This document shows, piece by piece, positions 1 to 28,139 of a DNA stretch of 28,139 nt (the first letter of the stretch is position 1; the number at the start of each line of letters is the position of its first letter). Both the position numbers and the translations under genes were made by a program. Source of the DNA: a virus; IMG/VR virus record IMGVR_UViG_3300022827_000030, positions 1-28,139 of that record; one strand, 5' to 3'. The notes beneath the pieces were generated by a model, which saw only the letters and a program-made list of their open reading frames with translations, was not told the origin of the DNA and did not search any database.

Positions 1-2272
1 CACAACTTCTGTAACAATCTGTAACAGCATTAACATTAACTTTTACAAATATTGCAGGATCTTTACCGCCAAGATTACTTGATCCAGCTAACCACTGTGA
101 GTCATATACTTCAATAGAGTTATCAGTTGTAAAAGGATCAAACCAACTTGCTCCCCATCCAGCACAACCAATAGCTTCTAATTCCCATACATCATAATTA
201 CCTGGACCAATTAAAAACTCTTTACCTATTAATCCTGAAGGTCTACTTATAGAACATATTTCTATTGTTTCCCCAGGTTTTATAGTTCCTTTTGCACTTT
301 TACCATTTATAGGACTTACGTATTCATATATACCATCTTCTTCATTAGCACTTGCAGGTAATGTTAATAACCAAGGTTCTGATATATCACTCCATGCGTT
401 ATTGTTTGCTAATATAAATGGATCTGTTTCTAAATCATTATATGGATAATTAGCGTAATAAAAATCTTCTTCATCTCTTGTATATTTATTTACGTTTCTA
501 AGTATACCTTTTGCAACAATAGATTTATTAGTACCTCTATCCCCTCTTACAATTTTGTATCCAATAATATCATCTTTTTGATTTTCTGTTAATTCAGAAT
601 TTTGTACTAAAGAATCAATCTCGTCATTGTTTATTTTAACACCTATTGGAAAAACAGCATCATTTTGCATCTGAAGTTCACTGATATTAATTAAATCATT
701 ACTGTAAAAGATTTTACCATTTTCAATAATAGGACTAACTAATACATCTGGAAATTTATGATGTCTTATTTTTTGTCCAGACAGTTCACCCCACAAATCA
801 GTGTTACATGGATACTCTTCTGTAGACTCCCAATAACTAAATTCTCCATATTGATATGATCCTTTATAGTTTGAACTTTGTGTAGATGAGTTATATTCTG
901 GAGTAAATCCTGTAACTGTACCTGTATTATAAACTTTCCACCAAGCTTTATATCCTACATTATTTATGTAATAATCAGCTTCTCCAATAAAATCATTATT
1001 TGTATCAGGAACATCAGGAAAATCTTCAGTGAATCTTTTTACTCTACCTGGAATATGAAAACCATCAGTTTGTTTTCCATTCTTAAGAAGAAATACAATT
1101 TCAAAAGCATACACCTCATCACGCATGTATCCACGAAGATTTGTAGCATTTAACTCATCTGCATAATTTTCATTTGCTGGTATTTTATAAGTTTCCCAAG
1201 ATATATTTATTTCACTAGCAATAGATTGATAGTTAATTCTATCAACAGATGTCAAATTATCCCATACAAGAACATCTTGTACAGCTGTAACATCTTGAGC
1301 TATATCATAATATGGAAACTTTTCAAATATGTCTAACATAGATAACCGTATAACAGTTTCATCTGCACCAGTGTATGTTATTTCTTTTGTTGCGTCTTCA
1401 ATATTATATGTACCAATTAATTCAACTGATGCAATGTTATTAATGGTTTTTATTACAGCTATGTTAAAATATTGAAACTGACCTGTTAAATCGAGATCTA
1501 AAACATTTATAACAATAGATTTTCCAACATTGTAATTAGTGTTTATTGATGTTATAAACTGATCAGCAATGGGTGTAGGATTGGTTATAGAATAATAAGA
1601 AGTTAATTCATTACCTACAGCATCTGAATATTGTACTCCAAATTGATAAGTGCCCGCAATTAAATTACCTACACTATCTATTTTACTAATTTTTAATCTA
1701 GGAATACTAAAATTTGGTTGAATTTTAAGTTGATTACAATCTAACTCATTGCCATAAACAGGATCACAACCAGGAGTACCTCCGGTTAACTTATATGGAA
1801 TATTTTCAATATCTAAATATCTTCTAGAATTAACTCCATCCGTCCAATATATTTCTGTTGTACAATTTGTAATTCTATGCACAACTTTAGGAATAGGATT
1901 TTTAATGCTAAAGTTTAAGCATTTAGCATTTATAAGAGTGCGATATTGACAATCACCATTCTCCATATATCCTATTTCACTTTCTCCTGTTACAGGGTTT
2001 GCTAAAAATAATATGTTTTTTGATTTTTCTGGAATAAAATGTTCCCCAATAAGTTTATAGCCTACAGGAAAAACCAAGCAAAATTCATTACCTGGTTCAT
2101 TTTGATAGTTTGTAGAAGCAGAATCAAAATTTTCAATAGCTGCATTTAAAGCATAAGTTAACCTACCAGGTCCAACCTGGCTAATTGAAGTATCTAAACT
2201 TAACCCTGCTGTAGCAGTAGCCATTTCTAAACGAATATCACTTTGCTCTTTAATCTTTTCCTCTTTAGCCAT
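1..2272 (-). CDS. Muzzle / tail-stabilisation-type protein, 3' end outside window (partial)
   Basis: An open frame of 757 codons starts at ATG 2272 (MAKEEKIKEQSDIRLEMATA) and stays open to base 1, so the C-terminus is missing. I translated it by hand and saw no stop. The N-terminal part has the pattern I associate with crAss-like muzzle proteins, the P22 gp10-like 'tail stabilisation' group: a stretch around residues 45-100 with NEPGNEF, FPVGYKLIGEHF and LFLANPVTGE, followed by long beta-rich sequence without membrane segments. In phiCrAss001 the muzzle closes the tail tip and is one of the longest tail genes, which fits the length and the position directly downstream of the ring genes. The start lies 5 bases after the stop of the 317-aa gene, so the two are probably co-transcribed. 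Assignment rests on pattern and synteny, not on an alignment. Confidence 0.7.
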   Translation of the reverse strand, partial: MAKEEKIKEQSDIRLEMATATAGLSLDTSISQVGPGRLTYALNAAIENFDSASTNYQNEPGNEFCLVFPVGYKLIGEHFIPEKSKNILFLANPVTGESEIGYMENGDCQYRTLINAKCLNFSIKNPIPKVVHRITNCTTEIYWTDGVNSRRYLDIENIPYKLTGGTPGCDPVYGNELDCNQLKIQPNFSIPRLKISKIDSVGNLIAGTYQFGVQYSDAVGNELTSYYSITNPTPIADQFITSINTNYNVGKSIVINVLDLDLTGQFQYFNIAVIKTINNIASVELIGTYNIEDATKEITYTGADETVIRLSMLDIFEKFPYYDIAQDVTAVQDVLVWDNLTSVDRINYQSIASEINISWETYKIPANENYADELNATNLRGYMRDEVYAFEIVFLLKNGKQTDGFHIPGRVKRFTEDFPDVPDTNNDFIGEADYYINNVGYKAWWKVYNTGTVTGFTPEYNSSTQSSNYKGSYQYGEFSYWESTEEYPCNTDLWGELSGQKIRHHKFPDVLVSPIIENGKIFYSNDLINISELQMQNDAVFPIGVKINNDEIDSLVQNSELTENQKDDIIGYKIVRGDRGTNKSIVAKGILRNVNKYTRDEEDFYYANYPYNDLETDPFILANNNAWSDISEPWLLTLPASANEEDGIYEYVSPINGKSAKGTIKPGETIEICSISRPSGLIGKEFLIGPGNYDVWELEAIGCAGWGASWFDPFTTDNSIEVYDSQWLAGSSNLGGKDPAIFVKVNVNAVTDCYRSC

Positions 2273-2277
2273 AGCTA

Positions 2278-3231
2278 TTAATTATTACGTCTTCTACTAT
2301 TTGGAAGTTGATACATATTAAATCTGTTAAGATCCTTTTTTATCCTTCTCTGCTTTTCCCAAGGAGTTTGCTTCTTAATCTCTATATCTGCCATTATAAA
2401 AGCTTCATCATGAAGTTGTTTATAATATGCTAATTTTTGCTGAAGTTGATTGAATGTTTCATCATTTGTTTGATTAGTTAAACTTTCAAACACTTTGAAT
2501 TTAATAAAAGCTTCAACAAATTCTGCAATTCTATAATTATCAGGTACTAATTGATTATCTTTTTCATCATATCCTACAGAATAAAACATTAAATGAACCA
2601 CTGCATTTCTAAAATTAGTTACAAATTTATTATCTCTAATATCAAATGAATCATAAGATGATGCCCCAGGAGTAAATTCTCGTAGTGGTGGTGCAAATTG
2701 ATTCCAGTCATTTCTATAAGTTACATCACAGTTTTGTCTAGCAGAAATATTCCCTGGTTTAAGTAAATAACTATGTCTATATGATCTATCTATAGATGTG
2801 TTTGTTTTATATACAGCTTGAACTAATTCAGGCATGCATGTACCATCACAATTAGGGTGTTGGCAATCCTTGTTATTACAAGGTGTACCTCCTATTGTTA
2901 AAGGTGATATCTGGATAGTTGTAGCATTAGCTGCTTGTGAGTAAAATGATGTTGCAGAAGGATAAGGGTTACCTTGAACTTCAGCACACATCCAAGCTTC
3001 TCTAACAGCATGAAAATTATCAGGAAGTCTTGCCTCAAAATCTTCTACATGTAAAACTTGTTCAGAAATAACATAAGTGGTCCTACCTAACTTTCTAAGA
3101 CATTTGTCCAAGTAAGTAGGAAATAGTAAATCATCTACTGCTCCTGTATCAAAGTAACTTTTTAGTTCTTCTTTTACCGTTGCATAGATCGGTTCTGGTG
3201 AGATAAAATTGTATTTATAGTAGTACGACAT
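2278..3231 (-). CDS. Ring / head-tail connector protein (P22 gp4-like candidate), 317 aa
   Basis: The N-terminus (residues 12-50, EPIYATVKEELKSYFDTGAV then LLFPTYLDKCLRKLG) is a helical pattern typical of phage head-completion and ring proteins. These stack under the portal and form the neck of podovirus-like crAss virions. Residues 118-132 hold four cysteines (C118, C123, C128, C132) and H125, which could bind a metal; this cluster is unusual in a connector. The C-terminal third is helical and ends in basic sequence (QRRIKKDLNRFN). It sits between a small basic protein and the muzzle gene with 3-5 base gaps, as expected for an ordered neck-assembly operon. Which ring it forms cannot be decided from sequence alone. 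Confidence 0.65.
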   Translation of the reverse strand: MSYYYKYNFISPEPIYATVKEELKSYFDTGAVDDLLFPTYLDKCLRKLGRTTYVISEQVLHVEDFEARLPDNFHAVREAWMCAEVQGNPYPSATSFYSQAANATTIQISPLTIGGTPCNNKDCQHPNCDGTCMPELVQAVYKTNTSIDRSYRHSYLLKPGNISARQNCDVTYRNDWNQFAPPLREFTPGASSYDSFDIRDNKFVTNFRNAVVHLMFYSVGYDEKDNQLVPDNYRIAEFVEAFIKFKVFESLTNQTNDETFNQLQQKLAYYKQLHDEAFIMADIEIKKQTPWEKQRRIKKDLNRFNMYQLPNSRRRNN

Positions 3232-3234
3232 AAT

Positions 3235-3714
3235 TTATTTTTTCCATTCATTATAGATGTGTTGGTACTTGTTGTCGGTTTTTATATAGTGTGATAGTAA
3301 TCTTGATGTTGTTCTAGATGGTTTAAAATACCATAAAGCAGAGTTTCTAAATCTAGCAGTATCTTTAAACCACATCCAACCAAAAAAATATCCTTCTGTA
3401 TGATAATTAAAATTATATATAACCTTACCTTTCTTTTTGGTTCTTTGCCAATCAATAGGAAGATTTATAAATTCTTTCCCATCTACACCTTTTGTTTTTC
3501 TTCTTTTTTTCTTATTTATAGAAAACTCTCCAAAACCACAAGGAAGTTTTTCCCTAAATCCTGTTTCTAATATATGATGTTTAAAACCATCATTGAACTC
3601 ATATAGAATATTCCTCCATTCATTAAAAGTTAAACTTATCAATGGGTGTTTCTTACAAAAGTCAGTGTAGTTAATTTTACTAGCACTTCTCCAATCAACA
3701 GCAACTCTAGCCAT
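3235..3714 (-). CDS. Conserved small basic protein of the tail module, 159 aa
   Basis: The protein is rich in Lys, Arg and aromatic residues and has no signal peptide or membrane segment. Residues 1-75 weakly recall an HU/IHF subunit: two helices (LTFNEWRNILYEFNDGFKHH), then a GFGEFSINKKKRRK stretch like the GFGxF strand and basic arm of HU. The C-terminal half (W/F-rich, FFGWMWFKDTARFRN) is not HU-like. It is flanked by ring-type genes with gaps of 3 and 11 bases, so it is expressed with the late tail module. It may be a virion DNA-binding or assembly protein; the HU resemblance is only by eye and may be misleading. Confidence 0.55.
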   Translation of the reverse strand: MARVAVDWRSASKINYTDFCKKHPLISLTFNEWRNILYEFNDGFKHHILETGFREKLPCGFGEFSINKKKRRKTKGVDGKEFINLPIDWQRTKKKGKVIYNFNYHTEGYFFGWMWFKDTARFRNSALWYFKPSRTTSRLLSHYIKTDNKYQHIYNEWKK

Positions 3715-3725
3715 TTACTATTTAT

Positions 3726-4451
3726 TTAGTTTGTTGGTTGAGCATTGAGAGCTTGACCATCTATTCCCTCATTACTCATATCAGTTTTGATATTAAAGTA
3801 TGTTGTTAATAGTTTTTGTGAAGTCATAGCTAATGCTTGCTGTTCTAGATATCCAGGTAATGAAAACTCTTTATCTAAAGGGTTTTTACAATAGTCATCT
3901 AAGTTAAAATTATTCCCACAATCACATTCAGGAAACATGATATCGTTACTTACATCTTCTTCAAAGAATGCAGTTAATCTAATTGATTTAAGTGAAGGAT
4001 TAGTTGCATATAAATATCCATTAGATATCCAGAAATAACTATCTTTTTTAACTATACGTAAATTTATTAAGTTTAAATATCTATTAATAGTTATTTCTTT
4101 TAACTTACTACCTTTACCACTCATAGCATTTATAGAATAAACACCTTGTATTACATATTGATAATTACCTTCTGATATTCTTGGAAGTTTAAACTTTGTT
4201 CTTGCTACTGTGTAAGGATCTGAATATTCACAACATTCTGAGATGGGTACTTCTTTCATTTCCAAACAAGGAATTGTTGTAAATAAAGTATCACTAGCCC
4301 AAAGTTTTCTTAAATTAGTTTCCCTCTTAATTAACATTAAAGAATTATTCTTTACTTCAGAAGCAATTACTCTATCAGTAATAAGTGCATCTGTTGATAG
4401 GATTCTGTGCATTCCTCGCACATCTGAAACTAATTTTCTTAATGTTGCCAT
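3726..4451 (-). CDS. Ring / tail-neck structural protein candidate, 241 aa
   Basis: The N-terminal helical part begins MATLRKLVSDVRGMHRI and is followed by mixed alpha/beta sequence (YQYVIQGVYSINA, FWISNGYLYATNP) and a C-terminal helix (LPGYLEQQALAMTSQKLLT). This general plan, with a helix-strand core and a closing helix, resembles the other ring-type proteins here, especially the 243-aa gene at 10879-11610. Cysteines at 73-74 and 176-188 (CDC, DYC) recall the Cys cluster of the 317-aa protein. It starts 2 bases after the stop of the metallophosphoesterase gene, so it is translated from the same message. I infer a neck protein from position; no catalytic motif is visible. Confidence 0.55.
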   Translation of the reverse strand: MATLRKLVSDVRGMHRILSTDALITDRVIASEVKNNSLMLIKRETNLRKLWASDTLFTTIPCLEMKEVPISECCEYSDPYTVARTKFKLPRISEGNYQYVIQGVYSINAMSGKGSKLKEITINRYLNLINLRIVKKDSYFWISNGYLYATNPSLKSIRLTAFFEEDVSNDIMFPECDCGNNFNLDDYCKNPLDKEFSLPGYLEQQALAMTSQKLLTTYFNIKTDMSNEGIDGQALNAQPTN

Positions 4452-4453
4452 AA

Positions 4454-5692
4454 TTATATTCTTTCTTCAAATTCAGCCACTTTGCCCACTTTAAAATCAT
4501 AGACTAAAGCTAATGCTGCTCGTACACTATGTACAAAATTGTTATCTCTATGCCATCTATCTGTTGCAGATAAGCTAGGCATTTGTTGTATTCTTACACC
4601 TTTTATTTCTTTAGCCATATAGTGATGTTTATCACCTGTGTGAACTTCTCTATATTTAGCTCTACCAAACATCTCACTATATAAAGGATGAGTTGCAAAT
4701 AATAAAGGCAATGATTCTATTTTACAATTACCATGATGATAACCAATAAATGTTTCACCAAGTAACACTCCTTTTATTAAACTATCATCTCTTTTAAAAG
4801 TAACATCACTATCTGCAGAGAAATATATATCTAATGCGTGTGCTAGATAAAAACCTTTTGTTCTATCATGGTTACCTGGTACTAATATTACCTCTACTTG
4901 ATTAGTATTTGCTTTTAACATTTTAATAGTGTCTATTAAAATAGCAAAACCAAGTTCGTATTCTGATGAATACTCCATTATAACATCTTGAGGTGTACCG
5001 TTTGTAGTTTGATTTTGATAGTTATCTGTATGAAAATAATCATTAGATATAGGTAATATAACTCTATTTATATCATAAATAGATCTTGTCTTATTAATTA
5101 AGTTCTGAGCAATAGTGAAAAATCTTACAGCTCTATTAATTGGATCATTATCTCCATTAACATCTTTCTTTGCTAAATGATAATCAGAAAGAGATAGTTC
5201 AATATCTACTAATTGTTTATCAGATCTTATTGGAGCATCTATTGGAATGTAATTTGATTTGTAATTTTTAAGGAAGTTGCTAAAGTCTTCAGCACTATAA
5301 TCCTTGGGTGTTTTTCTCTTTGAAAATACTGATGATGTAAAGTTTCCACTTGGAAGTAATTTAGACCAATAGTTTGTAATAGTATAAGTATTTAAATCTA
5401 TTTTATGTAATTCTGCTAACTCAACTTCATTCTTAGGTTCAAAATCTAAAGTTATTGTACTCTCAACTGTTCCTTTTTCTACATTAACTTTTGTTAAAGT
5501 GTCATAAGATTTAAAGTTTTTTGCAGATTTTAAAAATTCTTCACCTTCATCTTTATTCTTATTTTTTAATTCTTTGAGTAATGCTAATACTTCATTTTCA
5601 GTTATTTCTAACTTAGCAGCATAAAATGTTTTACTTTTTTTCCATGCTAAAAGTCCTTGTAATTTATCAAGTAATTCTTGGTTATACGACAT
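4454..5692 (-). CDS. Calcineurin-like metallophosphoesterase with N-terminal HTH-like region, 412 aa
   Basis: Residues 160-412 form a calcineurin-like phosphoesterase domain. The motifs are in the expected order: D170-x-H172 (LSDYHLA), N217-D218 (ISNDYFH), G273-N-H-D276 (VPGNHDR), H319-H320 (YHHGN) and a late TGDKHH at 352-357 in place of the usual GHxH. Such domains bind two metal ions and cut phosphomono- or diesters; DNA, RNA and nucleotide substrates are all known for phage members. Residues 1-45 (SKTFYAAKLEITENEVLALL) look like a helix-turn-helix, suggesting nucleic-acid targeting. No membrane or signal sequence. It is the first gene after the 5801-5834 terminator and heads the neck/tail group, so it is probably made late. 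An enzyme among neck genes is odd; packaging-end processing or host DNA degradation are possible roles, not shown. Confidence 0.85.
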   Translation of the reverse strand: MSYNQELLDKLQGLLAWKKSKTFYAAKLEITENEVLALLKELKNKNKDEGEEFLKSAKNFKSYDTLTKVNVEKGTVESTITLDFEPKNEVELAELHKIDLNTYTITNYWSKLLPSGNFTSSVFSKRKTPKDYSAEDFSNFLKNYKSNYIPIDAPIRSDKQLVDIELSLSDYHLAKKDVNGDNDPINRAVRFFTIAQNLINKTRSIYDINRVILPISNDYFHTDNYQNQTTNGTPQDVIMEYSSEYELGFAILIDTIKMLKANTNQVEVILVPGNHDRTKGFYLAHALDIYFSADSDVTFKRDDSLIKGVLLGETFIGYHHGNCKIESLPLLFATHPLYSEMFGRAKYREVHTGDKHHYMAKEIKGVRIQQMPSLSATDRWHRDNNFVHSVRAALALVYDFKVGKVAEFEERI

Positions 5693-5800
5693 TCGGTTTT
5701 TTATTTAGTTAAAAAATATGGTAAATATATAAAAATTATCTTTGATAATCCAAATAATTTTACTAAAGAAGGTTATTTTTTATAATTACTTTGATTATAA
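5693..5800. other. Intergenic gap, probably with the promoter for the neck/tail genes
   Basis: This gap lies between the metallophosphoesterase start and the terminator that ends the island. Because the upstream transcript should stop at 5801-5834, the downstream genes need readthrough or a new promoter here. I see no clean TAnnTTTG box. A 6-bp hairpin, ATTATC-TTT-GATAAT (5735-5749), is followed on the minus strand by a T-rich run, so a weak second terminator or attenuator is possible. Confidence 0.3.
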
Positions 5801-5834
5801 ATAAAAACTCCTAGAGCTATTAACACCCTAGGAG
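5801..5834 (-). terminator. Intrinsic terminator after the leftward island
   Basis: CTCCTAG (5808-5814) and CTAGGAG (5828-5834) form a perfect 7-bp stem with a 13-base loop. On the minus strand it is followed by TTTTTAT (5807-5801). It lies about 40 bases after the stop of the last adhesin-module gene. A second 7-bp inverted repeat, AAGTCTT (5835-5841) and AAGACTT (5858-5864), lies just before it and may strengthen the stop. Confidence 0.75.
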
Positions 5835-5874
5835 AAGTCTTATAAAACCAACAAAACAAGACTTTTTAAATTCA

Positions 5875-6111
5875 TTAATATTGTCCTGAACCTCCTGTAT
5901 ATATATCTAAATAATTGTTGCATTCCCCTATAGACATAACCCTTATTATAGTAGTTGAGTTAGGTATTTTATCTGTTGCATATCCATTGATTAAATCAAC
6001 CTTATCTACATTTATTTCAAAAGGTGCTGTGAATTGATTTATATCTGAATATAAATTAAAAAAGGGACCTGTGCTTTGTCCTAATGTATTTATTTGTATT
6101 CCTCCTGTCAT
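5875..6111 (-). CDS. Small tail/adhesin module protein, copy 3 of 3 (78 aa)
   Basis: I place the start at 6111, giving MTGGIQINTLG, because the frame upstream to 6147 overlaps the previous gene and does not look like the family. The start then follows the previous stop as TAACTATG, the same junction seen at 8945. The body carries the repeated pattern found in the next two genes: GPFFNLYSDINQFTAPFE, GYATDKIPNSTTIIRV and CNNYLDI. This roughly 70-residue unit is a beta-rich module that I have seen repeatedly in tail proteins of environmental Bacteroidota phages; its function is unknown to me. It is the last gene before a terminator. Confidence 0.65.
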   Translation of the reverse strand: MTGGIQINTLGQSTGPFFNLYSDINQFTAPFEINVDKVDLINGYATDKIPNSTTIIRVMSIGECNNYLDIYTGGSGQY

Positions 6112-6113
6112 AG

Positions 6114-6344
6114 TTATGTTATTATTGTATCTACATAATTTGAACAATTCCCACTATTCTGTATTCTTATAGTTGTAATTCCTATAGGTGCATTTACATA
6201 ATATCCAAATGCCCCCGTTAATGTTGCTATAGCTATACCTGTTGCTATAGGAGTTACATATCCATCAGTGTTTGAATATAAATCACAGGGACCTGAATCA
6301 ACTCCTGCAGATGTTAACTTTACTATTATTTGTGGTGCTGCCAT
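6114..6344 (-). CDS. Small tail/adhesin module protein, copy 2 of 3 (76 aa)
   Basis: The whole protein is one module: MAAPQIIVKLTSAGVDSGPC, DLYSNTDGY, IRIQNSGNCSNYVDTIIT. It aligns by eye with the gene before it (residues 1-71 of the 255-aa protein) and the gene after it at DLYS(D/N), the central GY/GYY and the final G-x-C-x-N-Y-x-D. No signal peptide. It has a 20-base gap to the upstream gene and 2 bases to the downstream gene. It probably arose by tandem duplication and is probably a virion surface or fibre component. Confidence 0.65.
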   Translation of the reverse strand: MAAPQIIVKLTSAGVDSGPCDLYSNTDGYVTPIATGIAIATLTGAFGYYVNAPIGITTIRIQNSGNCSNYVDTIIT

Positions 6345-6364
6345 ATTTTATTTATTATAATTAA

Positions 6365-7132
6365 TTAAGGTACATAACATATTGATGTTTGGTTTATTAC
6401 ATATCCAGTAGAATTTACTCCTACACCAAACCCACTTAAATTACTTAGTTCAATATGATATTTTATTAAATTTTGAGCAGTGCTTGTTCCCACCATATAA
6501 TTTTGATAAAATGCATCATTCCAAATTCTATCACCTATAGTTATTACATTTACATTTTGTTGTTCTACAAAACAAAAAGTATCAAGTGTTGAATTACAAT
6601 ATCCACTTGCTATAGCACTAGACGATCTAATACTATTATCAAGGGGTATAGTGGTAGTGGTAGTGGTAGTTGTTGTTGGTGGTGAATAAAAAACAGCACT
6701 AGGTCCATTTAATTGACATAGTAGTGCAGCTGTTGTTGTGGTTGTAGTTGTTGGTGCTTGAGTTGTTGTTGTGGTTGTAGTTGTTGGTGTAGCTGTTGTT
6801 GTTGTAGTAGTAGTACTACTTGTACTAGTAGTAGTACTAGTAGTAGTACTTGTACTTGTACTTGTACTTGTACTAGTAGTAGTACTTGTACTAGATGTAG
6901 TAGTAGTTGTTGTTTGTGATAATATTATATCCATGTAATTAACACATTGTCCTGTAGCTTGAACTCTTACAATAGTTGCATAGTCTGGGCATGCTGAAGT
7001 TGTATAACCAGCAATTAAAGCTGCTTTAGAAACTCCAGTTTCAAAGGCAATACTATAACTATCAATATCTGAGTATAAATCAAATAATGAAACGTCAGTT
7101 CCTGCAGAAGATAATGTTAGTATTACTGTCAT
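6365..7132 (-). CDS. Thr-rich modular tail/adhesin protein with module copy 1 of 3 (255 aa)
   Basis: Three parts are visible. Residues 1-71 are the same module as in the two downstream genes (FDLYSDIDSY, IVRVQATGQCVNYMDI). Residues 74-134 are almost only Thr and Ser, and residues 153-161 are nine threonines. Residues 165-255 are a separate beta-rich domain ending GYVINQTSICYVP, with GDRIWNDAF in the middle; C179 and C187 could pair. Thr/Ser tracts of this kind act as extended, possibly O-glycosylated, linkers in fibre and adhesin proteins. The tract is encoded by a triplet-repeat DNA stretch that could change length by slippage. The gene starts 3 bases after the stop of the 96-aa gene. Receptor contact is inferred from structure and context. 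Confidence 0.7.
   Translation of the reverse strand: MTVILTLSSAGTDVSLFDLYSDIDSYSIAFETGVSKAALIAGYTTSACPDYATIVRVQATGQCVNYMDIILSQTTTTTTSSTSTTTSTSTSTSTSTTTSTTTSTSSTTTTTTTATPTTTTTTTTQAPTTTTTTTAALLCQLNGPSAVFYSPPTTTTTTTTTIPLDNSIRSSSAIASGYCNSTLDTFCFVEQQNVNVITIGDRIWNDAFYQNYMVGTSTAQNLIKYHIELSNLSGFGVGVNSTGYVINQTSICYVP
6650..6913 (-). repeat. Triplet-repeat tract coding for poly-Thr/Ser
   Basis: The minus strand carries long runs of ACA, ACT and AGT codons. On the plus strand there are repeated TACTTG hexamers around 6847-6873. The two Thr blocks map to 6731-6913 and 6650-6676, separated by unique sequence. Near-identical units in tandem make replication slippage and uneven recombination likely, so allele length may vary between relatives. 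Confidence 0.75.
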
Positions 7133-7135
7133 GAT

Positions 7136-7426
7136 TTATGGACAACATGTATTATTAATAATTGTTATTTGAGAATTTATATCAATAATTTGTAAAGTGA
7201 TTGCATTAATAGCATTGGTGTTTATTCTTTGCTGTGATAATAACAAACTTAAAACTTCATCTATTTTTGACAATGTTACATTTAATGAATCACATGGTTT
7301 TACTCCGGAAGCAGGTAAAATTGGTCCATTATAAATAATAGTACTTGAGAGACAACCTTCTGTTGCTCCACAAGGAGATGATGTAGTGCTATTACAACCG
7401 CACGAATTTTGAGGTAAATATGTCAT
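7136..7426 (-). CDS. Small cysteine-rich tail-fibre-type protein (96 aa)
   Basis: The N-terminus is Cys/Ser/Thr-rich (NSCGCNSTTSSPCGATEGC). Residues 30-58 read IIYNGPILPASGVKPCDSLN followed by VTLSKIDEV. This matches the start of the downstream-listed 375-aa collar protein (YTGVDAPVLGIKNGDSLSYV), a small module that pairs a YxG strand with a (C/G)DSL helix. The C-terminal part (RINTNAINAITLQIIDINSQ) is a short heptad-like helix that could trimerise, and the protein ends in CCP. It lies between the collar protein and the Thr-rich protein with gaps of 11 and 3 bases. A chaperone or a short fibre subunit are the likeliest roles. Confidence 0.6.
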   Translation of the reverse strand: MTYLPQNSCGCNSTTSSPCGATEGCLSSTIIYNGPILPASGVKPCDSLNVTLSKIDEVLSLLLSQQRINTNAINAITLQIIDINSQITIINNTCCP

Positions 7427-7437
7427 TTTATTAAAGT

Positions 7438-8565
7438 TTAAGGTATGTAAATTATGTAGTATGATCCAATTGCAGGTTGAAAATTGGGATGACTTAATCC
7501 ACCACCTGTAAGTTGATTTGTAACTAACGTTGTAGCTGTTATTGTAACATTGCTAGTTTTTCCAAGAGTAGCTGCGTTTGTAGTACCATATAAACCATAT
7601 CCAAAATTTCCACCTGTACTAAATGATTGTATTATTGGAACTTGATTAGTTAGAGTAACTGCATTTGAACTAGCACCAGCCATTAAATGAGAATGCTCTG
7701 AAGGAGATAAGTTTGTTATTGCAGTGTTACTATGCGTATGTGCAGGAATTTGACCAGGTGATAAAATTACTGAGTTTGTTCCAACTACAGAATTTAAGTT
7801 GTATGTAGGGTTTCCTGCAAAAGAAGGATCTACTGCTATGCTTAATGATCCTCCACCCATTCCACTAGTAGTTCCTACAACTGTTCTTCCTCTTAAGTCA
7901 GGTGTTCCATTTGAACCATTACATAAAAATATATTAGCCCAAAGACCAATACCTGACCCACTTGCATCAAAGTTATTTAATGTTCCAAAATAAGGCTGTG
8001 CTGAAAAAGGAACCATTCTATTACTCATTAATTGTTGAGCTGGATTTGAATTAATATAATTTGCAATGTATGTATTTATATCTGATACTTTAACATACAT
8101 GTTATCCACAAAAAGTATAAAATCATTAAGTTGTGTATTTACAGCACATAACTTATTTATAGTTGCTTGTAAAACTATCTTAGTATCTGAATTCGATGAT
8201 GCAGTTATACAATTTAATGTGTATGGTTCAACTATTACTACATCAACTTCAAGTTCATCTACAGTTGCTTGTAAGGTACATAAAGTTTTAACTAACCCAG
8301 TAAGGTAGTTATTTAAACTTAACGGCTCACACTCTGGTAAATTAGATTGAAGAGCTGGACAAATGTCTGTTGATAGAACTACAGGAATTATTCCTGTTCC
8401 ATCTAATGTAGAACTTAAAAAAGTAATAAGTGATTGCTCTACATAAGATAGAGAATCCCCATTTTTAATTCCTAACACAGGAGCATCTACTCCTGTATAT
8501 TTAACACATTTGTCTGAAATTATTTCAGTGCATCCATTATAGCAATTTGAGCAATTATTTGACAT
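7438..8565 (-). CDS. Tail-collar-domain fibre protein, probable receptor-binding protein (375 aa)
   Basis: Residues 1-55 contain Cys pairs (CSNC, GCTEIISDKC) and the YTGVDAP...GIKNGDSL module. Residues 90-175 are predicted helical and may form a trimeric shaft. Residues 180-375 match the phage tail-collar domain: MVPFSAQPYFG, LCNGSNGTPDLRGR at 214-227, IPAHTHS at 273-279 and a closing HPNFQPAIGSYYIIYI at 359-374. In T4 gp12 and related fibres, the histidine motif of this domain coordinates metal in a trimer and the region contacts the host surface. Length and domain order fit a short-tail-fibre-like protein. Its place in an island of small adhesin-like genes supports a host-recognition role. 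Confidence 0.8.
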   Translation of the reverse strand: MSNNCSNCYNGCTEIISDKCVKYTGVDAPVLGIKNGDSLSYVEQSLITFLSSTLDGTGIIPVVLSTDICPALQSNLPECEPLSLNNYLTGLVKTLCTLQATVDELEVDVVIVEPYTLNCITASSNSDTKIVLQATINKLCAVNTQLNDFILFVDNMYVKVSDINTYIANYINSNPAQQLMSNRMVPFSAQPYFGTLNNFDASGSGIGLWANIFLCNGSNGTPDLRGRTVVGTTSGMGGGSLSIAVDPSFAGNPTYNLNSVVGTNSVILSPGQIPAHTHSNTAITNLSPSEHSHLMAGASSNAVTLTNQVPIIQSFSTGGNFGYGLYGTTNAATLGKTSNVTITATTLVTNQLTGGGLSHPNFQPAIGSYYIIYIP

Positions 8566-8591
8566 GTTATTTATTTTTTATATTATAACGT

Positions 8592-8945
8592 TTATAAACT
8601 AGTAGTAGTTGTTGTTGTTGTAACTTCAGGATTAGGTATTTCAGGAGTGTATACTTTAATTTGATTACACTTACTTACACATCCAGCAGTTAATCTAATA
8701 ACCTTACCTTTAATTTTACCAATAGAACAATTACCTGCATAATCAAGATTACAATACTTAAATATTAAGATACGTTTGTATGATATAAGTTGCATTATTT
8801 TAGTAGCAGGAATATCATAACCTAACATAAATACAATATTATTGTACATGTTGCTACCAAGTTCTGCTAACTTGCAATCTATTTTTTTAAGTAAGCCAGG
8901 TATTTCAGAACAACCTTGACAATTTGTTAATCTTGGTGATAGCAT
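8592..8945 (-). CDS. Small virion-associated protein with poly-Thr C-terminus (117 aa)
   Basis: The N-terminus has a CQGC pair (TNCQGCSEIPGLLKKIDCKL), and the middle reads YNNIVFMLGYDIPATKIMQL and SYKRILIFKYCNLDY. I have seen this pattern in other Bacteroidota phages next to fibre genes, but I know no function. The protein ends in EVTTTTTTTSL, the same type of Thr tail as the auxiliary capsid candidate and the Thr-rich adhesin. Its start is joined to the stop of the 33-aa zinc-ribbon gene as TAACTATG, so the two are coupled. Confidence 0.6.
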   Translation of the reverse strand: MLSPRLTNCQGCSEIPGLLKKIDCKLAELGSNMYNNIVFMLGYDIPATKIMQLISYKRILIFKYCNLDYAGNCSIGKIKGKVIRLTAGCVSKCNQIKVYTPEIPNPEVTTTTTTTSL

Positions 8946-8947
8946 AG

Positions 8948-9049
8948 TTATTTAACTTTATTAGAATTACTGTTACAATGAGCACATAAACCACCTTGTA
9001 GTTGACATCCACATCCCACATTAGTACCACAGTTTGCACATTGAGCCAT
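8948..9049 (-). CDS. Tiny zinc-ribbon-like protein (33 aa)
   Basis: MAQCANCGTNVGCGCQLQGG continues with LCAHCNSNSNKVK and stops at TAA. Six cysteines in CxxC, CxC and CxxC spacing plus one His suggest a single zinc-binding knuckle. The start is one base after the stop of the 188-aa gene (TAATATG), and the stop is joined to the next start, so there is no room for another reading of this 102-base interval. Similar tiny NVGCGCQ proteins occur beside fibre genes in environmental phages as far as I recall. Function unknown. Confidence 0.6.
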   Translation of the reverse strand: MAQCANCGTNVGCGCQLQGGLCAHCNSNSNKVK

Positions 9050-9050
9050 A

Positions 9051-9617
9051 TTATCTAAAGTTTAACACATAGTTATTTCCTGAACAACCACAATTTGACT
9101 TTAAGAATTGATCAATCATTGTACTTGCCTGTTGATATAATTTTAACGCATCCTCTTCTGCACAGTTATTTGCTGAAGCAATTGCTCCTGCTATTAAAAA
9201 ACTTATAGTATTTAAATTTACACTAGCTTGTGTTTTTAATGCACTATCACATTCCATTAAATCTAAATTTAAGAACGCATTGTCAAACTTTTCTTGAAGT
9301 CTGTCAACACGTAATATAGTCTTTTCTACATAATTTAGATATGCTGGTGCAATAGAATATTTTATATGATATATACCATCGGGTAAATCTTGTTTACATC
9401 CAACTTCAGTTATTCCTAATGTGTCAGATCCAAATACATTTGTTTGTAATGGTACAAAAGGTAAAATCTTAGTACCAAAATTTGGTACTGTTATTTCGAT
9501 TGTTGGTGCTGATACTATTGGAGGACTATTTGGGTAGATAGAAGCATCCGTAACAGAAAGCAACAATACACTATAAGTAGGAGGGAGTAATATATCTAAT
9601 TGTAAAGTGACTGCCAT
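9051..9617 (-). CDS. Conserved virion-associated protein of the fibre island (188 aa)
   Basis: The N-terminal half is beta-rich (LQLDILLPPTYSVLLLSVTD, VPNFGTKILPF) and includes DGIYHIKYSIAPAYLNYVEK, which looks like an Ig/fibronectin-type edge. The C-terminal half (residues 110-180) is helical with an N-N-C-A-E-E-D-A-L-K-L motif and ends in CGCSGNNY. I recognise the DGIY-IKYS plus helical-bundle arrangement from environmental Bacteroidota phages but know of no assigned function. It is the first gene after the strong terminator at 9629-9676 and so may have its own promoter or depend on readthrough. Confidence 0.6.
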   Translation of the reverse strand: MAVTLQLDILLPPTYSVLLLSVTDASIYPNSPPIVSAPTIEITVPNFGTKILPFVPLQTNVFGSDTLGITEVGCKQDLPDGIYHIKYSIAPAYLNYVEKTILRVDRLQEKFDNAFLNLDLMECDSALKTQASVNLNTISFLIAGAIASANNCAEEDALKLYQQASTMIDQFLKSNCGCSGNNYVLNFR

Positions 9618-9628
9618 GATATTATTTT

Positions 9629-9676
9629 AAAAAAAAAATGCCAGAGGATGTGAGATTTAATCCTCTCCTCTGGCAT
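9629..9676 (-). terminator. Strong intrinsic terminator after the auxiliary capsid gene
   Basis: ATGCCAGAGGA (9638-9648) and TCCTCTGGCAT (9666-9676) form a perfect 11-bp stem. On the minus strand the stem is followed by an unbroken run of T from 9638 down to 9629. It lies 44 bases after the stop of the 376-aa gene and 11 bases before the start of the 188-aa gene. It is the best terminator on the minus strand of the window and separates highly expressed capsid genes from the fibre island. Confidence 0.85.
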
Positions 9677-9719
9677 AGGTTTATGTTTATTATTATTGTC
9701 TACCTACAACATGCTATAA

Positions 9720-10850
9720 TTATGGAGCAGTAGTTGTAGTTGTAGTTGTAATACAAGCATTGTTATCAACAACAGCTCCTAATCCAGCTACTAATACAGC
9801 TTGTACTAATACAGCGATACCACTTGTATCAGCATTTGGCACAGCAAGAATTACAGTTGCATCTTCATGAATGAAGTCACCCCAAGTATAAGCAGATTTA
9901 TCATAGGTATTAAATTTAATGTAATAACTATCATAAGTTGTTCCAGCAGTTACCCAAGACTCAAAGTTCTCATTGTATCCACCCATTCTATATAGAGATT
10001 TTAAATATCCAGCTTGGTAGCTATAGAAGTTTTTCTCTAATTGTGCAAATTCTTCAGATCCTCCAGAAGCATAAGATGCTATTTGAATAACAACAGGTGC
10101 AGCTACTAGGTTACATGCATCAGCAACAATAAAGTCAGCAGTTGTAGCAGGTCCATCGTAGATGAAAGTACTGAAGTGCATTCTATCATACTCAAAAGGG
10201 AAAGCAGCAACATCACATGCTTGTCCATATTTAGTTAATGGTTTTCCATGGATACGTAATTTAGTACCACCTACATTCTCAAATGTAAAGAAAGAGTTAA
10301 ATGAAACATTGTCTGGATTATTTCCAGGAGCTTGTTGTTCTAATTTAACAATTAATTGATTAATTAGTGCATTAGCGTCTACATCAGTACATACATCACC
10401 ACCACATTCACAACATGGAGCTTGTATAGTTACTGATCTGGTAAATCCATTGAAATAAAGAGTATCAATGTAAGAAGAGTGAGCTCTTAACGTTAAAGTT
10501 AAAACATCACCACACTGTACAGTGAAGTCAGATACGTCAGTAATTTGATTAGATGCAGTTGAACATCCTGATACTTTGTACCATTCAGTTACGTTTGACT
10601 TACAGCCAGCTCCCGAAGGACACCCTGCAATTTTGTCAGATCTTTTAGATCCTTGTAAGTAAGTATTTGTCCTACCTTGTGCAACGTAGAAGTAAGGTGA
10701 AGCAGCAATGTTAGCAGAAGTTGCTACAGCATAATCGCTTTTAAAAAATCCTACTTGACCTGCGGTAAGATCTTGTGTCGAACCAGTGCTAGGGAGAGCA
10801 GTCTGCCCTACTGGAACCACGAATAACGTGGTTAATGAAAAATCAGCCAT
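9720..10850 (-). CDS. Auxiliary capsid / head-decoration protein candidate (376 aa)
   Basis: A beta-rich protein without membrane segments, with several Cys groups (CPSGAGC near 77-83, CCECGGDVC near 145-153) and a central helical piece (DANALINQLIVKLEQQ). It ends in CITTTTTTTAP. Codon use is more biased than in its neighbours (many GCA, ACA, GTA and AAC-type codons) and the gene has its own terminator; both fit a protein made in many copies. In crAss-like phages an abundant auxiliary capsid protein is encoded downstream of the major capsid protein, as here. The Thr tail suggests an exposed end. A head-fibre role is an alternative. Confidence 0.55.
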   Translation of the reverse strand: MADFSLTTLFVVPVGQTALPSTGSTQDLTAGQVGFFKSDYAVATSANIAASPYFYVAQGRTNTYLQGSKRSDKIAGCPSGAGCKSNVTEWYKVSGCSTASNQITDVSDFTVQCGDVLTLTLRAHSSYIDTLYFNGFTRSVTIQAPCCECGGDVCTDVDANALINQLIVKLEQQAPGNNPDNVSFNSFFTFENVGGTKLRIHGKPLTKYGQACDVAAFPFEYDRMHFSTFIYDGPATTADFIVADACNLVAAPVVIQIASYASGGSEEFAQLEKNFYSYQAGYLKSLYRMGGYNENFESWVTAGTTYDSYYIKFNTYDKSAYTWGDFIHEDATVILAVPNADTSGIAVLVQAVLVAGLGAVVDNNACITTTTTTTAP

Positions 10851-10878
10851 TTTTGTTTATATATTTAAAGGTTAAAAA

Positions 10879-11610
10879 TTATTCGTTTGTTTGTATTCTA
10901 AATTGTGCACTTTGTACAGCAGCACTATTCTCTGTATACATTGCTAGGTTTTGAACAGTTAAATCTATAAGTTCGTCTTCTAGATATTCTTCAAGTTCAC
11001 AGTTCTTATTAACAGAAGCTGTTCCATCTAACATTATATAACCTTCCTTGTTAATATATACGGGATATCTCATATACATTAAGTTTAGAGTTGTTGGGGT
11101 AAATGTACCATCTGTAAAAATACTAATGGTATTAGAGCTAAGTGTAACTATAGTTTCTTGATATTCAAAACTAGGTTTGTAGTGATCGTTATTTAATAAC
11201 AATGCTAAGTCACCATGTTTTGCTAAGTCTTTATTTATCCAGATCTTACGACCTTTACACTTACCTTTATCTGCTATAACATAACTATCTACATAAAACA
11301 TGTATTTTGGTAACAGTTTTGTTATATCAGCATTCCATTGATTTATTTCTGAATTAGCAAGAGTTAATGGAAGTGGTTGATTATTATAATCTATTACTAG
11401 ATTTTGTAAATCTTCGTACCTTTTTTTAAAGGCATCCATTCCTAATCTATTAACTATACTAAAACCATCAACTTTTTGTTTTATCAACTTAATCTGAGCT
11501 TCATTCAAAGCTAAGATTTTGTCTTCTAATTGAATTTGCTGATGCTCGTTAGTTGATAGTTTATTTAGTTTTTGATCTATCTTGTACAATAAACTATCTA
11601 CTGGTATCAT
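10879..11610 (-). CDS. Ring / head-tail connector protein candidate (243 aa)
   Basis: Residues 1-75 are a coiled-coil-like helix pair (LLYKIDQKLNKLSTNEHQQI, RYEDLQNLV). The middle is beta-rich (MFYVDSYVIADKGKCKGRKI, YMRYPVYINKEGY) and the C-terminus is a helix (CELEEYLEDELIDLTVQNLA) that resembles the closing helix of phage head-completion proteins. Position downstream of the capsid gene fits a portal-proximal ring of the crAss neck. The gene ends 28 bases before the auxiliary capsid start region and begins 27 bases after the preceding stop. The exact ring is not decided. Confidence 0.55.
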   Translation of the reverse strand: MIPVDSLLYKIDQKLNKLSTNEHQQIQLEDKILALNEAQIKLIKQKVDGFSIVNRLGMDAFKKRYEDLQNLVIDYNNQPLPLTLANSEINQWNADITKLLPKYMFYVDSYVIADKGKCKGRKIWINKDLAKHGDLALLLNNDHYKPSFEYQETIVTLSSNTISIFTDGTFTPTTLNLMYMRYPVYINKEGYIMLDGTASVNKNCELEEYLEDELIDLTVQNLAMYTENSAAVQSAQFRIQTNE

Positions 11611-11637
11611 ATATTAAATATGTTTTAAAATAGCTCC

Positions 11638-12606
11638 TTATACAGAAGCTATTTTTTTAGTTTTTAATTTTCCTTCTAATACTAATAACTCATCTTGATT
11701 ATCTTCATCAGCTAGAAATTTAATTAATTCTTCTTCTTCTTTTGCTATCTCATATTCACCTTCATAAACTTTACCACTTGGCTTAACTCTATAAATTGAA
11801 TGTTGAATAGCTTGCTTAACTAAATCTTTAATATGTAGTAAATTTTCTTTCATGTCAGCAAATCTGCTAAACACTTCAACAGGATTAAGTCCTTTAAAGT
11901 TACCAGATTGTACTTCTGATTGTTTTAACAAATTATCAACTTGATTATAAACAACTTCTTCTTTTGTATCATCTGATATAGGAAGTCCTAAAAGTCTTGC
12001 AACTTTCTTTTTCTTCTCAGGAGTCATACCATCAAACTTAATAATAGCTTTGTTGATTAACTGCTTCTTCTTATAAATGATTGCACTTTCGATATCATCA
12101 TTAACAACATAAAATTGTGTCTCTGCAGGAAATTCCCCTCTCTCCCACGCTTGGTAAGAAGATGCTATTGTTGGATGTACTCTTAACCAAGCAAATGCAA
12201 TCTCTTGCAGTGGATTGTTAAGATCATAAAAATTATCTCCATCTAACAACTTAACTGGTTGTACATGCAATGAATCATTTTGACCTGTTGATAGTCCATA
12301 ATTCCAAAAGGAAGATCTAGAACTTAAATCAATATCTCCCAAAGCAGCTTCTAATTTAGCTTTAAGATTTGTAACACGTTCAATTTCTAACTCTTTTTCA
12401 GTTGGATCTTGTATACGTTTTATATAACCAGCATTAGGATCCATTCCAGTTCTATACTGACCGTCTAGTTCCTTATAAGGATATTTAAAAACTCCTGTTC
12501 CAGGAATCCTGGTCATACCTTGTTGTGCTAAGTTACTATCCATTGTTTGTAACTGAGAACTATTATATTGTCTCTTTATAGTGGAGACTTTTCCTAATTT
12601 ACCCAT
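11638..12606 (-). CDS. Conserved virion protein downstream of the capsid gene (322 aa)
   Basis: A mostly helical, charged protein. It opens with a polar, extended N-terminus (KLGKVSTIKRQYNSSQLQTM, GTGVFKYPYKELDGQYRTGM). Central helices carry PLQEIAFAWLRVHPTIASSY and EKKKKVARLLGLPISDDTKE, and the tail is acidic then basic (EEEELIKFLADEDNQDE, KLKTKKIASV). A gene of this size and character lies next to the capsid gene in crAss-like genomes, but I know of no proven role. It follows a 191-base gap with two hairpins, so it may not be fully co-regulated with the capsid gene. Confidence 0.55.
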   Translation of the reverse strand: MGKLGKVSTIKRQYNSSQLQTMDSNLAQQGMTRIPGTGVFKYPYKELDGQYRTGMDPNAGYIKRIQDPTEKELEIERVTNLKAKLEAALGDIDLSSRSSFWNYGLSTGQNDSLHVQPVKLLDGDNFYDLNNPLQEIAFAWLRVHPTIASSYQAWERGEFPAETQFYVVNDDIESAIIYKKKQLINKAIIKFDGMTPEKKKKVARLLGLPISDDTKEEVVYNQVDNLLKQSEVQSGNFKGLNPVEVFSRFADMKENLLHIKDLVKQAIQHSIYRVKPSGKVYEGEYEIAKEEEELIKFLADEDNQDELLVLEGKLKTKKIASV

Positions 12607-12640
12607 AATGTAGTTTAATTAATATTTGGTTTATTTATAG

Positions 12641-12692
12641 TAGAATGCTCTAATTGAATAGGTAGAAACTTAATCCAGCATTCTATTTTTTT
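12641..12692. terminator. 9-bp inverted repeat with a T run on the plus strand
   Basis: TAGAATGCT (12641-12649) and AGCATTCTA (12677-12685) form a perfect stem with a 27-base loop, followed on the plus strand by T8. The layout is that of an intrinsic terminator for rightward transcription, yet all genes around it run left. On the minus strand it would be a hairpin in the leader of the 322-aa gene. It could stop antisense transcripts or act as an RNA processing site. Confidence 0.45.
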
Positions 12693-12731
12693 ATAGTGCA
12701 CAATTAAAGCAAATGTTTAACTGGACACTTT

Positions 12732-12785
12732 GAGAAGGGCACCCCCTCTGAGGGAGGGATAGTGTGGTTAGAGGGGATTCTTCTC
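12732..12785 (-). terminator. Long GC-rich hairpin just after the major capsid gene
   Basis: On the minus strand GAGAAG (12785-12780), a 3/5-base internal loop, then CCCCTCT (12776-12770) pairs with AGAGGGG (12749-12743) and CTTCTC (12737-12732). The 54 bases are much richer in G+C than the rest of the window. It starts 12 bases after the capsid stop codon. There is no T run after it, so it is more likely to stabilise the 3' end of the capsid message or to pause transcription than to be a classic terminator. Confidence 0.5.
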
Positions 12786-12797
12786 GGATTATTGTTA

Positions 12798-14363
12798 TTA
12801 GAATTGTGGGATCTCTTCGATCAATACAGTTCTAGATAAATCTTCAATGAAAACATCGCAACGATCTTTCATCCATAATTCATATCCTGGGAATTTGTTA
12901 GCAGAGCTCATACCTTGAGATTTAGCAAATCCTAAGTGATGACGAGTTCCATCAATATAACCCCAAGTCATAGAAGGTGCTCCCTTCATACGTACTTCTC
13001 TAATGTTGTTGATCATAGATCCATCAGATTGTGGTGATACATCAAATACCATAAATACAGGAGTAGACTTTTTGTTTTGTCCAAACTCTAAGTTAGTTTG
13101 TGGTAAATCCAACTCTTTTAAGTGAACAAGTTCTACACGTCCAGTTTCACGAGTAACCATCGCATCAAATGCAAAGTTGTAAGTGATTGACTGTCCTTCA
13201 CCTTGCATATATCTGTTTCCAGAATCTGCCATGAATGTAAGTCCTGAGTTTAATGCATCATTCTTAAGAGCTTGTTGGAATACATCGAAACCAGCCTCAT
13301 TAGTATACATTTTAACTTTTCTATCTTTAACATCCACTCTTCTGTAGAATAAATCTCCAAATACTGAACGAATCAAGTTAGCTGAAAATTCTCCACGGTT
13401 GTATTGTACTAAGTTTCCGTTATTTCTCATTCTGTGGTATACACCAGCAGATGTTCTTTTTACTTCTTGTTTAGAACCACCACTCTTAACCGTACCTGGT
13501 TTAGCCCAGATCATACGTTTAACTTTTAATTCTAACATAGACTTACGCATCCAGAATTCTACAAACGGTTCCCATTTAATATCATTACGAGTTAATGGTA
13601 ATTGGTTACGTACTTGTGGAGCATATACTAAAATATCTAATGCTTTACCTGAAGCATCTCTCATCATTTTATCATCAGCCCATTCAGTAATTTTGTGCTC
13701 ATAACCATATGCAGAACCTAATGATTCAAACATAGTGATTTCCTCACCTAAACGAGGAAGACCTAATAAGTCTTGATCAAATTCTCCAATAGCAGCATCT
13801 ACTAATTCTAACTCAACACCTTGTGCTAAGAAGATAGTATTTACAAAATCGATAACTGGATTATCACTTACTAATGTAAATGAATATAAGAAACCAGCAT
13901 TCCACGGTTGTGGATCTTTGATTACGTAGAAACGTGGTCCATACTGACGAGTTCCTACAGATATAATTGCATTTTTAGAAAATTCATTCGTATCTAAGAT
14001 AAGTTGAAATTCTTGACCGTCAATACCTACTTTACCACTACCATCAATGATTGCTTGTGTAGATGAGGTTATATCAATAATTTTTGGAAATTTGTAAGGA
14101 ACTGCGATTTTCCATTTCCAAGCATCACTATTATTATCAATGTAATAAGGTGTGCTTTTATTGATCATGTCCATGAAATCATTGCTGTACAATGATGATT
14201 GAGTATAAAGACTTATGATTTTTTTATCATAGTCAGCAGGCTCAGTAGAGTGAAAAGACTCTAGGTGATTTGAATCAGTTAGCTTTCCTACAGCACGTTT
14301 GTCCATAGACGCTACTCGTGCATAAGTAAAACCAGTTAATCCTGGGATAGTTTGAATTGCCAT
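12798..14363 (-). CDS. Major capsid protein, crAss-type, HK97-fold (521 aa)
   Basis: Length and sequence pattern fit the crAss-like major capsid protein, which builds the T=9 head in phiCrAss001. The protein starts MAIQTIPGLTGFTYARVASM and has no signal peptide. Residues around 50-75 (SLYTQSSLYSNDFMDMINKS) lead into a beta-rich core. Long matched helices and strands such as MIWAKPGTVKSGG and YNFAFDAMVTRETGRVELV follow, and it ends VLIEEIPQF. Codon use is visibly more biased than in most neighbours (CGT for Arg, frequent GGT, AAC, ATC), as expected for the most abundant virion protein. It lies directly after the scaffold candidate (31-base gap) and before a GC-rich hairpin. The assignment also agrees with the order terminase, portal, scaffold, capsid. 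Confidence 0.88.
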   Translation of the reverse strand: MAIQTIPGLTGFTYARVASMDKRAVGKLTDSNHLESFHSTEPADYDKKIISLYTQSSLYSNDFMDMINKSTPYYIDNNSDAWKWKIAVPYKFPKIIDITSSTQAIIDGSGKVGIDGQEFQLILDTNEFSKNAIISVGTRQYGPRFYVIKDPQPWNAGFLYSFTLVSDNPVIDFVNTIFLAQGVELELVDAAIGEFDQDLLGLPRLGEEITMFESLGSAYGYEHKITEWADDKMMRDASGKALDILVYAPQVRNQLPLTRNDIKWEPFVEFWMRKSMLELKVKRMIWAKPGTVKSGGSKQEVKRTSAGVYHRMRNNGNLVQYNRGEFSANLIRSVFGDLFYRRVDVKDRKVKMYTNEAGFDVFQQALKNDALNSGLTFMADSGNRYMQGEGQSITYNFAFDAMVTRETGRVELVHLKELDLPQTNLEFGQNKKSTPVFMVFDVSPQSDGSMINNIREVRMKGAPSMTWGYIDGTRHHLGFAKSQGMSSANKFPGYELWMKDRCDVFIEDLSRTVLIEEIPQF

Positions 14364-14394
14364 TTATTATTTGTTTTTTGTTATTAATTTACTA

Positions 14395-15654
14395 TTATAA
14401 AAACCATGACTTGGGTTTAGATTTATTTTGTGAAGTAATTGTTTTACTTTTAGTTACTTGTCTTGCTACTTCCCCAAACAGTTGATTCGATTTTTTCGTA
14501 ACACCTGATCTTTGTATTGTAGATAATGTTGGATCTTTTTCTAATATTTTAAGTAAAAGTCCTATTTTAACTTTTTGTTCATGATTTTCAGGTCTTTTCA
14601 AATCTAAAATAGCACGATCAAAATCCGTAAGGTTCTCACCTGCAGGAGTTTTCCATTTATCCACTAATAGGAAGTCTTGTAGTTCGTTTGCTAATTTAGA
14701 GTTAATTGGTATACCATCAAACTCTTTATTTTTTACTTTATCAGATAGAATTGTTTGAACATTATTAACATAATCGCTTTTGATTGCAGCTTTTTGTTGT
14801 TGAACTTGTTCAGCTTCTTTCTCTATGCCTTGAAGCTTTTTAGCTTCATTTTTAACTAATACTTTATGATGTCTTATAGCAACAGATTCTAAATCTCCGT
14901 AACTTTGTAATCTTTCAATTTCAGTACCTATGTCTTCTGGTTCAAATCCTTGATCAGATAATGCTTGTTTCATTACTGATATTTGATTACTCTCTTTAGA
15001 TAAATTCATTTCAGAAAAACTTACAATTTTATTATAAGCATTAAAGTATTCTTTTGGATCTGCTCCTTTTACAAATATAGATTCAAAAGCATTTTGATAA
15101 TCTTCTCCAAATTGACCAATGAAATCTTGTACTAATTCATTTGCTCCTTTTTTCTTTTCAGCTGTAAATCTTTCTAAGAATTCTTCAGCAGTATTTATAG
15201 ATACTTCCTCATCATCTTCTTTATTAAAAACTCCTAAATTGAAAAGATCATTTGCTAATGCAGTGAATTGAGAAACATTTTCTGTAGATTCTCCTTCCTC
15301 TTCTTCTTCAAAATTTTCAACTTTCTTTTTAGGTGTAGTTACACTTTCTTCTTCTTCCTCCTCTTCATCTATATCACTTAAAAAATCAGCGATTAGTGAT
15401 TCTCCAGTTTGTTTTTCTTCATCAGTTTTACCATCAACACTTGCAGGACGTGTAATATCTTTCCCTCTTAGTGGGTCATCACTATTGTTTGGTTTTGCTT
15501 TATCCACTTCACTAATAAGAGGTGTTATAGTATCAGGATCACCTGATGCAGTTTCTGGACTCATTAAATCATTCAATAAAGTTTGATTTCCTGCTCCCAT
15601 ATCCATAGTTCCTGTTATACCGAAAGTATTATTTGTATCTAAATTATCAGACAT
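14395..15654 (-). CDS. Capsid scaffold candidate, acidic helical protein (419 aa)
   Basis: The gene lies between portal and capsid genes, the classical position of the scaffolding protein that directs procapsid assembly and then leaves. Residues 1-125 are disordered and very acidic, with runs of E near 97-102 and 115-119. Residues 130-330 are helical with heptad-like repeats (AIRHHKVLVKNEAKKLQGIE, KEAEQVQQQKAA), and the C-terminus is basic (QVTKSKTITSQNKSKPKSWF), the part that in other scaffolds binds the capsid shell. No protease motif (Ser-His pattern) is visible, so a fused maturation protease is unlikely. The function is inferred from composition and synteny. Confidence 0.65.
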   Translation of the reverse strand: MSDNLDTNNTFGITGTMDMGAGNQTLLNDLMSPETASGDPDTITPLISEVDKAKPNNSDDPLRGKDITRPASVDGKTDEEKQTGESLIADFLSDIDEEEEEEESVTTPKKKVENFEEEEEGESTENVSQFTALANDLFNLGVFNKEDDEEVSINTAEEFLERFTAEKKKGANELVQDFIGQFGEDYQNAFESIFVKGADPKEYFNAYNKIVSFSEMNLSKESNQISVMKQALSDQGFEPEDIGTEIERLQSYGDLESVAIRHHKVLVKNEAKKLQGIEKEAEQVQQQKAAIKSDYVNNVQTILSDKVKNKEFDGIPINSKLANELQDFLLVDKWKTPAGENLTDFDRAILDLKRPENHEQKVKIGLLLKILEKDPTLSTIQRSGVTKKSNQLFGEVARQVTKSKTITSQNKSKPKSWFL

Positions 15655-15797
15655 ATGTAGTTATATTTAATTGCGTAATTGGTTTTACAATGTAAAAATA
15701 AACCAACACTATTTAATATCAAAGCTTTATTTGTTAGTTTTACCAACTATTTTTGATAATATAGCATTAATATATAATTCCCTCCTAATTTAATTAA
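15655..15797. other. Gap between portal and scaffold genes
   Basis: 143 AT-rich bases. On the minus strand TTGGTTT and AAACCAA (around 15689-15716) make a 7-bp inverted repeat with a T-rich loop, and TAGTT-GGTAA-AACTA makes a 5-bp one. A GGAGGGA stretch at 15780-15785 read on the minus strand is not near a start codon. The gap may hold a promoter for scaffold and capsid, but I see no complete consensus. Confidence 0.3.
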
Positions 15798-18383
15798 TTA
15801 GTTTTTATTATTTCTACCTTTTGCATTCTCTTTTGCAACAGCTAAGTCATTTGCTTGATTATCTCTAGCTAATTTTATTTTTTCTCTTTCAACTTGTAGC
15901 TTTTGTTGAGCTATACTATTTTTAGAGTTTATATCAGACATTTTACTATTGTAATCTTTTTGAGCTTTTGATTGCTGCATAGCTATGTTTTCTAATTCTA
16001 ATATATCTGGTGAACCTGATCCATCTAAATCAACATCTGATGTACCTTCTTTAGATGCTGCGTTTATCATTGCAATCTCTATTTTATTAACACGATCTAA
16101 TTCATTTTGATAATTTTCATTAGCTAATCCTTCAGCAGTTATTCTTGCAGTTTCTTGCATTTGAGCTTGTGCTATTTTACCAGCTTGCTCTTGTTGTTGC
16201 TGTTGAAGTTGTACTTGTTGTTCTTGTTGTTTAAGTTGTTGGTCTCTTAAATCTTTGAAAGTTTTCTTCATCTCTCTCATTGACTTAGTACTATACAATT
16301 CTATTATATCATAAAGTGAGCCACCATTTTGAATAAGAGCTTGAGATAATCCTCTAAGTTCATTAAACATTTGTGTGTCTTCTGGTCTATTAGTTAAGAA
16401 TACTTTTAAATCACGGAATTTTAAATCTGATCCATTCACTTGTACAAATGCAGATTCGCCTTCACTTGTTATGTAAGATAGTGTAGATAGTGGTTTTGAA
16501 CTTTCTATATATAAAGCTGCATCAATTATAGATTGGTATAACTGACCCATCACATACTCATGAGCAACAAAAAGAGGCTCTGTCTGAGTATAACTTTGTT
16601 GCATGGCAGTATTTGTTGCTGTAGCTGTTTCTGATGCAGTTACAGACCCCATACGTTGTTTTGACATACCAATCAATTCCCAACATTCAGCTTTCATTTG
16701 TTGAGCTAATGTATAACGTGATTGTATCTCTTGAGTTCTTGTAAGATCTAAAGATGTAAATTGATTAAATGAACTAGGTCCTTTTAAATTTTCAGGACTA
16801 TCATCAATAAATACTACACCTCTTTCACGAGCTTCCATTTCCCATATATCTAAAGCGTCTGATGCATCCCCATCTTTAGGAATAGGTACATGTCTTAAAG
16901 ACATTAATTGTACTTTACCTACTTCTTTCTCAAGAAGTTTATATAATTGGTTCATACAAACATTATATATAACTTGAAAAGGTTTCATTAAATCTACAAG
17001 AGATTTAGCTTCTGTATTTTTTACTTCATAAGTAGTACCTATAATTGGACAATAGTTTAAAAGCTTATAAGGTTTAACATGATAGATATCTGGTCCAATT
17101 TTAGTTCCTTGATACCATTGATTAATCCATCCCCATTCAAGAGATTGCTGTGAAGGCATATCTCCTGATTTATATTTTTCATCTACTAATGTAGATTGTT
17201 CATTACCTAATTCATCTATGTATATTAACTTACCTATTTTTTTCTTAGATATCCAGTAACTTCTTACAACAACATATTTATATCCAAATGACGAAACATT
17301 ATTATTAAGTCCTAAAAAGTCTTTAAGTCCATCATTATTTTCTTTCATTTCACCTTCTATAATCATACGCTCCTGTAAAACTAAAGGATCATAAGTATCA
17401 TAGTTAATTGAATCAATACCTTCTGCAGCATTAGGATTTCCTAAGTTTGACTCACGAACATTAAGTAATCCAAAATCTTGAGTTGATGTTCTTAAATGAT
17501 CAATCTCTTCTTTTGTAAGATCTGGAAAAACTTCTATAATTTGAGATAGTTCCATAACCTCCACAGTACCAGCAGCATAGGCTCCCTGAGCTCTTCCTGA
17601 TGGATCAGAAATATATTTTCTATCTGGTGTTGTAAGGAACCAAGTATTTTTTGGGTTAGCCACTTCAACATTAAATCCTAATTTAGAGTTGTCTTCATAT
17701 ATATGATAGAATTCTCTAGCAGTTATAAGTAAATCTCTAAAAGCATCCTCACTTTTTTCTTTTAAATTGAAGTCCGCTTTTTGACAGGTTAATACATGAT
17801 TGGCCCACTTTTCAGCAACAGATGTATATGAATCAAGTTCATCTTTTACTTTATCCATTGTAAGTTGATCTAAGTCTTCTATAGAAATTTCTTCTCCAGA
17901 CATAGCAGCTTTTGTCATTATTTGTTGCTTCACTTGACTAATTACATAAGCTTGTAATGTATCTGTTTTAAATTGTAATTCTTGAGCTTGACTATCATCA
18001 TCAAATGCTTTAACTCTAAATGCATCAGGTCTTTTAGATATCTCACCAACTAATTCATTTACAGGAGTTGTTATAATAGAATACATCTTAACATAAGAAG
18101 GTAATGATAAATCTGATGTAAGCATGTCTGTAAAACTCTTAACATCTGGTTCATCTATTAAGAAGTCTTCTCTCCTTAATATACCTTTCATCAAGTCATA
18201 GTTTTTTACAAACGTATCCCTGTTTTTTATATACTCAGCATATGCTTTATTTGCAAAGTAATCCATTGTATTCTTAATCCAACCATCATCTTCCTTTTGT
18301 TTAATAGTTTTAAACTGATCAGGAAATATATTTAGGTAAGCGTTTTCAACGTTGTCTTCTTTTGTGTATCTAATAATTGCCAT
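15798..18383 (-). CDS. Portal protein (861 aa)
   Basis: Position directly after TerL, with start and stop overlapping as TAATG, and the large size both fit the portal, the dodecameric ring through which DNA enters the head. Residues 30-110 are helical with TMDYFANKAYAEYIKNRDTF, followed by the portal-like VNELVGEISKRPDAF. The middle has a stem-type segment (MKAECWELIGMSKQRMGSVT, ASETATATNTAMQQSYTQTE), which is a typical clip/stem region in crAss and P22-type portals. Residues 700-861 are a Gln-rich long helix that would form the inner barrel. Inside it, residues 783-793 read DVDLDGSGSPD, an EF-hand/dockerin-like calcium loop. The start MAIIRYTKEDN is the only good one near the overlap. Confidence 0.85.
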   Translation of the reverse strand: MAIIRYTKEDNVENAYLNIFPDQFKTIKQKEDDGWIKNTMDYFANKAYAEYIKNRDTFVKNYDLMKGILRREDFLIDEPDVKSFTDMLTSDLSLPSYVKMYSIITTPVNELVGEISKRPDAFRVKAFDDDSQAQELQFKTDTLQAYVISQVKQQIMTKAAMSGEEISIEDLDQLTMDKVKDELDSYTSVAEKWANHVLTCQKADFNLKEKSEDAFRDLLITAREFYHIYEDNSKLGFNVEVANPKNTWFLTTPDRKYISDPSGRAQGAYAAGTVEVMELSQIIEVFPDLTKEEIDHLRTSTQDFGLLNVRESNLGNPNAAEGIDSINYDTYDPLVLQERMIIEGEMKENNDGLKDFLGLNNNVSSFGYKYVVVRSYWISKKKIGKLIYIDELGNEQSTLVDEKYKSGDMPSQQSLEWGWINQWYQGTKIGPDIYHVKPYKLLNYCPIIGTTYEVKNTEAKSLVDLMKPFQVIYNVCMNQLYKLLEKEVGKVQLMSLRHVPIPKDGDASDALDIWEMEARERGVVFIDDSPENLKGPSSFNQFTSLDLTRTQEIQSRYTLAQQMKAECWELIGMSKQRMGSVTASETATATNTAMQQSYTQTEPLFVAHEYVMGQLYQSIIDAALYIESSKPLSTLSYITSEGESAFVQVNGSDLKFRDLKVFLTNRPEDTQMFNELRGLSQALIQNGGSLYDIIELYSTKSMREMKKTFKDLRDQQLKQQEQQVQLQQQQQEQAGKIAQAQMQETARITAEGLANENYQNELDRVNKIEIAMINAASKEGTSDVDLDGSGSPDILELENIAMQQSKAQKDYNSKMSDINSKNSIAQQKLQVEREKIKLARDNQANDLAVAKENAKGRNNKN

Positions 18384-20404
18384 TATGAAAAAAGTTTATT
18401 TTTTTTTCTATCAAACATTCCACGGGATTGTGTGAATAGTGTATTTTTTTTATTTTTGTTTTGCATAGCTGTTAATCTAACATCTTGCTTGTCTCCAACT
18501 CTACCCATTATTGGATCCAGTTTCATAGCTAACGCAATTGCTAACTCTGCTGCAATGATACGGTCAAAGTTACCTGTTTCATTGTATTGTATCATTTCTT
18601 CTAATAATAAAGGGTCTAGTATTTTTACCATACCTTTAGTTTGTTTGACTTCTTCACCATCTTCATTAGTTTCACTAATAATAATTTCTTCTGAATATTT
18701 TTTTAAACATCCATGTAAAAAAGTTCTAATCTTTTCTGAAGATCTATGTATTCCATAGTCACGCCTCACTGTAGTATTTGGTACTATTTCTTTTAACCAG
18801 TTAGGTTGTTTTTCTAAATACCTATCATCCCCTTTACTAATCATATAATCTATAAACGATATCTCATCATTTTCACATAATGTTCTAGCGTTATAGTATT
18901 TAATTAAATAACGAGTTTGTTCATCCCAAGTTTCTTTCTTATCAGGACGAGCACAATAGCTTGCAACAAACATATCTTGATATTTTTCACCAGATATAGC
19001 ATGCATTCTTTTATATATGTATATAGATCCTAATGAAGAACTATATGCTGATTTACCTTGTCTATAAGGGTCAACTCCTGCAACATATAAACCATATGGT
19101 GGGTTTTCTACAGGGAATTCATAAATAACTATAGGAGCATCTTTTAGATCTGAATTTTTAAGAGGGAAATTACTTATTGGCATTTTGTCTGTGAACTCAT
19201 GCTTTACACCATCACCATCATCATATAATATAACAGGTGTACCTGTTCTTTCTCTTTCAAGTAATCTATTTTTTTGACGTTTTGCTCCTTCTATATCAAA
19301 GATATTTGTATCTTCATTTAAAAATATATCATCTACCTCTTGAGGGTAATACATTTTTTCTTTTAGATATGCTAGTCTATCACCAGCTTTTTTTAATCTT
19401 TCTAAATTATCAGTAGTTACCTTATCAGCTAATTCCTGATTAGAAACCATCATTGAAACATTATGTAAATCAGAACATTTAGGTTGATCTAAAAAAGCAC
19501 CAAGAGATGATTCTTCTTTAGCTTCCATTCTATATTTATTAGAAATAAATAAACCATGAATACGTTGATTATCTTTTGCATTATTGTATGTTAGAAAATT
19601 AAAGTTTTCTACATCAAACATTAAAGATTTAGCATCATGAAACATTTTCATATCTCCCCCTGTTCCTGTTAGTATAGGACTACAACCCCAACCAAATGGT
19701 GTAGTGAATCCTGGAATAGCTGCTTGTAACCCTCTTAAAAAACTTCCTTTACCAATCTCATCAATAATTAATCTACGAGGTTTAGTTCCTGCAATTACTT
19801 CTTCATTAGCACCTCCATCTAAGTTTCTAATAAGTATTTGACTAAAAGGAATTCTTTCTCCACTTTTAGTTTTAACTCCTAACGTAACTTGCTTTGCCCA
19901 GTTATCTTCAACTCTTTGCCATTTCCAAGCTTTAGGAACAAAGTTTAACCCTTTATCAATCTTATCTGTAATAAGTTTAATATCGGGAGCATTTAATCCT
20001 GCAATAACATTTTGTGAATTCTCATCAAATGTAGCACCTTGAGCAATATAACTTGCTTCTATTACGGATTTAGCAAAACGTCTGATTCCAAGAATTACTA
20101 ATCCTTTTTTTTCTTTCTGTGCTCTATCAATCTCATTAGTTACAAGCCATTCATTATCTCTTAATAAAGGGTTTGCATACTTCTGGTTGATTCTACCGTA
20201 TTCATCAATTGTATCTACTTCTGTATTCCACACATTTAAGTGCCAATATAGAAAAGGGTTTATGTAAACTCCATTCATCATGCACCCATCCATACAGAGT
20301 TCTTTGTGAAAATTATAGAACTCTTTATATTGTTCTGAATCTTCATCTGGAATTCTTTTTTGATTGATGAGCCAATCGCTATAGTCTACATTATGTAATT
20401 TCAT
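18383..20404 (-). CDS. terL: Terminase large subunit, DNA-packaging ATPase/nuclease (673 aa)
   Basis: This motor pumps DNA into the procapsid and cuts it. Residues 106-113 (GIRRFAKS) are the Walker A loop in the terminase variant with basic residues before KS. Residues 211-216 (RLIIDE) are Walker B with D215 and catalytic E216, and TGTGG at 246-250 is the coupling motif. The nuclease part has D445 (AGVDPYRQGKSAYSS), the acidic group E511/D513 (LCENDEISF) and D614 (GNFDRIIAAELAIA), as expected for an RNase-H-fold nuclease. Length is normal for the crAss group. The gene overlaps the 111-aa gene upstream and the portal downstream, in both cases as TAATG, which points to coupled translation. Confidence 0.95.
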   Translation of the reverse strand: MKLHNVDYSDWLINQKRIPDEDSEQYKEFYNFHKELCMDGCMMNGVYINPFLYWHLNVWNTEVDTIDEYGRINQKYANPLLRDNEWLVTNEIDRAQKEKKGLVILGIRRFAKSVIEASYIAQGATFDENSQNVIAGLNAPDIKLITDKIDKGLNFVPKAWKWQRVEDNWAKQVTLGVKTKSGERIPFSQILIRNLDGGANEEVIAGTKPRRLIIDEIGKGSFLRGLQAAIPGFTTPFGWGCSPILTGTGGDMKMFHDAKSLMFDVENFNFLTYNNAKDNQRIHGLFISNKYRMEAKEESSLGAFLDQPKCSDLHNVSMMVSNQELADKVTTDNLERLKKAGDRLAYLKEKMYYPQEVDDIFLNEDTNIFDIEGAKRQKNRLLERERTGTPVILYDDGDGVKHEFTDKMPISNFPLKNSDLKDAPIVIYEFPVENPPYGLYVAGVDPYRQGKSAYSSSLGSIYIYKRMHAISGEKYQDMFVASYCARPDKKETWDEQTRYLIKYYNARTLCENDEISFIDYMISKGDDRYLEKQPNWLKEIVPNTTVRRDYGIHRSSEKIRTFLHGCLKKYSEEIIISETNEDGEEVKQTKGMVKILDPLLLEEMIQYNETGNFDRIIAAELAIALAMKLDPIMGRVGDKQDVRLTAMQNKNKKNTLFTQSRGMFDRKKNKLFS

Positions 20405-20739
20405 TAGTTTCTTCCCTTAATAAAATCTTCTGCCATGCTACCTAACTTAGCACCACCTCTAGTTTCCACTGTCTTTTTCTCTTCTTTTTCACGTAGTTTA
20501 TCTACTTGTTCTAAAAGAGCTAAATAATTTTTCATTGTTTCTTGAACAAATTTACCTTGAGCTTCAATACTAGCAACCACCATTGGTATTGATCCACCAT
20601 TAGCAGTTTGTTTATATTCTATCCTATCTGTTAAATTAGGAAGAGCATTTGCATCAATATATGCTCTCCAGTGAGTTAATTGCTCTTCTGCCCAATCAAG
20701 TTCAGCAGTGACGTATGTAGTTTTTTTTAGTGTTGCCAT
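20404..20739 (-). CDS. Small protein before TerL, terminase small-subunit candidate (111 aa)
   Basis: The protein is helical: residues 12-32 (ELDWAEEQLTHWRAYIDANA), then a Gly-containing break (TANGGSIPM), then a long helix (GKFVQETMKNYLALLEQVDK, LREKEEKK) and a short end RGGAKLGSMAEDFIKGRN. It has no clear helix-turn-helix. Small terminases lie just upstream of TerL and form oligomeric rings through a central coiled coil, so position, size and helix content fit. The stop overlaps the TerL start as TAATG. I have seen this LDWAxxxLxxW...RGGxKL pattern next to crAss TerL genes, but I do not know of a test of its function. Confidence 0.5.
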   Translation of the reverse strand: MATLKKTTYVTAELDWAEEQLTHWRAYIDANALPNLTDRIEYKQTANGGSIPMVVASIEAQGKFVQETMKNYLALLEQVDKLREKEEKKTVETRGGAKLGSMAEDFIKGRN

Positions 20740-20792
20740 TTTGTAGTTTTTCAGTGTTCCAACTATCTTCCCAGTAGATAAATGTTAATTCA

Positions 20793-21077
20793 TTAGTATC
20801 CGAATCCTTCAATATCATTATCAAATATGTTAGTTAGTTTCATACCATCTTTTAATATATCATCTATTTCAGATTCATCATGTGGTACATCTAACTCTAA
20901 TTGCACTTTATAATCTTTAAGTTTAGCATATAATAACTTATCATCGATTCCCCAAAGGTGTCTTATATCAATTTCATCTAAGCAAGTAGCTAAATGCTTA
21001 CCCATATTATATTGAGGATAAGATTTTTTTAAATCTCCTAAGAGTTTTTGTATCTTACAATAGTAATTATTACCCAT
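20793..21077 (-). CDS. Conserved small phage protein (94 aa)
   Basis: The protein reads SYPQYNMGKHLATCLDEIDI, RHLWGIDDKLLYAKLKDY and ESEIDDILKDGMKL. The pattern (N-x-G-K/R-H-ATxLDE, LWGI-D-K, DD-I-x-DGM-L) is one I have seen in small proteins upstream of the packaging genes of Bacteroidota phages. It is soluble and helical with no signal or membrane segment. The start is one base after the previous stop, and a 53-base gap separates it from the terminase-small candidate. Function unknown; a packaging or late-regulation partner is possible. Confidence 0.6.
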   Translation of the reverse strand: MGNNYYCKIQKLLGDLKKSYPQYNMGKHLATCLDEIDIRHLWGIDDKLLYAKLKDYKVQLELDVPHDESEIDDILKDGMKLTNIFDNDIEGFGY

Positions 21078-21078
21078 T

Positions 21079-21363
21079 TTAAATTAGATCATTTATGTCT
21101 TCATCAGACAAAAGTTTATTGGTTTCTTTGTTACTTGTTTGAAAATCTTCTTCAGTTATTAAATATTCATCGAATTCTTCTTCCTCTTCCTCTTCTTCAT
21201 CTATATAATATTCAGGCTTCACTGTAATTTTTATAACATCGTTCTTTTTCTTATAACAATAATCTCCTTCAATATCTATGTAATCCGCACCTTCTTCATA
21301 TAAAGCTTTAAGTATTTCCATTAAAGATGAAATTGACACTTTACTTAGTCTTGGGGTTTTCAT
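21079..21363 (-). CDS. Acidic small protein (94 aa)
   Basis: I choose the start at 21363 (MKTPRLSKVSISSLMEILKA). A longer frame to 21486 would overlap the zinc-ribbon gene by almost 150 bases and begins with sequence unlike a protein family. From 21363 the overlap is 23 bases. The body has LYEEGADYIDIEGDYCYKKK, then eight glutamates in a row and an acidic tail (SNKETNKLLSDEDINDLI). An acidic partner for a basic DNA-binding protein, such as the IHF-like protein next to it, is conceivable but not shown. Confidence 0.6.
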   Translation of the reverse strand: MKTPRLSKVSISSLMEILKALYEEGADYIDIEGDYCYKKKNDVIKITVKPEYYIDEEEEEEEEFDEYLITEEDFQTSNKETNKLLSDEDINDLI

Positions 21364-21637
21364 ATTCTTTATATTTGTTTTCTTGCTCTTCAGATAGCAC
21401 TTTTGACCAACTGTTAATAGGGCAGGAACATGATAAACATTTTGTTTTTGCTGATAGTGTACATCCGCAAGCAATACAATGATCATCTTTTCTAACTGTA
21501 CTATGATACATTGAGTGATTCTTACATGATTTACATATAGCTAGTCTTTCGTTACTAACTTCTATAATCTTATCTTTTAACTTCTCAGGAGGAAATAGGT
21601 TATTTCTCCACCCTTCATACACTTCACTTATCTTCAT
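21341..21637 (-). CDS. Zinc-ribbon protein (98 aa)
   Basis: The N-terminal 30 residues are helical (GWRNNLFPPEKLKDKIIEVS). Eight cysteines then follow: C35 and C38 (AICKSCKNH), C54, C57 and C59 (CIACGC), C67, C70 and C72 (CLSCSC), with SxxKTKC between them and a closing CPINSWSKV. The pattern RLxICxxC...CxxCGCxLxxKTK...CPxxxW is a small zinc-ribbon family common in phages and predicted to bind two zinc ions. It overlaps the IHF-like gene by 14 bases and so is translationally linked to it. Binding to nucleic acid or to host RNA polymerase is possible; no function is proven to my knowledge. Confidence 0.65.
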   Translation of the reverse strand: MKISEVYEGWRNNLFPPEKLKDKIIEVSNERLAICKSCKNHSMYHSTVRKDDHCIACGCTLSAKTKCLSCSCPINSWSKVLSEEQENKYKEYENPKTK

Positions 21638-21977
21638 CTATTTTTGGTTTTAGTGAATTTAATGTTAAGCTATTTGCACTAATTTTACTTTTTATAAAAT
21701 CTGCTTTATTACTAGTGATTTCATCTTTCTCTAACATTGCATTGTAGCTTATCTGTATGTCAGTTAGCTTTCGTATCTTAGTTTTTGCTTTCTTCTGGTT
21801 AAACAAGAATTTACCAAATCCAGAGATCTCTACACTATTGTTAGTCTTTAATGCTTCGTGTGCACTATCAAACTGATGTGTTATCACTTGACTCAATACC
21901 TTCTCTGATATCACTAGTTTTGTTGACATTTTCCTCAATAACTGATCCTTCAATGTCAATTTCTTCACTTTCATCAT
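21624..21977 (-). CDS. IHF/HU-family DNA-bending protein (117 aa)
   Basis: Residues 8-45 form the two HU helices (LKDQLLRKMSTKLVISEKVL, HQFDSAHEAL). Residues 49-57 carry VEISGFGKF, the conserved turn and strand of the HU/IHF family, followed by a basic arm (NQKKAKTKIRK). The C-terminus is about 20 residues longer than in bacterial HU. IHF-like genes are a known feature of crAss-like phages, and this one sits at the promoter-proximal end of the late module as there. I keep the start at 21977 because helix 1 (LTLKDQLLRKM) is needed for the fold, even though it overlaps the upstream gene by 110 bases; 21929 is the alternative. The role is likely architecture of DNA in replication, transcription or packaging. 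Confidence 0.85.
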   Translation of the reverse strand: MMKVKKLTLKDQLLRKMSTKLVISEKVLSQVITHQFDSAHEALKTNNSVEISGFGKFLFNQKKAKTKIRKLTDIQISYNAMLEKDEITSNKADFIKSKISANSLTLNSLKPKIDEDK

Positions 21978-22326
21978 TGTGCACTATCTTTATAACTAAG
22001 TTTAAATTTTTTTTGAAATCTAAGACAATTATAGGATTCACCTTTATCTTACCTGATTTTTTTATAAACAATCCAATTTTCTTAAGACTACATATCAAGT
22101 TACTAATTGTAGCTGATGTTGTTTTGTACTTCTCACAAAACTCAGCTCTTCTGTTAGCATAAGATATTGTTCCATTCACTGCAGTGTAAGCTACTAATTC
22201 AACTTCTCTTTTAGTAAGACCAAGATTATTGATTACTGATAGGATAGAATAATATTTCTCAGCAATTGCATACTCATCATCTAATACCTTCTGTAGAGTT
22301 TGAACAACTATTTTTCTATTTTCCAT
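21868..22326 (-). CDS. Winged-helix DNA-binding protein, first gene of the leftward module (152 aa)
   Basis: Residues 36-60 (LGLTKREVELVAYTAVNGTI) and 69-90 (TTSATISNLICSLKKIGLFI) make a MarR-like winged helix: a positioning helix, a recognition helix with TSxATISN, and the wing KKSGKIKVNP. The end is acidic. A protein with this pattern precedes the IHF-like gene in crAss relatives, as far as I recall. As first gene after the divergent control region, 23 bases from a TAnnTTTG box, it may regulate early-to-late switching or bind the origin. It overlaps the IHF-like gene by 110 bases, which is unusually long. Confidence 0.65.
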   Translation of the reverse strand: MENRKIVVQTLQKVLDDEYAIAEKYYSILSVINNLGLTKREVELVAYTAVNGTISYANRRAEFCEKYKTTSATISNLICSLKKIGLFIKKSGKIKVNPIIVLDFKKNLNLVIKIVHNDESEEIDIEGSVIEENVNKTSDIREGIESSDNTSV

Positions 22327-22348
22327 GATTTAGTTATATTATACTTAG

Positions 22349-22356
22349 CAAATATA
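22349..22356 (-). promoter_or_regulatory. Bacteroidota-type -7 box for the leftward genes
   Basis: The minus strand reads TATATTTG, an exact match to the Bacteroidota sigma-AB -7 consensus TAnnTTTG. It ends 23 bases before the ATG at 22326, giving a leader of about 15 bases. A clear TTTG at -33 is not seen at the usual spacing. Confidence 0.45.
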
Positions 22357-22551
22357 CAACAAAAAACAACATAACCTAATCACCTTTCATTATCCAATGC
22401 TATATTATGTAATAACATTAATGATTTACTAGTCACTGCATGTGTATAATCTATTATTAATTAACCCACCCACCCGCCAAAGGTAAATTAAATTTTTTAA
22501 TATTTATCACAATTTTTAAAAACTTTTTTTTCAAAAATATTTTCATCATCA

Positions 22552-22626
22552 TATGCGTACTTGGTGAGTCCCCTCCCATTCAAGACCCCACGCATAAATT
22601 GCAGAGTGGGGGATACTCCCATCACC
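22552..22626 (+). promoter_or_regulatory. Foldable leader with alternative hairpins before the first rightward gene
   Basis: GGTGA (22563-22567) can pair with TCACC (22622-22626) and enclose a hairpin CCCCAC (22586-22591)/GTGGGG (22606-22611). A competing stem, TATGCGT (22552-22558)/ACGCATA (22590-22596), uses part of the same bases, so the two folds exclude each other. It ends 29 bases before the ATG. The two-state layout resembles a regulated leader, though the ligand or factor, if any, is unknown. Confidence 0.45.
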
Positions 22627-22655
22627 TTGCAATCAACATCTAAAAACATAAAAAG

Positions 22656-23045
22656 ATGGCAGTAGAATTTATTACTTACGAACAGACAGAGAGAACTGAA
22701 TTAGGAACAGTAGCTGAGGTTACAGGAACAGGGGGAAAGATTGCATTAATACCAACAAACTTTAGCAACACTGACAAGCGTGTTGTTCTTATCCTTAAGA
22801 AACTTGACGGAACATCCGCACAAGTAGTTTGTTCATCGAAGGTATCACAAGGCTTACGCTCTAAGGAGATTAGCCTTAGTATGATACAAGGGTTTAACAT
22901 CTGTGAAAACATCACTCCTGATGGAGAGATGATTAACATTGTTACAATGCCAAGTGGTGGTGGACTAATTGAGTTCGCTGTTAACGATAAAGCAGTAGCT
23001 TATCAAGCACCTACTTTTGACCCTGCTGAATTAGTAGCATTTTAA
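22656..23045 (+). CDS. Unknown, probably abundant beta-rich protein, first rightward gene (129 aa)
   Basis: The gene stands alone: foldable leader before it, perfect terminator 8 bases after its stop. It has no signal peptide, membrane segment or Cys motif. The pattern is beta-rich with two blocks, ELGTVAEVTGTGGKIALIPT and KRVVLILKKLDGTSAQVVCS, a helix (RSKEISLSMIQGF) and an acidic-hydrophobic end (APTFDPAELVAF). G+C and codon use (CGT, CTT, AAC, ATC) are higher and more biased than in other early genes, like the capsid gene. I infer a highly expressed early protein, perhaps binding single-stranded DNA or host RNA polymerase; neither is shown. The A-rich start context AAAAACATAAAAAG is typical of Bacteroidota. 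Confidence 0.7.
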   Translation: MAVEFITYEQTERTELGTVAEVTGTGGKIALIPTNFSNTDKRVVLILKKLDGTSAQVVCSSKVSQGLRSKEISLSMIQGFNICENITPDGEMINIVTMPSGGGLIEFAVNDKAVAYQAPTFDPAELVAF

Positions 23046-23052
23046 TATGATT

Positions 23053-23074
23053 GGGGAGTTAACACTCCCCTTTT
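23053..23074 (+). terminator. Perfect intrinsic terminator after the first rightward gene
   Basis: GGGGAGT (23053-23059), loop TAAC, ACTCCCC (23064-23070), then TTTT (23071-23074). Seven uninterrupted pairs with a four-base loop, 8 bases after the stop codon. It should end most transcripts from the 22656 gene and make that gene monocistronic. Confidence 0.88.
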
Positions 23075-23187
23075 ATATATAGGGTGGGATTGATAAAATA
23101 GGGTTGGGCTTATAAACGCTGTGCTTATAACCTTTTGCAGGTGTATATAGTAAGGAGAACAGTTGTTTTTTTGTAAGAACAGTGTGT

Positions 23188-23236
23188 GTTATAAGATGGA
23201 AGTATTCCACTAAAGGGTGTTTCACCTTCTTATAAC
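23188..23236 (+). repeat. Inverted repeat with inner hairpin (12-bp stem, one mismatch)
   Basis: GTTATAAGATGG (23188-23199) pairs with CCTTCTTATAAC (23225-23236) at 11 of 12 positions. The loop can form CACT-AAAG-GGTG. GTTATAAG can instead pair with CTTATAAC at 23124-23131, so alternative folds exist. No T run follows directly. It may be an operator or an RNA switch. Confidence 0.45.
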
Positions 23237-23307
23237 TATAGGAAGAATTGCTCTTCTTTAATAAATATATATAGCAATAACTATTTCTCTCTCCCATATT
23301 CTTTAAC

Positions 23308-23335
23308 TTTGTGCATACGTGTATTATTATCTTTG
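23308..23335 (+). promoter_or_regulatory. Bacteroidota-type promoter candidate for the early cluster
   Basis: TTTG (23308-23311) and TATCTTTG (23328-23335) are separated by 16 bases, close to the usual TTTG-N(17-23)-TAnnTTTG arrangement. The first box is itself part of TAACTTTG, a second match to the -7 consensus. The start site would be near 23342, about 50 bases before the next ATG. Confidence 0.45.
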
Positions 23336-23394
23336 GAGATATATGGGGAGTTTAAGAATTACATTAATAAGACATATAACTAAAACATAATATC

Positions 23395-23553
23395 ATGTAC
23401 TTTCATAAAAAGAAATACCTTATTAGAATAGATCAAATTGATGGACCATATTGGGCACAAACTGAATCTCGTATTGGAGGGATTCAACGCTTTTACAAAA
23501 GACATAGTAAAAGTAGAAATATTAAAATAACATGTCTGAAAGTATTACACTAA
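23395..23553 (+). CDS. Small basic protein (52 aa)
   Basis: ATG at 23395 opens MYFHKKKYLIRIDQIDGPYW, then AQTESRIGGIQRFYKRHSKS and a short basic tail, stopping at TAA. It is the first frame after the promoter candidate at 23308-23335, and codon use looks normal for the early genes. Basic and aromatic composition could suit nucleic-acid binding. I recognise no family. Confidence 0.5.
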   Translation: MYFHKKKYLIRIDQIDGPYWAQTESRIGGIQRFYKRHSKSRNIKITCLKVLH

Positions 23554-23606
23554 CAAGAGAGGATAATCGCCTTGAGTTAGTATTAATCATTAAGAGGTTT
23601 ATATAG
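23532..23606 (+). CDS. Possible tiny ORF (24 aa) overlapping the 52-aa gene
   Basis: ATG at 23532 gives MSESITLTREDNRLELVLII and ends KRFI at TAG. It overlaps the preceding frame by 22 bases. It is close to chance length; the only support is its position and its non-repetitive sequence. Its end overlaps the pseudoknot candidate. Confidence 0.2.
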   Translation: MSESITLTREDNRLELVLIIKRFI

Positions 23607-23636
23607 TTTTCAACTCCTCTATAAACATGTGTTGAA
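23597..23636 (+). ncRNA. H-type pseudoknot candidate
   Basis: Stem 1 is GTTTATA (23597-23603) with TATAAAC (23620-23626). Stem 2 is TTCAAC (23609-23614), inside the loop of stem 1, with GTTGAA (23631-23636). Linker lengths of 5, 5 and 4 bases are sterically possible. It lies 11 bases before the structured RNA below. AT-rich stems make chance formation possible. Confidence 0.3.
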
Positions 23637-23646
23637 CTTATTTAGA

Positions 23647-23831
23647 TAGTATGAATTGAGAACTTATTAACAGAACTATATCTTGGACTCCTACGAGAGG
23701 ACACTTAGAATACACAATCAACTATAGATAAGGTTGTGTATGCTCATAACCGTTAAAACGAGATATAGGGAAATAGATACAACCTGACAAATCAGGTGTT
23801 AAGTATTTTATTAAAAGTTCAATTCATACTA
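23647..23831 (+). ncRNA. Structured RNA candidate, multi-helix, unknown class (about 185 nt)
   Basis: P1: TAGTATGAATTGA (23647-23659) with TCAATTCATACTA (23819-23831), 13 bp, extended past a 2-base bulge by ACTT/AAGT. P2: CTATATCTTG (23676-23685) with CGAGATATAG (23759-23768), 10 bp. P3: TCCT/AGGA (23689-23701). P4: ATACACAATC (23710-23719) with GGTTGTGTAT (23732-23741), 10 bp. P5: ACCTGA/TCAGGT (23782-23797) with loop CAAA and an outer ATAC/GTAT. The helices nest without conflict. The single non-Watson-Crick pair in each of P2 and P4 is U-G on the plus strand and would be A-C on the minus strand, so the RNA should be read rightward. I recognise neither a group I intron core nor a known ribozyme or riboswitch. 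Confidence 0.65.
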
Positions 23832-23877
23832 ATCTTTAGTAATAAATACATAATCAATATTAATAAATACATATATC

Positions 23878-24024
23878 ATGAAGAAAATTAAACTTACACC
23901 AACAGAATTCTATGGGTTTAGAAAAATAGCTTTTGCATTAGGAATAGCATTCATGTGTTCTATATCTAAAGGAACATATACAGTGAAAGCAGATTTAATT
24001 GAATTAGAGGAAATAGGATATTAG
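23878..24024 (+). CDS. Small protein with hydrophobic centre (48 aa)
   Basis: The frame reads MKKIKLTPTEFYGFRKIAFA, LGIAFMCSISKGTYTVKADL and IELEEIGY, stop TAG. A short hydrophobic stretch (FALGIAFMCSI) might touch a membrane but is too short for a sure transmembrane helix. It starts 46 bases after the structured RNA, in an A-rich leader. I recognise no family. Confidence 0.45.
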   Translation: MKKIKLTPTEFYGFRKIAFALGIAFMCSISKGTYTVKADLIELEEIGY

Positions 24025-24037
24025 GAGATAAATATGT

Positions 24038-24130
24038 ATGTCAACAGAGGTTCATCGTGACCAACCATGTGGTAATGGAGTTGATATACATTTTATTTTA
24101 TATCTAATCAATAAATATAGAAAGAAATGA
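24038..24130 (+). CDS. Possible tiny ORF coupled to the next gene (30 aa)
   Basis: ATG at 24038 gives MSTEVHRDQPCGNGVDIHFI and ends NKYRKK at TGA, which overlaps the next ATG as ATGA. A GGAGATAA stretch lies 14-7 bases upstream, one of the few Shine-Dalgarno-like sites here. The overlap is the main support; the sequence has no recognisable motif. Confidence 0.3.
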   Translation: MSTEVHRDQPCGNGVDIHFILYLINKYRKK

Positions 24131-24453
24131 AAGAATTATTAGAATTAAAAAGAGAAGCACTTCATGATTTATCTATCATAGAAGCTAAGATCAAAGCATT
24201 TGATGATGGATTTGATTACAAAGTGATAACTCAGGTGTATCACAATACAAGATACGAAAACTTTACCAATGCCATTGCAGCGTTTGATTGGGCTAATGAG
24301 TTTTATGGAGACAATGAGTTTGCAGATCTTTATACGAATAACAAGAATTCTAGTTATTTGAAAGAGAATAGACTTACACTACATGGAGGTAATATTTATT
24401 ATTGTAAAAACATAGTGGATGCAGGTAACTCTGAAAAATGCACTGAATACTAA
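24127..24453 (+). CDS. Small unknown phage protein (108 aa)
   Basis: Starts MKELLELKREALHDLSIIEA, a helix with coiled-coil character, followed by an alpha/beta part (DYKVITQVYHNTRYENFTNA, AAFDWANEFYGDNEFADLYT) and a C-terminal end with two Cys (YYCKNIV, KCTEY). No signal peptide. It stands between two accessory-looking genes with a 19-base gap downstream. I do not recognise the family. Confidence 0.6.
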   Translation: MKELLELKREALHDLSIIEAKIKAFDDGFDYKVITQVYHNTRYENFTNAIAAFDWANEFYGDNEFADLYTNNKNSSYLKENRLTLHGGNIYYCKNIVDAGNSEKCTEY

Positions 24454-24472
24454 TCTTTAAATTACTAATAAC

Positions 24473-25015
24473 ATGAAAACATTTATCAATTTACTTATTA
24501 AACTATTTCCTTATACATGTGAGAGAATTAGTAATAGCATTATGAGCCTTCATTATGAATATAATGACTATGACAATACATATTCACCATTGCCAACAGA
24601 AGAAGAGATATTAGATTATTATCAAGCTATGGAGGATGATATGTATGAATATGAACTGGAACAACAGTATTATCAACACAAAGAAGAATCTGAATTCAAA
24701 TTAAAATTAAAAGATATGAAGAACGTATTGAAATTTGCTATAATACTAGTAATGTTTGCTAGTTGTAGTCCGAACAGAATAACACTTAAATCTATTAATG
24801 ATGGTAGAATCATTGTAATAAGAGGAAACACTGATATAACTAAGATGAATGATACATTAGTAGTGAAAATTCATACTTATAAAGCTACATCAACAACTTT
24901 GTATGGTTTTTACAATGGTAATCTTCCTGAACCTAGTTCAATTAACATAACAGATAGAGAAGGGAAAGAAAGAGAATCAAGGATAAACTATATAGCAGCA
25001 ACACGAATCAAATAG
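24473..25015 (+). CDS. Acidic protein fused in frame to a lipoprotein-like domain (180 aa)
   Basis: Residues 1-81 are a soluble part with a short hydrophobic start (MKTFINLLIKLFPYTC), then a very acidic, Tyr-rich stretch (SPLPTEEEILDYYQAMEDDM, YEYELEQQYYQH). Residue 82 begins MKNVLKFAIILVMFASC, a textbook lipoprotein signal with lipobox FASC, followed by a beta-rich domain (RITLKSINDGRIIVIRGNTD). A signal peptide in the middle of a protein cannot work as such, so either translation starts inside, or two genes became fused by loss of a stop, or the segment is a plain membrane anchor. No family is recognised for either half. Early-expressed phage lipoproteins often block superinfection; that is only a hypothesis here. 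Confidence 0.6.
   Translation: MKTFINLLIKLFPYTCERISNSIMSLHYEYNDYDNTYSPLPTEEEILDYYQAMEDDMYEYELEQQYYQHKEESEFKLKLKDMKNVLKFAIILVMFASCSPNRITLKSINDGRIIVIRGNTDITKMNDTLVVKIHTYKATSTTLYGFYNGNLPEPSSINITDREGKERESRINYIAATRIK
24716..25015 (+). CDS. Nested in-frame lipoprotein candidate (99 aa)
   Basis: An internal ATG at 24716 would give a complete lipoprotein: basic n-region MKNVLK, hydrophobic FAIILVMFA, lipobox ending at C17, then SPNRITLKSI and a mature part of about 83 residues. The bases before it (AAATTAAAATTAAAAGAT) resemble the A-rich leaders of other starts in this region. See the longer gene for the alternative readings. Confidence 0.4.
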   Translation: MKNVLKFAIILVMFASCSPNRITLKSINDGRIIVIRGNTDITKMNDTLVVKIHTYKATSTTLYGFYNGNLPEPSSINITDREGKERESRINYIAATRIK

Positions 25016-25019
25016 AATT

Positions 25020-25520
25020 GTGAAACAGCTATTTATTAAAGATACTAATAAGCGGTATTCTATTAGAGAAGATGGTGTTGTTATTAATAATAAATTAAAT
25101 AAATTGTTGACTTGTAGACAAACAACACTTAAAGGAAAAAGAATAGATATTAGTTCTCATTTATTATTAATAAAATATTTTGGATATACAATTTGTCCTA
25201 TATGTAATAAAAAATCTACTAATAAAATAGATTTAAATAAAAAAAGAATTCATAAATGTAATAATTGTGTAAGGAAAAGTAATGTATTTTTTGTTAAAAG
25301 ATGGAAAAAATTAAATCCTGAAATAAATAAAATACATAATGATAAATCATATAGAAAAAATAGAGATAGTTTACACAGATGTTATATAGGGCAATTGCTT
25401 AATATGCCTTTAATATATTTAAATGAACATTTAGAAGCAAGTAAAAGACAACAAATGATATTATACAGAGAACTAAAAAAGATAAAAGATGGACGTACAA
25501 AAGAACATGGAGATAAATAA
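25020..25520 (+). CDS. Zinc-finger protein with NUMOD-like start, possible degenerate homing-endonuclease relative (166 aa)
   Basis: GTG start at 25020 in the context AAATAGAATT-GTG. Residues 10-55 (NKRYSIREDGVVINNKLNKL, then ISSHLLLIKYFG) recall the NUMOD4-type modules found in phage HNH endonucleases. C59, C62, C80 and C83 form a zinc finger (TICPICNK, HKCNNC). Residues 120-155 (RCYIGQLLNMPLIYLNEHLE, RQQMILYRELKKIK) are a helical motif I have seen in small proteins of Bacteroidota phages. I see no HNH catalytic His-Asn-His set, so nuclease activity is doubtful. Composition is strikingly AT- and Lys/Asn-rich compared with neighbours, which suggests recent arrival. Confidence 0.55.
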   Translation: MKQLFIKDTNKRYSIREDGVVINNKLNKLLTCRQTTLKGKRIDISSHLLLIKYFGYTICPICNKKSTNKIDLNKKRIHKCNNCVRKSNVFFVKRWKKLNPEINKIHNDKSYRKNRDSLHRCYIGQLLNMPLIYLNEHLEASKRQQMILYRELKKIKDGRTKEHGDK

Positions 25521-25767
25521 TGTATTAGCTGAAGATTTAACTGAACTTATTAAACTAGTTAAAGATGATAAAATATCAATAGTTAAAGCATCTACAATAA
25601 ATAGATTAGCTTTGACAACAATTAAAGCATCTAAAGAAGGTGTTTTAATGATACATCATCAACAGATACAAAGAGATAAAGTTGAAATGCATCAAAAAGA
25701 AATTGATGTTAAGTATAGACATATTTTATTACAACAAGATAAACTAAATATAAAACTAAGCACATGA
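25507..25767 (+). CDS. Small phage protein of a widespread unknown family (86 aa)
   Basis: I favour the start at 25507 (MEINNVLAEDLTELIKLVKD); 25489 adds six residues and more overlap with the zinc-finger gene. The body DKISIVKASTINRLALTTIK fits a pattern found in many phages and plasmids, LxxGxIDxxxAxxINxLxxxII, of unknown function. The rest is a basic, Gln/His-rich helix (MIHHQQIQRDKVEMHQKEID) suited to oligomerisation. Its stop overlaps the next start as ATGA. Confidence 0.55.
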   Translation: MEINNVLAEDLTELIKLVKDDKISIVKASTINRLALTTIKASKEGVLMIHHQQIQRDKVEMHQKEIDVKYRHILLQQDKLNIKLST

Positions 25768-25970
25768 TAATTACTAGACAAAGTATAATAACAGGTAAAC
25801 ATAATAAAATGGAATTACCTGTTACTGCAGCACAGATGTTTCAATGGAGTATTCAAAAGAAACTAATACAAAATGTAATGCCTCACTTATCTATTATAGA
25901 GAGAGAGTTTCTAATAACAGGTATGACTCCAGAAGAACAAAAAATATTTTATCCAACTAATCAAGAATAG
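25764..25970 (+). CDS. Small phage protein of a widespread unknown family (68 aa)
   Basis: The sequence reads MIITRQSIITGKHNKMELPV, TAAQMFQWSIQKKLIQNVMP, HLSIIEREFLITGMTPEEQK. The pattern SxxTGKxxxxELPVTxxQxxxW...IQxxxPxLSxxEREFLxTGxTPEEW is very common in phage and plasmid small proteins. I know no function for it. It sits in the ATGA-coupled series of early genes and ends in TAG within the AATAGATT start motif of the next gene. Confidence 0.65.
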   Translation: MIITRQSIITGKHNKMELPVTAAQMFQWSIQKKLIQNVMPHLSIIEREFLITGMTPEEQKIFYPTNQE

Positions 25971-25973
25971 ATT

Positions 25974-26366
25974 ATGAAACTAGAAGTATCTAATGGAGAG
26001 ATTGTAGACAAGTTCACAATTCTTCAAATTAAGAAAGAAAAGATTACTAATCCAATTGCATTAGCAAATGTTGCTAAAGAATGGGAAATGTTAGTTCCTA
26101 TTGTAGTAGATATAGTAGATGAATATGATAATGGTTCTCATCATCATGCTAAACTCTTACGAATCAATACAGAATTGTGGGAGATAGAGGATAAACTTAG
26201 AGTGTTAGAAGATGAATACTTATTTAAAGATGAGTTTATTCAATTAGCCCGAAGAGTTTATAAAGTTAATGATACAAGAGCTCAAGTTAAGAAAGAGATC
26301 AACTTGATGACAAATTCTAAATTAGTAGAAGAAAAGTTCTACACTACAAACATCCCTGAGATATGA
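25974..26366 (+). CDS. DUF6165-like protein (130 aa)
   Basis: The start MKLEVSNGEIVDKFTILQIK and later stretches (EIEDKLRVLEDE, FIQLARRVYKVNDTRAQVKK, EINLMTNSKLVEEKFY) match the family I know as DUF6165: an N-terminal EVSxGEIVDKLTIL signature and a helical remainder with ND-R-A-x-K-x-EIN. The family occurs in bacteria, often near sugar-related genes, and in phages; no activity is known to me. The protein is soluble and helical. It overlaps the next start as ATGA, and its start has the context AATAGATT-ATG. Confidence 0.65.
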   Translation: MKLEVSNGEIVDKFTILQIKKEKITNPIALANVAKEWEMLVPIVVDIVDEYDNGSHHHAKLLRINTELWEIEDKLRVLEDEYLFKDEFIQLARRVYKVNDTRAQVKKEINLMTNSKLVEEKFYTTNIPEI

Positions 26367-26761
26367 ATCTAAACATAATAATGTATTCTTTATTATCCTT
26401 ACTTCCAGTTTCTTGTGAGGATAGTGAAGAATGTAACGTGGTAGCAACAATCTATCACGCAGTTCCTGCTCAAACAGACAGTACACCATTTATAACAGCA
26501 TCAAACAAGAGAATCAATAAAGATAATCCTGCTGGACATAGATGGATAGCAGTGTCAAGAGACTTAGAACCTTTAGGATTTATATTTGGTGCTAAAGTTT
26601 GTGTTGAGAATGCAGGTGAAATGAATGGTATCTGGACTGTATATGACAGAATGAACAGAAGGTTTAAACATAGAATTGATTTTCTTGTTAATACTAGTAT
26701 GAAAGGTGGTAAGTGGAATAACGTAATTATATCTTTAAACAAACATGACACAAGAAATTGA
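26363..26761 (+). CDS. Lipoprotein with double-psi beta-barrel / 3D-like domain (132 aa)
   Basis: Residues 1-18 (NIIMYSLLSLLPVSC) look like a short lipoprotein signal with lipobox ending at C18. Residues 26-110 carry the barrel pattern: VVATIYHAVPAQTDSTPFIT, the central GFIFGAKVCVENAG and WTVYDRMNRRFKHRIDFLVN, with D95 and D106. Double-psi barrels of this type occur in RlpA and 3D-domain proteins, several of which cut or bind peptidoglycan. In a phage a small cell-wall active protein or an exported surface protein is plausible. D95 and D106 would be the catalytic or structural acids; the third acid of true 3D domains is not obvious. The gene overlaps both neighbours (4 and 17 bases). Confidence 0.65.
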   Translation: MNLNIIMYSLLSLLPVSCEDSEECNVVATIYHAVPAQTDSTPFITASNKRINKDNPAGHRWIAVSRDLEPLGFIFGAKVCVENAGEMNGIWTVYDRMNRRFKHRIDFLVNTSMKGGKWNNVIISLNKHDTRN

Positions 26762-26981
26762 AATAAAATGGAACACTCTTATATTAGTTGTAGGAGGAGA
26801 ATATATAGAAGCTGAAGCTGAAGAATCTTATCATGGTGATGGTTCAGGTTATCCAGGAGCACCATCAGAGTTTAATATAGAATATGTAATGTGTGATTCA
26901 CAAGATATATTTGAAGAGTTATCGTTTACACAACTTTCATCTATAAAAGATGATGTGATTAATAAAATAGAAGAGGTATGA
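26745..26981 (+). CDS. Small unknown phage protein (78 aa)
   Basis: The core YHGDGSGYPGAPSEFNIEYV is a pattern of small phage proteins (a YxxGxxxxxxGxPxEFxIExV beta motif) that I have seen in several phages, without known function. An acidic N-terminal part (TQEIEIKWNTLILVVGGEYI) and a C-terminal helix (SSIKDDVINKIEEV) complete it. It overlaps the barrel lipoprotein gene by 17 bases and the next gene by 4 (ATGA). Confidence 0.55.
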   Translation: MTQEIEIKWNTLILVVGGEYIEAEAEESYHGDGSGYPGAPSEFNIEYVMCDSQDIFEELSFTQLSSIKDDVINKIEEV

Positions 26982-27175
26982 AACCAAAAGAAAAAGCAAG
27001 GGAATTAATAGAAAAATTTTACAGAGGATCAGAAATTGGAGTAAATGCTGCTAAAAAATGCGCTTTAATATGTGTAAAAGAATTAATTATTACAGCTGAA
27101 AAAGGTTACGAATTAAACGCAGAAATTGAAATTCCTTATTTTAAAAAAGTTATAACAGAGTTAAAAAATTTATAA
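26978..27175 (+). CDS. Small helical phage protein (65 aa)
   Basis: Starts MKPKEKARELIEKFYRGSEI, then NAAKKCALICVKELIITAEK and PYFKKVITELKNL. MxPxEKAxELxxKF...AKKCALxxVxEII...YWxxVxxEL is a small family common in phages of Bacteroidota, function unknown. Helical and soluble. It closes the ATGA-coupled run that begins at 26363. Confidence 0.65.
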   Translation: MKPKEKARELIEKFYRGSEIGVNAAKKCALICVKELIITAEKGYELNAEIEIPYFKKVITELKNL

Positions 27176-27189
27176 ATATAATAGAAATT

Positions 27190-27306
27190 ATGAATGGAAT
27201 TTCAGATTGCTGCGGTGCAGATAGTTGGTATGGTTCAGATATTTGTTCTGAATGTAAAGAACATGCAGAATTTAACGAAGAAGAAGAAGAGATAAGTGAC
27301 ATATAA
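27190..27306 (+). CDS. Tiny zinc-knuckle protein (38 aa)
   Basis: The frame reads MNGISDCCGADSWYGSDICS, then ECKEHAEFNEEEEEISDI, stop TAA. The pattern CCGA...CxxCxEHxE occurs in small proteins of many Bacteroidota phages; the four cysteines probably bind one zinc ion. The start has the ATAGAAATT-ATG context shared with the next three genes. Confidence 0.6.
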   Translation: MNGISDCCGADSWYGSDICSECKEHAEFNEEEEEISDI

Positions 27307-27361
27307 TTTACATAAACAGCATAATTTGTAATATATATATTAAATTAAACAAATAGAAATT

Positions 27362-27571
27362 ATGAAAGATATAAAAATTTTAACAAAACCAATGACAGAC
27401 AAAGAAAGGTCTGCAAGTATAGGATTACCATTAAAAATGCCTGTACGCTACCATTTGGTAGATTGCTTGAAAGATTTGAAATTTGGCAGACCTGCTGAAA
27501 ATCAAAAGCAAATACAAAAATGGATAGACGAACTAAATGAAAATTTGGATAATGGTGTGCCATTTATTTAA
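27362..27571 (+). CDS. Small unknown protein (69 aa)
   Basis: Starts MKDIKILTKPMTDKERSASI, then GLPLKMPVRYHLVDCLKDLK and a helix (ENQKQIQKWIDELNENLDNG). No recognised family. The start context is AAATAGAAATT-ATG, repeated before several neighbours. A 55-base gap separates it from the zinc-knuckle gene; that gap contains TATATATATT but no complete promoter that I can see. Confidence 0.55.
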   Translation: MKDIKILTKPMTDKERSASIGLPLKMPVRYHLVDCLKDLKFGRPAENQKQIQKWIDELNENLDNGVPFI

Positions 27572-27592
27572 TAGTATAAACAAATAGAAATT

Positions 27593-27877
27593 ATGAATAA
27601 AATAACAAATTTTAAGATTAGGATTGGAAAAAGGTTTAACTACATAGAGCCTATAAATTATAATAAAGTGGGGGTAGTCGTTACAGATATAATCTTTGAT
27701 GGTTTCATATTCTTGATAGAATTGAGATGTGTAATGAGTGGGAAGTATATAGTTACAGCATACCCTAAAAGATTAAGATTAATTAAACCTAAAAAGAAGG
27801 ATTTAAAACAAACAATTAATATAGGCGTACAACAACCTAATGTAGATAACACTACAACACCACCTAAAAGAAAATAG
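27593..27877 (+). CDS. Small unknown beta-rich basic protein (94 aa)
   Basis: The first 65 residues are beta-rich (FKIRIGKRFNYIEPINYNKV, GFIFLIELRCVMSGKYIV), perhaps an SH3-like barrel, and the remainder is a basic low-complexity tail (KPKKKDLKQTINIGV, TTTPPKRK). It has no signal peptide. Stop TAG is part of the next gene's start motif (aaaTAGaaattATG). Function unknown. Confidence 0.55.
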   Translation: MNKITNFKIRIGKRFNYIEPINYNKVGVVVTDIIFDGFIFLIELRCVMSGKYIVTAYPKRLRLIKPKKKDLKQTINIGVQQPNVDNTTTPPKRK

Positions 27878-27882
27878 AAATT

Positions 27883-28020
27883 ATGAAAACTACAATGAAA
27901 TTAGCAGTCGAAACTTACGCAACTTTAACAAATAGAACTCCGAATGAAATTTTATCAGAGTGCCTAAGTGGGAATGAAATTATAATAGAAAATATTAAAA
28001 AATTAATGTTTTCAGTATAA
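27883..28020 (+). CDS. Small protein, possible ribbon-helix-helix or partner (45 aa)
   Basis: Reads MKTTMKLAVETYATLTNRTP, then NEILSECLSGNEIIIENIKK and LMFSV, stop TAA. The pattern of a short strand, a helix beginning ETYATLTNRTP and a second helix could be a small helical DNA-binding or adaptor protein; this is a guess. The start motif is AAATAGAAATT-ATG. It is too short for a firm family call. Confidence 0.45.
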   Translation: MKTTMKLAVETYATLTNRTPNEILSECLSGNEIIIENIKKLMFSV

Positions 28021-28038
28021 TTAATTAAAATAAAAAAA

Positions 28039-28110
28039 ATGAGTAAAGAAGCAGAAAGTTTTTACAGGCAAAAAAGAATGGAATTAGCAAAAAGTTTAAA
28101 TATGAAGTAG
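28039..28110 (+). CDS. Tiny ORF at right edge (23 aa)
   Basis: ATG at 28039 after an A-rich leader gives MSKEAESFYRQKRMELAKSL, then NMK and TAG. The reading frame stays open after the TAG to the window edge. Another ATG at 28123 starts a frame that leaves the window after six codons, too short to judge. Confidence 0.25.
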   Translation: MSKEAESFYRQKRMELAKSLNMK

Positions 28111-28139
28111 AGGGCAGAATTATGCAAGAATACGCGGAC

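Follow-up and report, generated by a model that had tools for sequence, protein, structure and literature searches.

A structured RNA between early genes of a crAss-like phage and its possible role as an exchangeable cassette

Between small early genes of an environmental crAss-like phage, 185 noncoding nucleotides form a real RNA fold that would be, in the reading favored here at a probability of roughly 45%, a sense-strand, exchangeable cassette of the early transcript that probably acts as an autonomous folded RNA, perhaps as a decoy or regulator of a host factor. The fold lies in the right arm of the stretch of DNA that was analyzed (the window, 28,139 bases), a fragment of a crAss-like phage in which small plus-strand genes, taken as early genes, occupy the right arm from 22656. 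A twin IMG/VR record (107,936 bases) matches the right arm without a difference and contains one copy of the RNA; the next-closest terminases found in IMG/VR are 86-87% identical to that of the window, and among isolates, Leptolyngbya phage Lbo-JY46 (40%) and the Cellulophaga phages phi17:2 and phi4:1 (32%) come nearest. The early-gene strand of the twin record (G001, L165-L169) contains a further element with a closed stem (11 bp) at 81246-81344, and this element encloses a terminator-like hairpin. Upstream of its terminase, Lbo-JY46 has a large tRNA cluster (L164 8681-13221), at a position taken up by small genes and RNA cassettes in the group to which the window belongs. The genes and signals of the window that matter here are the following.

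12798-14363, minus strand: major head protein
15798-18383, minus strand: portal
18383-20404, minus strand: large terminase
23053-23070, plus strand: terminator-like hairpin after the 129-residue gene (upstream of the RNA)
23261-23285, plus strand: conserved element AAATATATATAGC (also given as AAATATATATAGCAATAA), candidate early promoter or transcript start
23878-24024, plus strand: 48-residue gene, conserved in relatives and used as the slot marker, with its start 46 bases past the end of the RNA

The conserved element occurs in the post-terminator regions of 26 of 47 relatives, compared with 1.75 in shuffles, and often stands immediately 5' of a start codon (TATATAGCATTATG); it may act as a promoter. 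Because the terminator hairpin is followed by this element, the RNA is probably part of a transcript that starts near 23261-23285. The region past the terminator of the 129-residue gene also has a direct repeat (ATAGGGTGGG / ATAGGGTTGGG) at 23079-23116, and the motif GGGTGGG is found in the post-terminator regions of 38 of 47 relatives, compared with 0.9 in shuffles.

The predicted structure consists of a long basal helix (P1) that encloses four inner helices, all on the plus strand.

23647-23831: structured RNA unit, whole fold, from the shuffle test and local-fold scan
23647-23659 with 23819-23831: P1, 13 Watson-Crick pairs
23662-23665 with 23815-23818: continuation of P1, four more pairs past a 2-nt GA bulge at 23660-23661
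23647-23665 (5') and 23815-23831 (3'): arms of P1 overall, 17 pairs in total
23676-23685 with 23759-23768: P2, 10 pairs including one U-G
23689-23701 (23689-23692 with 23698-23701): P3 hairpin, present in the minimum free energy structure and missing from the centroid
23707-23744 (23710-23719 with 23732-23741): P4 hairpin, 10 pairs including one U-G, plus two more
23770-23809: P5 hairpin, in three segments
23627-23851: continuation of the basal helix outside P1, with interruptions (z = -5.4); P1 itself is more certain

The minimum free energy of the plus strand is -49.6 kcal/mol, compared with -28.4 +/- 3.4 for shuffled sequences (z = -6.3, with none of 200 shuffles as good), and a local-fold scan chose 23647-23832 as a unit of its own (z = -6.1). 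The fold of the minus strand is clearly weaker (-43.3, z = -3.7), and the segment also folds as single-stranded DNA (z = -5.8). These results agree with the preliminary description of this DNA, which had placed five helices where they were found, with 13, 10 and 10 pairs in P1, P2 and P4, had judged such stems unlikely to arise by chance, had seen no convincing gene (no overlapping ORF exceeds 31 amino acids) and had tentatively assigned the RNA to the rightward strand. Its observation that the non-Watson-Crick pairs are G-U on the plus strand holds, but they number three rather than two, the third being G-U 23770-23809; since a prediction on the plus strand allows only G-U wobbles, this pattern alone is weak evidence of strand.

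The preliminary description had also recognized no known ribozyme, riboswitch or tRNA and had proposed a comparison with Rfam. No match to Rfam 15 was found in the window at the gathering threshold, a loose Rfam search of 23000-23900 gave only weak, chance-level matches over the RNA, and ARAGORN found no tRNA or tmRNA gene in the window; the pieces of the twin record have no tRNA either. GOLLD and ROOL gave no match, assuming that the scanned set of Rfam 15 models includes the two. Together with the strand asymmetry, these results support the description of an undescribed structured RNA, read rightward, between early genes. In two crAss-like relatives, ARAGORN found tmRNA genes (L057 1840-2256 and L072 1075-1464).

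The lack of a homologous region in relatives had been named beforehand as a refutation of a structured RNA, and for the sequence of this RNA that lack is literally what was found: blastn of 82 loci (about 80 relatives) matched only the twin record, a search of annotated phages and plasmids gave no homologue, a single-sequence covariance model (R1) found none over 1.33 Mb and 50 whole records, and two 18-mers of the RNA occur across IMG/VR only in the twin record. The likely cause is that the slot in which the RNA stands is hypervariable, with other RNA families or none in relatives. An RNA with no homologue might be a functionless chance fold of AT-rich intergenic DNA, which is very improbable for a structure whose z-score of -6.3 was equaled in 0 of 200 shuffles and whose slot is occupied in relatives by covarying RNA families.

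Upstream of the 48-residue gene, which is found in a dozen or more relatives, the occupants of this slot are family A in L003 and L007, families D and F in L004, families A, D and F in L009, families F and B in L020, and family F in L017 and L021; in L028, L042, L047, L053 and L076 the slot is empty, with at most 18 bases between genes. At a second slot, L004 and L005 are approximately 98% identical in the flank and then have different closed-stem RNAs, the closing stems of which are TACTAGTCAA/TTGACTAGTA and ATGCTTGCAT/ATGCAAGCAT, respectively; further RNAs are found there in L007, L015 and L020, and none in L009, L017, L027 and L028. Comparison by eye of filled with empty slots showed no target duplication. 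A repeated hairpin element at gene starts, AGGGAGCTCTAAAGCTGAAGAGCATTGTACTA, precedes many small early ORFs (L126 1371, L096 2763 and others, in reverse-oriented loci), and RNA cassettes sit within its loop in L004, L005, L007 and L020.

Three of the families in relatives (A, D and E) have a nearly invariant core and a closing stem that is replaced from member to member, and none has an Rfam match. Families B and F were recognized by sequence alone. Family D, which occurs in 37 IMG/VR contigs (a lower bound on its range, as for the other families, because they were found by patterns from relatives of this phage), has two-sided changes in 8 of 22 pairs and a covariation score of 0.227, compared with 0.097 +/- 0.017 for shuffled and at most 0.048 for slid alignments; its covariance model (R2) matches 32 places, all at E <= 5e-11, with no further match up to E = 1. 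The covariation score of family A is 0.118 versus 0.048, and family E keeps all eight closing pairs with three two-sided changes, in three sequences only. The wobbles of these three families are 11 G-U versus 1 A-C on the early-gene strand; across all gap stems, the numbers (66 G-U versus 55 A-C) are uninformative. In a survey of noncoding gaps in relatives and in contigs matched by motif (284 distinct gaps, 83.8 kb), with dinucleotide shuffles as the control, stems of at least 11 bp that close 50-230 nt number 64, compared with 20.5 +/- 4.1 in shuffles, and stems of at least 12 bp number 25, compared with 6.0 +/- 2.6, an excess that is overstated, as the phages that supplied the gaps are related to one another. 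Clustering of the stems that reach 10 bp and contain two or more G or C letters gave 63 groups, some of which may not be real.

A number of local folds that scored highly in relatives were set aside because they lie within coding sequence. Membership of the window's RNA in family D was rejected, as the window was searched with model R2 and is not among its 32 matches. A 9-mer common to the RNA and family A (CGTTAAAAC) was judged to be chance; a 13-base search that allowed one mismatch matched the window only. Family D is also present on a 114,697-base contig in a GTDB bin labelled Pseudomonadales (L173, WLWP01000004.1), pieces of which are approximately 91-97% identical to the crAss-like contigs L141, L145 and L160; the bin has probably taken in a contig of phage origin, and because of these matches the occurrence was not counted as host DNA.

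We infer that the RNA belongs to the same class of cassettes, in which it is placed, as a single sequence, by its position (a gap between early genes, in a slot used by families A, D, F and B in relatives) and by its architecture (a closing stem around an internal fold). The gaps that contain families D, A and F are not unusually stable (z of +0.2 to -1.7), so the RNA, which is far stabler, may be a different kind of thing. If it is a cassette, the 185-nt unit would be made as part of an early rightward transcript and would be one of many interchangeable RNAs in the gaps between small early genes of this crAss-like group. P1 would insulate the fold from the surrounding mRNA, allowing the inner domains (P2-P4 and P5) to act alone, either within the transcript or after a possible excision at the long basal helix. 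A fixed core enclosed by a stem of free sequence meets the needs of an autonomously folding module. The cassettes would be accessory and exchanged between phages at fixed slots, and our best guess is that the folded core may bind a host factor, such as a nuclease, a defense sensor or an RNA-binding protein, and so serve as a decoy or regulator that changes rapidly. An accessory function of this rapidly changing kind is in keeping with the exchange of the cassettes, their presence in some phages and absence from others, their early position and their lack of a tie to the gene downstream.

The main rival, though a doubtful one, makes the same long basal helix part of a module that acts in cis on the processing or stability of the polycistronic early mRNA: an enzyme like RNase III would cut the helix, or the helix would protect the message that follows it, in the manner of the T7 sites, and the inner fold would be mostly compact filler. 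The location of the RNA between early genes of its own strand, the 17 pairs of P1 with their interrupted outward extension, and the presence of a closing stem in all cassettes, although its sequence is free, are as expected of such a module; the nearly invariant cores of families A and D would not be needed by a pure processing site, and the P1 of families D, A and E, at approximately 6-11 pairs, is short for RNase III. The end of the unit 46 bases before the start codon of the 48-residue gene might instead indicate a cis-regulatory leader of that gene, either a switch or a control of translation. This is unlikely, as the gene is accompanied in relatives by A, D, F or B cassettes or by none, and cassettes of families A and D stand ahead of many ORFs that are unrelated to one another; the ORFs downstream of these cassettes, with that of the window included, form 19 clusters.

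Flanking of a noncoding interior by terminal inverted repeats of 13-24 nt, folding as single-stranded DNA and the appearance and disappearance of cassettes between phages could each be properties of a DNA element, either a small mobile element with inverted repeats or a structured site of replication or packaging. Such an element is quite unlikely: the covarying families keep the interior and replace the terminal repeats, the opposite of a transposon family, the RNA is a single copy in the twin record, filled and empty slots differ by no duplication visible by eye, and the wobbles are strand-specific. Of the roles that the preliminary description had considered, a sponge, a decoy or a processing element might each apply; a structured origin is less likely, since the other RNAs that occupy the slot are found ahead of many different genes and their wobbles are G-U on one strand. 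A classification of the RNA as MITE-like was rejected, as conserved terminal inverted repeats in several copies were not found.

Returning to the cassette reading, a tentative extension of it is that the early locus is hypervariable in RNA modules instead of proteins, a set of sockets that exchange non-homologous modules with fixed cores and replaceable stems, the window's RNA included, as the RNA counterpart of anti-defense gene islands. The crAss-like phages are abundant. A slot that swaps RNAs, together with three or more covarying families that lack an Rfam match (A, D and E), would give phage accessory genomes a further layer, one that gene-centered annotation misses. The families are testable candidates for RNA-based interaction with host defenses or RNA turnover. 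In the literature searched, outside which most subscription journals lie, no description of small structured RNAs in crAss-like phages was found, nor any described equivalent of the RNA or of the cassettes.

Several known systems are nonetheless comparable. The early genes of phage T7 have RNase III sites between them, which are simple long hairpins; these are likewise structured, intergenic and sense-read, whereas the folds predicted here are multibranched and other families have invariant cores. The stable RNAs C and D of phage T4, made with the T4 tRNA cluster, are also small structured phage RNAs of unknown function, but no tRNA was found near the window's RNA. GOLLD and ROOL are structured, noncoding and phage-borne with unknown function, as is this RNA, but have several hundred nucleotides and are often near tRNA genes, in contrast to 185 nt with no tRNA and no Rfam match; an ICP1 transcript (~800) has been called comparable in size to them (PMC7567579, PMC12286853). 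In staphylococcal phages, cabRNA is a structured RNA that is transcribed from the terminase genes and recognized by a host defense sensor (PMC10686824), which shows that folded phage RNA can meet host immunity, although the window's RNA does not come from terminase genes. The PLE IIR transcript and MITE-like noncoding RNAs (PMC7567579) are likewise noncoding and flanked by terminal inverted repeats, within an element related to phages; in contrast to them, families A, D and E replace the repeats and keep the core, and each slot holds unrelated RNAs.
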